Assembly (NCBI RefSeq): GCF_017301735.1
Contig: NZ_CP071090.1
Coordinates: 12,755,001 to 12,819,000 of the forward strand
Length of the DNA: 64,000 bases
Reading direction: 5' to 3'
Origin: Pyxidicoccus parkwaysis
Lineage (GTDB): Bacteria > Myxococcota > Myxococcia > Myxococcales > Myxococcaceae
The notes under the pieces were generated by a model. It searched no databases and had not been told where the DNA came from. It saw only the letters and a program-made list of their open reading frames with translations. The first letter of the stretch is position 1. Each line of letters starts with the position of its first letter. A program made the translations under genes and the position numbers. Shown in pieces: positions 1-64,000 of this stretch.

Positions 1-438
1 CTCTGGGCGTTGCGCGAGGGCATCAGCGAGAGCCTGTCCGCCACGGGCCTGCCGCACAAGAACGACATCTCGCTGCCGGTGGCGGGGCTGGAGGGCTTCT
101 GCGCGGAGCTGGAGTCCGTCTTCGCCGCGCGCTACCCGGGCTGGGAAATCTGCCTCTTCGGCCACATCGGTGACGGCAACCTGCACGTCAACATCATGAA
201 GCCGGACGACATGGAGAAGGCCGAGTTCCTCTCCCGCACGAAGCAGGCGGACCCCACCATGTTCGAGCTGGTGAAGAAGCACGCCGGCAGCATCTCCGCC
301 GAGCACGGCATCGGCCTGCTGAAGAAGGACTACCTCGGCTACTCGCGCTCGCCCGCGGAGCTGGAGTTGCTCCGCGCGCTGAAGAAGTCGCTGGACCCCC
401 AGGGCATCCTCAACCCCGGGAAGGTCATCGACGCGTGA
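1..438 (+). CDS. FAD-linked oxidase C-terminal part (D-2-hydroxyglutarate dehydrogenase-like), 5' truncated by window edge
   Basis: The reading frame is open from base 1, so the start and the N-terminal FAD-binding domain lie outside the window; about 145 residues remain. They match the FAD-oxidase C-terminal domain of the VAO family (GlcD, D-lactate and D-2-hydroxyglutarate dehydrogenases): HIGDGNLHVN (metal and substrate histidines), SAEHGIG, and the terminal LDPQGILNPGK motif. The family oxidises D-2-hydroxyacids to 2-oxoacids with FAD. It converges on serA 18 bp away. In some Proteobacteria a D-2-hydroxyglutarate dehydrogenase recycles the D-2-hydroxyglutarate made by SerA, so that substrate is the favoured guess. 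D-lactate or glycolate oxidation cannot be excluded from this fragment. Confidence 0.85.
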   Translation, partial: LWALREGISESLSATGLPHKNDISLPVAGLEGFCAELESVFAARYPGWEICLFGHIGDGNLHVNIMKPDDMEKAEFLSRTKQADPTMFELVKKHAGSISAEHGIGLLKKDYLGYSRSPAELELLRALKKSLDPQGILNPGKVIDA

Positions 439-456
439 GGCGTGCGCCTCGGGACA

Positions 457-1707
457 TCAGGACACGATGCGCGTCTTGATGTCCGTCTCCAGCCCGGCGA
501 TGGCGTCGCACACGGGCTGGGACACGTCCTGGTCCAGGTCCATGACGAGGTAGCCGATGTTGGCGTCCGTGCTGAGCACCTGCGCGTGGATGTTGGCGTT
601 GAGGTCCGAGACGATGCGGTTGATGTCGCGGAGCACGCCGGGGGTGTTGCGGTGCACGTTGAGGATGCGGTGCGTGCCGGGGATGAGCGGCGCCTCGATG
701 TTGGGGAAGTTCACCGCGCCCGTCGTGGCGCCAGCCCTGTAGAGCTTGATGAGGCTGGTGGCCACCTCCTTGCCGATGGACGCCTGCGCCTCTTCCGTCG
801 ACCCGCCGATGTGGGGCGTGAGGACCACGTTGGGCAGCCCCTGCAGCTCGGTGACGAAGCCGTCCGAGTTGCTCTCCGGCTCCTCCGGGTAGACGTCCAC
901 CGCGGCGCCGCCCAGGTGCTTGGAGCGCAGCGCCTTCGCCAGCGCGGGAATGTCCACCACCGTGCCGCGGCTGGCGTTGATGAGGCACGCGCCCTTCTTC
1001 ATCTTCGCAAGCTGGTCCGCGCCCATCATCATGTGCGTGGACGGCAGCGCCGGCACGTGCAGCGTGACGAAGTCCGACACCGCGAGCAGCTCGTCCAGTG
1101 TGGTGGCCGCCTGCGCGTTGCCCAGCGGCAGCTTCGTCATCACGTCGAAGTACAGCACGCGCATGCCCAGCGACTCGGCCAGCACGCCGAGCTGCGAGCC
1201 GATGTGGCCATAGCCGATGATGCCCAGCGTCTTGCCGCGCACCTCGTGGCTGCCGGTGGCCACCTTGCGCCACTGGCCGGTGTGCACCTCGCGGCTGCGG
1301 TCGAAGAGCTGGCGCGTCAGCACGATGACTTCCGCCACCACCATCTCCGCCACGCTGCGCGTGTTGCTGAACGGCGCGTTGAACACGGGGATGCCGTGGT
1401 TGTTGGCCGCCGTCAGCTCAATCTGGTTGGTGCCGATGCAGAAGGCGCCAATGGCCAGCAGGTGCTCCGCGTGCGTCAGCGCGGCGGCGGGCACCGTCGT
1501 CTTGCTGCGGATGCCCAGGAGGTGCACGCCCTTGAGGCGCTCGGCCAGCTCTTCCGGCTTGAGGGCGGAGGAGGTCCGCTCCACCTGGAAGCCCTCGGCG
1601 GCCAGCATCTCCTCCGCGGACGGGTGGATGTTCTCCAGCAGCAGGGCCCGGAAGGGCCCCGTGTTGGGGATGGGACGCGTCGGCGAGGGGAACCGGGCAG
1701 TGTTCAT
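457..1707 (-). CDS. serA: D-3-phosphoglycerate dehydrogenase SerA
   Basis: 416 residues, close to the E. coli-type SerA (about 410). It oxidises 3-phosphoglycerate with NAD, the first step of serine synthesis, and such enzymes can also reduce 2-oxoglutarate to D-2-hydroxyglutarate. Visible are the NAD-binding GYGHIG loop in the middle, the catalytic Arg in INASRGTVVD, the Glu in PEEPESN, the His in TPHIGGSTEE, and a C-terminal ACT domain (ILNVHRNTPGVLRDIN) that in the family binds serine for feedback inhibition. The ATG start at 1707 agrees with the family N-terminus. It is convergent with the FAD-linked dehydrogenase gene and lies 11 bp downstream of a histidine kinase gene on the same strand. 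Confidence 0.95.
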   Translation of the reverse strand: MNTARFPSPTRPIPNTGPFRALLLENIHPSAEEMLAAEGFQVERTSSALKPEELAERLKGVHLLGIRSKTTVPAAALTHAEHLLAIGAFCIGTNQIELTAANNHGIPVFNAPFSNTRSVAEMVVAEVIVLTRQLFDRSREVHTGQWRKVATGSHEVRGKTLGIIGYGHIGSQLGVLAESLGMRVLYFDVMTKLPLGNAQAATTLDELLAVSDFVTLHVPALPSTHMMMGADQLAKMKKGACLINASRGTVVDIPALAKALRSKHLGGAAVDVYPEEPESNSDGFVTELQGLPNVVLTPHIGGSTEEAQASIGKEVATSLIKLYRAGATTGAVNFPNIEAPLIPGTHRILNVHRNTPGVLRDINRIVSDLNANIHAQVLSTDANIGYLVMDLDQDVSQPVCDAIAGLETDIKTRIVS

Positions 1708-1718
1708 GTCGCCTTGCG

Positions 1719-3419
1719 TTAGACCTCGGCTCCAGGGCTGTCAAGCGCGGGGTGAGGGAGCCGCCGGCCGGGTGGCAGGGGGAGGGTGAAGGAGAATGTG
1801 CTGCCGGCGCCGGTACGGCTCTCCACCCAGAGCCGGCCGCCGTGCGCTTCCACGAGCCCCCGGGCGATGTAGAGGCCCAGGCCGCTGCCCTGGCGGGCGG
1901 TGCCTCGGGACTGCCAGTGGCGCTCGAAGAGGCGGGGCTGCTCGTCCTCGGGAATGCCCGGGCCGGTGTCGCGCACCACGACGCGGGCCTCGCCGTCTTC
2001 GGTGCGGGCTTCCACCGTCACCGTGCCGCCCGCGGGAGTGAACTTCACCGCGTTGCCCAGCAGGTTGGCCAGGACCTGGAGGATGCGTTCGCGGTCGCAC
2101 AGGGCCACCAGCCCCGGTGTCAGGTGCTGCACGAGCCGCAATTCGCCGCGCGTGGCCTGGGGCTCAATCAGGGCGAGCGCCTCGCCAATGACTTCGCCCA
2201 CGGGCTCGGGCCGGGGCTCCACGGCCAGCGGCTGGCCCGCGTCGAGGCGGGCGGCGTCCAGCAGCTCGGTGATGAGGCCAAGCATGTGCAGCGCGGCCCG
2301 GTCCATGGCGGCCACGCGGCACACCAGGGCCTCGCCGCCGGGCACCCGGCTCAGCTTCTGCTGGAGCACGGCAGCGCTCAGGCGCACCGTGGCCAGCGGG
2401 TTCTTCAGGTCGTGGGAGACGATGGCGAGCACGTCCTCGCGCTCGCGCGCGGCGGCCTCCGCGGTCTGGGCGAGGCGTGCGTTCTCCGAGGCGAGGCGGC
2501 GCTGGAGCTCGGCCTCCTCGCCCGCCTGCTTCCAGGCGCGGGCCTGCTCCTGGTGCAGACGGTTGCTCACTCGCGCGGCGCGCCACACCACGGCCGTCAG
2601 CGCCACCATCATCGTCGTGGCGAAGAGGGGCCAGGCGAGCCGCGCCTCCACGAGTCCCCGCCGCACGCCCAGGTCCACGAGCACGCCGACGGCGAGAGGC
2701 AACAGGCCCGCGAAGAGCAGCCGGCGCGCCATGACGCCGCCGGCGGCCACCGACGTCACCGTGGCCACGGGGCCCTGGTCCGGGCGCAGGAAGAGAATGC
2801 CCAGGGCCAGTACGAGCTGCGCCGCGGCGTTGTGGGGCGCGGCGCCGATGCCGCCACCCAGGCGGTAGATGCGGTGCTCCGCGAAGGCGTAGCCGAGCAG
2901 CACCGTAAGGGGGATGAGCATGGCGGCCAGGGCGAGCAGCTGCGAGCGCGTCGTGCCCCATCCCCTGCGGTCCACCATGAGCAGGGACAGGTTGAGCAGC
3001 ACCAGCACCGACGCGGTGTGCGGCGACATGCGGTGTCCCGACAGCAGTCCGGAGAGCTGCGTGGTGCTCGGGTACCAGAAGTAGGACAGGAGGGTGACGA
3101 CGCCCGCGGCCGTCACGAGCGCCGCGGCGATGCCGGCCAGCCAGTGACGGGTGGGGCTGCCCTTCAGCAGCCAGAGGGTGGCCACGGCCGTGAGCATCAG
3201 GCACGCGGCGGAGGCGGGCACCATGGCTGGCACGCCGGGAAGGGCGGAGGTGAGTACGTCCTGGCCCCGGAGTGCCCAGCCGGCCAGCACGATGACGCAG
3301 AGGGGAAGCACGAGGGCCACGGCAGCCTGCGGCAGCCGTCCCGCCCTGAGCCAGAGCTGTCGCTGTCGCGTCTGGTCCACGCCCGGCCCTCTGCTTCGAA
3401 CCATGAACGTATGAATCAC
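1719..3419 (-). CDS. membrane sensor histidine kinase
   Basis: Up to 566 residues. The N-terminal half has about eight hydrophobic segments between residues 30 and 280, giving a polytopic membrane sensor with no recognisable extracellular loop domain. A coiled linker leads to HisKA (H-box SHDLKNPLATVRL, about residue 334) and HATPase_c with complete boxes: LLGNAVKFTP (N), DTGPGIPEDE (G1), LFERHW (F) and GSGLGLYIA (G2). It should autophosphorylate on His; no response regulator gene is adjacent, so it is an orphan kinase. The start is uncertain: GTG at 3419 abuts a GGAGG sequence, while ATG at 3404 is 15 nt from it. It is divergent from the pseudokinase gene. Confidence 0.88.
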   Translation of the reverse strand: MIHTFMVRSRGPGVDQTRQRQLWLRAGRLPQAAVALVLPLCVIVLAGWALRGQDVLTSALPGVPAMVPASAACLMLTAVATLWLLKGSPTRHWLAGIAAALVTAAGVVTLLSYFWYPSTTQLSGLLSGHRMSPHTASVLVLLNLSLLMVDRRGWGTTRSQLLALAAMLIPLTVLLGYAFAEHRIYRLGGGIGAAPHNAAAQLVLALGILFLRPDQGPVATVTSVAAGGVMARRLLFAGLLPLAVGVLVDLGVRRGLVEARLAWPLFATTMMVALTAVVWRAARVSNRLHQEQARAWKQAGEEAELQRRLASENARLAQTAEAAAREREDVLAIVSHDLKNPLATVRLSAAVLQQKLSRVPGGEALVCRVAAMDRAALHMLGLITELLDAARLDAGQPLAVEPRPEPVGEVIGEALALIEPQATRGELRLVQHLTPGLVALCDRERILQVLANLLGNAVKFTPAGGTVTVEARTEDGEARVVVRDTGPGIPEDEQPRLFERHWQSRGTARQGSGLGLYIARGLVEAHGGRLWVESRTGAGSTFSFTLPLPPGRRLPHPALDSPGAEV

Positions 3420-3621
3420 CCTCCCGGGCCGCCCGGGCGGGGGAGCGGGCCCTGTCCGGGTTGGCGACTGTGAGGGACTGCCTGCATGCCTGCCCTGCGT
3501 GGGGGCGGGCCTGGGCGCACTCCGTGCAGGCGCACCCGACCTGTGTGGAGGTAATTATATACTTCGCAGGATTACTTGTGAATAGACTTCGGAAGTGCAG
3601 AGGTCGAACTCCGGAGCCGAC

Positions 3622-4824
3622 ATGAAGACCCCCGAGACTCCCGTGCCTGCATCGCGTCCCGTGCCCACCGTCATCACGGAAGAGGAGGCGGCCCTTGGAG
3701 CCCCTGACGGACGCCATACCCTCTTCCACGTGGAGGACACGCGCTACGACTTCGTCCGTGTCCTGGAGCGGCGGCATGACGGCGAGGTGTTGATGCTGGC
3801 CGAGCGCCACGAGAAGCACGGGCTGCCTGGCCCTGTCGCCATCCGACGGCTTCACACCCCCTCCACTTTCGAGCGCCGGCAGCGCCTGAAGGAGGAGGTG
3901 CAGCTGTCCTACCGGCTCAATCATCCGGCCATTGCCCAGGTGCACCACTTCAAGATTCATGAGCGCAAGCCGTACGTCATCATGGAGTACGTGGATGGGC
4001 CCACCCTGGATGGAGTCATGAGCCTCATGGCGTTACGGCACCGGCCCGTCTCCATCGCCTTCGCGCTGTATGTCGGCGCGGAGGTGGCCGACGCGCTCCA
4101 TCATGCGCACCAACTCTCCGACGAAGCCGGTCGGCCGCTGGGGCTGGTGCACCGCGACGTCAGCCCTCGCAACATCAGTGTGAGCAGGAACGGTGCGGTG
4201 AAGCTCACGCACTTCGGCACGGCCTGGTCGCGCATGGTGGGCCGCGAGGAAACGCAGGGTGCTCTCCGCAAGGGAGACATCGCCTATGCCTCGCCGGAAT
4301 ATCTGCGGGTGCTGCGGCTGACCCCCGTGGCGGACCTCTACTCGCTCGGGCTGGTGCTGCTGGAGCTCGCCACCGGGCGTCATCTCTTCCAGGACGCCAT
4401 GGAGGAGGCCGCCGAGTCTCTGCGCGACCTGCCCGTGAAGGTCAGCGTGGAGGAGCTGCCCTCCCTGCCCCTGACGAGGCTCCTCGCGCTCATGGCGTCA
4501 TGCACGCCCAATGAGGTTGTCCGGGCCGTGGCGGGGTTGCCTCGGGACTTCCAGGCGGTACTCCAGCGGGCCTTGCGCCGCGCGCCCGCCGAGCGTTACC
4601 CCACGGCCGGACAGATGCGTGATGCATTGCGCGCCTGTCTTGCCCAGGTGTCGCAGGACAGCTCCTACGGGCGCCAGGAGGCGGCGGCGGAGCTGGCTCA
4701 GCTCATCAGTGAGGCAAGCGCGGCCCGGGACGAGGCAGAGCTGGGGGACGAGCGCCTGTTTCCCTCGGGGCTGGAGTCGCATGAGCTCGATGCTCCGCGA
4801 GCAGGCGGGAAACGCCGGGCATAG
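3622..4824 (+). CDS. serine/threonine pseudokinase (degenerate protein kinase)
   Basis: 400 residues with a Hanks-type kinase fold but damaged catalytic sites. The glycine-rich GxGxxG loop is absent, the ATP-anchoring Lys of the VAIK motif is Arg75 (VAIRR), and the metal-binding Asp of DFG is His197 (LTHFG). The catalytic-loop HRDVSPRN (177-184), the YVIMEYVDGP hinge and the YASPEYL activation-segment end are kept. It is therefore probably not a classical phosphotransferase but a scaffold or allosteric protein. There is no membrane segment. ATG 3622 is preferred over GTG 3595 because GGAG sits 5 nt upstream of it. Its promoter region (3545-3590) is a markedly AT-rich pocket. It converges on two XRE regulator genes; their link to the kinase genes is inferred from position only. 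Confidence 0.88.
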   Translation: MKTPETPVPASRPVPTVITEEEAALGAPDGRHTLFHVEDTRYDFVRVLERRHDGEVLMLAERHEKHGLPGPVAIRRLHTPSTFERRQRLKEEVQLSYRLNHPAIAQVHHFKIHERKPYVIMEYVDGPTLDGVMSLMALRHRPVSIAFALYVGAEVADALHHAHQLSDEAGRPLGLVHRDVSPRNISVSRNGAVKLTHFGTAWSRMVGREETQGALRKGDIAYASPEYLRVLRLTPVADLYSLGLVLLELATGRHLFQDAMEEAAESLRDLPVKVSVEELPSLPLTRLLALMASCTPNEVVRAVAGLPRDFQAVLQRALRRAPAERYPTAGQMRDALRACLAQVSQDSSYGRQEAAAELAQLISEASAARDEAELGDERLFPSGLESHELDAPRAGGKRRA

Positions 4825-4847
4825 CCGACGGTCCGCTGTGCCCCAGT

Positions 4848-4871
4848 CCGCTCGGGTGGGTGCTCGAGCGG
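4848..4871. terminator. possible bidirectional terminator hairpin
   Basis: Arms CCGCTCG and CGAGCGG (7 bp) around a 10-nt loop lie between the convergent pseudokinase and XRE genes. There is no T-tract, so the assignment is weak. Confidence 0.35.
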
Positions 4872-5219
4872 CTAGCGTGACAAGGCACGGGCCATGACGA
4901 CGAGCGCTTCCAGCTTCTCGTCGTCCAGCTCCCGCGCCAGTGTCATGAGCCGGCGCAGCAGGGGTGGCTCCTTCTGAGCGCCGCGTCGGGCCTCCTTGTC
5001 GGGCCGGGCCAGTCCCAGCAGCTCGTCGGTGGGCGTGCGCAGGGCCATGCTCAGCTTCCGCAGCATGCCTGTGCTGGGCACCATCTTCCCGCGCTCCACG
5101 CGGCTGTAGACCATGGGGTGCATGTCCACCATGGCGGCCACCTCCACCTGCGTCAGTCCCAGGCGCGCTCGCGCTTCTCGGGTCGCCTTGCCCACCGTCA
5201 TTCCCAGTTGTTCATCCAT
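4872..5219 (-). CDS. XRE-family helix-turn-helix regulator
   Basis: 115 residues from ATG 5219. The middle is a Cro/CI-type HTH (TREARARLGLTQVEVAAMVD, then SRVERGKMVPS), a DNA-binding fold usually acting as a dimer on short palindromes. The C-terminal tail (LLRRLMTLARELDDEKLEALVVMA) is helical and may dimerise. The frame is open further upstream, but the ATG at 5219 gives a normal XRE N-terminus and leaves a 49-bp gap to the second XRE gene on the same strand. The pair probably forms an operon read away from the Ser/Thr kinase gene at 5732. The target is unknown; autoregulation through the palindrome at 5521-5543 is an inference. Confidence 0.8.
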   Translation of the reverse strand: MDEQLGMTVGKATREARARLGLTQVEVAAMVDMHPMVYSRVERGKMVPSTGMLRKLSMALRTPTDELLGLARPDKEARRGAQKEPPLLRRLMTLARELDDEKLEALVVMARALSR

Positions 5220-5268
5220 GCGTGCCTGAAGGTAGCGCACACGCCACGCGGGTGGGCACGACGTCGTG

Positions 5269-5496
5269 TCAGGGCGCTGGGACGGAAGGGCGCTGCAGCC
5301 ACGCGGGGCGGATGTGCAGGATTTGGCAGAGGGCATCGAGCGCGCGAAGGGTGGGGAGCAGCTTGCCTCGCTCCATGCGCGCGTAGGCTTCGGCCGGCAG
5401 GGCGGCGCTGTCCGCCACCTGGGTCGTTGAGAGTCCCGCGCGCAACCGCGCGCTTCGGAGTTTCTGGCCGAGCTCTATCGCCGCGACTTCATCCAC
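5269..5496 (-). CDS. small XRE-family helix-turn-helix regulator
   Basis: 75 residues, almost only an HTH_3 domain: GQKLRSARLRAGLSTTQVAD followed by YARMERGKLLPTLRALDALC. It starts with GTG at 5496, about 10 nt after AGGA. It is first in a probable two-gene operon with the XRE gene at 4872-5219; the two proteins are related but clearly diverged. A 23-bp inverted repeat (AGCTATA, 9 nt, TATAGCT) lies 25 bp upstream of its start, a natural position for an autoregulatory operator. It is divergent from the membrane Ser/Thr kinase gene, so it may also control that gene. Function beyond DNA binding is unknown. Confidence 0.8.
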   Translation of the reverse strand: MDEVAAIELGQKLRSARLRAGLSTTQVADSAALPAEAYARMERGKLLPTLRALDALCQILHIRPAWLQRPSVPAP

Positions 5497-5520
5497 GAGG
5501 CACCATCCTGTTGCTGCATG

Positions 5521-5543
5521 AGCTATATCGAGTGAGTATAGCT
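5521..5543. promoter_or_regulatory. candidate XRE operator (inverted repeat AGCTATA-N9-TATAGCT)
   Basis: Perfect 7-bp arms around a 9-bp spacer, AT-rich in a GC-rich genome, 25 bp upstream of the small XRE gene and in the intergenic space divergent to the kinase gene at 5732. The architecture fits a dimeric XRE regulator binding site; the assignment is inferred from position and symmetry. Confidence 0.5.
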
Positions 5544-5731
5544 GGTAATAGACGCCGAATCGGCAGCGCCGCCCATTTCCTCCCCGCCGCAGGGTGCCCC
5601 AGCCCCGTGCGCCGTCGCGCGCATGGGCCTTCTACCGTTCTCCCGCTCTCGAAGGTGATTTCCATGTGCCTGCGCGGCGCCGGTATTCATGGGGAAGGAA
5701 GTGATTTCGCCAGCTGCCGGGGAGCGGGTGC

Positions 5732-7603
5732 ATGAGAGGCCCATTGTTCGCGGCCATCGAGCAGGGCACGGACATCGGTGGTTTCGCCGTGGAGGGACTG
5801 CTGGGCCAGGGCGGTTGTGGTGCCGTCTTCCGTGCCCGGCGCGGTGGCGAGTCCTTCGCGCTCAAGTTGCAGTCGCTCTCCGAGCTGGGCGGTTGGGCGC
5901 AGCGCGAGGTGTCCATCCTCACGCGCCTGGGGCACCCCAATGTCGTGCGCTTCCACGCATGCGGGCTGTGGCCGGACAAGGCGCCCCGGTGGTTCTACAT
6001 CGCCATGGAGTTGGTGGAGGGGCGCGCGCTGAACGAATGGGTTTCGCAGGAGAATCCCAGCGCTCGCCGGGCGGTACGTCTGGTGCGGGACCTCGCGCGT
6101 GGCCTGGCGGCGGCCCATGGCAGCGAGGTTCTGCATCGGGACGTGAAGGAGAGCAATGTCGTGGTACGCGACACCACCGGCGAGGCGGTGCTGGTGGACT
6201 TCGGCGTGGGCACCTACCCGGGGGCGCCGCGCCTGACCCGGGAGGTGCTGCCACCCGGAACACAGCAGTACCGCAGTCCAGAGGCGCTGGCCTTCCGCAG
6301 AGCGCATGCGGGTGATGATGCCGCGCACTACGTCGCCACGGCGGCGGATGACCTCTATGCCCTGGGCGTCCTCTTCTACTGGGTGCTCACGGACAGACAC
6401 CCATTCGCCGCCCCCTCCACGGCGACAGAAGTGGAAGCCGTCATTTCAAGGCCGCCGGTGGCGCCCCATGTGACGAATCCAAGGGTGCCTCCCGCGCTGG
6501 GGGCCCTCTGCATGCGGTTACTGGAGAAGCGGCCGGAAGCGCGCTTTCCCAGCGCGGGCGCTCTGGCGGAAGCGCTGGAGGTGGAACTGGCAGGAGCGGA
6601 TGACGCGTGGGACGTGCCGCTCTGTGAGAGCAAGGACTCCGCGCCGGCCGCACCGCAGATGGCTCTCGACGACGAAGAGGCGGCGTGGCTGCTGGGAGGG
6701 GAGGGTGGAGGAGGAGTGCCGCGCCGGGGCCGGCTGCCGCAGGCCGACCGCATGGTGCCGGATGTGCCTGGTCCTCTCGCGTCCGTGGCGGTGGCGCCGA
6801 GCGCACCTTCCCCGGAAACTTCACGGGCGCGAAGCCGTCTCACGTGGGCCGTCCTCGTGGGGCTTGTGGTGGGCCTCATCGTGGCGTTGGCGTGGGCTTT
6901 CTCCAGGGAGCAGGCGGGTCCACCTCTGGCCGTCGGAAGGGAAATGGCGCCCTCCGCCCCGTCGCTGGAGAGTGAGAAGGCCGCAGCCTCGCCGTCTCCG
7001 ACGGTTTCCACTCCTGCGGTCGTCGCCCCGCCAGCGGCGCATGTGCAGAAAGAAGAGTCACCCGTGAAGCAGACTGTCTCTCCTGCCGCTACATCCGAGC
7101 AGCCACGTCCGGCCCGCCGCGCCGGAGCCCTGACTCGCGTTGCCGCCACTGCCGCAGCTTGCACGGCCCTGGCCTGCCCCAGTGGACCGCAGTACCGCGG
7201 GGCACCTCCCGTCGAGCCGTGTCCTGCAGGAGCAGTGGAGGCCATGAAGAAGCTGGGTGTCGAAGTGGGTGATACGGACATCGGGCTCATCCCTCTCCCG
7301 GAGCCCGGCATGCCGGAGCAGCCCGTCCTCGTGCGCGAGGGCTGGGTCCGTATCCGCGTGGGAGGAGAGCTGAAGCAATTGAACAATGCGACAGTGAGCG
7401 GACGGTTCATCGTGAGTGAGCGTGTCTATGGCCGCTTCACCGAAGCCCGGACGAAGCGAGGCGAAAATGTCCCCGTCTGCCTGGAGATGTATGACCGGCA
7501 GGAAAGCGGTCGCGGCGTGCGCCGTGAGCCGGGCAATACGGACGTGGACTCCGCGCGCATCTGGTCCACCGTGGAGCTGAGAGCGGTGGACCACTTCGAG
7601 TGA
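5732..7603 (+). CDS. membrane-anchored serine/threonine protein kinase
   Basis: 623 residues. The N-terminal Hanks kinase domain (about 15-285) is complete: GQGGCGAVF loop, Lys45, HRDVKESN (135-142), DFG at Asp156 and YRSPEAL. A Pro/Ala/Ser-rich linker precedes one transmembrane helix (about 370-392), then a low-complexity stretch and a C-terminal outer domain with Cys residues (TALACPSGPQYRG, VEPCPAG, VPVCLEM) that may be a periplasmic sensor. GGAG lies 7 nt before the ATG. The next gene, 88 bp downstream, encodes a DUF2381 protein, a family often seen beside kinases in Myxococcus. The divergent XRE gene and its palindrome may regulate it. The ligand and substrates are unknown. Confidence 0.9.
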   Translation: MRGPLFAAIEQGTDIGGFAVEGLLGQGGCGAVFRARRGGESFALKLQSLSELGGWAQREVSILTRLGHPNVVRFHACGLWPDKAPRWFYIAMELVEGRALNEWVSQENPSARRAVRLVRDLARGLAAAHGSEVLHRDVKESNVVVRDTTGEAVLVDFGVGTYPGAPRLTREVLPPGTQQYRSPEALAFRRAHAGDDAAHYVATAADDLYALGVLFYWVLTDRHPFAAPSTATEVEAVISRPPVAPHVTNPRVPPALGALCMRLLEKRPEARFPSAGALAEALEVELAGADDAWDVPLCESKDSAPAAPQMALDDEEAAWLLGGEGGGGVPRRGRLPQADRMVPDVPGPLASVAVAPSAPSPETSRARSRLTWAVLVGLVVGLIVALAWAFSREQAGPPLAVGREMAPSAPSLESEKAAASPSPTVSTPAVVAPPAAHVQKEESPVKQTVSPAATSEQPRPARRAGALTRVAATAAACTALACPSGPQYRGAPPVEPCPAGAVEAMKKLGVEVGDTDIGLIPLPEPGMPEQPVLVREGWVRIRVGGELKQLNNATVSGRFIVSERVYGRFTEARTKRGENVPVCLEMYDRQESGRGVRREPGNTDVDSARIWSTVELRAVDHFE

Positions 7604-7691
7604 TGCCACTCCTGTCCGCAGGTGGCCGGGGGCAGCACTCCCGCCGCGCGCCTCGCTCCCGCCGAGTCTTCCTTCGTGGAGGTACTCTCTC

Positions 7692-8603
7692 TTGTTGAGC
7701 CCATCTACCGTGGTCCTGCTGACGTGTGTCCTGCTCATCGTGCCGGACGCCGCCGCTCAGACGGAGGGAGACCCATGGGCCCCAAGCACCCGCCGCATCA
7801 GCCTGGCGCCGCAACGTACGGGCCCACCTCCCCAGGTGCGTATCAGCCCTGGAGTGGGAACGCTGATACTCTTCGATTCGCCCGTTGCCCGGGTGGAATT
7901 GGCCGGACGTGAGCGCTTCGCGCGGGTGCGGCTGGACGCGGACACGCTGACGTTACTTCCATTGCCGGGCCTCGACGCGGGGGAGGAGTTGAGGCTCACT
8001 GTGTACTTCGCCGATGGGGCAGTGCCCACGAGTGCGGACTTCCTCCTCGTGGTGAATGCCACCCTGGCCGAGCGGCAGGTAGAGGTATTCCGCCACCCGC
8101 GTTCCGCTACGGCTCTCCAGGCCGAGCTGGAGGAGAGAGGCGTGGAGGTGCGGCGCCTCCGCGATGACGTTGCACGTTTGCAGGCGGCTCAGGCTCTGCC
8201 TGAGGGACTCGCCGGACTGCTTGCCACCGGCCTCATGGACAAGAATGGCGTCCAGGCGCGTCCGCTTCGTGCGGAGGTTGTGCTGCATTCGAGCAGCGCG
8301 CTCACCGTGCGAGATGCCGTCACCTTTCGCGCCGCCCGTAGCATCGCGTTCAAGGCGCAGTTCGCAAATGTTCGTGCAGCCGAGGCGTGGATGGCGGAGG
8401 GCGCGGCGTTGCAGGCGAAGGATGGGACCGCACTCCGAGTGCTCCGCGTATGGCAGGCAGCGCCTATTCCGCCGGGAGAGGCGGGCCCGTTGGTGGTGGA
8501 AGCGGAAGCCACGGCCACCCTCAGCTCAGGGCCCTACACGCTGACGGTCTGGGCCGCGGGCCACAAGCGCTCCGTCATCCTGGGCAACATCCATTTCCCG
8601 TAG
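7692..8603 (+). CDS. DUF2381 (TIGR02268) family secreted protein
   Basis: 303 residues starting with TTG at 7692, nine nt after a GGAGG site; the next codon is also TTG. Residues 1-20 form a signal peptide (VVLLTCVLLIVPDAAAQ). The body fits the Myxococcus paralogous family TIGR02268/DUF2381: a beta-rich N-terminal part (RISPGVGTLILFDSPV, then LTVYFADGAVPTSADF), a central coiled segment (ELEERGVEVRRLRDDVARLQA) and a C-terminal beta domain ending TLTVWAAGHKRSVIL. The biochemical role of the family is not known. Placement directly after a membrane Ser/Thr kinase with an outer domain suggests the two act together in the envelope. Confidence 0.88.
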   Translation: MLSPSTVVLLTCVLLIVPDAAAQTEGDPWAPSTRRISLAPQRTGPPPQVRISPGVGTLILFDSPVARVELAGRERFARVRLDADTLTLLPLPGLDAGEELRLTVYFADGAVPTSADFLLVVNATLAERQVEVFRHPRSATALQAELEERGVEVRRLRDDVARLQAAQALPEGLAGLLATGLMDKNGVQARPLRAEVVLHSSSALTVRDAVTFRAARSIAFKAQFANVRAAEAWMAEGAALQAKDGTALRVLRVWQAAPIPPGEAGPLVVEAEATATLSSGPYTLTVWAAGHKRSVILGNIHFP

Positions 8604-8627
8604 ATGCCCGGCGTGCGTATGAAACGG

Positions 8628-8664
8628 ACGTGCCCCTGAAACAGGGATTGGGTCAGGGGCACGT
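8628..8664. terminator. bidirectional terminator hairpin
   Basis: A perfect 12-bp stem, ACGTGCCCCTGA and TCAGGGGCACGT, with a 13-nt loop lies between two convergent genes (stops at 8603 and 8704). It has no long T-tract, as is common in high-GC genomes. Confidence 0.65.
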
Positions 8665-8703
8665 ATCAATGCAGGTGTCCTCCATTACCAAACGGATGCT
8701 GGA

Positions 8704-9696
8704 TTACCCACCCGTCATTCGCCTGAGGAGGCCGCCCAGCCCCTGCGACTTGTTGCGCGGCCCGCCCTGGCCCTGCGTGATGGGCGTGGGGTAGGTGGGG
8801 TAGGGCTCCTCGGTGCCCACTCCCTTTTCCATTGAGTTGGAGACCGGCGGGTGCATCCGTGCGACGGGAGTACTCGGGCTGTGGGAGCCTTCTGCCGCTG
8901 CGTCGCGTGCCTGAGCACTCGGGCTGGCCGGGGCGTCGTTGTTGTCGTTGTGGGCGATGCCCTGGCCTTGCGTCACCGGAGTCACAGGCGCGATGGAGGT
9001 GTCGTTGCTCGCGGGGCCGTGCGTCTCCACGGGAGCCGCGGTGGTGGACTCGTCCGTCAGTGCCATCGCCAGCCGCTTCATGTCCTTCTCCGGGATGTCC
9101 CGAAGGGTGATGAAAAGCTCGCCCAGGTGGTTGCGCGCGTCCACGCGGATGCTGAGCCGGTCCGTGAAGTGCCGCTGGAGGTTGTCACGGTAGCGCTGCA
9201 CGCGGGCCGCGTCGGCTTCCGGCAGTTGCCTGGGCGGCGCGCGCTTGTGCTTCATGGCGCTCTGCAACTCCTCCACGGAGCAGTCCGCGAAGGGCTTGGG
9301 CTGCGGCGCCCCGTTGCTCTGCGGCACCATGATGGGCAGGGAGCCCGGGTCACTCTGTTCCACAGTGAGGCCCTCCAGCTTCGCGTACGCCAGGAGCGTG
9401 TAGAGGTTGCGCATGCCGTACTTCACCGCCACGTCTTCCGTGAAGGAGCGGGCCACCGCCCCGTTCAGTGACAGCACGGCCTGGCTGACCACCTTGACCC
9501 GCTGCTTGAAGAAGTCCGTGGCGTCCCTGAACCCGCCCTTCTGCGCCAGCTCGCTGTCCACGACGTAGTTGTAGAGCCGGCCAATTTGATGGCCGTTTCG
9601 GTGGCCCTGCTCCATGAGCTGAAGGACACGCTCATGTACCTGTTCCAGCGTCAGGTCAGGCGAAGCCGAGGTGTTGTTTCCGGTGGTGTCTTCCAT
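8704..9696 (-). CDS. hypothetical protein of unknown function
   Basis: 330 residues that I do not recognise. The N-terminal 200 residues look globular and helical (LTLEQVHERVLQLMEQGHRN, YGMRNLYTLLAYAKLEGLTV), with a basic segment (PPRQLPEADAARVQRYRDNL) and a short beta/helix stretch (LSIRVDARNHLGELFITLRD). The C-terminal 110 residues are low-complexity and rich in Pro, Ala, Ser, Thr and Asn, with the motif TQGQG twice (VTQGQGIA and ITQGQGGP). There is no signal peptide or membrane helix. The ATG at 9696 follows GAGAAAG. Upstream is a long non-coding stretch with two identical palindromes. Regulation by a palindrome-binding protein is an inference. Confidence 0.7.
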   Translation of the reverse strand: MEDTTGNNTSASPDLTLEQVHERVLQLMEQGHRNGHQIGRLYNYVVDSELAQKGGFRDATDFFKQRVKVVSQAVLSLNGAVARSFTEDVAVKYGMRNLYTLLAYAKLEGLTVEQSDPGSLPIMVPQSNGAPQPKPFADCSVEELQSAMKHKRAPPRQLPEADAARVQRYRDNLQRHFTDRLSIRVDARNHLGELFITLRDIPEKDMKRLAMALTDESTTAAPVETHGPASNDTSIAPVTPVTQGQGIAHNDNNDAPASPSAQARDAAAEGSHSPSTPVARMHPPVSNSMEKGVGTEEPYPTYPTPITQGQGGPRNKSQGLGGLLRRMTGG

Positions 9697-9900
9697 GGGT
9701 GCTTTCTCTGCTGTGCCGCGTGATTGCGACGCGGCAGGGGAGAGCAGGCACCGGGCCAGCGCGGGAGACGCCTGTTTTCGCGACGTTGGCGATGTGCTTC
9801 GTCACAGATTGGTCCAAATCCAAGGCATCCAGTCCTGGCCGCGAGACGGTTGGTCGCAGACGCATCGGGACTCGTACGGGGTCGTCTCTCGCGGGGTGTG

Positions 9901-9918
9901 CTTCTGCACGTGCAGAAG
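9901..9918. promoter_or_regulatory. 18-bp perfect palindrome, copy 1
   Basis: CTTCTGCACGTGCAGAAG is fully self-complementary and identical to copy 2, 171 bp away, while the flanks of the two copies differ. It lies 205 bp upstream of the start at 9696. It looks like a binding site for a dimeric regulator. Confidence 0.55.
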
Positions 9919-10071
9919 TGGAAGGTCTCCCGACCCGCCGGTCATCATCCCCTGCTGGGAAGGCGCATATCGGGCAAGCCCGCTAGAGCGGGTAGATGCG
10001 CGGGCATGTGGCCCGAGTCCCGGCAGGCCCACGCCTCCAGTGTTGAGTGGGAGCCCATTCGCACAGTTCTA

Positions 10072-10089
10072 CTTCTGCACGTGCAGAAG
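10072..10089. promoter_or_regulatory. 18-bp perfect palindrome, copy 2
   Basis: The second exact copy of CTTCTGCACGTGCAGAAG, 376 bp upstream of the start at 9696 and 162 bp beyond the stop of the histidine kinase gene. Symmetry ends at exactly 18 bp in both copies. Two spaced identical operators could allow DNA looping. Confidence 0.55.
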
Positions 10090-10250
10090 CAGAGGCCCGG
10101 CCCCAAGTACCCTCATGCGAGGGGGGCAGACTGGCGGGCAATTGAGGCGGTGCGCCGCGGGGAACCGGACGGCATCACCCGCCGCGAGCCACCAACGCGC
10201 AACAGAGCGCAGGGCGCTTCAATGAATGGACGGACGCACGAGGACTGGCC

Positions 10251-11477
10251 TCAAGCCACGGGCAAGGTGAACGTGAACGTCGTGCCCCGGCCCACCTCGC
10301 TCACCACCGAGAGCGAGCCGCCATGCGCCTCGATGATGCCGCGGGTGATGGACAGCCCCAGTCCCACGCCACTTCCCGGTGTGCGCGCGGGCGGGCGCTG
10401 CACGCGGTCGAACAGCACGGGCAGCACGTCCGAATCAATCCCCGTCCCCGTGTCCGACACGCTCAGCTCCACCAGGTTCTCCCGCACCGCCGCCGCCAGC
10501 TGGATGACTCCACCGCTCGGCGTGAAGCGCACCGCGTTGCCCACGAGGTTGGAGAACACCTGGTGGATGCGGCCCGGGTCGCACCGCACGGAGATGTCCG
10601 TCTCGGGCGGCCGCAGCTCCAAATCAATGCCCCGCTCGTGCGCCAGCGGCCGCAGCTCCTCGGCCTGCTCCATCAGCGTGCTCACCGCCAGCGGCTCCGA
10701 CGCCAGCCGGAACGCTCCGGCTTCAATCGCCGCGAAGTCCAGCAGGTCATGGATGAGCCGCTCCATGCGCAGCGTCGAGCGGTTGATGGTGTCCAGGTGG
10801 TTGCGCGCGCGCCCATTGAGCGGGGCCAGCAACGGCGCCAGCAGTGACGTCGTCATGGTGATGACGTTCAGCGGGTTGCGCAAATCATGCGACACCATGG
10901 CCAGCAATTCCTTGCGCAGCCGCGTCTCCGCCTCCGCCGCGCGGCGCGCAGCGCGCTCGGCCTCGTAGAGGCGCCCGTTCTCCACCGCCACCGCCGCCGA
11001 GTCCGCCAGCGCCTGCAGCAGCGCCACCTGCCGTGCGCCCGGCGTGGTGCGCTCCGCCCAGTACGCGCCAATGGAGCCAATGGGCTCCGCGCGGCGGATG
11101 GGCACCATGGCCAGGCTCTTCACGAAGGTGGTGCGGTACGCGTCGGCGGGCACGCGCTCGTCGGCGTAGATGTCCTCCACCACGGCCTGCGTGCGGTTCA
11201 GCATCACCCAGCCGGAGATGCAGGCGTTGATGGGGAAGCGCCGCCCCTTCCACAGCGGGGCGATGGCCTCCTCGTCCGCGTAGTACACGTGCTCGCCCTC
11301 GCGCAGCACGAAGGTGACTCCATCCGCGCCACTCAGCTGGCGGGCCGCACGGCGCACCAGCGCCATGATGTCCTCGAGCTCCCGGAGGTGGGCAAGCTCT
11401 CGCACGACCTCCAGCAGCACGAGCGCGTCATCGTGAGACAATTCCTCGAACGGAAGCGGGTCCTGGAAACGGCGCAA
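10251..11477 (-). CDS. soluble GAF-domain sensor histidine kinase
   Basis: 408 residues from a TTG start at 11477, placed just after a strong AGGAGGAG ribosome site; GTG 11513 is the longer alternative but lacks such a site. Order: N-terminal GAF domain (VRRAARQLSGADGVTFVLRE to SAAVAVENGRLYE), coiled linker, HisKA (H-box SHDLRNPLNVITMTTSLL) and HATPase_c with NLVGNAVRFTP, DTGTGIDSD, LFDRVQRP and GVGLGLSITRG. It has no membrane segment, so it senses a cytoplasmic or diffusible cue. No response regulator is adjacent. The short-loop H-box and GAF match an orphan kinase style common in myxobacteria. Confidence 0.88.
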   Translation of the reverse strand: MRRFQDPLPFEELSHDDALVLLEVVRELAHLRELEDIMALVRRAARQLSGADGVTFVLREGEHVYYADEEAIAPLWKGRRFPINACISGWVMLNRTQAVVEDIYADERVPADAYRTTFVKSLAMVPIRRAEPIGSIGAYWAERTTPGARQVALLQALADSAAVAVENGRLYEAERAARRAAEAETRLRKELLAMVSHDLRNPLNVITMTTSLLAPLLAPLNGRARNHLDTINRSTLRMERLIHDLLDFAAIEAGAFRLASEPLAVSTLMEQAEELRPLAHERGIDLELRPPETDISVRCDPGRIHQVFSNLVGNAVRFTPSGGVIQLAAAVRENLVELSVSDTGTGIDSDVLPVLFDRVQRPPARTPGSGVGLGLSITRGIIEAHGGSLSVVSEVGRGTTFTFTLPVA

Positions 11478-11683
11478 GGAGCTCCTCCTCGGTTGGATGG
11501 ATTCAGCCAACACGCCTGGGAGGCAGAACGTTCACACGCTCGCCTTGGACGCTCGGGAACACGCCGGGCAGGCAGGGGCTTGCTCGCATGCAGCCGGGTA
11601 TATGAATGGAGTGCAGGTGTCGCAAGCCCCAGGAGCGGAGCCCTGCGTTGGGTACCTGACACGCCCTGACGCCACGAATGCGA

Positions 11684-11715
11684 ACGGCGGGGGCCAGAAG
11701 CTGGCCACCCGCCGT
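11684..11715 (-). terminator. terminator hairpin after the protease gene
   Basis: Arms ACGGCGGGGGCCAG and CTGGCC-A-CCCGCCGT form a stem of about 14 bp with one bulge and an AAG loop, starting 29 bp past the protease stop on the minus strand. Confidence 0.6.
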
Positions 11716-11743
11716 CGTGCCCTTCAGAGGGATTCCGTGCGCG

Positions 11744-13384
11744 CTATTGGAGCGTCCAGGCCACCGTGCCGCTGCAGCTCGTGTTGGAGTAGCAGCCCGC
11801 GCGAATCTGGTACGTGCCGCCCGCGCCCGAGGGCACGGTGTACGTGGCGTACGACAGCGAGCCGCAGGCGTCGTCGTTGAACACCACCTGCTGCCCGGCG
11901 GCGTTGTACAGACGCAGAATCGTGTCGCCCGTGCCGGAGGCGCCGGACACCGTGCAGGTGCCGAAGGCGATGCTCTGCCCGGCGGTGAGCGAGACGTCGC
12001 GGGTGGCGGTGTTCTGTTGGGCGTTGTTGGTGTTGGTGGCGTTGAAGGTGAACGAGCCGGTGGTGCCCGGCGCGCTGCCGCTCTCAATCGAGTACGCCAC
12101 CGTGCCGCCGCAGCTCCCGCTGCCGTAGCAGCCGCCGCGGATTTCGTAGTTGCCGGCGGTGACGACGGTGAACGTCAGGCTGGAGCCCACGCCGCCGCAG
12201 GCGTCGTCATTGGACGCCACCTGCGCGCCGGCCGGCCCGTACAGGCGCAGGTACGTGTCCCCGGTGAAGCTGGCGCCCGTCACGCCGCAGGTGCCCAGGG
12301 TGATTTTCTGACCCGCGGTGAGGGCCACCACCTTGTTGGTGGTGTTGACGGTGGCGTTGCTGGTGTTGGTGGCCGTGTAAGTGAAGCTGCCCGTCACGGG
12401 CGGCGGCGCGCTGTTGCACAGCCGCGTGCTGCTGGCCACCGCGCAGTACGCGTCGATGGCGGGGCGCACGTAGGTGATGTCCTCGCCCCGGCAGCCCGTG
12501 TCCGTGCACTGGTAGACGATGTTGCAGCTCCCGTTGGCCTCGTAGTCGTCCTCGCCGCGCACCAGGATGCCGGCCACCGTGTAGCCGCTGTTCTCGTACA
12601 CGCCCGAGCCGGAGTTGCCGCCGAAGGTGTCCGTGTTGGCGACGAAGTAGTCCAGCGTGCTGGCGCGCGGCGTGCGCACCGTGCCGCCCGAGTCAATCTT
12701 GAAGGGGATGCCGCTGCCGGAGCCAATCACCGTCACGCTGGCGCCCGAGGCCATCGCGGTGTTGCCCGCGCGGATGGGGGCGGGCGTGAAGCGCGGGGTG
12801 GCCGCGCGGTCCAGCCGGATGACGGCGAAGTCCAGGTTGCGGCCGCTCACCGTGCCCTGCTGGCGCGCGACGATGGACTTGCACGAGAAGATGTCCGCCG
12901 TGGTGATGGTCTCCAGCGCGGTGGCGGACGTGCGGTAGAACTTGAAGACGAAGCGCGTGTCGGCGCACTCGGATGCGCTGGTGACGCAGTGGCCCGCGGT
13001 GAGCACCAGGTCATCGTCGATGAGCGTGCCCGAGCAGAAGGCCGGCGTCGGATCATCCAGGAAGCGCTGGGTGGAGCAGAGGTTGTAGGCGTCCTGCAGC
13101 CTGTCCGAGATGAAGGTGACGTTGTTGGGGTTGGTCGTGTCGATGACCGCCGGCTCCATCAGCGCCACGGTGGCCTGCTGGGCGCGGGCGCGCAGGGTGG
13201 CGTCCGCGTGCGCATACACGTCCGTGCGGTTGTCCGTGCCGTAGACGACGGGCTGCTGCTGGCCCCCGCTGGTGGGCGTGCCGGACGGCGTGGGCTCCGG
13301 AGTGGGGCCGCAGGCCGCGACGGAGAGGGTGAACAGCAGCGCGCCGAGCAGTTTCCCGCGGGCGTGGGACAGGGGAAGAGACAT
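11744..13384 (-). CDS. trypsin-like serine protease lipoprotein with two C-terminal repeat (PPC-like) domains
   Basis: 546 residues from ATG 13384, with GGAG upstream. The N-terminus is a lipoprotein signal (LLFTLSVAACGP, lipobox VAAC), so the enzyme is probably anchored to the outer membrane or released. The S1-type catalytic triad is visible: His in LTAGHCVTS, Asp in NLDFAVIRLD and Ser in FGGNSGSGVY. The Cys pairs around GHC and near the active Ser probably form disulfides. The C-terminal 230 residues hold two related repeats of about 110 residues, each starting GSFTxxATNT and containing NDDACG and a GCY motif, like bacterial pre-peptidase C-terminal domains. It fits a secreted predatory or nutritional protease. 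Confidence 0.88.
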   Translation of the reverse strand: MSLPLSHARGKLLGALLFTLSVAACGPTPEPTPSGTPTSGGQQQPVVYGTDNRTDVYAHADATLRARAQQATVALMEPAVIDTTNPNNVTFISDRLQDAYNLCSTQRFLDDPTPAFCSGTLIDDDLVLTAGHCVTSASECADTRFVFKFYRTSATALETITTADIFSCKSIVARQQGTVSGRNLDFAVIRLDRAATPRFTPAPIRAGNTAMASGASVTVIGSGSGIPFKIDSGGTVRTPRASTLDYFVANTDTFGGNSGSGVYENSGYTVAGILVRGEDDYEANGSCNIVYQCTDTGCRGEDITYVRPAIDAYCAVASSTRLCNSAPPPVTGSFTYTATNTSNATVNTTNKVVALTAGQKITLGTCGVTGASFTGDTYLRLYGPAGAQVASNDDACGGVGSSLTFTVVTAGNYEIRGGCYGSGSCGGTVAYSIESGSAPGTTGSFTFNATNTNNAQQNTATRDVSLTAGQSIAFGTCTVSGASGTGDTILRLYNAAGQQVVFNDDACGSLSYATYTVPSGAGGTYQIRAGCYSNTSCSGTVAWTLQ

Positions 13385-13506
13385 GGAACGACCACTCCTG
13401 GTGAGGACGAGCGGGGATGAGGGAGGCCCGCCTGGAAGGCAGGCAGGCCACACTATAGGCGAAAGCAGAAACGGCCGTCAGTGAGCCCCAGGGACGAGGC
13501 GGTGCC

Positions 13507-13884
13507 TCAGTCCGCGTCGGGGTTCTTCAGCCACCCCAGGGCCTCGCCGCGCGTCTCGAAGGTGCGCGTGGGGATGGTGAGCATGGCCCGCTTCGTCATG
13601 CGCCAGGCCTGGAGGCCCGAGGGCGGGTCGATGACGACACGCGCGGAGCGGTTCATCCCGTGGAGCTGCGCGTAGGCGTTGAGGCTGGCCATGGCGCTGA
13701 CCACGTCGGCCGGCATCACCCGCAGCTGCGACTGATCCACCAGTGCGGACCACTCCCCGTCGAACGAGGCCATGGCCTTCTTCACCTCGGCCAGGTACTC
13801 GGACAGGTCCTCCGCGGTGACCTGCGGCGGATAGACGACCTCGAGGATTCGGTCCTGCGCGTGGACGACAATCTGGAATGGCAT
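13507..13884 (-). CDS. SpoIIAA/STAS-like domain protein
   Basis: 125 residues, single domain. The pattern of alternating strands and helices (FQIVVHAQDRILEVVYP, then EYLAEVKKAMASFDGEWSAL, VDQSQLRVMPADVVSAM, SARVVIDPPSGLQAWRMTK) resembles the SpoIIAA-like/STAS fold, a small protein-binding module; I see no clear phosphorylatable Ser motif. A cytoplasmic partner-switch or lipid-binding role is possible but not shown. It lies 122 bp upstream of the protease gene on the same strand and is probably separate from it. Confidence 0.65.
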   Translation of the reverse strand: MPFQIVVHAQDRILEVVYPPQVTAEDLSEYLAEVKKAMASFDGEWSALVDQSQLRVMPADVVSAMASLNAYAQLHGMNRSARVVIDPPSGLQAWRMTKRAMLTIPTRTFETRGEALGWLKNPDAD

Positions 13885-14099
13885 ATGCGGTGACGGCTCC
13901 GGACGGGCGCGCCATCCTAGCCGCAGCCGGTGACAATCCGATACCCGACGCTCACGTACCCGCCCTGGAGGGTGGGCCGTCCGCCCTGTCCGGGAGTCCG
14001 GGAATTGTCAGACCCGGGTGGTACCACCGTCGTTCCGGCTGCCCCGGTACCGCCGCGCCGAAGGGGCGTGGCGGCGGAGGTGACCGGCAAGGGGGTCTC

Positions 14100-14402
14100 A
14101 TGAACACGAAGCTCTACGTCCTGGGCGCGGTGCTGGGCGCCGCTCCGGGACTGCCGCCGGAGGCGCTGTCGGCGCCGGTGGCATCACCGCAGGAGTCGCG
14201 TCCCGACTCGCGCGGGGCTTCGCGGAAGGGCCGCGGAGGCCGCGCGACGGGCGCGACCACCCGTGGCACGAGCGACTCGGAAGTCCCGCGTCACCCGTGC
14301 GAGCTCATCACCATCATCCAGGTGCCCTGCGACGCGACGAAGGCCACCTGCGAGTACACGTACTGGAAGTGCCCGGAGGTCGTCAGCCCGCTCCGGTCTT
14401 GA
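14100..14402 (+). CDS. small secreted Cys-containing hypothetical protein
   Basis: 100 residues from ATG 14100, preceded by a GGGGG ribosome-like site. The first 25 residues have a weak signal-peptide look (LYVLGAVLGAAPGLPP). The middle is Arg/Gly/Ser/Thr-rich and the end carries three to four Cys (HPCELITIIQVPCDATKATC, then YWKCPE), suggesting a disulfide-bonded small extracytoplasmic protein. The frame is open upstream to 13878 without a ribosome site. I do not recognise a family. The next kinase gene begins 198 bp downstream on the same strand. Confidence 0.55.
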   Translation: MNTKLYVLGAVLGAAPGLPPEALSAPVASPQESRPDSRGASRKGRGGRATGATTRGTSDSEVPRHPCELITIIQVPCDATKATCEYTYWKCPEVVSPLRS

Positions 14403-14600
14403 ACCATGAATCCGCGCGCGGGCGGCTGGCTTGCGCCCGCGCCATGAAGTGACTGGCGCGGTGGGAAGGGCTCGAGAAGAGGCCCCGCCCACCGCGCCGG
14501 TGTTTTCGGGCGCCATGTTGCGCCGTATTGGCGCCGCCGTGACGGTGGCGCGACTGCGCCGTGACGGCCGCGTGCGACGGTGCCCTCCGAGGTCATCACC

Positions 14601-16508
14601 ATGCAGACAGACTCGCGCGCAGCTCCCACCGTCGTCGTGGACCCTTCCGCCGACGCGTTGTTGGGCCAGGTGCTCCATGGACGCTTCAAGGTGCTGGAGC
14701 CGCTGGGCGCCGGTGGCATGGGGCGGGTGTACCGCGCGCTGCAGTTGCCGCTGGAGCGCGTGGTGGCGCTCAAGGTGCTGAGCCCCGCCTTCTCCACCAC
14801 GTTGGACCCGGACTTCCAGCGCCGCTTCCTCCTGGAGGCGAGCGTCACCGCGAAGCTGCGCCACCCCAACACCGTCACCGTCATCGACTACGGGAAGACG
14901 GATGACGGCACCTTCTACATCGCCATGGAGTTGCTGGAGGGGCGCACGCTGGCGGAGCACCTCGCGGCCGGGCCGCTGCCGTGGGCGCGCGCGGTGGACG
15001 TGGCGCAGGGCATCTGCCGCTCGCTGCGCGAGGCACACCGGCTGGGCGTGGTGCACCGCGACTTGAAGCCCGCCAACGTCATGCTGGTGGCGGAGGAGGG
15101 TGGCGCCGAGGGCGGCCACGTGAAGGTGCTGGACTTCGGCCTGGTGAAGTCCTTCGTCGCGCAGGAAGGCCGCCTGTCCGTGCCGGAAATCACCCAGGGC
15201 GGCACCTTCCTCGGCTCGCCCACGTACATGGCGCCGGAGCAGGCGCGCAACGTGGCGGACGCGCGCAGCGACATCTACTCGCTGGGCGTCCTCCTCTACC
15301 ACGCGTTGGTGGGACGGCCGCCCTTCGTGTCGAAGGATTCGCTGGAGCTCATCTTCGCGCACCACAAGGAGACGCCGCCGCACTTCCGTGCGCTGCGCAC
15401 GGACCTCGTCATCCCCGAGGCCGTGGAGGCCGTGGTGCGCCGCTGCCTGGAGAAGCTCCCCGAGCACCGCTACGCCAACATGGACGAGGTGCTGGACGCG
15501 CTGCGCATCGCCGCCGGTCAGGCGGTGAGCGGCCCCGTCAGCGCGCCGCACGCCATGCTGCCCACCGGGCCGCAGCCGCAGCCGCAGAGCACCATGGTGC
15601 TGGACATCAGCGTGGACGAGGACGTCGCGCTCCAGCCCCGCCGCGTGGGCGTGGGCGCGCCGTGGGTGGCCGTGGGCGTGCTGGCGCTCGTGGCCCTGGG
15701 CCTGGGCGCGTACGTGCTGGGCACGCGCGGCGCTTCAGCACCGGTGGCTCCGGTGACGGCGGCTCCCGTGGCCGCCACGCCCGAGCCCACCGCGCCAGCT
15801 TCCGAGACGCCCCGCGCGACGGTGCGCTTCCGCGTCAACAGCGAGCCTGGGGGCGCGCGCGTCTTCTGGAAGGGCCAGGAGCGCGGCGTCACGCCGCTGG
15901 TGCTGGAGGTGCCTCCGGGCGCGGACGGCGTGGCCACCGCGGAGCTCACCTTCGTGCTGGACGGCTACGCGACGGACCGCGTGGTGGCGGGCGGCTCGGG
16001 CGAGGTGCACTTCACCCAGCGCCTGCAGCGCCAGCGCGGCGGAGGAGGCCGGCCCGCCTCGGTGCCCGCCCAGGTGTCCTCGCCCACGGAGGTGGGGCTG
16101 AGCGCGCCGGAGATGCTGAGCGCGCCAACGCCGATGGAGGCGCCGTCGCCCGTGAAGCCCGCGAGCGCCACGGTGGAGAAGCCGGCGGTGGTGGTGGCGG
16201 GGCCGGCGCGTCCGGCGGGCCCCATCCAACTGCCGGAGGACGCGAAGCCTCCGGTGGAATTGGCCTCCAACCTGCCTCCCGAGTTCCCCCAGTCCGCGCG
16301 CGCGGCCGGGAAGGAGGGGCAGGTGGTGCTCAAGGTCGTCGTGACGGAGACGGGCCGGGTGCGCGACGTCACCGTCCTGCGGGGCGAGGAGCCCTTCGTC
16401 TCGGCGGCGGTGCGCGCGGTGGGCGCCTGGCGCTACGAGCCGGCCCTGCTGGAGGGCCGGCCCATTGCCGTCTACCGCGTGGTGAAGGTGCCCTTCCGGC
16501 TGCGCTGA
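14601..16508 (+). CDS. serine/threonine kinase fused to PEGA and TonB C-terminal domains
   Basis: 635 residues from ATG 14601 (GAGG 8 nt upstream; GTG 14580 is an alternative). The N-terminal Hanks kinase is complete: GAGGMGRVY loop, VVALKVL Lys, HRDLKPANVM, DFGLVKS and YMAPEQ. A transmembrane helix follows (about 353-373). The outer part has a PEGA-like domain (about 403-475; FRVNSEPGGARVFWKGQERG, then LDGYATDR), a Pro/Ala-rich linker, and a TonB C-terminal domain (about 547-635; FPQSARAAGKEGQVVLKVVV, then AVGAWRYEPALLEGRP). The TonB fold normally contacts TonB boxes of outer-membrane receptors, so this kinase may sense receptor or cell-wall state. No exbB or exbD gene is nearby. Confidence 0.92.
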   Translation: MQTDSRAAPTVVVDPSADALLGQVLHGRFKVLEPLGAGGMGRVYRALQLPLERVVALKVLSPAFSTTLDPDFQRRFLLEASVTAKLRHPNTVTVIDYGKTDDGTFYIAMELLEGRTLAEHLAAGPLPWARAVDVAQGICRSLREAHRLGVVHRDLKPANVMLVAEEGGAEGGHVKVLDFGLVKSFVAQEGRLSVPEITQGGTFLGSPTYMAPEQARNVADARSDIYSLGVLLYHALVGRPPFVSKDSLELIFAHHKETPPHFRALRTDLVIPEAVEAVVRRCLEKLPEHRYANMDEVLDALRIAAGQAVSGPVSAPHAMLPTGPQPQPQSTMVLDISVDEDVALQPRRVGVGAPWVAVGVLALVALGLGAYVLGTRGASAPVAPVTAAPVAATPEPTAPASETPRATVRFRVNSEPGGARVFWKGQERGVTPLVLEVPPGADGVATAELTFVLDGYATDRVVAGGSGEVHFTQRLQRQRGGGGRPASVPAQVSSPTEVGLSAPEMLSAPTPMEAPSPVKPASATVEKPAVVVAGPARPAGPIQLPEDAKPPVELASNLPPEFPQSARAAGKEGQVVLKVVVTETGRVRDVTVLRGEEPFVSAAVRAVGAWRYEPALLEGRPIAVYRVVKVPFRLR

Positions 16509-16525
16509 GAGGGCACCCTCGCCCT

Positions 16526-18481
<1,956 letters not shown>

Positions 18482-18510
18482 GGGGGACTCTCCTGTGGGG
18501 TGGGGGACGC

Positions 18511-20430
18511 TCAGTTCGCAGGCCGAGCCGTCGCGGGGGACTGCTTGAGGTAGGTGTCGAGGAAGCCGCGGATGCGGGTGGAGCTGTCCAGCTCGCTCTG
18601 CTTGCTGCTGAAGCCATGGCCCTCGTCGGGGAGGACCAGGTACTCGACGGGGATGTGGTTCTTCTTCAAGGCCTCGACCATCTGGTCCGACTGCGCCTTC
18701 GGCACCTTCGGGTCATTGGCCCCCTGGATGACGAGCAGCGGCTTGCGAATCATGTACGCAGAATGCAGCGGCGAGATTGCACGCAGCATCTCCTCCTGCG
18801 TGTCGGGGTTGCCCACCTCCTGGTAGAGCGCCTGACGGAAGGACTCCCAGTGCGGGGGCATGTTCTTCAGCATGCTCACCCAGTCGGACGGGCCGAAGGC
18901 GTCCACGCCCACGTCGAAGGCGTCCGGGTGGAAGGCCAGTGCGGCCAGCACCATGTAGCCGCCGTAGCTCGCGCCGAGGACGCCGACGCGCGAGCCATCC
19001 ACGTACGGCACGCTGGCCAGGTACTTCCTCGCCTCGACGATGTCGCGCAGCGGCTCCTTGCCGTGCTTCTGGTCATCCGCGGCGACGAACGTCTTCCCGT
19101 AGCCGGTGCTGCCGCGGTTGTTGGGCGCGAGCACCACGTAGCCCGCGTTGACGAGGTACTGGATGAAGCTGATGTAGCCCCGGTACGCCTGGTCACCGGG
19201 GCCGCCGTGGACCCAGACCACCGCGGGCCGCTTGTTCTCCGGCGAGGCCTGGAGCGGCTTGTAGAGGATGGCCGGAATCTCCAGCCCGTCGAAGGACGGG
19301 TAGCGGACCACCTCCGAGGCGACGAGGTCCTTCGCATCGATGGAGGGGCTGAGCGTGTTCGTCAGCTGCGTGGTCCTCCGCGTCCCGAAGTCGAAGACGT
19401 AGAGGTTGTTCGGCGAGCGGTCATCGGTCAGCTGGAAGGCCATGCGCCGGCCGCTGGGGGCCACCGCCACGTCGCTGATGCTGCCCTGGGTGAGCTGCAC
19501 CAACAGCTTGCCTGACTTCGTGTCCTGGACCTGGAGCATGAAGCGGCCATGCTCGTTGACGCCGATGAGGCGCCACGCACCATCACGGGAGAAGGCCACG
19601 GAGGTGATGTCCTTGTTCGCCTTCTCCACCTCCTCCGTCTTCCCCGTGGCCAGCACGTAGCGGACGAGGCGGGTGAACTCCGAGCCCTCGTCGGTGAGCA
19701 GGTACAGCGCGGAGGAGTCCGGCGCGAAGGTGGCCGTCTTCCACGCCGCCGCGCCCTGGTGCGGCGTGAGGTGCTTCACCTCCTTCGTGCCCAGCTCATG
19801 CAGGTACACGTCGCTGTCGGACAGCGAGCGGGACTTCTCCAGGGAGAGCCGCTTCCCGTCCGGTGACACCCTGCCCAACTCGTAGCCGTCGTCGTTCTGG
19901 AAGACGAGCGTGCCCGCGTACGTCTTCGCGTCATGGCGGTACAGGTCCATGAAGCGCTCGTCGCGCGTGTTGCTGGCGACGAAGAAGGCGGAGCCGTCCT
20001 GGCTCCAGCCCTGGAAGGTGGCGCGGACCTTGTCGCCCGGGGTGACGTCCTGCTCCTTGCCGTCCGGCGTGCGCACGTAGAGGTGCGACAGCCCGTTGCC
20101 GGCCTGGTCCTTGGTGAAGAGGATGCGCTCGTCCTTCGGGAAGTAGCCCACCGCGAAGATGGCATCCGTGGTGGAGCGCGTGAGCTGCGTGGGTTTGCCG
20201 CCCGCCACCGGCACGCAGAAGGCGTTGAAGACGCCCGTCGCGTTGGACGTGAAGAGGACCTTCTTTTCGTCGGGGGAGAAGGACGCGCCGAGCACGTCCG
20301 TCGTCTCCATGAACTGCTCGAGGGTGTATTGCTTCGACGGGCGCGCGACGGGCTTCGGCGCGGCCAGCGCCAGGGCGGGGACGAGCACCAGCGCGGCGAG
20401 TGCTCGGGACACGGTGTGCCAGGGCGGCAT
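18511..20430 (-). CDS. S9 family peptidase paralogue, secreted
   Basis: 639 residues, similar along its full length to the downstream S9 gene, with the same layout: signal peptide (LAALVLVPALALAAPKP), propeller-like part and C-terminal hydrolase domain with Ser in GASYGGYM, Asp in QGANDPKV and His in DEGHGFSSK. GGAGAG lies just before the ATG. The nucleophile motif differs slightly (GASYGG against GGSYGG), and so do the loops near the end, so substrate preference may have changed after duplication. It is first gene of the pair and its promoter must lie in 20431-20654, shared divergently with the MshEN-domain gene. Confidence 0.93.
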   Translation of the reverse strand: MPPWHTVSRALAALVLVPALALAAPKPVARPSKQYTLEQFMETTDVLGASFSPDEKKVLFTSNATGVFNAFCVPVAGGKPTQLTRSTTDAIFAVGYFPKDERILFTKDQAGNGLSHLYVRTPDGKEQDVTPGDKVRATFQGWSQDGSAFFVASNTRDERFMDLYRHDAKTYAGTLVFQNDDGYELGRVSPDGKRLSLEKSRSLSDSDVYLHELGTKEVKHLTPHQGAAAWKTATFAPDSSALYLLTDEGSEFTRLVRYVLATGKTEEVEKANKDITSVAFSRDGAWRLIGVNEHGRFMLQVQDTKSGKLLVQLTQGSISDVAVAPSGRRMAFQLTDDRSPNNLYVFDFGTRRTTQLTNTLSPSIDAKDLVASEVVRYPSFDGLEIPAILYKPLQASPENKRPAVVWVHGGPGDQAYRGYISFIQYLVNAGYVVLAPNNRGSTGYGKTFVAADDQKHGKEPLRDIVEARKYLASVPYVDGSRVGVLGASYGGYMVLAALAFHPDAFDVGVDAFGPSDWVSMLKNMPPHWESFRQALYQEVGNPDTQEEMLRAISPLHSAYMIRKPLLVIQGANDPKVPKAQSDQMVEALKKNHIPVEYLVLPDEGHGFSSKQSELDSSTRIRGFLDTYLKQSPATARPAN

Positions 20431-20654
20431 ATCTCTCCAACGAAGGGAGGCGGGCTCTCAGGGGCCTACGGCTCCTGCTCCATGCCACACCTGATGTCGG
20501 GTTCAAGCCGGGCACCGGCCCCGTGGGGCATGACTGTCATTCCGACAGTCTTCGGGGAGAAAAGCTTGCACCCGCTGATGAGGGCCTCGTCGCAAGCGGG
20601 CGAAAGCACGGGGCGCCGACGTGGCACGGCATCCGCACGCCTCCATTGCGAAGC

Positions 20655-21221
20655 ATGTCGCGGGGGTGGGTCGTGCGGCGCATGCGGTTGGGCGAGACGC
20701 TGCTTCACCTGGGCTGGGTGTCTCCGGAGCAACTGGAGACGGCCCTGGCGTACCACTCGCAGTGGCACTGCCGGCTGGGCGAGGCCTTCGTCTACCTGCG
20801 GGTGCTCACGCCGGAGCAGGTGCAGCGGGCGCTGTCCAGCCAGCTCAAGGTGCCCTTCGTCCGGGGCGAGCAGATGGCGAAGGTACCGGCCGCCGTGGTG
20901 CACAGCGTCCCGGCGGACATGCTGCGGCGGTGGCGGGTGTGCCCGCTGCGCGTGGAACGCCAGGGCTCGCGCGGCATCTTGTACGTGGCCACGGACCAGC
21001 CGGGGAACCTGCCTGCCCTGGACGAGCTGGCGTTCGTGACGAACTTCACCGTACGCCCGGTGCTCGCCCTTCCGGAGGACATCGAGCAGACCTTGAGACG
21101 CCACGGGCTGGCAGGCACCCGGGGCGTCGTTTCCCTCGAGCTGGAGCCCGACGATGGACGCGGGCTCGACATCACCCGGGGCAGCGAGGCCCTACCTGCT
21201 TCGGACACCCGTTCAGGGTGA
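20655..21221 (+). CDS. MshEN (GspE/PilB N-terminal) domain protein
   Basis: 188 residues. The core is an MshEN domain as at the N-terminus of type II secretion and type IV pilus ATPases: RLGETLLHLGWVSPEQLETA, then RLGEAFVYLRVLTPEQVQRA, then the LSSQLKVPFV segment and a helical end. In related proteins this domain binds cyclic di-GMP through a repeated RLGxxL motif, and both copies are present here (RLGETL and RLGEAF). There is no ATPase domain, so it is a stand-alone module, perhaps a c-di-GMP sensor for motility or secretion. The start is ATG 20655; ATG 20682, preceded by GGGGGTGGG, is an alternative. Confidence 0.82.
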   Translation: MSRGWVVRRMRLGETLLHLGWVSPEQLETALAYHSQWHCRLGEAFVYLRVLTPEQVQRALSSQLKVPFVRGEQMAKVPAAVVHSVPADMLRRWRVCPLRVERQGSRGILYVATDQPGNLPALDELAFVTNFTVRPVLALPEDIEQTLRRHGLAGTRGVVSLELEPDDGRGLDITRGSEALPASDTRSG

Positions 21222-21320
21222 GCCGCCGGGGCCGCGCCTGTCCGCCCGCCTGAAATGCGGGGCGGGTGGGGCCTGTACCTGAGGGAAGTGAAAGCCATCC
21301 CCTTCCGCGTTGTGTTGGCG

Positions 21321-22346
21321 ATGCACGATTCCCAGACCACTTCTACCCGCGCCGTCCCGAACCTCATCGCCGGTGAGCGCAACCGGCTGATCGTCCCGGT
21401 GCCCGAGGAGTCCTTCCGGGAAGCGTTCGAGGAAGCGCGGGAGTGGCTCGACAACGTCCACGAGCGGATGTTGAACGGCCCCGACGAGGTGCTGCGGCAG
21501 AACATGCACTCGCTGCACCTGGGCCTCATCACACTGCGACGGCGGTGGAGCCCGGAGGTGTGGCGGCGCTTCTGCAAGGAGACCGCGAAGAAGCACCCGC
21601 TGCGGCCCTTCCTGCACCAGTGTCCCTTCACGCGCCGCGCGTACGAGCGACCTCGTGGCTATGCGGGTGACGCGGTCCTCATCGACTACCTCTACATGGA
21701 CCACGCCGCGGACGAGCTGCACGCGGGGCGCGAAATCTACAAGTACATGCACCAGCAACCCAGCTCGCTCAGCGTGCGCGAGCGGCGGGAGTTGCTGGCG
21801 AAGGCCATCGACGAGACGGCCGAGCGCGTCCCCGGCAAGGCGCGCATCCTCTCCGTGGCGTGCGGCCACCTGCGCGAGGCGGAGTCGTCCCTGGCGGTGA
21901 AGGAGCACCGCGTGGGCGAGCTCATCGCCTTCGACCAGGACCCGCTGAGCCTGGCGGAGATTTCCCACCACAACCCGCCGGAGGTGGTGAAGCCGGTGTG
22001 CGGCTCGGTGCGCGCGCTCCTGTCCGGCAAGACGAAGTTCCAGGACATGGACTTCGTCTACTCGGCGGGCCTGTACGACTACCTCTCGGACTCGGTGGCC
22101 ACGCGCCTCACGGGGCTGTTTTTCGGCATGCTGCGTCCGGGCGGGAAGGTGGTGGTGGCCAACTTCGCCAGGTACCCACCGGAGACGGGCTACATGGAGG
22201 CCTTCATGGACTGGTGGCTCATCTACCGCGACGAGGACGGCATGCGCGCGCTGCTGGGCGAGGTGCCGCTGGAGCAGCTCGCCTCCGTGCGCCTGTACCG
22301 GGACAGCCAGGACAACGTCATCTACCTGGAGCTGACGCGGCGTTGA
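21321..22346 (+). CDS. class I SAM-dependent methyltransferase
   Basis: 341 residues from ATG 21321; ATG 21255 is less likely because it sits in the loop of a small hairpin (21245-21266). The Rossmann-type core is seen as motif I ARILSVACGHLREAE, an acidic end of strand 2 (IAFDQDPLSLAEI), MDFVYSAGLYDYLSD and GGKVVVANFA. An N-terminal helical region precedes it, with RPRGYAGDAVLIDYLYMD, a signature I associate with methyltransferases annotated for 3-hydroxypalmitate methyl ester-like signals (PhcB-like). The substrate is not proven. It is downstream of the MshEN gene on the same strand and convergent with the giant kinase gene. Confidence 0.85.
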   Translation: MHDSQTTSTRAVPNLIAGERNRLIVPVPEESFREAFEEAREWLDNVHERMLNGPDEVLRQNMHSLHLGLITLRRRWSPEVWRRFCKETAKKHPLRPFLHQCPFTRRAYERPRGYAGDAVLIDYLYMDHAADELHAGREIYKYMHQQPSSLSVRERRELLAKAIDETAERVPGKARILSVACGHLREAESSLAVKEHRVGELIAFDQDPLSLAEISHHNPPEVVKPVCGSVRALLSGKTKFQDMDFVYSAGLYDYLSDSVATRLTGLFFGMLRPGGKVVVANFARYPPETGYMEAFMDWWLIYRDEDGMRALLGEVPLEQLASVRLYRDSQDNVIYLELTRR

Positions 22347-22367
22347 CGCGCGCGCGGGGCCCGGTCT

Positions 22368-25300
22368 TCAGTGCACGGGCCCCGAGCGGGGCAGGGTGAC
22401 GGTGAAGGTGGAGCCCTGGCCCGGAGTGCTCTCCACGTCGATGGTGCCGCCCAGGGCCTGGACGATTTCGCGCACAATCCACAAGCCGAGGCCGAAGCCG
22501 CCGTAGTGGCGCACGGACACCGCGCGCTCGAAGCGCTCGAAGATGCGCTCGCGGTCCTCCTCGGCGATGCCGATGCCCCGGTCCGTCACCTGCAGCCGCA
22601 CGTCGCCGTCGCTCTCCTCCAGGTTCAGCTCAATCGGCTTGCCCGCGCCGTACTTCATGGCGTTGGCCAGCAGGTTGCCCACCACCTGCTCCAGCCGCAT
22701 GGCGTCCCAGCGGCCCACCATGGCGGGCGAGCTGGTGTGGAGCCGGGCGGGGCAGTCCGCGCGGGCGAGCGCCTCCTTGCTGCGCTCCAGCTGTCCGCGC
22801 ACCAGCGCCACCAGGTCCACGTCCTCCAGCTTGATGTGGAGCTGGCCCTGGGCGATGCGCGAGATGTCGAGCAGGTCATTGACGAGCCGCCCCAGCCGCT
22901 GCGTCTGCGCATAGGCGGACTCCAGCTTGGCGCCGAGCTTCTCCGGCGCGAGCGGCTTCTGCGCGCCCGCGCGCACCTGCGACTGGAGCCCCTGGATGTG
23001 GAGCTGCAGCGAGGTGAGCGGCGTCTTCAGTTCATGCGCGGCGATGGAGAGGAAGTCGTCGCGCCGGCGCACCGCCTCCTGCTCGGCGCGGTAGAGGCGG
23101 CCCTGCTCCTCGGAGAGGGCGGCGATGCGGGCGAAGTTCTCCGCGTTCTCCAGGGCCGCGCCCGCCAGCACGGTGACGAACTCGGCGAGCCGTTCCTCGT
23201 CCTCTCCGAAGAGCGCGCCCACCTGCCGGTGGCTCGCCACCACGCAGGCCACCGTCTTGCCACGCACCTGGATGGGTGCGCACAGGAGCGAGCGCACGCC
23301 GAGCAGCTCCATGCTCTCACTCACCCCGCCGGGCAGCCCCTGGCCCATGACGGCGATGCGGCCCGTCTCCAGCGTGCGGGCCAGCGCCGTGCGGCTGACG
23401 CCCTGGGCCTGCAATTCCTCGTCGGGCAGCAGGCCCTGCGGGTCCAGCACCGCGCAGTGCTCGGCGCGCAGCAATTCCAGCATGGACTGGCGCACGGCCT
23501 CGATGACGGCCTCACGCGACAGGGCGGACGCCAGGCGCCGGCCGGCCTCCAGCACGCGCGGGAAGCGGTCCACCAGCGACAGCGTGCCCACGCCGCCATT
23601 CTCGCGCTCGCCCTTCTCGTGGGCGATGCCCTCCTCCATGGCCTCCAGCTCGCGGGTGGCCTCGGCGAGCTCCTCCGCGGCGCCGGGCCAGTTCAGCGCC
23701 TGGCCCAATTCGCCTCGGGCCTCGAGCGTCAGCGCGCGCTCGTGACGCATCTCCTGCGCCTCCGCCACCCGCAGCGATTGCTCCAGGAAGCGGCGCGCGC
23801 GCTTGGGGTGGCCGCGCATGGCGGCCAGCAGGCCCCGCTCGCGCAGCGCGTGGGGGAGGTTGTTGCGGTAGGTGCGCGCCACGTGGTGGGCGCGCCTGGC
23901 TACCGCGTCCGCGCGGCGCAGCAGGGCCTCACGGCGCGCGGGGTAGAGGGTGGAGGTGCCCTCGGCGAGCTGGCGCAGCGCGGTGGCGAGCCAGGGGGCA
24001 ATCGGCGCAACGTACTCCTGCCGCAGGTGGGCCGAGTCGACGAGCCGCTCCGCGCGCTCCAGCACCTCCACCGCGCCTGCTGCGTTGCCCTCGCGCAGCA
24101 GGCGGAGGGCCTCGGCCTGGAGGATGCCCGCGTAGCTCTGCGGGTCCGGCTGGTCCGGGTTGGTGAGCTCGCCCTCCAGGAGCGAGCCGGGGATGCGGCC
24201 CCCGGCGGCCTTGGCCCAGGCCTCCAGGCCCAGCCGCTGCGCGTAGCGGTCTCCCAGCGCCGTCGCGGCCGCGTGCAGCCGCTGGCTCGTCTCCAGCGCC
24301 TCCTTCAGCCGGCCCAGCCGGTAGAGGGACATCGCAATCTGGAAGGTGGCGTTGTTCACCTCCCACGGGTCACCGGTGCGCTCCAACAGACGCACCGCCT
24401 CGCGGCACTTCTCGATGCAGTCACGGAAGCGCGACGAGGCGTAGAAGGCCAGCCCGTAGAAGTGCAGCGACTGGCCCTGGCCCCACACGTCTCCCTGCTG
24501 CCGGCGCAGCGCGAGCGACTTCTCCGCGTACGCATACGCGCGGCTGAACCAGGGCAGCGTGGTGAGCGCGGGCGAGTGTGCCGAGTACGCCTGCGCCAGC
24601 TCCGGCGTGGGCGGGTAGCGCTCGGCGAGGTTCAAGTCGCGCAGGTGCGCCCACAGCACGGCCATGCGCCCGCGGCGGTACCAGTAGCCGTAGGCGAGGC
24701 GGCTGTAGAGCTGCACGGCCATCATGTCGTTCTCGCCGTCCTCCAGCGGGCGGCGCGCGAGGAACACGCGCGGGGCCAGCGTATGGCCCGCCTGCGAGAG
24801 GATTTCCCACAGTGAGCTGGCGCCGGTGAGCAGGCCGCGCGGAGGCACCCAGCGCCCCAACAGCTTGAGGCTCTGCTCCAGGTACGTGTTGGCCTGGCCG
24901 AAGTCTCCCCGGTAGAAGGCCAGCTCTCCCAACTGGCCGAGGATGCGGGCCTGCTCCGGCTTGTCGCGGGCGAGGGACTGGGCGCGCTCGAGCTGCTGCC
25001 GCGACTCCTCGTAGCGGCCGCGCAGCATGAGGACGTTGCCCAGGCCCGCGGCGATGCGGAAGCGCGTGCCCTGGCCCGTCCCGGGCGCGCCGCGCTCGGC
25101 GATGCGGTAGTTGAGCTCCGACGTCTCCAGGGCGAAGCGCTGGCGGGCCTGCTCCGCGGACGTCAGCGCGTAGGGCAGGGCCTGCGGGTACTCGCCCGCG
25201 GCGTCGAAGTGGTACGCGAGCTCGAAGGAGTCCTGAGGGACGCTCTTCGTCGCGGCGCGCGCCGCCAGCCGGTGCAGCTCCCGGCGCTCCTCCGGCGTGA

Positions 25301-27335
25301 GCATGTCCAGCAGCACCTCGCGCAGCTTGTCGTGCACGAAGGTGTAGCGCGAGCCGTCCGCCCACAGCATGTGCCGGCGGCGCGGCTCGTCCAGCTCGCG
25401 CACCACGTCCGCGGGCGTGTTGCCGGCCAGCTCCGCCATGCGCCCCAGCTCGAAGGCCTTGCCCAGCACCGCGCCCACCGACATGAGGCGCAGCGCGTCC
25501 GGGGGCAAAAGGCGCAGGCGCCGCACGAGGAAGGTGGCCGCCTGCCGCGAGGAGCGCGCGTGCGCCATGGCCTCGGGCTGCACCTCCCAGCCGTCCGGGC
25601 CGGGCACCAGCACGCCGTCCTCGACGAGGCCGTGCAGCACGGCGCTGGCCATGAAGGGGTTGCCCTCGGACAGGCGCGTCACCAGGTCCGTGGCCTCGGG
25701 GGGGAGCGCGCCGGCCATGGACTCCGCCAGCCGCGCCACGTCCGCGGGGCCGAAGGCGGACAGCCGGAGGTGCGCGGTGGGGGCGAGCCGCCGCAGCACG
25801 TGCGTGGGGGAGATGTCCTCGCTGCGGAAGGAGACGACGACGAGCACCCGGCCCCGGGCCTGCCGCCGCGCGAGCGACCAGCCCTCCAGCGCGCGCAGCG
25901 TCAGCTCGTCCGCCCACTGGCAGTCCTCCAGCACCACCACGGCGGGCTCGTCCTCCGTGCCCAGCGCGCCCAGCAGCGCGGTGAGTGCCCAGATGCTGCG
26001 GCTCTCTCCCAGCGACTCCGGCCCCAGTCCCTGCGAGGGGCCGTGTGGCACGGGGCACAGCATGGGCTCGAGCTGCGGCAGCACCGTGCACAGCCCGGCC
26101 TCCTGCCCCGCCAGCCGCTCGCGCAGCAGTTGCTCCAGGGCGGGCCGCTCCTTCATGGCGGACATGATTCCCGTGGCCACGCCCGCGAAGAGCTGGAAGG
26201 GGCGCTGCGCGGCCTGGTCCAGCGCCTGGCCATGCAGCACCCACGCGCGGTGCTGCCGGGCGCGGGCGGAGAACTCCTCCAGGAGCCGGCTCTTGCCTCC
26301 GCCGGACTCGCCCTCCACCACCGCGAGGCGGCCCGGGTCCGTGCGCGTGCGCTCCAGCTCGCGCTCCAGCGTGGCCACCTCCTCCTGGCGGCCCACGAAG
26401 GAGGGCTCGGTGAGGCTGCGGCGCTGGTCGTGCGCGCCGGTGATGAGCGCCGGCTCCGCCTGTCCGTGCGCGAGCGCCTCCTCGATGTCGCGCAGGTCCG
26501 CCAGCGCGGACTCAGCGGACTGGTAGCGGTCCGGCGGGTCCGTCTGCAACAGGCGCGAGATGAGCTCCTCCAGCGCGCGCGGCACCTCCACGCCCACCGA
26601 GCGCAGCCGGGGCCGCGTGGCCAGGTGCTGGCGCAGCACCTCGCCCACGGAGGTGCCGTCGAAGGCGGGCCGGCCGGAGAGCGCCTCGAAGAGGACGATG
26701 CCCACCGAGTACAAGTCCGACGTGGCCTCCACGGGACGGTTGAGGAGCCCGGCCTGCTCCGGCGACAGGTAGCGCGCGGTGCCCACGGGCAAATCCCGCA
26801 GCGACGGGTCCAGCCGCTCGCTGCGGGACAGGCCGAAGTCCACCAGCGTGGCGCGCGCGAGCGGCTCACCGGAGACGAGGATGTTGGAGGGCTTCACGTC
26901 GCGGTGGAGGACGCCGTGGCGGTGGGCCTCGGCGAGCGCGGTGAGGATGTCGAGCCCCAGGGTGATGGCCTCCTGCACGCAGAGGGGGCCCTCGGACAGG
27001 CGCTCCTCCAGCGTCTGGCCTTCCAGCCAGGGCGTCACCAGGTAGAGCAGCTCACCGGAGGTGCCCAGGTGGCGGACCGGGACGATGGCGGGCGAATCCA
27101 GGCGCGAGAGGACGGACGCCTCGTGCTCCAGCCGGTGGCGGGCCGCCGGGGCCACCGCCGCGGCGGAGGTCAGCTTGATGACGACGCGCTCTCCCGTGCG
27201 CACGTCGTTGCCCACCCACGTGGAGATGCCGCGGCCGGTCTTCAGGCGCTGGACCAGCTCGTAGCGGTTCCCCAGGCGCCTTCCGGGCTGCGGCTCTCCG
27301 GGAGCGGCGCCGGCGTATTGGAAGCCCTCAGCCAT
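22368..27335 (-). CDS. trifunctional serine/threonine kinase / AAA-type ATPase / sensor histidine kinase
   Basis: 1655 residues. Order: Hanks kinase (about 28-290; VVIKLTS Lys, HRDVKPSN, DFGLSRS), an AAA/STAND-type ATPase module (P-loop GESGGGKSRLLEE near 342, VVVLEDCQWADE Walker B), a long helical TPR-like region (about 700-1190), a GAF domain (about 1210-1390), HisKA (HELKTPLTSLQLHIQ near 1430) and HATPase_c (NLLANAMKYGAG, DRGIGIAEED, FGLGLWI). The three enzymatic modules all keep key residues. This architecture is known in myxobacteria and cyanobacteria as an integrator of signals. It has no membrane segment. Its promoter should lie in 27336-27554, where I see nothing else. No partner response regulator is adjacent. 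Confidence 0.93.
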   Translation of the reverse strand: MAEGFQYAGAAPGEPQPGRRLGNRYELVQRLKTGRGISTWVGNDVRTGERVVIKLTSAAAVAPAARHRLEHEASVLSRLDSPAIVPVRHLGTSGELLYLVTPWLEGQTLEERLSEGPLCVQEAITLGLDILTALAEAHRHGVLHRDVKPSNILVSGEPLARATLVDFGLSRSERLDPSLRDLPVGTARYLSPEQAGLLNRPVEATSDLYSVGIVLFEALSGRPAFDGTSVGEVLRQHLATRPRLRSVGVEVPRALEELISRLLQTDPPDRYQSAESALADLRDIEEALAHGQAEPALITGAHDQRRSLTEPSFVGRQEEVATLERELERTRTDPGRLAVVEGESGGGKSRLLEEFSARARQHRAWVLHGQALDQAAQRPFQLFAGVATGIMSAMKERPALEQLLRERLAGQEAGLCTVLPQLEPMLCPVPHGPSQGLGPESLGESRSIWALTALLGALGTEDEPAVVVLEDCQWADELTLRALEGWSLARRQARGRVLVVVSFRSEDISPTHVLRRLAPTAHLRLSAFGPADVARLAESMAGALPPEATDLVTRLSEGNPFMASAVLHGLVEDGVLVPGPDGWEVQPEAMAHARSSRQAATFLVRRLRLLPPDALRLMSVGAVLGKAFELGRMAELAGNTPADVVRELDEPRRRHMLWADGSRYTFVHDKLREVLLDMLTPEERRELHRLAARAATKSVPQDSFELAYHFDAAGEYPQALPYALTSAEQARQRFALETSELNYRIAERGAPGTGQGTRFRIAAGLGNVLMLRGRYEESRQQLERAQSLARDKPEQARILGQLGELAFYRGDFGQANTYLEQSLKLLGRWVPPRGLLTGASSLWEILSQAGHTLAPRVFLARRPLEDGENDMMAVQLYSRLAYGYWYRRGRMAVLWAHLRDLNLAERYPPTPELAQAYSAHSPALTTLPWFSRAYAYAEKSLALRRQQGDVWGQGQSLHFYGLAFYASSRFRDCIEKCREAVRLLERTGDPWEVNNATFQIAMSLYRLGRLKEALETSQRLHAAATALGDRYAQRLGLEAWAKAAGGRIPGSLLEGELTNPDQPDPQSYAGILQAEALRLLREGNAAGAVEVLERAERLVDSAHLRQEYVAPIAPWLATALRQLAEGTSTLYPARREALLRRADAVARRAHHVARTYRNNLPHALRERGLLAAMRGHPKRARRFLEQSLRVAEAQEMRHERALTLEARGELGQALNWPGAAEELAEATRELEAMEEGIAHEKGERENGGVGTLSLVDRFPRVLEAGRRLASALSREAVIEAVRQSMLELLRAEHCAVLDPQGLLPDEELQAQGVSRTALARTLETGRIAVMGQGLPGGVSESMELLGVRSLLCAPIQVRGKTVACVVASHRQVGALFGEDEERLAEFVTVLAGAALENAENFARIAALSEEQGRLYRAEQEAVRRRDDFLSIAAHELKTPLTSLQLHIQGLQSQVRAGAQKPLAPEKLGAKLESAYAQTQRLGRLVNDLLDISRIAQGQLHIKLEDVDLVALVRGQLERSKEALARADCPARLHTSSPAMVGRWDAMRLEQVVGNLLANAMKYGAGKPIELNLEESDGDVRLQVTDRGIGIAEEDRERIFERFERAVSVRHYGGFGLGLWIVREIVQALGGTIDVESTPGQGSTFTVTLPRSGPVH

Positions 27336-27554
27336 TCAGTGCCCTCGCCCCCAATCGAATCGCCCCTGCGATACGGTCGGCCGTGCGTCCCTCCATCAAC
27401 CTTGGGTGCCGGAATGGGCGGTGCCAAGGGGGAGGCAGGCGCACGCCCTCCGTGCGCCGCCTGGGACATCAACAGCCGTACACGCTTCGCTTCCCACCGG
27501 CTCGGCTGGTCGGGGGAAAGCCGCCCGGACCCCAGGCGTGCGGGCGCGGCCCTG

Positions 27555-28466
27555 CTACGCCCGGTTGCCAGTGCGCGGTGCTGCCCCGGAGTCGGGGAAG
27601 AGTGTCTTCACGAAGTCGAGGAACACGCGCACGCGGGAGGGCAGGTGACGGCCGGGTGGATGCAGGACGTGGATGGGGCGCTCCTCGCAGGCGTACGCGT
27701 CGAGCACCGTGACGAGCGCGCCCGCAGCCACTTCGCGCGCCACCATGAAGTCCATCATCCAGGCGATGCCGAGTCCCATCACCGCGGCATCCCGCAGCGT
27801 GGCCCCCTGGCTGACGTGGAACGCGCCGCGCGGCTGGAAGCGAGCGTCCTTGAAGCGCCACTCGCCCGTCACGCCCTGGCGCAGGAAGCCCAGGCACTGG
27901 TGGCGCGCGAGGTCCGCGGGCGTCACGGGTGTGCCGTGCTGCTTCAGGTAGGCGGGGGAGGCCACGGTCACCAGCCGCGCCAGGGACAGCCTGCGCGCCA
28001 CCAGCCGTGAGTCGGCGAGCGGCCCCATGCGGATGAGCACGTCGGCGCCCTCGGTGATGGGGTCCACGACTTCGTCCCGGAGCGTGAGGTGGAGCTCCAC
28101 GCCGGGGTATGCCTGGAAGAAGCGGGGCAGGGCCGGGGTGAGGACGAGCTGTCCGATGACCTGCGGGACTTCCACGCGCAACAGGCCGGTGGGCCGGCTC
28201 CGCGAGCGGGCGAGCGACTCCTTCGCCTCACCCAGCTCCGCGAGGATGCGCTGGCAGCGGGCGTAGAAGTCGCGCCCGTCCTCGGTGAGCCGGAGCGCGC
28301 GCGTGGTGCGCTGGAAGAGGCGTACGCCCAATTCCTCCTCCAAGCGGGCGATACGGCGGCTGACGGCGGAGGCGGTGAGGTCCAGCCTGCGCGCCGCGCG
28401 CGTGAAGTCACCGTCCTCCACGGCCCGGACGAAGGCGTCGATGTTGGAGAGCGAGGGCATGGACAT
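27555..28466 (-). CDS. LysR family transcriptional regulator
   Basis: About 303 residues. The N-terminal winged HTH (AFVRAVEDGDFTRAARRLDL, then TASAVSRRIARLEEELGVRL and FQRTTRALRLTEDG) is typical, followed by a substrate-binding domain (LLRVEVPQVIGQLVLTPALP to the C-terminus). LysR proteins bind a small molecule and usually control a divergent gene; here that is the small membrane protein gene starting at 28600. The start is not certain: ATG 28466, ATG 28460 or a longer ATG at 28496. The inducer cannot be told from sequence. Confidence 0.9.
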   Translation of the reverse strand: MSMPSLSNIDAFVRAVEDGDFTRAARRLDLTASAVSRRIARLEEELGVRLFQRTTRALRLTEDGRDFYARCQRILAELGEAKESLARSRSRPTGLLRVEVPQVIGQLVLTPALPRFFQAYPGVELHLTLRDEVVDPITEGADVLIRMGPLADSRLVARRLSLARLVTVASPAYLKQHGTPVTPADLARHQCLGFLRQGVTGEWRFKDARFQPRGAFHVSQGATLRDAAVMGLGIAWMMDFMVAREVAAGALVTVLDAYACEERPIHVLHPPGRHLPSRVRVFLDFVKTLFPDSGAAPRTGNRA

Positions 28467-28562
28467 GCGGGCGCGGGATTGATGCGTGGGACGCATGGAT
28501 GATGTGTCCGGGGCTCACTCGCACTCTACCGGAGCGCGCGGCACATCCCTCCCGTGATTCAC

Positions 28563-28582
28563 CGGGCCCGCTTTCGGGCCCG
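28563..28582. promoter_or_regulatory. GC hairpin in the leader of the membrane protein gene
   Basis: CGGGCCCG, CTTT loop, CGGGCCCG gives a perfect 8-bp stem, 17 bp before the ATG at 28600 and close to its ribosome site. It could occlude translation or mark transcript processing; it has no T-tract for termination. Confidence 0.4.
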
Positions 28583-28599
28583 TGTCGCGGGAGGAAGAC

Positions 28600-29103
28600 A
28601 TGAGCACGCAGAGACAGTCGATGTTCCAGGGCGAGGCGGGCCGCTCGTTGAAGGCCTCGCTCGCGGTGCTGCTGCTGACGAGCGTGCACCATGCGTACGG
28701 CGCCTTCGTCTACGCAACGCCCTGGCGGCTGCACATGGTGGGCGTCGCGGCCGTCACGGCGGGTGTTCTCCTGGGCGCGCGGCGCCTGGGGCGCGGAGGG
28801 CTGGCGTTCGCCGTCTTCGCGCTGACGACGCTCGCGGTGCCGGTGGGGATGATTGGCGCGTTCGAGGGCTTCTACAACCACGTGCTGAAGAACGTCCTCT
28901 ACTTCGGCGGCGCGTCCCCGGAGTTGATGACGCGGCTCTTCCCACCGCCGACGTACGAGCTGCCGAATGACTTCTTCTTCGAGCTGACCGGCGTGCTCCA
29001 GGTGGTTCCGGCGGTGATGGCGGTGCTCGCGCTGCTTCGTGCTTTTCGCCGGAGCCCGGCCTCGCCAGATGGGTCCCTGATGACGGGACGACAGGAGGCG
29101 TGA
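28600..29103 (+). CDS. small multipass membrane protein, hypothetical
   Basis: 167 residues from ATG 28600, with GGAGGAAG 4-10 nt upstream. Four hydrophobic stretches are visible: SLKASLAVLLLTSVHHAYGA, MVGVAAVTAGVLLGARRL, LAFAVFALTTLAVPVGMIGA and FFFELTGVLQVVPAVMAVLA. His and Tyr residues lie in the loops (VHHAYGAFVYATPWR, GFYNHVLKNVLYFGGASPEL). I do not recognise a characterised family. It is divergent from the LysR gene, which is probably its regulator, so a transport, stress or heme-related role can only be guessed. Confidence 0.7.
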   Translation: MSTQRQSMFQGEAGRSLKASLAVLLLTSVHHAYGAFVYATPWRLHMVGVAAVTAGVLLGARRLGRGGLAFAVFALTTLAVPVGMIGAFEGFYNHVLKNVLYFGGASPELMTRLFPPPTYELPNDFFFELTGVLQVVPAVMAVLALLRAFRRSPASPDGSLMTGRQEA

Positions 29104-29262
29104 CGACTCCCGAGCAGCCCCGCGGCGTGGGTGGGGCGGGGCGGCGACTTCCCGCAACCGTCCATGGTACGAGGGCGCGGGGGCCAAGGGCGCGGTGAGG
29201 CCTGCCCGGAGCCGGCCGCGCCTCCCACCCATCCACCGGGCACACCACAGAGGTCACATCCC

Positions 29263-29847
29263 ATGAAGCTGTTGAACACGCTGGTCGCGGCGCTCTCGCT
29301 CGCGCTGCTGCTGGGCTCTGCCCCGGCCTCGGCGTCCGACTACCCCCCGGACTACCCCGTCTGCAATGTGAATGACTCGCAGACGACGGGGCCCTTCGAG
29401 GTCATCCGCCACACCTCGAAGCTGCCGGGCCGCTTCGCCACGCTGACGGTGTCGTACCGGGGCTACCTGCGCACGAAGTACCGGGACGACCAGATCAGCA
29501 TCTTCGTGAAGCTCAATGGTCAGTACGCGACGCTTCCGGCCAGCGCGGGCACCAACAGCGACGCGTACATCTACCTGAACGCCGGTACCCGCAACTGCAC
29601 CAAGTGCATGCGCTACATGAACACGCCGCTGTGCAACGCGCACTTCGCCGCGGGCGGCCAGGAGGGCGTGTGGGTCTGCGAGCAGCCCAACGCGACGGAG
29701 AACAACATCTTCCTGTACGGCTGGGACCCGTACGGCAACGAGAATGCGTGGGACATCTACGTGGCCGCGACGGCCAACGGCGAGTGGGACAGCAACCTGG
29801 GCGCGAACTACTTCGCGCGGCTGCCGGCCCGTACGTCTTGCTGGTAA
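29263..29847 (+). CDS. secreted six-cysteine hypothetical protein
   Basis: 194 residues from ATG 29263, with GAGG about 10 nt upstream. A clear signal peptide (LLNTLVAALSLALLLGSAPASAS) leads to a beta-rich mature protein of about 170 residues with six Cys (PVCNV, RNCTKCM, PLCNA, WVCEQ, TSCW). The spacing suggests three disulfides. Aromatic and Asn-rich segments (LYGWDPYGNENAWDIYVAAT) recall carbohydrate- or surface-binding beta-sandwiches, but no family is recognised. It is single, followed by a hairpin-like sequence near 29894-29920. Confidence 0.75.
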   Translation: MKLLNTLVAALSLALLLGSAPASASDYPPDYPVCNVNDSQTTGPFEVIRHTSKLPGRFATLTVSYRGYLRTKYRDDQISIFVKLNGQYATLPASAGTNSDAYIYLNAGTRNCTKCMRYMNTPLCNAHFAAGGQEGVWVCEQPNATENNIFLYGWDPYGNENAWDIYVAATANGEWDSNLGANYFARLPARTSCW

Positions 29848-29893
29848 TCCCTTAGTCGGTGTGTGTCGGCTGAATCGTCACGCTTGACACCCC

Positions 29894-29920
29894 TGGCCCC
29901 CCGGCGGAAAAGCCGGGCCA
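29894..29920 (+). terminator. possible terminator hairpin with bulge
   Basis: TGGCCC-CCC-GGC pairs with GCCGGGCCA across a GGAAAA loop, 47 bp after the secreted-protein stop. It overlaps the promoter area of the fumarylacetoacetase gene and has no T-tract. Confidence 0.35.
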
Positions 29921-29970
29921 CAAGTTGGCGGCCCTCTCGTTCCCCCAATGGGCCGCCGGGGAGCCCGGGA

Positions 29971-30951
29971 TTGAAGCTCGCGACGCTCAAGGACGGAACT
30001 CGTGACGGCCGGCTCATCGTCGTCAAGCGGGACAACACGGCCTACGCCCTGGCCACCAACGTGGCCCTGACGCTGCAGGCCGCGCTGGACGATTGGGACA
30101 CGAAGGAGCCGCAGCTCCGCGCGCTGGCAGCGCAGCTCGAGGCGGGCACGGTGCAGAGCCGCCCGCTCGACGCGCGCGGCCTCCACGCGCCGCTGCCTCG
30201 CGCCTACGAGTGGGTCGACGGCAGCGCCTACCTCAACCACGTCATCCTCGTGCGCAAGGCCCGCAACGCGGAGCCGCCGCCCACGCTGAAGACGGACCCG
30301 CTCGTGTACCAGGGCGGCTCGGGCGACTTCCTCGCGCCCACGGCGGACATTCCTCTCGCCGACGAGGCGTGGGGCCTCGACTTCGAGGGCGAGGTCTGCG
30401 CCATCCTCGGTGACACGCCGCAGGGCACGAAGGCCGCCGACGCGGGGAAGCACGTCAAGCTGCTGATGTTGGCCAACGACGTCTCGCTGCGGAACCTCAT
30501 CCCGGACGAGCTGGCCAAGGGCTTCGGCTTCTTCCAGAGCAAGCCCGCCACCGCCTTCAGCCCCTTCGCGGTGACGCCGGACGAGCTGGGCGCCGCGTGG
30601 CACGACGGCCGCATCCACCTGCGCCTGAAGTCCATCCTCAACGGCACGCAGGTGGGCGACACGGATGCGGGCCCGGAGATGCACTTCTCCTTCTTCGACC
30701 TCATCCAGCACCTGTGCAAGACGCGCAGCTACACGGCGGGCACCATCCTCGGCAGCGGCACCGTGTCCAACGCGGACCGCGAGCGCGGCATCTCCTGCCT
30801 CGCCGAGCGGCGGATGATTGAGACGATTGAAGAGGGCAAGCCGAAGACGCCCTTCATGAAGCCGGGCGACACCATCGACATCGAGATGTTCGACGGCGAG
30901 GGCAACAGCGTCTTCGGCCGCATCTCGCAGACGGTGAGGAAGGTGCCGTGA
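29971..30951 (+). CDS. fumarylacetoacetate hydrolase family protein
   Basis: 326 residues from a TTG start at 29971, chosen because GGGGAG lies 7 nt upstream and the protein then begins (M)KLATLKDGTRDG, as FAH proteins do; the frame is open to 29863. The FAH fold is seen in DFEGEVCAILG (metal-binding Glu), NDVSLRNLIP and GTVSNADRERG. The family hydrolyses C-C bonds of acylpyruvate-type compounds, here probably fumarylacetoacetate to fumarate and acetoacetate, the last step of tyrosine and homogentisate breakdown. It overlaps the maleylacetoacetate isomerase start by 4 bp (GTGA). No homogentisate dioxygenase gene is in the window. Confidence 0.88.
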   Translation: MKLATLKDGTRDGRLIVVKRDNTAYALATNVALTLQAALDDWDTKEPQLRALAAQLEAGTVQSRPLDARGLHAPLPRAYEWVDGSAYLNHVILVRKARNAEPPPTLKTDPLVYQGGSGDFLAPTADIPLADEAWGLDFEGEVCAILGDTPQGTKAADAGKHVKLLMLANDVSLRNLIPDELAKGFGFFQSKPATAFSPFAVTPDELGAAWHDGRIHLRLKSILNGTQVGDTDAGPEMHFSFFDLIQHLCKTRSYTAGTILGSGTVSNADRERGISCLAERRMIETIEEGKPKTPFMKPGDTIDIEMFDGEGNSVFGRISQTVRKVP

Positions 30952-31607
30952 AGAACCTGCGCCTGTACGGCTACTGGCGCTCGTCCTCCGCGTGGCGCGT
31001 CCGCATCGGGTTGAACCTCAAGGGGCTGAAGTACGAGTACGTCGCGGTGCACCTGGTGAAGGACGGCGGGGAGCAGCACTCGGAGGCGTACCGGTCCATC
31101 AATCCCATGCGCACGGTGCCCACGCTGGAGTGGACCGAGGACGACGGTGCCACGCGCCGGCTGTCCCAGTCGCTGCCCATCCTGGAGTACCTGGACGCGC
31201 GGCACCCGGCTCCGGCGTTCCTGCCGAAGGACCTCTTCCTCACGGCGAAGGCGCGCATGTTGGCGGAGATGGTGAACTCCGGCATCCAGCCGCTGCAGAA
31301 CACGTCCGTCCTGAAGCGGCTCAAGAGCGAGCTGAACGGGGACGAGAAGGCGTGGGCCGCACACTGGAATGCGCGCGGGCTGGAGGCGCTGGAGGCGGCG
31401 GTGCAGTCCACGGCGGGCCGCTTCTGCGTGGGCGATGCGGTGACGCTGGCGGACATCCTCCTCGTGCCGCAGCTCTTCGGGGCTCGGCGCTTTGGCGTGG
31501 ACCTGGCGCCGTTCCCCACGCTGCTGCGCATCGAGGCGGCGTGCAATGAGCTGCCGGCCTTCCAGGCGGCGCAGCCCGAGAAGCAGCCGGACGCGCAGCC
31601 GGCCTGA
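30948..31607 (+). CDS. maiA: maleylacetoacetate isomerase (zeta-class glutathione transferase)
   Basis: 219 residues, typical length. The N-terminal thioredoxin-like domain begins LRLYGYWRSSSAWRVRIGLN, where SSSAWR is the zeta-class active-site signature, followed by NPMRTVPTLEW and the GST_C domain (LADILLVPQLFGARRF). The enzyme isomerises maleylacetoacetate to fumarylacetoacetate using glutathione. GTG 30948 overlaps the stop of the upstream hydrolase, so the two are translationally coupled and act in sequence. A perfect 11-bp hairpin follows. Confidence 0.93.
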   Translation: MKNLRLYGYWRSSSAWRVRIGLNLKGLKYEYVAVHLVKDGGEQHSEAYRSINPMRTVPTLEWTEDDGATRRLSQSLPILEYLDARHPAPAFLPKDLFLTAKARMLAEMVNSGIQPLQNTSVLKRLKSELNGDEKAWAAHWNARGLEALEAAVQSTAGRFCVGDAVTLADILLVPQLFGARRFGVDLAPFPTLLRIEAACNELPAFQAAQPEKQPDAQPA

Positions 31608-31618
31608 GTCTCACGGCA

Positions 31619-31657
31619 CCGGGCCCTCCTTCGTACTGGAGGGCCCGGATTTGTCTT
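31619..31657 (+). terminator. intrinsic terminator after the FAH-MAI operon
   Basis: A perfect 11-bp stem, CCGGGCCCTCC and GGAGGGCCCGG, with an 8-nt loop, followed by ATTTGTCTT, begins 11 bp after the maiA stop. It is a good candidate for factor-independent termination. Confidence 0.75.
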
Positions 31658-31703
31658 CCAGTCGTTGCACCCCGCGCGGGTGACGCCGGGTAGGGTACGG
31701 GCC

Positions 31704-32888
31704 ATGGCGTCACCGCAGCCCTCCGCTACCGAGGCCTCCGCGCCCGAGCGCTCCACCGCGCTGAAGGAACTCGCGCTCCTGTTCCTCCGGCTCGGCACCA
31801 CCGCCTTCGGCGGCCCGGCGGCGCACATCGCGATGATGGAGGACGAGGTCGTGCGGCGCCGGAAGTGGCTCACGCGCGACGAGTTCGTGGACCTGCTCGG
31901 TGCCGCCAACCTCATCCCCGGCCCCAACTCCACTGAGCTCGCCATCCACATCGGTCACCGTCGCGGAGGCTGGCCCGGCCTCGTGGTGGCCGGTACGTGC
32001 TTCATCCTTCCGGCCTTCTTCATCGTCGGCACCATCGCCTGGGCCTATGCGCGCTTCGGCAGCCTGCCTCGCGTGGACGCGCTGCTGTATGGCGTGAAGG
32101 CCGTCATCATCGCCGTGGTGCTCCAGGCGCTCTGGGGGCTCTTGCGCACCGTCGTGAAGACGCCGCTCGCCGCTGGGGTGGGTGTGGCCTCCGTGGCGGC
32201 GGCCTTCCTCGGTGTGAATGAGCTCCTGTTGTTGCTGATGGCCGGGCTCGCCGTGTTTCTGTGGCGCGCGGGTGAGCGGAAGTGGCGCGGTGGTGGCACC
32301 ACGGCCAGCTTGTTGCCACTGTGGCCCGTAGTGCCCGCGACGGGAGCCATCGCCACCGCCGTACCCTTCTCGCTGTCCGGCCTCTTCCTCTTCTTCCTCA
32401 AGGTGGGCTCGGTGCTGTACGGCAGTGGCTACGTGCTGCTCGCCTTCCTGCGCTCGGACCTGGTGGAGCGCTACGGCTGGCTCACCGAGGCGCAGCTCCT
32501 GGACGCGGTGGCGGTGGGGCAGGTGACGCCTGGCCCCGTCTTCACCACGGCCACGTTCATCGGCTACGTCCTTGGCGGCCCGTCTGGCGCGGTGCTGGCC
32601 ACGGTGGGCATCTTCCTGCCCGCATTCGTCTTCGTCGCGCTCAGCGGCCCACTGGTGCCGCGGCTGCGCCGCTCCTGGGTGGCCGGGGCCTTCCTCGACG
32701 GCGTCAACGTGGCGTCGCTGGCGCTGATGGCCGTGGTGACGTGGCAGCTCGGGCGCGCGGCGCTGGTGGACGTGTGGACGGTGGGGCTCGCCGTCGTGTC
32801 GGCGGTGCTGCTCATCCGCTTCCGCGTCAACTCCGCCTGGCTGGTGCTGGGCGGAGGCGCGGTGGGCATGCTGCTCGGCGCACGCTGA
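31704..32888 (+). CDS. chrA: chromate transporter ChrA
   Basis: 394 residues, the usual length of full-size ChrA, built from two homologous CHR halves. Each half has the family opening: FLRLGTTAFGGPAAHIAMME and later FFLKVGSVLYGSGYVLLAFL, with LIPGPNSTELAIHIGHRRGG and AVGQVTPGPVFTTATFIGY as the paired PGP motifs. About ten membrane segments. In the family it exports chromate or related oxyanions across the inner membrane; no chrB regulator lies next to it. The ATG at 31704 has a moderate ribosome site and follows the maiA terminator, so it is a separate unit. Confidence 0.93.
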   Translation: MASPQPSATEASAPERSTALKELALLFLRLGTTAFGGPAAHIAMMEDEVVRRRKWLTRDEFVDLLGAANLIPGPNSTELAIHIGHRRGGWPGLVVAGTCFILPAFFIVGTIAWAYARFGSLPRVDALLYGVKAVIIAVVLQALWGLLRTVVKTPLAAGVGVASVAAAFLGVNELLLLLMAGLAVFLWRAGERKWRGGGTTASLLPLWPVVPATGAIATAVPFSLSGLFLFFLKVGSVLYGSGYVLLAFLRSDLVERYGWLTEAQLLDAVAVGQVTPGPVFTTATFIGYVLGGPSGAVLATVGIFLPAFVFVALSGPLVPRLRRSWVAGAFLDGVNVASLALMAVVTWQLGRAALVDVWTVGLAVVSAVLLIRFRVNSAWLVLGGGAVGMLLGAR

Positions 32889-32897
32889 GCGCCCGAG

Positions 32898-33713
32898 TCA
32901 CTGCCCGTACGCCGCCGCCCGGCGCTTCCTCCGCGCGGCGGCGATGGCCAGCCCCAGCACCGCCAGCGGCACGCCGATGACGATGGGCCACAGCCACAGC
33001 GGCTCGCCGCCGTGCACCACCGCGCGGAACTCGCGTCCCCCGGCCGGTGCGTCCACCAGCTCCGACAGGGGCATCTTCCACTCCACGGTGTCCTTCTTCT
33101 CGTTCACCGTGCCGTTCGTCTCGCCGATGCTCGGCCCGTGGACGCGCAGCGTGACGTTGTTGTTCACGAGGAGGGCCTTTGCCATTCCCTTCGCGAGCTC
33201 CTTCGCCGCCTGTTCCGCGGGGTCACCACCCTCCGCGGGCAGGACCGCCTTGTCCGGGACGAAGCGCTGCGTGAAGACGTAGTCGCCGCCGTCGCGCTCG
33301 ATTCGGAAGTCCCAGTTGCCCGCGCCGCGCTGCCGCTCGCGAGAGGCGTCGTCCGCGAGCTTCCGGTACAGCTCCGGCAGCTTCGTCGCGTCGCGCACCG
33401 TCAGGTCATGCACGACGTGGACGCGGTCGCCCTCTTCATAGGTCCGCTGCTCCAGCTTCTCGACGTTGGGGTCCTTGCTCAGCGTCTCCTTCGCGGCCTC
33501 CTGCTCCTGGCGGACCTGCTCCATCAGGTCCTGCCCGCCGTGCTTGCCGCCCAGGGCCACCAGCGACTTGGGAATGCCGACGTCCAGCACAACTCGCGCG
33601 GAGCCATCCGGGTTGATCCACACCTCCTGCACGAGGTCGAAGCAGCCGGTCAGCGTGACCAGCGCCAGCGTGGCGAGCAACCAGGGCGGGCGGGGTGTGG
33701 AGCGCGAGGACAT
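32898..33713 (-). CDS. lipoprotein with C-terminal membrane anchor, hypothetical
   Basis: 271 residues. The signal ends in a lipobox (LATLALVTLTGC), so the protein is probably a lipoprotein. The body is predicted outside the cytoplasm and shows repeated strands and helices (VWINPDGSARVVLDVGIPKS, RVHVVHDLTVRDATKLPELY). A transmembrane helix (LWLWPIVIGVPLAVLGLAIA) and basic tail close the protein, so it has anchors at both ends. The pattern resembles LppM-like bacterial domains, but I cannot name a function. It is convergent with chrA. Confidence 0.7.
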   Translation of the reverse strand: MSSRSTPRPPWLLATLALVTLTGCFDLVQEVWINPDGSARVVLDVGIPKSLVALGGKHGGQDLMEQVRQEQEAAKETLSKDPNVEKLEQRTYEEGDRVHVVHDLTVRDATKLPELYRKLADDASRERQRGAGNWDFRIERDGGDYVFTQRFVPDKAVLPAEGGDPAEQAAKELAKGMAKALLVNNNVTLRVHGPSIGETNGTVNEKKDTVEWKMPLSELVDAPAGGREFRAVVHGGEPLWLWPIVIGVPLAVLGLAIAAARRKRRAAAYGQ

Positions 33714-33767
33714 GGCGTCCTACTGTGCCCGAGTGGACGCTCCCCACGCCATGGGCCCCTCATGCCC

Positions 33768-34838
33768 TCAGGCGGTGAAGGGCAGGGCGGCCACCTTCGC
33801 GGTACCGGTGCCGTCCGCCAGCGTCAGCTCCGTGCCCGGCTCCAGCGAGTCGCGGTGCACGTACCCCAGCGCCACCCGCTGCCCCTTCACCGGCGAGCGC
33901 ACCACGCTGGTGACCCAGCCCACCTTCTTCTCTCCGCGCCGCAATTCCGTGCCCGGCGCCACGTCCGCGTCGCCCAGCAGCAGGCCCGTCAGCTTCCGGT
34001 TCATGTGCCCCCGGAAGGTGGCGCGGGCGATGACCTCCTGCCCGATGTAGCAGCCCTTGTTGTAGGAGATGGCGCTCGCGAGGTTCGCCTCCAGGGGAAT
34101 GGTGGTGTCCACCATGTCCTGCCCGTACCGGGGCACCCCGGCCTCCACGCGCAGCAACTCCAGCGTCTCGAAGCCCAGCGGCTTCAGCCCATGCGGGGCC
34201 CCGGCCTCCGCCAGGGCGCGCCACACCGGCTCCAGCCCGGCGCGCGGCACCCACACGTCCACGCCATGGGACTCCAGCGCCGTGTTCCCCACCAGGATGA
34301 CGTCCTGCCCGCCGAGCGAGGCCGCGCGGGTGGCCTGGTGGGCGAGCGGCTCGAAGGCCCCACCCAGGGCGGCGGCCAGCACCCCGGCCGAGCCCGGCCC
34401 GAGCAGCCGGAGGAGGGCCCACTCCCCCGTCGCCTCGTGAAGCTCCGCGTCCTCGGAGATGAGGTATTTGTCCAGGAACTCCCGCACCTTGGTGCCCGTC
34501 CCGGGCTCCAGGTCCAGGAGCAGGTCCGCCTCCCGCTTGAGGATGCGGGCGTCCGCCACCATGGCCCCCTTGGCATTCACCATGGCCGCATAGGCCGCCG
34601 AGCCCACGGGCAGGTTCTTCACTTCCTGTGTGACCATGCCGTGCAGGAAGGAGGCGCGGTCCTCCCCCGTTATCCGGAGGATTTCGCGGTAGGAGGCGTC
34701 GTGGAGGGCGACGGCCTCGTGTGCCGCCCGGTACTCTCCCTCCCCGTTCCCATACCCGGCCACGGCCTCACGGCCGCCCACGTCCATGAAGCGGGCGCCC
34801 GTCGCCTCGTGAAGAAAATGCAGAGACAGCGGTTCCAT
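33768..34838 (-). CDS. ygfZ: folate-binding protein YgfZ (GcvT-like)
   Basis: 356 residues. The protein has the GcvT fold with the diagnostic YgfZ motif KGCYIGQEVIAR (conserved Cys). YgfZ proteins use tetrahydrofolate to help make or repair Fe-S clusters. The N-terminal LHEATGARFMDVGGREAVAG is similar to GcvT proteins, and the catalytic Asp of the glycine-cleavage enzymes is not apparent, as expected. ATG 34838 gives a standard length. It is divergent from the cupin gene at 34877. Confidence 0.9.
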   Translation of the reverse strand: MEPLSLHFLHEATGARFMDVGGREAVAGYGNGEGEYRAAHEAVALHDASYREILRITGEDRASFLHGMVTQEVKNLPVGSAAYAAMVNAKGAMVADARILKREADLLLDLEPGTGTKVREFLDKYLISEDAELHEATGEWALLRLLGPGSAGVLAAALGGAFEPLAHQATRAASLGGQDVILVGNTALESHGVDVWVPRAGLEPVWRALAEAGAPHGLKPLGFETLELLRVEAGVPRYGQDMVDTTIPLEANLASAISYNKGCYIGQEVIARATFRGHMNRKLTGLLLGDADVAPGTELRRGEKKVGWVTSVVRSPVKGQRVALGYVHRDSLEPGTELTLADGTGTAKVAALPFTA

Positions 34839-34876
34839 GTCCGTCGCTATATAGAGGCGAAGGAGCGAATGCCACG

Positions 34877-35203
34877 ATGGATGTGAAGCACCTGTCCACC
34901 TTCCAGGGTTTCTCTCCGGAGAAGCTCCAGAAGCACAACCTCTTCCAATCCGGGCGCTTCTTCCTCGACGTCTACTGCGTCGCGCCCGGGCAGGCCCAGA
35001 AGCCGCACCGCCATGCCACCTCCGACAAGGTGTACGTCGTGCTGGAAGGGCGCTGCCGCTTCCGCGTCGGCGCCGAGGAGGAAGTGCACGGCCCTGGCGC
35101 CTCCATCTTCGCTCCCGCGGGCTCCGAGCACGGCGTCGTCAACGACGGCCCGGAACCCGCCCGCCTCCTCGTTCTGATGACCCCGCCCCCGGAGCACGCA
35201 TGA
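34877..35203 (+). CDS. cupin domain protein
   Basis: 108 residues, one cupin barrel. The first motif is PHRHATSDKVYVVLEGRCRF (His-His-Glu metal ligands), the second GASIFAPAGSEHGVVNDG (His). Small cupins of this type bind a metal and serve as sensors or simple isomerases; the substrate is unknown. Its ATGA overlaps the start of the VKOR-DsbA gene, so the two are co-translated and possibly work on the same redox or sulfur pathway. Confidence 0.85.
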   Translation: MDVKHLSTFQGFSPEKLQKHNLFQSGRFFLDVYCVAPGQAQKPHRHATSDKVYVVLEGRCRFRVGAEEEVHGPGASIFAPAGSEHGVVNDGPEPARLLVLMTPPPEHA

Positions 35204-36597
35204 GTCCGAAGTCCTCCTCCAAGGCCCCCTCTCCCACGGCTCCGGTCCGCGGCGCGCTGGCGTTGCTGGTGCTGGGCCTCGCCGAGAGCGGGCTCGCCAT
35301 CTTCCAATGGATGCAGTTGCTCACCCTGCGCGAGGGTGGCTCCACCGTGTGCGGCATCTCCGAGACGGTGAACTGCGAGACGGTATGGAACTCCGCCTTC
35401 GCCAGCCGCGTCCACGAGATGCTCGGCATCCCCGTGGCCGGCCTTGGCGTCCTGTGGGGCCTCGTCGCGGTGGGCCTGTCCGCGCTGTACCTGGCGTGGG
35501 CCCGCGCGGGCCGGACGGTGCGTCCCGCCGCCAACGGCCTGAGGCTGGTGGCGCTCGTGGGTGTGGTGTCCGCGCTCGTCTTCGCCTCGGTCAGCTTCAG
35601 CGTGGGCGTGGTGTGCCCCACGTGTCTGGGCACCTACGTCCTGGTGGCCGCCTTCGCCGGTGTGGCCTTGCGCGGGCTGCCCGGCCCGCTGGCGCCGGCC
35701 TCCGGCGAGTGGGGCGCCACGCTGCAGTGGACGGTGGGCATCGCCCTCGCGGCGTTCCTCGCGCTGCTCCTGCCCGGTCGTGCCACGCCGAAGGCCTCCG
35801 ACAGCGCGGCCTCGCTGCTGCCGCCGGCCCCCGTCGCCAGCAAGAGCGCTGACGGCACTCCACAGGCCAGCGTGCCGCCCGCGTCGCTGGAGGACTTCCT
35901 CAAGGGCCTGAACGCGGAGCAGAAGCAGTTCATCGCGGATGGGCTCGCTCAGTACCGCGCCAGCACGCCGCTGCCGGCCGCCGCGCCCGCGCGCAAGCTG
36001 TACGGGCCGCCGGATGCGCCGGTGAAGATTGTCGAGTGGACGGACCCCAAGTGCCCCCACTGCAAGGCGCTGGTGGAGGAGATGGCGGTGCTGAAGCAGC
36101 GCGTGCCGCAGGGGAAGATGTCGCTGGAGGCGCGCCAGTTCCCGCTGGACGGCTCGTGCAACCCGGCGCTGCCCCGTCGTGGGCCGGACGCGCCCAGCGT
36201 GCGCTGCATCGCGGCCAAGGCCCAAATCTGCCTGGAGGGTGCGCCGGACTACTGGGAGCTGCGCGAGAAGATGTTCGCCGCGCAGGCCTTCCTCGACACG
36301 GAGCGGGCGCTGGAGATTGCTTCTTCGGGCTCGGTGTCGCGCATGCAGCTCGACGCGTGCATGAGCAGCCCGGCCACGGCGGCGAAGCTCCAGGAGGACT
36401 CGGCCTATGCCCTGAAGCACCACATCAGCGGCACGCCGCTGGTGGTGGTGAACGGGCGTGAGACGCTGCCGTCGGCGCCGCTGCTGTACGCGCTGGTGAT
36501 GGCGGACGGCAACCCGAGCGCCCCCGCTTTCAACGTGCTCCCGCCGCCGCGTCCCATGTCAGCGCTGGCCGACGACCACGCGGGCCACGGCCACTGA
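35200..36597 (+). CDS. VKOR fused to DsbA-like thioredoxin domain
   Basis: 465 residues. The N-terminal vitamin-K epoxide reductase domain has four membrane helices with the loop Cys pair (CGISETVNC) and the active CPTC (VGVVCPTCLGTYV). A linker leads to a DsbA-type domain with CPHC (WTDPKCPHCKAL). The combination is a self-contained disulfide-forming system: the thioredoxin part oxidises exported proteins and VKOR reoxidises it using quinone. Additional Cys (SCNPALP, VRCIAAKAQIC) may be substrate or structural. The end is His-rich (DDHAGHGH), possibly metal-binding. It is coupled to the cupin gene; a SUI1-like gene follows 20 bp later. Confidence 0.9.
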   Translation: MSPKSSSKAPSPTAPVRGALALLVLGLAESGLAIFQWMQLLTLREGGSTVCGISETVNCETVWNSAFASRVHEMLGIPVAGLGVLWGLVAVGLSALYLAWARAGRTVRPAANGLRLVALVGVVSALVFASVSFSVGVVCPTCLGTYVLVAAFAGVALRGLPGPLAPASGEWGATLQWTVGIALAAFLALLLPGRATPKASDSAASLLPPAPVASKSADGTPQASVPPASLEDFLKGLNAEQKQFIADGLAQYRASTPLPAAAPARKLYGPPDAPVKIVEWTDPKCPHCKALVEEMAVLKQRVPQGKMSLEARQFPLDGSCNPALPRRGPDAPSVRCIAAKAQICLEGAPDYWELREKMFAAQAFLDTERALEIASSGSVSRMQLDACMSSPATAAKLQEDSAYALKHHISGTPLVVVNGRETLPSAPLLYALVMADGNPSAPAFNVLPPPRPMSALADDHAGHGH

Positions 36598-36617
36598 CGG
36601 GACGCGAGGGCCACGTC

Positions 36618-37007
36618 ATGGGCAAGCGCGACAAGAAGGACGAGGCGCCGGCGGCTCCGGCGGCGCCGTTCAACAACGCGTTCGCCGCGCTGGCCGCGAA
36701 GCGTGGGGAGTTGCCGCAGGCGCCCGCCGCGCCCGCGGCGCCGCCGTCCGCGAAGCCCGAGCCTAAGGGCCCCGCGCGCGCCGTCGTGCGCATGGAGCGC
36801 AAGGGCCGGGGCGGCAAGGAAGTGACGGTGGTGGAGCACCTGGAGTTGCCCGCGCCGCAGCGCGAGGTGTGGCTCAAGGCGCTGAAGAACTCGCTGGGCT
36901 GCGGCGGCGTGGTGGAGGGCGACGCGCTGGTGCTCCAGGGAGACCAGCGTGAGCGCCTGCCCGCACTGCTGGAGGCGCGCGGCGTGCGCAAGGTGACGGT
37001 GGGCTGA
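36618..37007 (+). CDS. SUI1/YciH-type translation initiation factor
   Basis: 129 residues. The C-terminal 80 residues form the SUI1 (eIF1-like) fold: VVRMERKGRGGKEVTVVEHL, NSLGCGGVVEGDALVLQGDQ and LLEARGVRKVTVG. The N-terminus (MGKRDKKDEAPAAPAAPFNN) is Ala/Pro-rich and charged. The family, like E. coli YciH, binds the 30S subunit and monitors initiation fidelity. It is 20 bp after the VKOR-DsbA gene and may be co-transcribed with it. A strong hairpin follows at 37014-37047. Confidence 0.85.
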   Translation: MGKRDKKDEAPAAPAAPFNNAFAALAAKRGELPQAPAAPAAPPSAKPEPKGPARAVVRMERKGRGGKEVTVVEHLELPAPQREVWLKALKNSLGCGGVVEGDALVLQGDQRERLPALLEARGVRKVTVG

Positions 37008-37013
37008 AACACG

Positions 37014-37047
37014 ACGGGCCCGGTCGCTCGAAGCGCCCCGGGCCCGT
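37014..37047. terminator. bidirectional terminator hairpin
   Basis: ACGGGCCCGG and CCGGGCCCGT form a perfect 10-bp stem, with an inner CGCT/AGCG extension, between the convergent SUI1 and isocitrate dehydrogenase genes (stops at 37007 and 37071). Confidence 0.7.
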
Positions 37048-37070
37048 GAGTCACTCCGCCGCGGTGTCGA

Positions 37071-38075
37071 CTACAGCGCGGCGATGATGGCGTCGGTGAA
37101 CTCGCGCGTGGTGGCGCTGCCGCCGAGGTCGCCGGTGCGCACCGCGTTGCCGCTGTACACCTTGTGGATGGCGCCCTCCATGCGGCGGGCCGCCTCGCGA
37201 TGGTCGAGCCAGTCCAGCATCATCACCGCGGACATCATCAGCGCGGTGGGGTTGGCGATGCCCTTGCCCGCGATGTCCGGGGCGGTGCCGTGCACGGCCT
37301 CGAAGACGGCGGTGCGCTCGCCGATGTTGGCGCCGGGCACCACGCCCAGGCCGCCCACCAGGCCCGCGCACAAGTCGCTGACGATGTCGCCGTACAGGTT
37401 CTCCGTCACCAGCATGTCGAAGCGCGTCGGGTCCTTCACGAGCTGCATGCAGAGGTTGTCGACGATGACTTCCTCGTAGGTGATTTCGGGGTACTCGCGG
37501 CCCACCTTGCGGCAGCAGTCCAGGAAGAGGCCGTCCGACAGCTTCATGATGTTGGCCTTGTGGACGGCCGACACCTTCTTGCGCCCGTTCTTCTTCGCGT
37601 ACTCGAAGGCGAAGCGGGCAATGCGCGTGGACGCCTTCTCGGTGATGATTTTGAGCGACTCCACCACGCCCGGGACGATGATGTGCTCCAGGCCGGCGTA
37701 GAGGTCCTCGGTGTTCTCACGCACCACGACGAGGTCCACGTTCTCGTAGCGCGTCTTCACGCTGGGCACGCTCTTCACGGGCCGCAGCGAGGAGTACAGG
37801 TCCAGCCGCTTGCGCAGGCCGACGTTGGCGGAAGGAAGGCCGCCGCCCACCACGGTGCCGGTGGGGCCCTTGAGCGCGACGCCGCTGCGCAGCACCGCCT
37901 CCACCGTCTCGTGGGGAAGGTTGGTGCCGTACTTCGCCACCACCTCGGTGCCAGCGTCCTTGTGCTCGAACTCAAGAGGCACCTTGAGCGCCTCGAGGAC
38001 GCGCACGGTGGCCGCCATCACCTCGGGGCCGATGCCATCGCCATTGATGATAGTGACAGTGCGGGTGTTCGCCAT
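37071..38075 (-). CDS. NAD-dependent isocitrate dehydrogenase
   Basis: 334 residues from ATG 38075 (MANTRTVTIINGDGIGPEVM); the longer ATG at 38096 adds residues without a ribosome site. The isocitrate/isopropylmalate dehydrogenase fold is clear: IINGDGIGPEV, the short NAD-type substrate motif (VVRENTEDLYAGLEH, LRPVKSVPSVKTRYENVDLV), the catalytic Lys and Asp near KANIMKLSDGLFLD and LVTENLYGDIVSDLCAG, and the NAD-binding HGTAPDIAGKGIANP. NAD use is inferred from the motif. It is in the TCA cycle. Isopropylmalate dehydrogenase is less likely because of the substrate motif. Confidence 0.9.
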   Translation of the reverse strand: MANTRTVTIINGDGIGPEVMAATVRVLEALKVPLEFEHKDAGTEVVAKYGTNLPHETVEAVLRSGVALKGPTGTVVGGGLPSANVGLRKRLDLYSSLRPVKSVPSVKTRYENVDLVVVRENTEDLYAGLEHIIVPGVVESLKIITEKASTRIARFAFEYAKKNGRKKVSAVHKANIMKLSDGLFLDCCRKVGREYPEITYEEVIVDNLCMQLVKDPTRFDMLVTENLYGDIVSDLCAGLVGGLGVVPGANIGERTAVFEAVHGTAPDIAGKGIANPTALMMSAVMMLDWLDHREAARRMEGAIHKVYSGNAVRTGDLGGSATTREFTDAIIAAL

Positions 38076-38183
38076 GGGTGCGGATTCACAGCACAAAACC
38101 CCAGGGCCCGAAAGGACGAAAACAGCCGCATTTCAGCGCCAGGCATGGCGGCCATGAGCCGGAGGGCCCGGCAGGCGAGGCCG

Positions 38184-38204
38184 CCCGTCCCCTCCCCGGA
38201 CGGG
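38184..38204 (-). terminator. possible terminator hairpin
   Basis: CCCGTCC and GGACGGG (7 bp) around a 7-nt loop lie just beyond the DUF2270 stop on the minus strand. The arms are short and there is no T-tract. Confidence 0.4.
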
Positions 38205-38225
38205 GCGTCTGCCCCGGTGCGCACC

Positions 38226-39011
38226 TCAGTGCTCGGTGGTGGACGCCGGGCGCGGCGGCGGTGGCGGCGGCCGACGGGTGGGCGTGCGGCGCTTGTGGAT
38301 GGCGTAGGGCCGGTAGAACGACTCCCAGAGCGCGGCGCGGCGGCCCCGGGGGCGCGTGCGCAACTCGCCCATGGGCGCGCGGATGAAGAAGGACGAGATG
38401 AACAGGTAGGTGGCGGCCAGGGTGAGGAACACGAGCGCCGCCATCACCACCGGGCCGGGGACCCACGCCACGTGGGCCCGGTTCACGAACTCCGAGAAGT
38501 CCTCCGGCGGCTTCGGGTGGCTGTAGACCTTCACGAACCACGTCACCATCAGGACCATGAGGATGGGCCCGTAGGCGCGGTTGAGCCGCGTGGAGATGGC
38601 GGAGAAGAGCGACAGCTGGATTTGCGGCCGGGACATCTCCACCGCCAATTCGCGCATGGCGTCCGGGTCCACCGGCTCGCGCCGGAGCATGGGCGCCCAC
38701 CACCCGTCCTCCAGCAGACGGACGCGGCGGTTCCACAAGTCGTAGTAGCGGTAGCGCCGCGCCTCGATGAGGAGGAAGGAAAGCACCATCCAGATGCCCA
38801 CCAGGAAGGTGACGTGTGAGCTCTGCGGCGTGGCGAAGCCGAAGGAGATGACGGCCGCCGTCGTGGTGAGGGCCCAGTTGGTGGTGGTGTCCAGACGCGT
38901 ACGCCACGTGTCGGAGCGGCTCAATTCGCCGCGGAACAGCTGGGCCATGGCCTGCTGAGACAGCCAGGTCGGCTCCAGCAAGTCGTTGGGTTTGCGCTCG
39001 GTGCCTGCCAT
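38226..39011 (-). CDS. DUF2270 family membrane protein
   Basis: 261 residues from ATG 39011 with GGAGGGACGG upstream. The protein is membrane-bound, with hydrophobic segments TNWALTTTAAVISFGFATPQ, FLVGIWMVLSFLLIEARRYR, GPILMVLMVTWFVKVY and VVMAALVFLTLAATYLFISS, and the conserved RRYRYYDLWNRRVRLLED loop matching DUF2270. The C-terminus is basic and Pro-rich. The family's function is not established. The promoter region overlaps with that of the divergent hybrid kinase (start 39127), so the two could share regulation. Confidence 0.82.
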   Translation of the reverse strand: MAGTERKPNDLLEPTWLSQQAMAQLFRGELSRSDTWRTRLDTTTNWALTTTAAVISFGFATPQSSHVTFLVGIWMVLSFLLIEARRYRYYDLWNRRVRLLEDGWWAPMLRREPVDPDAMRELAVEMSRPQIQLSLFSAISTRLNRAYGPILMVLMVTWFVKVYSHPKPPEDFSEFVNRAHVAWVPGPVVMAALVFLTLAATYLFISSFFIRAPMGELRTRPRGRRAALWESFYRPYAIHKRRTPTRRPPPPPPRPASTTEH

Positions 39012-39126
39012 CCGTCCCTCCAAGGTGGGCCGGCATGCGGTTGATTGCAATGCATCCCCGGGCAGGCAGCCGGGCAGGCGCAGGGTGGCCACGGCGGGCG
39101 GGCATGCACAGCTTGGTGTCCTGAAC

Positions 39127-41184
39127 GTGTCCGCTCTGAATCCCATCCAGGCCCTGTCCGACCTCCTCCAGGAAGAGCGCGAGCGAATCGCGCGGCTGTG
39201 GGCGAAGCGCCTGCGCGCGGAGACGTACGAGGTGGACATCCCGGGGCGGGACTTGCGCGCGCCGCTCCGCCGCCTCATGGACGAGCTGGCCCGGCTGCTG
39301 CGCGACAGGGGCGAGGACGCGGTGCGTCTATGGCCGGAGGTGGTGCGCCAGCACGGCGCCTACCGCTACAGCCAGAACTTCGACCCCGAGGACCTGACGC
39401 GCGAGTTCAAGTCGCTGGAGCAGGTGCTGCTGTACGTCTACGGGCGCCGCAACGACAACGTCATCGAGCCCGGGGTGGCGGAGCTCATCGCCGAATTGGT
39501 GTGGGAGGCGCACGCGTCCGCGCAGGCGTCGTATGCGCGGGTGCTGAAGACGGAGGAGGTGCGCTTCCGCGAGGCGGCGGTGATGGAGTCGGTGCTCAAC
39601 CAGGTGGACGTGGGCATCCTCCTGGCGGAGGTGGACGGCACCGTGTCGTTCGTCACGCCGCCGGTGAGCCGGCTGATGGGGCTGCCCATGCGCGCGGTGC
39701 TGGGGGCGCGCGCGGGGAGCACGCTCGGCCCGGTGCTGCAGCAGGTGAATGCGCGCCACCTGTCGGGCGAGTCGTTCAAGGTGGCGGACATGCCCTTCAT
39801 GCGCGCCCTCAAGGAGAAGGGGCCGGTGCGCGGGGTGATGATGGTGGTGGAGCGCCCCAGCGGCGGCGAGGCCACGCTCGAGCTGGGCGCCACGCCCGTC
39901 TGGGAGGAGGAGGGCGAGCTGGCCGGCGCCATCCAGACCTTCACGGACCGCACCGAGGCGGTGAACAAGACGAAGGCGCTGGAGAGCGCGCACGGCGAGC
40001 TGCGCCGCCTCCAGGGACGGCTGTTGCAGCGCACCCGCCAGCAGGCGCTGGGGCAGCTGGCCAGCGGCGCGGCGCACGCGCTCAACAACTTCCTCAACGT
40101 GCTGCGGCTGCGAATCACACTGCTCCAGCGTGAATTCAAGCCCGAGCACCTGGAGGCGCTCGACAAGACGGTGGGGCAGATTGGCGAGCTGGTGGCGCGG
40201 CTGCAGGAGTTCAACGTGCAGCGCACGCAGGAGCAGCCCACCGACGTACCGGTGGACCAGACGATGCGCGAGGCGCTGGAGTTGGCGCGCGGCGAGCTGG
40301 AGCAGCGCGAGCACCCCGTGCACGTGGACCTGGATTTGGGCAACCCCGGGAAGGTGCGGGCGGACGCGGGCTTCTTCCGCGAGCTCATCGTCAACCTGCT
40401 CCTGGCCGCGAGGGACCGCATGGAGAGCGGCGGCCGGCTGCACGTCACCAGCCGCGCGAATGGCGAGCCGTGGCTGACGCTGCGCATCGAGGACGAGGGG
40501 CCGCCGTACGCGGTGGAGGAACTGGCGCAGCTGTTCGACCCGCTGCGCAGGGACTCGGGGGCGCCGCAGCTGTCGCTGTACCTGGCGGTGGCGCGCGCGC
40601 AGGTGCAGCGCTGGGGCGGCGAGCTGACGGCGGAGAACAGCAGCACGGGGCGGGGCTCGGCCTTCGTGGTGCGGCTGCCGCGCGTGCACGAGGCCGAGGC
40701 CGCGGCACGCAGCGAGGCCTCGCGCGCGGAGGTGACGCGGCAGGCGGCGCCCCGCCGCTTCCAGCAGACGCGCCGCGTGCTGGTGGTGGACGACGACTTG
40801 GACAACGCGCGGATGATGGCGGAGGTGCTGGGCGAGGAGGGCTACGAGGTGCAGGTGGCCCACAGCCCGGAGGTGGCGCTGGGGATGTGGGACCGCCGCC
40901 GCTTCGATGCCGCGCTGCTGGACGCGGTGATGCCGGAGATGAGCGGGTGGGAGCTGGCGCGCGAGCTGCGGCAACGGACGCCGCAGGCGCTGCTCGCCAT
41001 CGTCACCGGCATGGACGTGCGCGGGCAGAACCGCGCCAACCTGGCGCAGGTGGACGCGGTGTTCCGCAAGCCCATCGACGTGGGCGCGCTCGATGACTTC
41101 CTCGGGCAGTCGGAGGGCGGCTCGAGCGAGAGCGGGCCCGCTCCGGAGAGCCCGGGCGCGGGCCCCGCGGGCCTGCAGCACTGA
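39127..41184 (+). CDS. hybrid histidine kinase with N-terminal RsbRD-like domain and C-terminal receiver
   Basis: 685 residues if GTG 39127 is the start (the frame is open to 38986; no good ribosome site decides). Order: RsbRD-like helical domain (EERERIARLWAKRLRAETYE), a PAS-like sensor (VMESVLNQVDVGILLAEVDG), HisKA (H-box AAHALNNFLNVLRLR, His317), HATPase_c and a receiver (about 550-680; VLVVDDDLDNARMM, Asp599, VTG, FRKPID). The kinase part is unusual: the N box (LIVNLLLAARDR) and G1 (DEGPPYA) are kept, but the G2 GxGLGL loop is replaced by SGAPQLSLYLA, so ATP binding may be altered. The receiver is intact. It is divergent from DUF2270. Confidence 0.87.
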   Translation: MSALNPIQALSDLLQEERERIARLWAKRLRAETYEVDIPGRDLRAPLRRLMDELARLLRDRGEDAVRLWPEVVRQHGAYRYSQNFDPEDLTREFKSLEQVLLYVYGRRNDNVIEPGVAELIAELVWEAHASAQASYARVLKTEEVRFREAAVMESVLNQVDVGILLAEVDGTVSFVTPPVSRLMGLPMRAVLGARAGSTLGPVLQQVNARHLSGESFKVADMPFMRALKEKGPVRGVMMVVERPSGGEATLELGATPVWEEEGELAGAIQTFTDRTEAVNKTKALESAHGELRRLQGRLLQRTRQQALGQLASGAAHALNNFLNVLRLRITLLQREFKPEHLEALDKTVGQIGELVARLQEFNVQRTQEQPTDVPVDQTMREALELARGELEQREHPVHVDLDLGNPGKVRADAGFFRELIVNLLLAARDRMESGGRLHVTSRANGEPWLTLRIEDEGPPYAVEELAQLFDPLRRDSGAPQLSLYLAVARAQVQRWGGELTAENSSTGRGSAFVVRLPRVHEAEAAARSEASRAEVTRQAAPRRFQQTRRVLVVDDDLDNARMMAEVLGEEGYEVQVAHSPEVALGMWDRRRFDAALLDAVMPEMSGWELARELRQRTPQALLAIVTGMDVRGQNRANLAQVDAVFRKPIDVGALDDFLGQSEGGSSESGPAPESPGAGPAGLQH

Positions 41185-41190
41185 GTCGCG

Positions 41191-42021
41191 TCACTCCCGC
41201 AGGCGGGAGCGCGCACCGGGCGAGAGCCGGAGCAACTCGGGCTCGGACTTGAGGCGGCGCTTCAGCTCCGGTGCGACGCGAGTGCTCCAGGCTTGTGAGG
41301 CCGTGAGGCGGGACAGCCGCTCCTGGAGGGCGTCCGCGCCGGGCGCGCCCGAGAACCAGACGAAGACGTGCTCGCCCTCGCGGATGGGCAGCTTCGTGAA
41401 GGTGTTGGGGCTGTACTCCGTCTGGAAGTACGCGGAGACGGGCAGGCCGGCCTCCTCCAGCGCGGGCTTCATGTCGTGCTCGAAGAAGCGGACGAAGTCC
41501 TCGTCCACCGGCGCGCCGAAGGAATACACCGTGGCGAGGACCACGGTGCCCGGGACTTCGGTGGCACCGCGCGCGGGGCGCTCTCCGAGGTGGAAGCCGG
41601 AGCCGGGACGCGCGGGCCGGAGCAGCAGCACGTTGGTGGCGTCCAGCATGGTGTCGTTCGCCACGTCGCGGTTCGCCTGCCAGACGGGGCCGCCGTAGAA
41701 GGCGGTGAGGCCCTGGTGCCGGGACGTCATGTCGGTGAAGCCCCGGAGCCAGACGAAGCGGTTCGGCCTGTCGAGGTCTCGGAACTCGCCGGGGATGGCC
41801 ATGGCGACGGCCTCCTGGCTCTCGAGGAACTCGCGCTCGAACAGCTCCACCAGCGTGTCCCGCTGGCCGGGCTTCAGGGTGTACTGGCGCAGCTCGACAA
41901 TCTGGCAGCAGGCGTTGGTGGACCTGGTGGACATGGGGCTCGAGTCGGTGGCGGGCCGTGTTCCCGCGCAGGCCAGCGACAGCAGGAGGAGGGTGGGAGC
42001 GAAGCTCGGGAGCCGTGGCAT
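41191..42021 (-). CDS. NIPSNAP family lipoprotein
   Basis: 276 residues from ATG 42021, with GAGGAG about 10 nt upstream. A lipoprotein signal (SFAPTLLLLSLACAG) precedes a double ferredoxin-like NIPSNAP fold: IVELRQYTLKPGQRDTLVEL and, in the second half, VVLATVYSFGAPVDEDFVRF, with YFQTEYSPNTFTKLPIRE. NIPSNAP domains are found in small-molecule-binding and dimeric proteins with poorly known function. It is divergent from the MocR regulator, with an 80-bp shared intergenic region, so it is probably the target of that regulator. Confidence 0.83.
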   Translation of the reverse strand: MPRLPSFAPTLLLLSLACAGTRPATDSSPMSTRSTNACCQIVELRQYTLKPGQRDTLVELFEREFLESQEAVAMAIPGEFRDLDRPNRFVWLRGFTDMTSRHQGLTAFYGGPVWQANRDVANDTMLDATNVLLLRPARPGSGFHLGERPARGATEVPGTVVLATVYSFGAPVDEDFVRFFEHDMKPALEEAGLPVSAYFQTEYSPNTFTKLPIREGEHVFVWFSGAPGADALQERLSRLTASQAWSTRVAPELKRRLKSEPELLRLSPGARSRLRE

Positions 42022-42057
42022 GGGGCGCAATCTCCTCGGGGGGAGTGGTCGTCCTCA

Positions 42058-42087
42058 ATGACCGCTTTGGCCGGCTCTCGTATGACC
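42058..42087. promoter_or_regulatory. candidate MocR operator direct repeats
   Basis: The hexamer ATGACC occurs twice in the same direction at 42058-42063 and 42082-42087 (24 bp apart) between the divergent NIPSNAP and MocR genes. MocR regulators are known to bind spaced direct repeats; the assignment here is inferred from position only. Confidence 0.35.
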
Positions 42088-42101
42088 ATTATCCTGTGGC
42101 C

Positions 42102-43571
42102 ATGAAGCGAGCCCCGCAGGGCATCCTCCCCATCATCGCGGTGGACCGCCGCTCCCAGGTGCCGCTGTACCGGCAGGTGTACGAGGGCTATCGCGAGGCC
42201 ATCGTCGACCGCCGGCTGCGCGCGGGCGAGCGGCTGCCGTCGACGCGGAGCCTGGCCACGGAGCTGGGCATCTCCCGCATCCCCATCCTGAGCGCCTTCG
42301 AGCAGCTCCTCGCCGAGGGCTACTTCGAGAGCCGCGTCGGGGCCGGCACCTTCGTGGCGAGCTCGCTGCCCGACGAGGGGCCACCGTCCGATGCGCGCAC
42401 TCCGGTGCGAGGAACGCCGGGCCGGCGCGTCCTCTCGCAGGCGAGCGCGGTGCTGGGAGAGGGACTTCCGCTGGCGCCCTGGCAGGGCGGAGTTGGCGCC
42501 TTCCGCATGAACCAGCCGGCGGTGGACCAGTTCCCGTTCCAGGTCTGGTCGTCGCTGGTGGCGAAGCACTCGCGCAACCCCACGCGGAGCCTGCTGACGT
42601 ACGGCGACCCCATGGGGTACCGGCCGTTCCGCGAGGCCCTGGCCGCGTACCTGCGCACGTCGCGCGCGGTGCGGTGCGAGGCGGACCACATCATGGTGGT
42701 GAGTGGCTCGCAGCAGGCGCTGGAGCTGTCGGCCCGTGTGCTGTTGGACGCGCGCAGCCCCGTGTGGATGGAGGAGCCGGGCTACGCCGGAGCGAAGGAC
42801 GTGCTCACGATGGCGGGTGCTCGCATGGTGCCGGTGCCCGTGGACGCGGAGGGACTGGACGTGAGCGCGGGCATCGAGCGCTGCGCGAATGCGCGGGCCG
42901 CGTATGTGACGCCGTCGCACCAGTACCCGCTCGGAGGGACGCTGAGCGCGTCGCGGCGGCTCCAGTTGCTGGACTGGGCGCAGCGCAGCGGCGCGTGGAT
43001 TCTGGAGGACGACTACGACAGCGAGTACCGCTACGAGAGCCTCCCCGTGTCCGCGCTCCAGGGGCTGGATAGGGATGCGCGCGTCATCTACATCGGCACG
43101 TTCAGCAAGGTGCTCTTCCCCGCGCTGCGGGTGGGGTACATGGTGCTGCCGCCGGACCTGGTGCCGCGCTTCATGCGCGTGCGCGACGCCATGGACATCT
43201 TCCCGCCCACGCTCTTCCAGGCCGTCTTGACGGACTTCCTCACAGAGGGCCACTTCGCGCGGCACCTGCGGAAGATGCGGCAGCTCTATCGCGAGCGGCG
43301 GACGGTGCTGGTGGACTCGCTTCAGCGGGAGCTTGGAGACACGGTGGAGGTGCTGGGCACGCAGGCGGGCATGCACCTGGTGGCGGCGCTGCCGAAGCGG
43401 TTCAAGGACAGACAGATTGCCGAGCGCGCCGCGAAGGAGGGCCTGTGGGCCATGCCGCTCTCGCCCTGCTACCTGGAGAAGGCCACGCGTCCGGGACTCA
43501 TCCTGGGCTACGGCGGGACGGATGCCGCGAGGATTCCTGAGGCGGTGCGCCGGCTGCGCAAGGTCATTTGA
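42102..43571 (+). CDS. MocR/PdxR-type GntR regulator with aminotransferase domain
   Basis: 489 residues from ATG 42102. The N-terminal GntR winged HTH (VPLYRQVYEGYREAIVDRRL, then LPSTRSLATELGISRIPILS) is followed by a fold-type I aminotransferase domain: GYAGAKDVL, DDYDSEYRYES, and the PLP-binding Lys in YIGTFSKVLFPALRVGY. MocR proteins sense PLP or an amino compound and act as dimers. Known members control pyridoxine or GABA genes, but no such target is nearby; the divergent NIPSNAP lipoprotein gene is the best candidate. A 7-bp hairpin (43578-43602) follows. Confidence 0.92.
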   Translation: MKRAPQGILPIIAVDRRSQVPLYRQVYEGYREAIVDRRLRAGERLPSTRSLATELGISRIPILSAFEQLLAEGYFESRVGAGTFVASSLPDEGPPSDARTPVRGTPGRRVLSQASAVLGEGLPLAPWQGGVGAFRMNQPAVDQFPFQVWSSLVAKHSRNPTRSLLTYGDPMGYRPFREALAAYLRTSRAVRCEADHIMVVSGSQQALELSARVLLDARSPVWMEEPGYAGAKDVLTMAGARMVPVPVDAEGLDVSAGIERCANARAAYVTPSHQYPLGGTLSASRRLQLLDWAQRSGAWILEDDYDSEYRYESLPVSALQGLDRDARVIYIGTFSKVLFPALRVGYMVLPPDLVPRFMRVRDAMDIFPPTLFQAVLTDFLTEGHFARHLRKMRQLYRERRTVLVDSLQRELGDTVEVLGTQAGMHLVAALPKRFKDRQIAERAAKEGLWAMPLSPCYLEKATRPGLILGYGGTDAARIPEAVRRLRKVI

Positions 43572-43577
43572 CGGGGC

Positions 43578-43602
43578 GCCGGAGTCCGGTGTCTCCTCCG
43601 GC
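43578..43602 (+). terminator. terminator-like hairpin after the MocR gene
   Basis: GCCGGAG and CTCCGGC (7 bp) with an 11-nt loop begin 7 bp past the stop. Confidence 0.45.
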
Positions 43603-43708
43603 TTCGATGGGCACTGCGATGAGGATTCCCACGCGCCGGGGCCGTCGTGATGCACGACTGCTGGAGGACCCGGGGCAGGGTGCACCTTCCCCGTGCCGGT
43701 CATCAGCG

Positions 43709-44557
43709 CTACCCCCCAGCGCCCGGGAGCGGGTTCCAGAACAGTGCCTCGGGTGCCTCGGCGAAGAGCGGCTTCAACGTGGGGACCTTCTCGTGATGTC
43801 GCTTCATCTCGACCCATACGGTCGGGTGGCTGACCCGCAGAAGCGCGTCCCGCAGCAGTTCCAGGCGCGATGCGGGCGCACCGGCGCGCTTTTCCTCGCA
43901 ATACTCGCGCAGCCTTGCTCGATACCCGTCGAAAGCCTGTGCGCGGGCGGTAGGAAGTGGAGCTCGGTTGAGTCCGAGCACTTCCAGTGTGTACTTCGCC
44001 CGGGCGGCGTCGCGTGTCTTGTCCTTCGCCGACACGACGAATTGAAAGGTGTTGAGGATATCGAGCGTCAACCACCGCGTCGCATCGTCCTGGCGCGGGT
44101 CGAGCAACACCGGCTTTCCGGAGGCCGGCTTCTTGAGCGTGGGCGCGGGCTGACTCTTCTTTGACTTCGGGTGGGCGAGCAGCGTGGGGTTGCGGCTCGT
44201 GCCGACGAAGACCGCGAACTGGTTGTTCTTGGGGCCGTTGCAGGGACCGCACGCGTAGCAGTAGTTATCCCAGACGAAAGCGCGCTCCGGGTACAGGTCC
44301 TTCGGCCAGATGTGCTCGACCTCGTCGGCCACCGAGTCCTCGCAGTAGGAGCAGCGCCGTGCGCCGGAACACATTTGCGTGAGGACCGCCTTCACACTCT
44401 TGAAGGTCGCGTTGTTCTTCGAATTGTACCGGGAGAAGAGTCGCTTCGCCTCCGCAACGCGGGCGGTGTAACCGCGAGGGATGAGGACCTCTTGCTGATA
44501 CTCCTCCAGCTTCTTCGCGACCTTCGCGTCGAGGCCCAATCGGGGCAGCAGGATCAT
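43709..44557 (-). CDS. HNH endonuclease, PtuB-like (Septu-type defence effector candidate)
   Basis: 282 residues. The nuclease part lies at residues 69-110: CSYC (Cys69, Cys72), DEVEHIWPKDLYPERAFVWD (Glu81-His82), NYCYACGPCN (Asn98, Cys103, Cys106, Asn107), a zinc-knuckle HNH core with the EH-xxPK, W-x-N and CxxCN pattern of TIGR02646/PtuB-like proteins. Flanks are helical and basic. It starts with ATG 44557 overlapping the ATPase stop by 4 bp, so it is translationally coupled to it. In Septu the PtuB HNH enzyme cuts nucleic acid when the PtuA ATPase is released. The region is visibly lower in GC (57% in 44401-44460) than its neighbours, a sign of transfer. Confidence 0.88.
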   Translation of the reverse strand: MILLPRLGLDAKVAKKLEEYQQEVLIPRGYTARVAEAKRLFSRYNSKNNATFKSVKAVLTQMCSGARRCSYCEDSVADEVEHIWPKDLYPERAFVWDNYCYACGPCNGPKNNQFAVFVGTSRNPTLLAHPKSKKSQPAPTLKKPASGKPVLLDPRQDDATRWLTLDILNTFQFVVSAKDKTRDAARAKYTLEVLGLNRAPLPTARAQAFDGYRARLREYCEEKRAGAPASRLELLRDALLRVSHPTVWVEMKRHHEKVPTLKPLFAEAPEALFWNPLPGAGG

Positions 44558-45864
44558 GACGTCGGCTCCCGCGGCTCCGACACGTATGCGACCGTCGGAG
44601 AGGACCGCCTGAGCTCCTGTTGCCGAGCAGCCTCCTTCTTCGTCAGTCCGTCCGTCAGTTCCTTGGCGTTCAGAGCCGCGAGTTCGTCGACACGCTCCTG
44701 CGACGTGTGCGAGCGGGTCGTCCTCAGCCCGAAGGCGCCTGTCCCGTAAGCCTCGAGCACGTTGCCGAAGACGAGACGTTCCAGGTCGAGACCGGTGAGG
44801 AACCGCGCATCCTCATCAGAGCCCGGCGCGGCGAGCTTGAACACGGTGCCGAACTCCGCCGCCTGGCAGACGAGCGGGCTGTGCGTCGTGACGATGAACT
44901 GGATGTTCGGGAAGTGCTTGCAGAGCCAGGGGCCAATCTCCCGCTGCCAGGTCGGGTGAAGATGAGCGTCGACTTCATCAATCATCACGACGCCGGGCCT
45001 AGCCACGACCAGGCCCGATTTGTCGAAGAGAGCGCGATCGGGGTACGCGAGCGCGAGCTGCCGGAGCAACTCGAACGTCATGCTAAGGACGGCGCGATGC
45101 CCGTCGCTCAGGTTCTCCGCGGGCACGCGCGCCCTGGAGGCATTGCGAAAGACAATCTCGTGCGGCGTGACCTCATCGATGTGCATCCCGTGAGGAAGAA
45201 ACCCCGGCTGATTCACGAACGCGCACACCTTGTCCACGTTGACCGGCGCAGAGGTGGGTTTCCTCCGTCCTCCAGGCGTGTACTCGAGCAGTGCGAGATC
45301 GCGCAGCCACTTGAGGCCGGAGGTCAACGCCACCGACTCACCGAAGATGGAGAGGTGGCGCGTCACGCGCGACTGCTCTTCAAGGAGCTTTTCCCAGTCG
45401 CGGTCACCGCCGGTGAAGCGGCGGAACGGTCCGTAAGATGCCGCGAACCATCCGTGCGGGCTTCCCCAGACATTCGACTCGGGCGGCGCTCCTCTCGTCT
45501 TCCACTGCGTCGACTCGACGACCCGCGGCTTCGGGTGGCGTAGCACGTCGATTCCTACGCGCAGCGGACCCTTCACGGCGGACCGGCCGGTGAATCGGTC
45601 CTCCTTCGGGTCGGCCTCGACCAGCAGATTGATGTCCGCCGAACTGGTTCCGAAGCGCACCCAGTCGTTCCAGTTGAGGCGCAGCGTCGGTGCCTCTTCC
45701 GGTCCGACAAGCGCGAGCGCTGCCGCCCGCAGGACGGAGCTCTTGCCGGCCCCGTTGTCGCCGATGAGCACATGCCACCCGGCCCGCGGAACATCGGGCG
45801 GCAAATCCCAATCGAGCTCTTTGATGCCGCGGAAGTTCCGGATGGAGATTCGGGTCAGGTACAT
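44554..45864 (-). CDS. SMC/ABC-type AAA ATPase, PtuA-like (Septu-type defence candidate)
   Basis: 436 residues from ATG 45864 (MYLTRISIRNFRGIKELDWD, the usual start of AAA_15/AAA_21 ATPases); the frame is open to 45957. Visible: Walker A IGDNGAGKSS (Lys41), ABC signature NLSDGHRAVLSM, Walker B VVMIDEVDAHLHPTWQ (Asp296-Glu297) and the switch His in VTTHSPLV. No TOPRIM domain follows, which argues against OLD/Gabija proteins, and no reverse transcriptase is present, which argues against a retron. First gene of the pair with the HNH nuclease. PtuA controls the nuclease in Septu. No clear ribosome site precedes this start. Confidence 0.88.
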   Translation of the reverse strand: MYLTRISIRNFRGIKELDWDLPPDVPRAGWHVLIGDNGAGKSSVLRAAALALVGPEEAPTLRLNWNDWVRFGTSSADINLLVEADPKEDRFTGRSAVKGPLRVGIDVLRHPKPRVVESTQWKTRGAPPESNVWGSPHGWFAASYGPFRRFTGGDRDWEKLLEEQSRVTRHLSIFGESVALTSGLKWLRDLALLEYTPGGRRKPTSAPVNVDKVCAFVNQPGFLPHGMHIDEVTPHEIVFRNASRARVPAENLSDGHRAVLSMTFELLRQLALAYPDRALFDKSGLVVARPGVVMIDEVDAHLHPTWQREIGPWLCKHFPNIQFIVTTHSPLVCQAAEFGTVFKLAAPGSDEDARFLTGLDLERLVFGNVLEAYGTGAFGLRTTRSHTSQERVDELAALNAKELTDGLTKKEAARQQELRRSSPTVAYVSEPREPTS

Positions 45865-46063
45865 GAGCGGCAAGATACCAGCGCATGCGACGACGGCGGT
45901 GTCAGGAAACGCGGAGAGCAGCGCAGCCTGGATAGGCATCTCAGTACGAGACAACACGGCATCCAGGGGCGCTCCCTCTCCCGGGCGACAGTCTCCCTGC
46001 TACAGGGACTGCAATACCTGTCGCGGACCGGACGGCTCCATCCCCCGCGCTGCGCACTCCTCT

Positions 46064-46093
46064 CTGACAAGGCCTGGCCTGGGTGGCTTAGAG
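46064..46093 (+). promoter_or_regulatory. possible promoter of the TPR gene
   Basis: CTGACA, 18-bp spacer, TTAGAG ends 8 bp before the GTG start at 46102, which would give a near-leaderless message. The -10 match is poor. Confidence 0.25.
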
Positions 46094-46101
46094 TCACGCG
46101 G

Positions 46102-47352
46102 GTGAGTGCCTCCCAGGAACTGGAGCGCATCCGCCGGAAGGTGGAAGCGGGCGAGAGTCTCGGCGACGCGGAGTTGGACCTGCTGCGCGCGGAGGCCCGG
46201 CGCGCGTCCGGGCCCACGCTGCGGCTCGCGGTGGCCCACGCGCTCATCAACGCAGGCGCCGAGCGCGAGGCCCTGCCGCTGCTGGAGTCCCTGCGGCGCG
46301 ACTTCCCCCGCGACCTGCCCGTGCGCCTGGGACTCGCCCGCGCACTGCTGGGACTGGAGCGTCACGGCGACGCGGAAGCACTGCTGCGCAAGGTCCAGGC
46401 ACAGGAGCCAGATGACCCCGAGGTCCTCAAGGTGCTCGCGGTGCTCGGCCTGCGGCGCGGTGAGGCCGACAAGGCCCGCGCGTATGTCCGGGACGCGCTC
46501 GCCAGGGACCCCTTCGATGAGGAGGCCCGGCTGCTGAAGGAGGAGCTGGAGGCCGCCGACCTGCCGCCTCTGCCCACGCCTCGGGAGCAGGTGCTTCGTC
46601 CCGAGTTCACCACGGCGCTGACCGCCGCGCTGGCCCGGGCCCGGGTGACCTTCCGGCGGCAGGGGAAGGACCTGCTGGTGAAGCTCGCCTCGGGGGGCGT
46701 GGGGCGCGTGGACGTGGGCTCGCTCTATGCGGCGTGGTGTGAGTCACCGGGCACGGAGGGCCTCACCGCGCACGTGGATGCGCTGGCGGCGCGGCTGGCT
46801 GGGCTCTCCTCGGGACTGGGAACCTCGCTGGAGTCCGGGCTGCGCCCGGTGCTGCGCCCGGCGGACTTCGCGGCGCGGGCGGTGGGGGCGTTGCATCGTC
46901 CGGGCCCCGCGGGCCTGGAGGTCTTCTACGTGCTGGAGGACGCCGACTTCGTGCGCTACCTGCCCGAGTCCGCGCTGGCTCCCGCAAGGCTTACGGCCGA
47001 GGCGGTGGACGCAGCCGCCTGGCGCAACCTGGAGGCGAGCCCCGCGCCGGTGCAGCCCGTCCTCATCGACCAGGGAGAGGTGCGCCTCGCCGAAGCCTTC
47101 TCCGGACTGTGGGCCGTGGCGGCGGGAGACGGCCACGACGGCGCGCGCCTGCTCACCGCGTCGCAGCGGGAGCGGTTGTTCCAGGAAACAGGTGACGAAG
47201 CGTTGCGGGTGTCTCTGGGGCGAAGGGAATTGGCGCTCGTCTGTCGCGAGTCGGACGCCACCGCGTGTGAGGCGCTGGAGCGGCTGGTGCCCTCACCGGA
47301 CGGCATCCCCGGCGTCTTCCGCCTCACCACGGTGGGACTCAGCGCGCCTTGA
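46102..47352 (+). CDS. TPR-repeat protein with DUF1444-like C-terminal part
   Basis: 416 residues from GTG 46102 (the frame is open upstream to 45772, into the non-coding space of the defence genes). The N-terminal 150 residues carry tetratricopeptide-type repeats (ALINAGAEREALPLLESLRR, ALLGLERHGDAEALLRKVQA, AVLGLRRGEADKARAYVRDA). The rest resembles the DUF1444 layout: FTTALTAALARARVTFRRQG, LEVFYVLEDADFVRYLPESA, then ATACEALERLVPSP. There is no signal peptide. A cytoplasmic scaffold role is likely; no precise function can be given. It is divergent from the ATPase-HNH pair. Confidence 0.75.
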   Translation: MSASQELERIRRKVEAGESLGDAELDLLRAEARRASGPTLRLAVAHALINAGAEREALPLLESLRRDFPRDLPVRLGLARALLGLERHGDAEALLRKVQAQEPDDPEVLKVLAVLGLRRGEADKARAYVRDALARDPFDEEARLLKEELEAADLPPLPTPREQVLRPEFTTALTAALARARVTFRRQGKDLLVKLASGGVGRVDVGSLYAAWCESPGTEGLTAHVDALAARLAGLSSGLGTSLESGLRPVLRPADFAARAVGALHRPGPAGLEVFYVLEDADFVRYLPESALAPARLTAEAVDAAAWRNLEASPAPVQPVLIDQGEVRLAEAFSGLWAVAAGDGHDGARLLTASQRERLFQETGDEALRVSLGRRELALVCRESDATACEALERLVPSPDGIPGVFRLTTVGLSAP

Positions 47353-47445
47353 GTCACGGAGCATGGTCGGTACGCACCGCCTCGAGGTGACGCCGCTTCA
47401 GCAAGCGGATGGCCCCGTGGACGTGCTCCGCTCCGCTCTCCGAGG

Positions 47446-48060
47446 TCAACCCGCAGTGGCCGTGGGCAGGCTCTCCACGAAGAGCACCTCGCGGTAGCCC
47501 AGCGTGAGCAGCAGCGCCCGCAGCGAGCGCTCGGCGGAGTCCCGCGCGCGCTGGCGCAGGCGCGAATCGGCGCGCACCTCCTGCTCGAAGGCGAGGCGCG
47601 CCTTCTCCAGGAGCTGCGCCGTCTGCGCGCTGTCCAGGTTGGAGTCGATGACCTCCGTCTCACCGGGGCGCAGCTCCACCTTCACCTCCAGCGGCGGCAG
47701 CACCACGTACACGCGCGTGCCGGCCACCTGGAGGTGGGACGCGTCGATGCGCTGGAAGTCGAAGCCGAGGTGCGCGTCCGCGAAGACGATGGCGCGCCCG
47801 TGCTGGTTGCGAAGGGTGTACGCGGCCCAGGTGAGCACGTCCTTCCACAGCGTGTCGGTGGCCGGGGGCTCGGGGGTGAAGGCCACCTTCTTGTAGAGGG
47901 CGACGTCGAGCGTCTCCAGCCGGGCCACTTCGCGCATCTGCTGCACCACGGACGCCGTGTCCGGCTGCGACGGAGGCGGCGGGCGGAGGAACAGCCAGGC
48001 GCCTACCGCGCCAAGCGTGGCACCCAGGAAGACGGTGAGGACTCGCGAGAGGTGCGCCAT
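47446..48060 (-). CDS. DUF4230 family membrane-anchored protein
   Basis: 204 residues from ATG 48060. An N-terminal membrane anchor (VLTVFLGATLGAVGAWLFLR) is followed by the DUF4230 domain: EVARLETLDVALYKKVAFTP, then LEVKVELRPGETEVIDSNLD and a helical end (LLEKARLAFEQEVRADSRLR). These domains sit on the outside face of the membrane; the role is unknown. The start CATG is shared head to head with the possible ATG 48059 of the oxygenase gene, so that gene probably starts later. Confidence 0.78.
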   Translation of the reverse strand: MAHLSRVLTVFLGATLGAVGAWLFLRPPPPSQPDTASVVQQMREVARLETLDVALYKKVAFTPEPPATDTLWKDVLTWAAYTLRNQHGRAIVFADAHLGFDFQRIDASHLQVAGTRVYVVLPPLEVKVELRPGETEVIDSNLDSAQTAQLLEKARLAFEQEVRADSRLRQRARDSAERSLRALLLTLGYREVLFVESLPTATAG

Positions 48061-48106
48061 GGGAACAGTGTACCTCCTTCCCTGGAGAGGGCGTCTGGGG
48101 CACGGT

Positions 48107-48730
48107 GTGCGTGTGGAGGCGCCGAGGGTGGAGCTGACGGACGAAGAGGTCGAAGCATTGGGGACGCGCGGATATTTCATCCGGCCCGCGTTCCTCGGTG
48201 AGGCACGGGCTCGTGCGGCGAGGGACGAGGCCCTGTCCCGCGTGGAGTCCGGAGGAATGCGTCCCGCGGGCATCCGCCGTGGCGCGGAACACACGCGCGA
48301 CACGGCCGTGCGCGGAGACCTCATCGACTGGGTGTTGCCCCAGCCGGGCACGCCGCTCGGCGCGCTGTGGGAGTCCTTCCGCGAGCTGGGCGAGGCGCTG
48401 TCGTCGGGCGCATACCTCGGGCTCGGGCGCTTCGACCTGCAGCTCGCCTGCTATCCGGGCGGAGGGGCCCACTACGCGCGCCACCGCGACGCCTTCCCTG
48501 GCCAGTCCAACCGGAGGGCCACCGCCATCTGGTACGCCAACGCGGGCTGGGCGCCCGAGCACGGAGGCGTGCTGCGCCTGTACCCCGAGGACTCCGCGCC
48601 CGTGGACGTGGAGCCTTCATTGGACCGGCTGGTGGTGTTCCTCAGCGAGCGAATCGAGCACGAGGTGCTGCCCGCCTTCGCGCCGCGCCTCGCCCTCACC
48701 GCCTGGTACTACGGGCGCGACGCGGGCTGA
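48107..48730 (+). CDS. 2-oxoglutarate/Fe(II)-dependent oxygenase (prolyl 4-hydroxylase-like)
   Basis: 207 residues from GTG 48107; ATG 48059 would overlap the divergent DUF4230 start codon, and GTG 48107 has CTGGGG nearby. The double-stranded beta-helix core is visible with the iron ligands HRD (YARHRDAFPG) and distal His (SERIEHEVLPAF), and the 2-oxoglutarate Arg in PRLALTAWYYG. The family hydroxylates proline or small molecules. Near it, the XRE-cupin gene converges. The substrate is unknown. Confidence 0.87.
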   Translation: MRVEAPRVELTDEEVEALGTRGYFIRPAFLGEARARAARDEALSRVESGGMRPAGIRRGAEHTRDTAVRGDLIDWVLPQPGTPLGALWESFRELGEALSSGAYLGLGRFDLQLACYPGGGAHYARHRDAFPGQSNRRATAIWYANAGWAPEHGGVLRLYPEDSAPVDVEPSLDRLVVFLSERIEHEVLPAFAPRLALTAWYYGRDAG

Positions 48731-48744
48731 GCGCGGGCTCACGC

Positions 48745-49302
48745 TCAAATCATGGGCGTGAGGAGGACGACGGAGTAGCCCACCGCCGTCTTCGTCCCCG
48801 GGTTCTCGTAGGAGTGCTTCTGGTCGCCTCGGAACACGACGACGTCGCCGGGCTGGAGGTGGAAGCGCTCGCCGCTGGCGATGAGCAGCAATTCACCGGA
48901 CTCACAGGCGAGGTACTCACGGGTGCCGGGCGTGTGCGGCACGCCAGTGACGCGCACCTGGGCCGGTAGCTCGATGCGGTCGAACTCCATGCCGGGCAGC
49001 GGGTCGGGCAGCAGCTTGCGGAGCATGCCCGCGCCGCGCATGCGGACGGGGAGGCTGGCGCGAGGGTAGTGCCGGGCGCTCGCCCGGGGCTTCGAGATGA
49101 GCTCCTCCAAGGACACCTGGAGCGCGCCGGCCACGCGGTGCAGCACGGACAGCGTGGGGTTGGCCGCTCCCGACTCCAGGTGCGCCCAGGTGGCCCGAGG
49201 CACCCCCGCCAGCTTCGCGAGTTGTGCCTGCGTGGCGCCACGCGTCTCGCGCAGCGTGCGGATGTTGCGTGCCAGCCTGTCCGGCAGGTCCTCGTCGTTC
49301 AT
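48745..49302 (-). CDS. XRE-cupin transcriptional regulator
   Basis: 185 residues from ATG 49302. The N-terminal HTH (NIRTLRETRGATQAQLAKLA, then RATWAHLESGAANPTLSVLH) is fused to a C-terminal cupin (TREYLACESGELLLIASGER, then LQPGDVVVFRGDQKHSYENP). Such regulators sense a small ligand in the cupin and bind near their own promoter. An inverted repeat TTGGCA-ATC-TGCCAA starts 4 bp before its start, supporting autorepression and control of the divergent SDR-queA operon. The gene is convergent with the oxygenase gene. Confidence 0.9.
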   Translation of the reverse strand: MNDEDLPDRLARNIRTLRETRGATQAQLAKLAGVPRATWAHLESGAANPTLSVLHRVAGALQVSLEELISKPRASARHYPRASLPVRMRGAGMLRKLLPDPLPGMEFDRIELPAQVRVTGVPHTPGTREYLACESGELLLIASGERFHLQPGDVVVFRGDQKHSYENPGTKTAVGYSVVLLTPMI

Positions 49303-49305
49303 GGA

Positions 49306-49350
49306 TTGGCAATCTGCCAAGACGTTGTCCGCCGCACCAATACTTTGGCA
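49306..49350. promoter_or_regulatory. candidate XRE-cupin operator: TTGGCA-N3-TGCCAA plus half-site
   Basis: TTGGCA (49306-49311), ATC, TGCCAA (49315-49320) is a perfect inverted repeat touching the regulator start; a further TTGGCA half-site lies at 49345-49350, between the regulator and the divergent SDR gene. Confidence 0.5.
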
Positions 49351-49387
49351 GCGGCCGTGTATCCCTCCAGGCAAGGAGGACATACGC

Positions 49388-50116
49388 ATGAAGCTGGTCG
49401 GAAAGGCCGTACTGGTGACGGGGGCGAGCCGGGGGCTGGGCCAGGCGCTGATGGCCACGTTCGCCCGCCGGGGTGCCCGGGTGGTGGGCGTGGCGCGGCA
49501 TGCCGGGGAGATGGAGGCCGCCGCCGCGCCGCTGCGCGCGGAGGGCCTGGAGGTACACGCGCTCGCGTACGACGTGGGGGACAAGGAGTCCATCCACCCG
49601 CTGGTCGGCGCGGCCACCGCGCTGGTGGGCCCCATCGACGTGCTGGTGCACAACGCGAGCACGCTGGGCCCCACGCCGTTGCAGGTGCTGCTGGATACCG
49701 CGTGCGAGGACCTGCAGCGCGTGCTGGAGGTCAACGTGGTGGGCCCGTTCCGGCTCACCAAGGCGGTGGCGGGCAGCATGGTGGTGCGGGGGCAGGGGCT
49801 GGTGCTGAACATCACCTCGGACGCGGCGGTGTCCGCGTATCCGCGCTGGGGCGCGTACAGCGTGTCGAAGGTGGCGCTGGAGCACCTGGGCCGCATCTGG
49901 GCCGCGGAATTGGAGGGCACCGGCGTGGGCTTCCTCAACGTGGACCCGGGGGAGATGGACACACGGATGTACCGCGACGCGGTGCCGGGCGCGGACTACT
50001 CGGCGCTCGGCAGGCCGGAGGCGGTGGCCGCGCGCATCGTCACGCTGGTGGAGAAGCGGGCGGAGTCGCTGCCCTCGGGCTCCCGCCTGGAGGCGGCGAA
50101 GCTGGAGGCCGCATGA
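49388..50116 (+). CDS. short-chain dehydrogenase/reductase
   Basis: 242 residues from ATG 49388, with AAGGAGG 8 nt upstream. SDR signatures: cofactor loop TGASRGLGQA, VHNASTLGP, catalytic Ser in LNITSDAAVS and YSVSK (Tyr-x3-Lys). It probably reduces a ketone or oxidises an alcohol with NAD(P). The final A of its TGA stop belongs to the ATGA overlap with queA, so both form an operon. The divergent XRE-cupin gene is the likely regulator. The substrate cannot be told. Confidence 0.9.
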   Translation: MKLVGKAVLVTGASRGLGQALMATFARRGARVVGVARHAGEMEAAAAPLRAEGLEVHALAYDVGDKESIHPLVGAATALVGPIDVLVHNASTLGPTPLQVLLDTACEDLQRVLEVNVVGPFRLTKAVAGSMVVRGQGLVLNITSDAAVSAYPRWGAYSVSKVALEHLGRIWAAELEGTGVGFLNVDPGEMDTRMYRDAVPGADYSALGRPEAVAARIVTLVEKRAESLPSGSRLEAAKLEAA

Positions 50117-51138
50117 AGCCCGCGCGCTGGCCCAACGAGCGCCCCGAGACGGGACGCCTGCTCCACGTGGAGCCTCGCGCGGGCCGCTTCTCCGACGCGC
50201 ACGTGGCGGACCTGCCGCAGCTCCTGCGCGAGGGAGACCTGCTGGTGCTCAACGACGCCGCCACGCTGCCCGCCTCCCTCTCCGGACGCACCGAGACGGG
50301 AGAGCGCATCGAATTGAGGCTGCTGTCGCGAGAGCCGGACGGCACCTGGACGGCGGTGCTCTTCGGCGCGGGCGACTGGCGCAAGCGCACCGAGGACCGG
50401 CCCTCTCCGCCGGTGCTCCCCGTGGGCACGCGCTTCGTCGTGGGCGGGCTGCACACTCGGGTGGTGGAGGTGCTGCCTCCGTCCCCGAGGCTTTTGCGCG
50501 TGGCCTTCGACGAGCAGGGCGCGGCGCTGTGGACGGCGCTGTACCGGGGCGGGCGTCCGGTGCAGTACGCGTACACGGGAGGGCCGCTGGCGCTGTGGCA
50601 CGTGCAGACGGTGTACGGCGCGCGCCCCTGGGCCGTGGAGGCTCCGTCCGCGGGCCTGCCCCTCACGGGAAGCCTGCTGCTCGCGCTGCGCCGGCGCGGC
50701 GTGCGGCTGGCCACGTTGACTCACGCCGCGGGGCTGTCCTCCACGGGAGACGAAGCACTGGACGCGGCGCTGCCCCGTCCCGAGCGCTCGGACATTCCCG
50801 CCACCACGGTGGAGGCGGTGGAGCGCACCCGCGCCGGGGGCGGACGTGTGGTGGCCGTGGGCACCACCGTGGTGCGCGCCCTGGAGGGCCGCACGGCGCA
50901 GCACGGAGGGAAGTTGATTCCGGGAGAGGGGACGACGGACCTGCTGCTGGGCCCGGGCTACGTCCCGCGCGTGGTGCACGGGCTGCTCACCGGCGTGCAC
51001 GAACCGGGCAGCAGCCACCATGCGCTGCTCCAGTCCTTCGCGCCGCTGCCGCTGCTCAAGGAAGCGGCCGCCCACGCGGAGGCGGCCGGGTACCTGGGGC
51101 ACGAGTTCGGCGACTCGTGCCTCGTGCTGGACGCGTGA
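50113..51138 (+). CDS. queA: S-adenosylmethionine:tRNA ribosyltransferase-isomerase QueA
   Basis: 341 residues, slightly short of the usual 345-360. It has the QueA layout: DAHVADLPQLLREGDLLVLN, the ELRLLSREPDGTWTAVLFGA stretch, then LTHAAGLSSTGDEAL, RAGGGRVVAVGTTVVRALEG, DLLLGPGYVPRVVHGLLTGV, and HALLQSFAPLPLL. QueA transfers the ribosyl part of SAM to 7-aminomethyl-7-deazaguanine in tRNA to give epoxyqueuosine. It overlaps the SDR stop by 4 bp. Sequence is divergent from E. coli QueA in the N-terminal part, so the function is likely but not beyond doubt. QueF is also in the window. Confidence 0.85.
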   Translation: MKPARWPNERPETGRLLHVEPRAGRFSDAHVADLPQLLREGDLLVLNDAATLPASLSGRTETGERIELRLLSREPDGTWTAVLFGAGDWRKRTEDRPSPPVLPVGTRFVVGGLHTRVVEVLPPSPRLLRVAFDEQGAALWTALYRGGRPVQYAYTGGPLALWHVQTVYGARPWAVEAPSAGLPLTGSLLLALRRRGVRLATLTHAAGLSSTGDEALDAALPRPERSDIPATTVEAVERTRAGGGRVVAVGTTVVRALEGRTAQHGGKLIPGEGTTDLLLGPGYVPRVVHGLLTGVHEPGSSHHALLQSFAPLPLLKEAAAHAEAAGYLGHEFGDSCLVLDA

Positions 51139-51144
51139 GGGCCG

Positions 51145-52365
51145 TCACTGAATCTGCGCCGGCTCCAGCTCCACCTTCACCCAGCCCGGCTTGCGCAGGT
51201 CGAAGTTGCGGTACGCGTCGATGGCGCTGCCCATGGGCTCCACGTGCGAGAGGATGGCCGTGGGGTCCACCACGCCGGTGCGCACGAACTCCAGCAGCCG
51301 GGGGATGTACTTGCGGTGGTTGCAGTTGCCCATCTTCAGCGTGAGGTTCTTGTTCATCGCCATGCCGATGGGGAACGTCCGCATCTGCTGCGGGTAGACG
51401 CCGATGATGGACAGCGTGCCCGCCTTCGCCAGCGCGTCCACCGCCCACAGCAGCGCCTGCGCGGGGGCATCTCCGGGCACCCAGTTGTTGCCGTCCGGGT
51501 TCGTCTTCGGAGCAGCCTCCTTCACCTCGCGTTTGAATTCGGCCTTCTCGGCCCGGGCGTTCTTCTCCGCGGGGCCGTGGTGCGCATGCATGGAGTCCAC
51601 GCCCACCGCGTCGATGGCTCGGTCCACGCCGATGCCCTTGGTGAGGCGCTTGAGCGTCTCGACGGGGTCCTCCTGGTCGAAGTTGATGACCTCGGCGCCC
51701 TGCGCGCGGGCCAGGTCCAGCCTGTCTTCATGGCAGTCGATGGCGAAGACGCGGCCGGCGCCCAGCAGCTTCGCGCTGACGATGGCGAACAGGCCCACCG
51801 GGCCGCAGCCGAACACCGCCACGGTGTCACCCTGCTTGATTTCCGCCAGCTCGGCGCCGAAGTAGCCGGTGGGGAAGATGTCGGAGATGAGGATGGCCTG
51901 CTCGTCGGTGACGCCCTCGGGAATCTTCACCATGCCCACGTGGGCGAAGGGCACGCGCACCTTCTCCGCCTGCATGCCGTGGAATGGGCCCGTCGGCGCC
52001 GGGCCTCCGAAGAAGGCCGTGCCCGCGGCGGGCCCGTTGGGATTCGCGTCGTTGCACTGCGCGTAGTAGCCGGAGCGGCAGTACGAGCAGTTGCCACAGG
52101 CAATGGTGGAGCAGATGACGACGCGGTCGCCCACGTTGAAGTTGCGCACGTCGTCGCCGAGCGACTCGACATAGCCCACGCCCTCGTGGCCGAGGATGGT
52201 GCCCGGCTTCATGCCCGGCATGGTGCCGCGAATCATGTGGAGGTCCGTGCCGCAGATGGCGCTGGCGCTCAGCCGGACGACGGCGTCCGTCGGCTTCTCG
52301 ATGCTCGGCTCCTCCACCTCGTCGAGCCGGATGTCCCCAATCCCATGGAATACGACAGCCTTCAT
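51145..52365 (-). CDS. zinc-dependent alcohol/formaldehyde dehydrogenase
   Basis: 406 residues from ATG 52365. Medium-chain dehydrogenase signatures: zinc site ICGTDLHMIRG and GHEGVGYVESLGD, structural zinc Cys cluster (CGNCSYCRSGYYAQC), NAD-binding VAVFGCGPVGLFAI. An insertion between the two halves (SMHAHHGPAEKNARAEKAEF) is typical of the glutathione-independent formaldehyde dehydrogenase/threonine-like branch. The substrate is probably an alcohol or aldehyde. It is convergent with queA, 6 bp apart. Confidence 0.9.
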   Translation of the reverse strand: MKAVVFHGIGDIRLDEVEEPSIEKPTDAVVRLSASAICGTDLHMIRGTMPGMKPGTILGHEGVGYVESLGDDVRNFNVGDRVVICSTIACGNCSYCRSGYYAQCNDANPNGPAAGTAFFGGPAPTGPFHGMQAEKVRVPFAHVGMVKIPEGVTDEQAILISDIFPTGYFGAELAEIKQGDTVAVFGCGPVGLFAIVSAKLLGAGRVFAIDCHEDRLDLARAQGAEVINFDQEDPVETLKRLTKGIGVDRAIDAVGVDSMHAHHGPAEKNARAEKAEFKREVKEAAPKTNPDGNNWVPGDAPAQALLWAVDALAKAGTLSIIGVYPQQMRTFPIGMAMNKNLTLKMGNCNHRKYIPRLLEFVRTGVVDPTAILSHVEPMGSAIDAYRNFDLRKPGWVKVELEPAQIQ

Positions 52366-52519
52366 CGCGCGCGCTCCTGCCCCTTGGCGGGGCCCATGTG
52401 CCCAGGTGGACGGGCGCCGCATGAGGACGGACCCGTGCGCCTTGGAAGTGGGCATCACCCGGGGTGGGAGCAAAGCTCGCGCCGCCTCCTCTTCCGGACA
52501 GCGGCCGGGCGGACGGGCG

Positions 52520-54034
52520 CTAGCGCGAGCCCGTGTGGTGGACGTGGAACGACAGCCGCTTGCCGAAGACGCGGCGGAAGTTCACCACCTCGTGCTCCAC
52601 GTTCCACAACTCCAGGTCCACCGGGTGGCGCGTGTGCAGGTGCAGCGCCACGCCTTCCCGGCCGTTCGTCACCTTGAAGTCCTTGATGGGCTGGTGGTGG
52701 CTCAAGTCCAGCGAGTTGGCCACGCGCAGCAGCGTGGCCAGCTTGCGCACGACGCGGACCTCCGTCGGGTTGAGGCCATCCATGCCGGAGTGCGCCGGGT
52801 CCGGCGGGCTGCGGCGGTGGTAGCGGGCGATGCGGGCCACGAGCTCGCGCTCGCGGTCGGCGAGGCCGGGGATGTCCGCGTTCCGGATGAGGTAGTACGT
52901 GTGCTTGTGGTGGCGCTCGTAGCTGACGGCGTGGCCGACGTCGTGCAGCAGCGCGGCGACCTCCAGGTAGGGGCGCACGGACAGCGGCAGTTGGTGCAGG
53001 GCGGCGAGCCCGTCGAAGAGGGCGAGGGAGAGGCGGGAGACCTGGCGTGCGTGCTTCTCGTCGAAGAAGAAGCGCTGGCCCATGACGATGGCGGCATCGG
53101 CGAGGCTGTGGTCCTCGCGGTGCTCGTCCTGGCGGTAGAGCAGGTCCACGAGGATGCCGTCGCGCAGGCCGCGGTTGACGACGCTGACGGACTCGACGCC
53201 GAGGTGGCGGGCCACGGCCTCGAGGATGACGGCGCCGGAGACGATGATGTCCGCGCGCTTGGGGTCGAAGCGCTTGCGGCGGCGGTCCGGGGCCATGTCC
53301 GCGAGCGTGTCCACGGCGTGGGTGAGCTGGCGCACGGTGGCGTTGCCGCTGTTCTCGCTGGCGGCGAAGGACACCACGGCGTTGATGGTGCCGGACGAGC
53401 CGAGGGCGACGCGGGGCAGGGGAGGCAGGGACTCGGGGAGCGTCTTGCGGAGGGCCTCGTAGACGAAGCTGCGCATGAGGCGGAGCTGCTTGGCGGTGAC
53501 GGTGCCGGAGGCGTCGAAGACCTCGGTGAGGCGCACGGAGCCGAGCGCGAGGCTCCAGAGATTGTCGGGCTTCTCGCCCACGGCGGTGGCGACCTCGGTG
53601 CTGCCGCCGCCGATGTCGATGAGGAGGGAGCGCGAGCCGGGCGGCTTGCGGTGGAGCACGCCGAGGCAGATGAGGCGGGCCTCCTCCTTGCCGCTGACGA
53701 CCTCGAGGTTGAGTCCGGCTTCTTCACGGACGCGGCGGACGATGTCGCTGCTGTTGCGGGCCTCGCGCAGGGCGCTGGTGGCGACGGCGCGCACGTGGGC
53801 CTTGTGGCGGCGGCAGAGGGCGGCGTAGCGGCGCAGGGTGGAGAGCAGACGCTCGGCCGTCTGTTCCGGCATGGTGCCGGTGGCGAAGACGCCCTCGCCG
53901 GGGCGGATGGGGTCTCGCTCCTGGTGCAGCGTCTCGAGCGAGCCATCGGCGTCGGGGCGCGCCAGCTCCAGGCGCACGGCATTGGTGCCCACGTCGATGG
54001 CGGCGAGAACAGGCTGGAGGGTCGGAGTGGGCAT
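52520..54034 (-). CDS. Ppx/GppA exopolyphosphatase/guanosine pentaphosphatase
   Basis: 504 residues. The N-terminal actin-like domain shows phosphate 1 (AAIDVGTNAVRLEL) and phosphate 2 (LLIDIGGGSTEVA) motifs and GSSGTINAV; the C-terminal HD-type domain shows LLHDVGHAVSYERHHKHTYY. The enzymes hydrolyse polyphosphate or pppGpp; sequence alone does not choose between them. ATG 54034 gives a standard length. Located upstream of the alcohol dehydrogenase gene on the same strand, 154 bp away. Confidence 0.93.
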   Translation of the reverse strand: MPTPTLQPVLAAIDVGTNAVRLELARPDADGSLETLHQERDPIRPGEGVFATGTMPEQTAERLLSTLRRYAALCRRHKAHVRAVATSALREARNSSDIVRRVREEAGLNLEVVSGKEEARLICLGVLHRKPPGSRSLLIDIGGGSTEVATAVGEKPDNLWSLALGSVRLTEVFDASGTVTAKQLRLMRSFVYEALRKTLPESLPPLPRVALGSSGTINAVVSFAASENSGNATVRQLTHAVDTLADMAPDRRRKRFDPKRADIIVSGAVILEAVARHLGVESVSVVNRGLRDGILVDLLYRQDEHREDHSLADAAIVMGQRFFFDEKHARQVSRLSLALFDGLAALHQLPLSVRPYLEVAALLHDVGHAVSYERHHKHTYYLIRNADIPGLADRERELVARIARYHRRSPPDPAHSGMDGLNPTEVRVVRKLATLLRVANSLDLSHHQPIKDFKVTNGREGVALHLHTRHPVDLELWNVEHEVVNFRRVFGKRLSFHVHHTGSR

Positions 54035-54122
54035 GTCGTGCCATCGAGTGTAGGGCGCGACGGCACGTCACGCAGCGGGAACCTCACCGGGCACTCTGTG
54101 ACACCTGCGTGGCGGGAGTGTT

Positions 54123-55034
54123 TCAGTCCAGGAAACGGCGCTCCCAGCGGCGGGCCAGGTCGGGGTCCAGGCGCAGGGCGCTCCTGCCTTCACCCCAGAA
54201 CGTCCATGGCTCCAGGATGCGAGCCAGCTCCCGGTAGGCAGGCAGGTCCTTGCCCTGTTCCGTGTCTCCGGCCTCAGGCCAGGGGCCCAGCGTGACGACG
54301 GCCCGGTCTCCCTCCAGTTCCTGAACGGTGGTTCCAGGAGTGTGAAGACGGGAGCGCAGCCCTGCGGCTCCGCCCAGCTCACCGAGCACGGGTTGGCCCA
54401 GGAAGGTGAGCCAAGAAGGGCTGCGCACGCGTGTGCCGAGGCTCATTGAAATCGAGCTCAGATTGAGCACGTCCATGCCGGGATAGCGAAAACAGTATTT
54501 GGAAACCTCACGTGATACGCCCAGGAGGTATGTCTGACAGTTGAATGCGAGCCCCGCGTTTCCGGACGAAAAGGGGAGGGGGGCGGCAAGTGCGAGCACC
54601 AATTCGCGCACCCAGGAGGGGCCGCGTTCCTCCAGGAGCTCAGAGGGCAACCAATACGAAACACTACATACCTCGTCCGGATAGTTGTGGACGGAGGGGT
54701 CATTCTTCGTTCGCCCCTGGTAGTCGAAGCGGTAGCGCTTCTCGCGACTGGCCGCTTCTGCCAGATGGATGTTGGCGTAGCGAGGGTACAGGAGCTTGCG
54801 GCGGGTCTCTTCCCAGCCGGCATCGTCGAGTGGCTGCCAGTCTCCCTCATCGTCCGTGTACGAATCGAATGCGGAGGGACCCAATGCGCGCAGATATACC
54901 TCCAACGAGCGCATGACTTGCAGAGCGACTTCTGGATGGGGCTGCCTCATATAGAAGCTGATGCTCAGCCCGTCCCGGATCAGGAGAGTTCCGCTCTGCG
55001 CGTGGATGCGAATCCTGGGATGGTGTTCGCTCAT
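54123..55034 (-). CDS. DUF3396 (type VI immunity-like) protein, probable immunity partner
   Basis: 303 residues. The segments LLIRDGLSISFYMRQPHPEV, DEVCSVSYWLPSELLEERGP and FCFR-like YCFRYPGMDVLNLSSISMSL fit the DUF3396 family, annotated as type VI immunity proteins in Proteobacteria and abundant in Myxococcus. It starts with ATG 55034, overlapping the upstream lipoprotein stop by 4 bp, so the pair is expressed together, as for toxin and antidote. There is no signal peptide, so it acts in the cytoplasm. GC is only 48% in 54481-54540, pointing to transfer. Confidence 0.83.
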   Translation of the reverse strand: MSEHHPRIRIHAQSGTLLIRDGLSISFYMRQPHPEVALQVMRSLEVYLRALGPSAFDSYTDDEGDWQPLDDAGWEETRRKLLYPRYANIHLAEAASREKRYRFDYQGRTKNDPSVHNYPDEVCSVSYWLPSELLEERGPSWVRELVLALAAPLPFSSGNAGLAFNCQTYLLGVSREVSKYCFRYPGMDVLNLSSISMSLGTRVRSPSWLTFLGQPVLGELGGAAGLRSRLHTPGTTVQELEGDRAVVTLGPWPEAGDTEQGKDLPAYRELARILEPWTFWGEGRSALRLDPDLARRWERRFLD

Positions 55035-55828
55035 CGGATGACTCCCAGTCTTGGGCTGATCATGGCTGGCTCTTCCGTGAGGCTCAATGCCTTCTTGTAC
55101 ACATCGTTTTGAGCGAGCCCCGCCAGAGGATGGTCATCGGGGTACAGGCGCCATGAGGGCTGTAGATCGATGTTCACGCAGGGGAACTTGAAGTCGTAGA
55201 CGGCCAGTGCCTGGCGAGGGTCAGCGGTATGGATGACGACGTCAGGGACGAGTGAACCCTTCAGCTCGCTGAGGGGACCGTTCTTCAGCAAGGACTGCTC
55301 CTTCGCACGGCTCACCAGGCGCCATCTCCCCGTCGCTGGGTCATAGAGGTATCTCGGCTCCAGGCTGAATCCTCCGGGGCGCAGCCTTCCGAGTCTGGCC
55401 TGCGTACATTCGCGAGCAACCTCGTGCATCTCCGTGCCGAGCTTCATGGCCAGGGTGACAGGGCGGCCCTTCGCGTCTCGTTCGACCACGGCTTTGCATT
55501 GCTCTTCCGTGGGACTCTTTCCCTCGAACAACTCCAGCAGCACCTTCGACCGCGCCAGGTCCGCGCATTCCGCGAGCGCCTTCTCGAGAGGGTCTCGCTC
55601 CTGTTCCCGATACAACCGCAGCACCTCGGCAGTCACGGCGACGCCCGTGGCCACGGCCGTCGCGGCCTTCATCCCCGGAATCGCGGCCTCTTCGCCTACT
55701 GCCGCCGTACACAGGGCCGGAGTCTTCCCGCATCCCGCCGATGCCGAGTCGAACCGGTAACTCCTCCGCTCCGGAGTCCCCGCGCACCCGACGAGCACGG
55801 CGCAAAGCACCACCCACCACAGTCGCAT
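55031..55828 (-). CDS. lipoprotein with C-terminal PD-(D/E)XK-like nuclease motif, candidate toxin
   Basis: 265 residues. The signal MRLWWVVLCAVLVGCAG ends in the lipobox LVGC. A short helical region with Cys follows, then a C-terminal domain with VPDVVIHT-N11-YDFKFPC, where Asp196, Asp212 and Lys214 fit the PD-(D/E)XK nuclease pattern, and a trailing QNDVYKKA. Lipidated toxins with nuclease tips paired to an immunity gene are known in myxobacteria as SitA, delivered between kin cells by TraA/TraB outer-membrane exchange. The assignment here is an inference from lipobox, nuclease motif and the adjacent DUF3396 gene; other functions remain possible. Confidence 0.68.
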   Translation of the reverse strand: MRLWWVVLCAVLVGCAGTPERRSYRFDSASAGCGKTPALCTAAVGEEAAIPGMKAATAVATGVAVTAEVLRLYREQERDPLEKALAECADLARSKVLLELFEGKSPTEEQCKAVVERDAKGRPVTLAMKLGTEMHEVARECTQARLGRLRPGGFSLEPRYLYDPATGRWRLVSRAKEQSLLKNGPLSELKGSLVPDVVIHTADPRQALAVYDFKFPCVNIDLQPSWRLYPDDHPLAGLAQNDVYKKALSLTEEPAMISPRLGVIR

Positions 55829-55903
55829 GTCCCCTCCCGAAGGAGCGGGACTCTACGAACCCCCATCCCCCTCCAGAATCAGGGGAACCCGCAACCCGCC
55901 GCG

Positions 55904-57034
55904 CTACCGCCGCCGCCGCCGTCCGATGAAGCTCGCGAACCGCTCCGCGAACCGCGCCACCGCGAGCCCCACCACATCCAGCAACCACTGCTGCACCTGT
56001 GAGCGCCCGCACTCCTCCAGCAACACGCGCCGCGACACCGCGATGTGCTTCTCCAGCCACAGCGCCGCCTGCGCCGACACGCGCGGCTCCTCCACCTCCA
56101 CCAGCGTCTCCAGATTCACCAACGACAGCGGGTCCAGGTTGAAGCTCCCCACCAGCAGCTTCTGCCCATCCACCATCGCCGCCTTCGCGTGCAGCGTGGA
56201 CGCCGTCCACTCGTAGATGCCCACGCCCGCGCGCAGGAACTCGCGGTACAGCCGCATCGTCGCCGCGCGCGCGAACACCACATCACTCCGCCCCGCCAAC
56301 AGCAGCGACACCTTCACCCCGCGCCGCGCCGCGCGCTTCAGCGCCCGCACGAAGCTCAGGTCCGGAAGGAAGTACGCATGCGCCAGCACCACCTCGCGCC
56401 GCGCTCCATCAATGGCGGCCAGGTACCGCTTGCGCAGCCGGTGCCCACCACCGAAGCCGGACAGGAACAGGCTCACCGCTCCGGACACCAGCGCGGACGC
56501 CCCCGCGTGCAGCTTCGCGCCGAGCTGCCGGCAGATGTCTCCCCGCAGCTCCAGCGCCAGGTCCGCCCAGCCCGGCTCGTCGCCGTGGGCCGCATACGCA
56601 TCCCCGATGTTGATGCCACCCAGGAACGCCACCGCGTCATCCACCAGGAGAATCTTCCGGTGGTTGCGCCACGAGCGGCCCGTACACAGCGACGTGAGCG
56701 GGTTGTACACGCGCACCTTCGCGCCCGCGGCCAGCAGCGTCTCCGTGAGGTGGCGGCTCGCCTTGATGCTGCCCCAGCCGTCCACCACCACCTTCACCGC
56801 CACACCCCGGTGCGCCGCGGCCACCAGCGCGTCCACGAAGCGCGCACCCACGCCCTCTCGCTCGAAGGTGTAGACCTCCAGGTGCACCCGCTGCTTCGCG
56901 GAGGCGATGGCCTCCAGCATTCGCGGGTACGCCTCCGTCCCGCCATCCAGCAGGGTGACGCGCTCCGCTCCATCCTCCAGCGCGGACGGGAGCGGAGGAA
57001 CGGGCAGGGCGGACAGGGCGGCTTCGGTGCGCAT
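55904..57034 (-). CDS. phospholipase D/cardiolipin synthase-like protein
   Basis: 376 residues with two HKD motifs: NHRKILLVDD (His125, Lys127, Asp132) followed by GGINIGD, and LHAKAAMVDGQ followed by GSFNLDP. Both motifs are complete. The enzyme therefore should act as a phosphatidyl transferase or phospholipase. No strong N-terminal transmembrane pair is present, which differs from typical cardiolipin synthases, though a short hydrophobic segment (VSGAVSLFLSGFGGG) occurs in the middle. The C-terminal tail is basic. It is upstream of the candidate toxin pair on the same strand, 75 bp away. Confidence 0.87.
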   Translation of the reverse strand: MRTEAALSALPVPPLPSALEDGAERVTLLDGGTEAYPRMLEAIASAKQRVHLEVYTFEREGVGARFVDALVAAAHRGVAVKVVVDGWGSIKASRHLTETLLAAGAKVRVYNPLTSLCTGRSWRNHRKILLVDDAVAFLGGINIGDAYAAHGDEPGWADLALELRGDICRQLGAKLHAGASALVSGAVSLFLSGFGGGHRLRKRYLAAIDGARREVVLAHAYFLPDLSFVRALKRAARRGVKVSLLLAGRSDVVFARAATMRLYREFLRAGVGIYEWTASTLHAKAAMVDGQKLLVGSFNLDPLSLVNLETLVEVEEPRVSAQAALWLEKHIAVSRRVLLEECGRSQVQQWLLDVVGLAVARFAERFASFIGRRRRR

Positions 57035-57114
57035 GAACGCCCCACCCTACCGCTCCCGGAGCGTGAGCGGGACAGCCCCCCAGTGAGCCCCGGGCCGTCC
57101 CGCCTCACGACAGG

Positions 57115-57327
57115 TCAGTCGTCGTGCTTGCGAGCACCCTTGCCCTTGCCCTTGTGACGGCACTGGTCGCCGTCCCAGTACTGGCTCGGGGCACACTCCT
57201 TTCGCTTGCTGCTGGAACTGTGCGACTTGGACGGAGACGACTGCGCCTCCTTGAGACCGCGGTGGTAGATGCAGCCCTGGAGGGAGACGAGCGCGAAGAG
57301 GGGGACGAGGAATCGCAGGTTCTTCAT
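57115..57327 (-). CDS. small basic lipoprotein
   Basis: 70 residues from ATG 57327. The signal (NLRFLVPLFALVSLQGC, lipobox LQGC) is followed by a Ser/Lys-rich segment, then KECAPSQYWDGDQCRH and a Lys-rich end. Two Cys may form a disulfide. No known family. It is divergent from the Ser/Thr kinase gene starting at 57445. Confidence 0.7.
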   Translation of the reverse strand: MKNLRFLVPLFALVSLQGCIYHRGLKEAQSSPSKSHSSSSKRKECAPSQYWDGDQCRHKGKGKGARKHDD

Positions 57328-57444
57328 GGGGGCACGCAGGGTAGCGGACTCCGCCGTGGAGTCATCCCCCCTCGGACCCGTCTGGCCGGTAGGTGGCCAC
57401 ACGGCCCATCGACGGTGCGCGCATGCTCCGCTACCCTCCGCGCC

Positions 57445-58536
<1,092 letters not shown>

Positions 58537-58559
58537 AGTGAAGGCCGCGGGAGGAATCC

Positions 58560-58763
58560 ATGGGACGCATCGTCACCTTCGTGCTGGGCTTCGGCGTCAT
58601 CATCGCGGCGGTCTGGTACGTGATGTACCGGCCCGCGCACACGGACCCCGAAGCGGCAGCCGCGCGCGGCCTGGAGCCTGCGCGCAAGGCCGCCGACCGG
58701 ATTGAGGGAGAGATGCAGCAGCGCGCCGACGACCTGCTCAAGCAGCGGGCCGAGCAGGAGTAG
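58560..58763 (+). CDS. small single-pass membrane protein
   Basis: 67 residues. An N-terminal membrane helix (IVTFVLGFGVIIAAVWYVMY) is followed by a charged helical tail (RKAADRIEGEMQQRADDLLK). GGAGGA lies upstream of the ATG at 58560. It is likely co-transcribed with the kinase, possibly an adaptor or regulator of it; no family is recognised. Confidence 0.65.
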   Translation: MGRIVTFVLGFGVIIAAVWYVMYRPAHTDPEAAAARGLEPARKAADRIEGEMQQRADDLLKQRAEQE

Positions 58764-58775
58764 GCGCCAGGGGCT

Positions 58776-59138
58776 TCAGGCCTTCTTCTTCTCGTGCGTG
58801 ACGGTGACGATGGTGCCGATGCCGCCGCGCACGAAGAAGTCACCCACCACGGTGAGCTTGCGCGGCTGAATCGCCTTGATGATGTCGTCCGCGATGGTGT
58901 TGGTGACCTTCTCGTGGAAGGCGCCTTCGTTCCGGTAGGACCACATGTAGAGCTTGAGGCTCTTGAGCTCCACGCAGAGCTGGTCCGGCACGTAGGTAAT
59001 CTTGAAGCGGGCGAAGTCCGGCTGGCCCGTCAGCGGGCACAGGCAGGTGAACTCCGGGCAGTCGAAGGCGATTTCGTAGTCGCGGTCGGCTGCGGGGTTG
59101 GGGAAGGTCTGGATGTCCTTGGTCGGCTGCGAGGGCAT
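58776..59138 (-). CDS. queF: NADPH-dependent 7-cyano-7-deazaguanine reductase QueF
   Basis: 120 residues from ATG 59138, the short unimodular type. The active-site Cys34 lies in [13 protein letters not shown], and [17 protein letters not shown] carries the conserved Glu-His. QueF reduces preQ0 to preQ1 on the way to queuosine. The longer frame from 59174 adds an unlikely start. QueA, the next enzyme but one, is encoded at 50113-51138. It is convergent with the small membrane protein gene. Confidence 0.93.
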
Positions 59139-59274
59139 GGCGGTGTCGTCTACCACACCGACGCCGAGTGTCATCCGTCACGTCGCTGTCGGCTTGCCGG
59201 CTGCCCCGGGGGGCATCTGTCGTCCCCCCAACGTGCCCGGCGTCCACCAGCGGGGATTGCGGGGGGAGGGCCGG

Positions 59275-59301
59275 TTGCCAGCCCGGGGAGGGGCTCATAA
59301 T
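59275..59301 (+). promoter_or_regulatory. possible sigma-70-like promoter of the pseudo-receiver histidine kinase
   Basis: TTGCCA, 15-bp spacer, CATAAT. A start of transcription near 59308 would place ATG 59334 after a 26-nt leader, favouring that start over GTG 59307. The spacer is shorter than ideal. Confidence 0.35.
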
Positions 59302-59333
59302 CCCCAGTGGGTTTCTCCCCCCGCCCCGTCCAC

Positions 59334-61253
59334 ATGCCGCTTCCCTCCGACGTCGAAGATGCCTTCTCGTGCCTTCCGCTGGCCCTGATTCGCGTCGGGC
59401 CGGACCTTCGCGTCCAGTGGTGCGAGGAGGGCTTTGCCCACAAGACGGGCGTGGAACTGCGCGCGGGGGGCGATTTGCTCGACGCGCTGGAGCGCGGGCG
59501 CAGCCTGGAGGCAGTGGAGCGCGCCATCCGCGAGGGACGCGCCCATACCGGCCACGTGATTACGCGCGCGCTGCGGCAGGTGCGCGTGCAGGTGCGGCCG
59601 GCGAAGGCGGGCGAGAGGCCGGGCGCCTGGCTCGTCGTGGAGCCCTCGGGCGTGGACGACGAGGGGGCCTTCTCGCAGGCGGTGCAGGAGATTGCCCGCG
59701 CGGTGGGCGAGACGCTGGAGGTGGACAGCGTGTGCGCCGCCGCCGTGGTGGCGCTGGTGCGCTGCGCGCAGGTGCGGCGCGCGGAGGTGTTCCTCTGCGA
59801 GGAGGATAGCAAGGATTTGCGCCGGGCCGCCGTGTCGGACCTCGCGGGCGCGGACGCTCCGGAGGACACCTTCGACTCGGAGGATGACCCGTTCCGCCAG
59901 GCGCTGGCGACGCGGCAGGCGCAGCTCGGCATCCAGCGGGGCTATGGGGACGCCATGGGCTCCGTCTTCGCCGCGGTGCCGCTGTGCGCGCCGCGCCGGA
60001 CGGTGGGCCTGTTGCTGCTCTACAAGGAGCAGGGCACGTCCTTCTCCGTGCGCGAGCTGGATTTGTGGAGCGCGGCGGCCAACCAGCTCGCGGTGGCGGT
60101 GGAGAACGCGCGCCTGCTCCGCGAGGCGAAGGCGGCGCTCCAGGTGCGCGAGGAGTTCATGTCCATCGCCAGCCACGAGCTGAAGACGCCGCTCACTCCG
60201 CTGAAGCTGGGCCTGTACACCATGGAGCGGCGCATCTCCGCGGGGCAGCCGGTGGAGCTGGCCACGGTGCTCAAGTCCAAGCGGCAGGTGGACCGGCTGG
60301 CGGGGCTGGTGGATGACCTGCTGGACGCGTCGCGGCTGGATGCCGGGAAGCTGGCGCTGGACCTCGCGCCGCTGGAGGTGGGGCAGCTGGTGGCGGAGGT
60401 GGTGGACCACTTCCGCGCCGCCTTCGAGCGGCCCTTTACCGTGGAGGTGCCGCGCGAGCGCGTCTGGGTGCAGGGCGACCGGGACAGGCTGGAGCAGGTG
60501 CTCGTCAACCTGCTGGAGAACGCGCACAAGTACAGCCCCGCGGGCGAGCCCATCTCCGTCTCGGTGGAGCGGCTGCAGGGCGAGGCGCGCATCCACGTGC
60601 AGGACCACGGCATCGGCATTCCGGGGGCGGACCAGTCGCAGGTGTTCCAGCGCTTCTACCGGGCGCGCAACGTGTCGCACCGCAACTTCGGCGGCCTGGG
60701 GCTGGGGCTCTTCATCAGCCACTCGATTGCGAAGCTGCACCGGGGCTCGCTGACGCTGTCCTCCTCGGAGGGGCACGGCAGCACCTTCACCATGAGCCTG
60801 CCGCGCATGGCCGCGCACGAGGTGAAGCGGCTGCCGCGCCGGGTGCTGCTGCTGGATGAAGACCGGACGCAGGAGTCGGTGGCGGAGCGCGTGCTGCAGG
60901 CGGAGGGCTTCGAGGTGCTCACCGCGCGCGACGGCGCGGACGCGCTGCGCCGGGCCACGCACCTGCCGGTGGACCTCATCGTCCTGTCCACCAGCGCCAC
61001 GCATGGACAGGCGGGCGTCTTCCTGGAGACGTTCGCCACGCTGCCTCGCGCCCGGCCGGTGCCGATACTGCTGGCGGGTGACGAGCGGCCCTGGTGGGCC
61101 CAGGAGGGCACCGCGCTGTGCACCCGCCCGTACCGCCCCGACGAATTGGTGGCGCGGGTGCGCAACGTGCTGATGGTGGAGCGGCGCCGTCCTGCGACGG
61201 TGGTGGCCTCCACGGCTGATGCGCCGCTGACGGGCGTCACCTCCCGGGTTTGA
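59334..61253 (+). CDS. GAF sensor histidine kinase with C-terminal pseudo-receiver
   Basis: 639 residues from ATG 59334. Order: short N-terminal PAS-like part, GAF domain (about 100-260), HisKA (SIASHELKTPLTPLKLGLY, His near 281), HATPase_c (NLLENAHKYSPA, DHGIGIPGAD, GLGLGLFISH), and a receiver-like domain (about 508-630). In the receiver the first acidic pair is kept (LLDEDR), but the phospho-acceptor position is Ser552 (LIVLSTSATHG), the switch Thr/Ser is Ala (ILLAG) and the Lys is replaced (CTRPYRPDE). So the kinase core looks active while the receiver cannot accept phosphate in the usual way. No membrane segment is present. Confidence 0.9.
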   Translation: MPLPSDVEDAFSCLPLALIRVGPDLRVQWCEEGFAHKTGVELRAGGDLLDALERGRSLEAVERAIREGRAHTGHVITRALRQVRVQVRPAKAGERPGAWLVVEPSGVDDEGAFSQAVQEIARAVGETLEVDSVCAAAVVALVRCAQVRRAEVFLCEEDSKDLRRAAVSDLAGADAPEDTFDSEDDPFRQALATRQAQLGIQRGYGDAMGSVFAAVPLCAPRRTVGLLLLYKEQGTSFSVRELDLWSAAANQLAVAVENARLLREAKAALQVREEFMSIASHELKTPLTPLKLGLYTMERRISAGQPVELATVLKSKRQVDRLAGLVDDLLDASRLDAGKLALDLAPLEVGQLVAEVVDHFRAAFERPFTVEVPRERVWVQGDRDRLEQVLVNLLENAHKYSPAGEPISVSVERLQGEARIHVQDHGIGIPGADQSQVFQRFYRARNVSHRNFGGLGLGLFISHSIAKLHRGSLTLSSSEGHGSTFTMSLPRMAAHEVKRLPRRVLLLDEDRTQESVAERVLQAEGFEVLTARDGADALRRATHLPVDLIVLSTSATHGQAGVFLETFATLPRARPVPILLAGDERPWWAQEGTALCTRPYRPDELVARVRNVLMVERRRPATVVASTADAPLTGVTSRV

Positions 61254-61986
61254 CGTCGCGGAAGTCCGTGGGGACGACCCGGGCCTTCTTCAGCAACTCG
61301 TGGGCCCCGGGGTGCAGGAAGGTTTCCAGCTCCACCTCGCGCTGGGCGGAGTAGCCGCTCTTGAGCGTCTCGGGGCGGTAGCCCGGGTGGCACATCAGCT
61401 CGGTGATGCCGTCCGCGGGCAGCGAGGCGAGGTGCTGCTCCAGGCGCTCCAGCGTCCAGTACGCCTCCGCGCCCGCGTCGCCGATGAAGTGCGCATTGGT
61501 GGCCACGCCGTGGGACTTCAGCGTGCGCCGCATGTCCTCGTTGATGGAGCGCACCGGCAGCCCGGCCGTCCGCGCGGCGCGGGCGAGGCCCTCCAGCACC
61601 TGCGGGTGCTGGTGCAGGTGCTTGTGCACGTCCACGTGGGTGGCGGGCTTGCCGAGCAACCCCTGGAGGCGCATGAGCTGGGCGAAGGTCTCCGCCTCCA
61701 CCACGTCCGCCGGGAGGCTGGCGGCGCGGGACTCCACGAAGTCGCCGTCGTCGCCGAGTAGCGCGCGCGGGAAGCCGCTCCACACGGGCGTGCCCCGGGC
61801 GAGGTTGAGGTGCAGGCCGATGGCCAGGTCCCGGGCCTCGCGCGCGGCGGCCTCGGAGAAGGGCGTGTTCACCATGAAGGTGGCGGAGGAGACGACGCCC
61901 TCGCGCATGGCGCGGAGGATGCCCCGGGTGACGGCCGGGTCGTAGCCCAGGTCGTCGGCGTTGATGATGAGGGAGCGGGCGGTCAT
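61237..61986 (-). CDS. ChbG/HpnK family carbohydrate deacetylase
   Basis: 249 residues from ATG 61986. YdjC-fold motifs: LIINADDLGYDPAVTRGILR (metal Asp), IGLHLNLARG (His), HVDVHKHLHQHP and LMCHPGYRPETL. These enzymes remove acetyl groups from chitooligosaccharides or act on hopanoid glycans; the substrate is not shown. The start overlaps the stop of the upstream esterase lipoprotein gene by 4 bp. Its 3' end overlaps the histidine kinase stop on the other strand by 17 bp. Confidence 0.9.
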   Translation of the reverse strand: MTARSLIINADDLGYDPAVTRGILRAMREGVVSSATFMVNTPFSEAAAREARDLAIGLHLNLARGTPVWSGFPRALLGDDGDFVESRAASLPADVVEAETFAQLMRLQGLLGKPATHVDVHKHLHQHPQVLEGLARAARTAGLPVRSINEDMRRTLKSHGVATNAHFIGDAGAEAYWTLERLEQHLASLPADGITELMCHPGYRPETLKSGYSAQREVELETFLHPGAHELLKKARVVPTDFRDVKPGR

Positions 61987-62987
61987 GGGCGGGGTCTCTC
62001 CTCGAAGAAGCGCCACGCCTCGCGCGTGGCATCCAGGTTCAGCGTGCCGTGGTTGAAGTTGGCCTGTCCGGGCCACGCGTGCTCGCCTCCCTGCACGGTG
62101 CACAGCGAGGCGGTGGCGCTCCGGGGCGTGCAGTCCGTGTAGGCCATGCAGGTGCTGTCCTCCTTCTGGAACGTCCGCACCGGGGTGTCGCCACAGCCGT
62201 TGCGCTTCGCCCAGCGGCGCACCGTCTCCTCGGCGCCGGGGTAGGCGTCGCCGTAGCGGCCCAGGTTGTTGCCGCCCGCGTAGTGGATGAGCGCATCGGC
62301 GGTGCCATGGAAGTGCAGCACGGGCACGGGGCGTGACGGCGTGCAGGGCGTGACGTTCTCCGGGCCGGACACGGGAGCGACGGCGGCGAAGCGGCTGGCG
62401 CGCTCACAGGCGAGCCGGTAGGTGAAGTAGCCGCCGTTGGAGAAGCCCATGGCGTAGGTGCGGTGCGTGTCCACGCACAGTCGCGTGTCGAGGTCCGCCA
62501 GCAGCGCGTCCACGAAGCCCACGTCGTCCACCACGCCCCGGGCGGGGAAGCAGCACCCGCCGGCGTTCCAGCTCCGGGGCGAGTCCTGGGTTCCGGAGCC
62601 GGTGATTTCCGAGGGACTGAGCGCGCGTGGGTAGATGGCGATGAAGCCCTTCGTGTCGGCCAGGGAGGACAGGCCCGTCAGCGTCTCCATCTTCACGTTG
62701 TCGGAGCCGAAGCCGTGGAAGGCGAGCACTGCGGGCGTGGGCCGGGTGGCGTCGTAGCCGGGGGGCACGTGGACGCGGTAGGCGCGGGTGCGGCCGCCGT
62801 GCTGCACCGTCCAGTCGTAGGTGCCGGGCCCCACCGTGAGGCCCGTGCAGGCGGTGCGCTCCGGGACGGTCGGCTCCCTGGCGCTGTCGACGGTGGGTGG
62901 CGGGCTCGAATCCGCGCGGCGGGAGTCGCTGGCAGACGAGCACGCGACGGCCCCGGCGAGCAGGGCGAGGACGAGGGTGGGGCGCAT
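61983..62987 (-). CDS. PHB depolymerase/feruloyl-esterase-like lipoprotein
   Basis: 334 residues from ATG 62987. The lipobox is AVAC (LLAGAVACSS), so the esterase is probably surface-anchored. The alpha/beta-hydrolase motifs are Ser in MGFSNGGYF, Asp in HGTADALIH and His in GGEHAWPG; many Cys suggest disulfides. Related LpqC/PHB depolymerase enzymes cleave ester bonds in polyhydroxyalkanoate or plant phenolics. It is coupled by a 4-bp overlap with the downstream deacetylase, indicating joint use on a glycan or polymer. Confidence 0.9.
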   Translation of the reverse strand: MRPTLVLALLAGAVACSSASDSRRADSSPPPTVDSAREPTVPERTACTGLTVGPGTYDWTVQHGGRTRAYRVHVPPGYDATRPTPAVLAFHGFGSDNVKMETLTGLSSLADTKGFIAIYPRALSPSEITGSGTQDSPRSWNAGGCCFPARGVVDDVGFVDALLADLDTRLCVDTHRTYAMGFSNGGYFTYRLACERASRFAAVAPVSGPENVTPCTPSRPVPVLHFHGTADALIHYAGGNNLGRYGDAYPGAEETVRRWAKRNGCGDTPVRTFQKEDSTCMAYTDCTPRSATASLCTVQGGEHAWPGQANFNHGTLNLDATREAWRFFEERPRP

Positions 62988-63047
62988 GGCGGGGAGGCTA
63001 CCGGGTCCGGCGCCATGCGGCTCGCAAGATGCACGGAAGATGCGGAC

Positions 63048-63212
63048 GAGACGACGGTGCGTCACTTCCCCGTCGAGCACTCCGCGGCGAGGGCGCAGCC
63101 GCGGAGGAGACGACGGTGCGTTACTTCCCCGTCGAGCACTCTGCGGCGAGGGCGCAGCCGCGGGGGAGACGACGGTGCGTCACTTCCCCGTCGAGCACTC
63201 CGCGGCGAGGGC
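63048..63212. repeat. 59-bp tandem repeat (2.8 copies) carrying the TPR gene end
   Basis: Units begin at 63048, 63107 and 63166 with GAGACGACGGTGCG and are nearly identical; the middle copy has TTACTT where the others have TCACTT, and CTCTGC for CTCCGC. Unit 3 merges into the coding region and contains the TPR stop codon at 63180-63182, so the two outer copies duplicate the 3' end of that gene. Confidence 0.92.
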
Positions 63213-64000
63213 CGAGGCGCGGTCGGGGAAGCGCTCGGCCAGCGCGCGCTTCACCTCGTCCACGGCTGCGGTGTTGCCGGTGTGGGCGTGGAGCTGGCAG
63301 CGGGCGGTGAGGGCGCGCGGGTCCTTCGGCGCGAGTCGGTCCGCCTCCTGGTACGCACGCTCGGCGCCGGAGGTGTCTCCCTGCCGGAAGAGGACGGCGC
63401 CCAGGTAGTAGTGCGCCACGGACAGCCGCGCGTCCTTGCGGATGGCGCGCTTGAGGAGGCTGGCGGCCTCGTCCACGCGCTGCTGGCGGAAGCGCACGAA
63501 GCCGAGCTCGGCGAGGCATGGCGCGTCGTCGTCATTCTCGCGCGTCCACGCGGTCAGCACCGTGGAGGCTTCATCCAGACGGCCGCTCTGCGAGAGGAGG
63601 CGGCCGTAGCGCGGCGTCACCTGGGCGGAGCGCGGCTTCAGCGCGTAGGCCTTCGCCAGCGCGGCCAGCGCCCCGGGCACGTCGCCCTGGCGCTCGCGCA
63701 GCTCCGTCAGCGCGAGCAGCGGACGCAGGTCCTTGGGGGCCAGTGCGGTGGCGTCGTCGATGGCGCGCTCGGCTCTCTTTCCCTGGCTCAGCTCCGTGGC
63801 GGCACGCGCCTGGAGCAGGGGCGCCTCCACGTCCTTCGGGAACCGGGCGGCGTAGGAATCCGCCAGCTCCATCGCCTTCGCGAAGGCGCCCGCCTCCATC
63901 AGCAGGGCACCGGCGCGGGCCAGGTCCGCCGCCGTCGCGCGCGCATCGGCGCCGATGCCGTCGAGCGCGGACACCTTCGCCGCGGGCGACGTCGCGGCCT
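63180..64000 (-). CDS. TPR-repeat protein, 5' truncated by window edge
   Basis: The frame is open from the right edge, with no convincing start before 64000 (a GTG at 63974 is internal), so the N-terminus is missing. At least 270 residues carry tetratricopeptide repeats (LMEAGAFAKAMELADSYAAR, GDVPGALAALAKAYALKPRS, QRVDEAASLLKRAIRKDARL, LYFRQ-like AVLFRQGDTSGAERAYQEAD). The C-terminus is ALAAECSTGK followed by TGA. TPR proteins scaffold other proteins; the partner is unknown. The 3' end lies inside the 59-bp tandem repeat. Confidence 0.82.
   Translation of the reverse strand, partial: AATSPAAKVSALDGIGADARATAADLARAGALLMEAGAFAKAMELADSYAARFPKDVEAPLLQARAATELSQGKRAERAIDDATALAPKDLRPLLALTELRERQGDVPGALAALAKAYALKPRSAQVTPRYGRLLSQSGRLDEASTVLTAWTRENDDDAPCLAELGFVRFRQQRVDEAASLLKRAIRKDARLSVAHYYLGAVLFRQGDTSGAERAYQEADRLAPKDPRALTARCQLHAHTGNTAAVDEVKRALAERFPDRASALAAECSTGK

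Follow-up and report, generated by a model that had tools for sequence, protein, structure and literature searches.

Palindrome pair, predicted promoter and adjacent gene

The window, as the whole stretch of 64,000 nucleotides analysed here is called, holds a 554-bp non-coding gap (9697-10250) with two identical, exact 18-bp palindromes, CTTCTGCACGTGCAGAAG: palindrome 1, the proximal copy, at 9901-9918, and palindrome 2, the distal copy, at 10072-10089, neither assigned to a strand. Gap, positions and identity agree with the first-pass annotation, as does the end of strict symmetry at 18 bp in both sites; at palindrome 2, near-symmetry reaches 26 bp, a single pair being mismatched (TCTGCTTCTGCACGTGCAGAAGTAGA, minus strand). 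The sites do lie upstream of the ATG at 9696, at distances of 204 and 375 bp instead of the 205 and 376 originally given. A chance origin, already judged unlikely, is further disfavoured by dinucleotide shuffles, in which 0.03 sites were expected and none of 100 held two sites. The 64-kb window contains no further site with up to three mismatches to CTTCTGCACGTGCAGAAG. A single perfect palindrome of the window exceeds the pair in length, the G+C-rich, 22-bp CGCCGCGGTGGCCACCGCGGCG at 58452-58473.

Between palindrome 1 and the gene lies a predicted sigma-54 -24/-12 promoter, TGGCCCGGTGCCTGCT (9743-9758, minus strand), 46 bp before the ATG; the two palindromes stand about 140 (palindrome 1) and 310 bp upstream of the element. 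Such distances are the usual place of sigma-54 enhancers, and the combination of a GG-N10-GC element with upstream palindromes has the appearance of an enhancer-type arrangement. In the leader alignment, TGGC-N8-TGCT is invariant within the genus. Among the homologues described below, 68% carry a strong -24/-12 element (score at least 17) within the final 170 bp before the ATG, usually at a distance of 42-85 bp, compared with 1.4% of shuffles. Because the array is upstream of the promoter and hence outside the mRNA, recognition as DNA is favoured over recognition as RNA. The looping switch suggested in the first-pass annotation fits this geometry, with a sigma-54 promoter between array and gene, while looping itself remains a candidate. 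Just downstream of the sigma-54 box, GTCGCAATCACGCGGC (9716-9735, minus strand) is nearly invariant in the genus and may be a start-region or translational element.

The adjacent gene (8704-9696, minus strand) encodes a 330-aa protein, proposed here as the palindrome-binding protein, which has no sequence match in Pfam, NCBIfam or PDB; a Pfam search of 30 family members likewise gave no match, and no description of the family was found in the literature searched. Homologues occur in 5 of the 27 genomes of the genus and in 17 of 96 genomes of the wider family, with up to 20 paralogues per genome, and a profile search revealed distant members elsewhere in the phylum; relatives that bear them include Pyxidicoccus caerfyrddinensis, Archangium and Hyalangium. 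Searches of phages, plasmids and IMG/VR yielded no family homologue. Paralogues share no neighbour or operon partner beyond abundant kinases, and the unit therefore consists of one gene and its upstream region. One distant homologue (L153) matches DUF3102 (PF11300) partially (E 4e-4, 20.9 bits against a curated cut-off of 24.4), whereas the main members have no match to PF11300; we know of no function for DUF3102.

The AlphaFold model predicts a confident, all-helical N-terminal domain in which helices 59-66 and 72-84 are arranged as a helix-turn-helix, the second being the predicted recognition helix (residues 72-84, codons 9445-9483, minus strand). The structure search gave no PDB match for the N-terminal fold. 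Residues 160-218 (codons 9043-9219, minus strand) are modelled as an alpha-beta-beta-alpha domain resembling the C-terminal dimerisation domain of ParB, although this weak Foldseek match to 5noc (TM 0.57 by target, E 1.3) is not significant; neither by sequence nor by fold was a solved or known family matched. Residues 219-330 are predicted to be disordered. After about 100 such residues, genus members share a C-terminal tip near GLGGLLRRMTGG (8707-8750, minus strand), a possible binding peptide.

Genome-wide occurrence of the palindrome

The 13.2-Mb genome that contains the window (G000) holds three exact copies of CTTCTGCACGTGCAGAAG, including the window pair, and no sites with one or two mismatches; sites with three mismatches number 17, against 68 matches to a reversed control pattern. 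The motif is thus not scattered randomly through coding and non-coding DNA, the finding named in the first-pass annotation as refuting a special role. The third exact copy (G000:C1:9167013-9167030; L001 1501-1518) lies within a polyprenyl-synthetase-like coding sequence and, according to alignment with relatives, arose through substitutions without an insertion. It extends to a 24-bp palindrome, TTGCTTCTGCACGTGCAGAAGCAA.

Other roles proposed for the pair fare less well. A DNA-uptake sequence is excluded, because the copy number is three genome-wide, and a recombination site finds no support in the absence of any recombinase match and of occurrences in plasmids, phages or IMG/VR. A phage or plasmid element was rejected on zero matches in these same collections, and a chromosomal parS on the absence of TGTTNCACGTGNAACA from G000.

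Palindrome arrays beside homologues

Most members of the family have palindromes of their own, often tandem arrays of 2-9 copies with periods of 32-51 bp, located 130-450 bp upstream of the gene. A perfect palindrome of at least 16 bp is found at -430 to -120 in 27 of 67 homologues and in 1.7% of control windows, and the near-palindrome score separates homologue upstream regions from control windows (Mann-Whitney p 6e-22). The letters differ from paralogue to paralogue. The orthologue of P. caerfyrddinensis is preceded by seven copies at 50-51 bp, that of G009 by four copies of ACTTCCGCACGTGCGGAAGT (51-bp period) and that of G026 by nine copies of (A)CCTCTGCACGTGCAGAGG(T) with a period of about 48 bp; Archangium members carry CACTTGTCACCGGTGACAAGTG or CACTTCTCACCGGTGAGAAGTG at 41 bp, and other homologues TCCCAGATATCTGGGA at 32 bp. 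In about one third of the homologues, for the most part divergent members, no palindrome could be recognised.

Conservation in relatives, a check proposed in the first-pass annotation, shows the arrays accompanying the gene: of the 27 genus members, the five that encode the protein are the only ones with arrays of CTTCTGCACGTGCAGAAG or its variants. As far as comparison of sequences can indicate, the palindrome pair is probably a landing place for the product of the gene beside it, which belongs to a large and so far undescribed family of putative bacterial DNA-binding proteins, each with a palindrome private to it.

At one relic locus (L026 9840-10010; G009:C1:3377k), the 5' end of the gene, its leader and one CTTCTG palindrome persist next to a DUF2381 gene, the gene itself having been deleted.

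Covariation of the predicted recognition helix with the half-site

A scan of all residue by half-site position pairs, using base-resolved mutual information, ranked first the pair of residue 76 (Ser in the window protein, codon 9469-9471) and index 3, i.e., position 7 from the dyad (z 6.5), and second that of residue 73 and index 5 (z 4.9); residue 72 with index 1 (z 4.3) is among the top five. All three residues belong to the predicted recognition helix, and the scan maximum was matched in 1 of 180 permutations. In the CT-class sites, which form the main class, Ser76 accompanies T at half-site position 7 in 18 of 18 cases and Thr76 accompanies C in 8 of 8. When residues 66-80, and with them the helix, are left out of the tree, six of six independent switches at residue 76 are concordant, with p 0.031, the smallest attainable value and a descriptive one, because the pair had been selected in these very data. 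Four members outside the scan (L060, L073, L134 and L146) agree on the Ser76 side.

The GTCCGCG site class breaks the residue-76 rule, with seven Thr76 proteins accompanying T, and its register may differ from that of the CT class. Identity-based covariation, lacking base-by-base resolution, gave no localisation to the helix. A pairing of residue 73 with half-site index 4, seen in Archangium, was set aside, as only one of seven independent pairs was informative.

Matching arrays at other loci

All 27 genomes of the genus have kept an ECF sigma-factor gene (assigned by Pfam), and in G022, G009, G026 and G020 its start is preceded by an array at a distance of about 200 bp. The array at this locus is CTTCCG-type in G009 and CCTCTG-type in G026, in each case the type of that genome's own array, while in G020, which has two paralogues, it mixes both letter types. 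Matching arrays in trans occur at the ECF locus only in genomes that encode the protein; the ECF locus of G000, G011 and G019 has none, although G000 has the protein. A third array of G026 is located upstream of a sensor kinase/NtrC-type regulator pair.

In Archangium, four species have an array upstream of sbcD, at 195-204 bp from its start (L250-L252, L243), and in three (L235, L237, L240) an array lies 3' of lexA (named from its translated sequence), between convergent genes. Palindromes agree among arrays while the spacers differ, which indicates selection by a common protein. Distal arrays generally have no sigma-54 promoter, with exceptions at one or two loci (L247, L249), and several lie between convergent genes, such as those 3' of lexA, where promoter control is unexpected.

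Proposed role and alternative explanations

The palindromes are probably (with a rough probability of 0.7) private binding sites of the homodimeric product of the adjacent gene, which would control its own sigma-54 promoter from them and act at a few other loci. The first-pass annotation had offered a dedicated dimeric regulator among several ideas, and this one is well supported: such a regulator is almost certainly the gene that the annotation left unrecognised, judging from sequence comparison, because its homologues bear their own upstream palindromes and residues of the recognition helix covary with the palindrome letters. We infer direct binding from this covariation, and infer likewise the dimer and the autoregulation. 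Mechanistically, the N-terminal helix-turn-helix of each subunit would contact one half-site and the ParB-like C-terminal domain would dimerise the protein; the homodimer, seated on an array in enhancer position 100-450 bp upstream of the sigma-54 promoter, would control its own expression, with array copy number setting avidity, and in trans it would occupy arrays of matching type at a small number of further loci. The simplest mechanism is for the protein to regulate its own gene from the array. It is tempting to go further and suppose that the up to about 20 proteins of a genome form orthogonal protein-palindrome pairs, diversifying by a residue-to-base code, in which each non-AAA+ protein on its enhancer array acts as an adaptor or antagonist of an enhancer-binding protein; this extension is tentative, at odds somewhat below even.

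Promoter control is not the whole story, because sites lie 3' of lexA, and a structural, ParB/Noc-like role therefore stays the main rival to private autoregulation. A chromosome organiser of the ParB/Noc/MatP kind would nucleate on palindrome clusters, bridge or spread, and so organise the nucleoid. The alpha-beta-beta-alpha domain shared with ParB, the appearance of P1 ParB entries among the first hits by E-value (not significant), the clustered, high-copy sites, some of them between convergent genes, and the CACGTG core common to the palindrome and parS all point this way. However, the ParB/Srx N-terminal CTP-binding domain was absent when 30 members were searched against Pfam, the modelled N-terminal domain being all helical, and no conserved ParA or other neighbour was found. 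The sites are few and dispersed over loci, the gene itself is strongly tied to a sigma-54 promoter, and parS TGTTTCACGTGAAACA is not the site found here, the half-site being different (TTCTGCAC). Such an organiser is accordingly considered unlikely.

Two further explanations are considerably less probable than the organiser, and about equally so. The first regards the palindromes as selfish, REPIN/RAYT-like elements that spread through intergenic DNA with the help of the linked gene, in keeping with their family-specific association with one protein gene, their intergenic, often convergent 3' location and their patchy distribution. Yet the protein has no Y1/HUH transposase match in Pfam, the genome-wide count shows few loci instead of hundreds of copies, distal arrays recur at the same orthologous places (ECF, sbcD, lexA) in several species, and the palindromes keep agreeing between arrays of different spacers. 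In the second, the palindromes would be bound by another protein, an AAA+ enhancer-binding protein acting on the sigma-54 promoter, and the adjacent gene would be no more than its target. This would suit the enhancer position of the array relative to the -24/-12 promoter and the usual preference of such activators for palindromic tandem sites, but the palindrome letters vary in step with a helix of the protein that the adjacent gene itself encodes, and sigma-54 promoters are mostly missing at distal arrays. RNA hairpins (type III antitoxin-like repeats, an attenuator or a terminator), suggested by tandem inverted repeats in 32-51-bp units upstream of a small protein gene, are scarcely credible, as the array is upstream of a conserved promoter, the symmetry usually spans the centre where RNA needs a loop, there is no T run and the protein has no toxin match.

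Relation to known systems

As modelled, the family would resemble ParB-parS and Noc-NBS (PMC7383237) in a homodimer whose helix-turn-helix and small C-terminal dimerisation domain read a palindrome, and in the clustering of sites. Paralogous ParB and Noc recognise different palindromes, and a few residues at the interface switch them from one to the other (Jalal et al. 2020, PMC7383237); by analogy, this switching of specificity is the closest studied parallel to the covariation reported here. Unlike ParB/Noc, the present family has no sequence relation to those proteins, no ParB/Srx CTPase domain and no ParA, and a genome can hold many of its paralogues, whose private sites adjoin the genes that encode them, together with a sigma-54 promoter.

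The arrangement, with tandem palindromes lying 100-450 bp ahead of a -24/-12 promoter, is also reminiscent of sigma-54 enhancers (UAS). The AAA+ activators CtcC, FlgR and FleT lack a DNA-binding domain (PMC3162934), and since such activators exist, a DNA-bound partner is conceivable. The covarying protein, in contrast, has a predicted DNA-binding domain and no AAA+ domain (Sigma54_activat was not found in Pfam searches), and beside these activators its role would be that of autoregulator, adaptor or anti-activator. Its proposed site of action is nonetheless one at which ParB-type and enhancer-binding proteins both operate.

Autoregulated one-component repressors of the KorB and TetR types have operators beside their own genes. 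The family shares with them a protein and an operator that lie side by side and coevolve, but no common fold or family was detected, and its arrays comprise up to nine copies that precede the promoter and do not overlie it. With REPIN/RAYT (PMC3116915) it shares family-specific extragenic palindromes linked to one gene, whereas it differs in having no linked Y1/HUH transposase, few copies and conserved orthologous positions.

With dozens of related proteins whose target is visible beside the gene, the evolution of DNA-binding specificity would become directly readable and testable, as in the pairing of Ser76/Thr76 with T/C. The family also suggests that sigma-54 control in myxobacteria includes a component as yet unknown, and it could supply orthogonal protein-operator pairs.

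The nuclease SbcCD acts on hairpins and palindromes, and the recurrence of the Archangium arrays at two DNA-repair genes is possibly a meaningful link to it. An array at L237 2487-2754 (G062:C1:8444486-8444753) consists of seven palindromes at 41 bp that largely alternate between the CACTTGTCG and CACTTCTCG types, as if one array served two paralogues.
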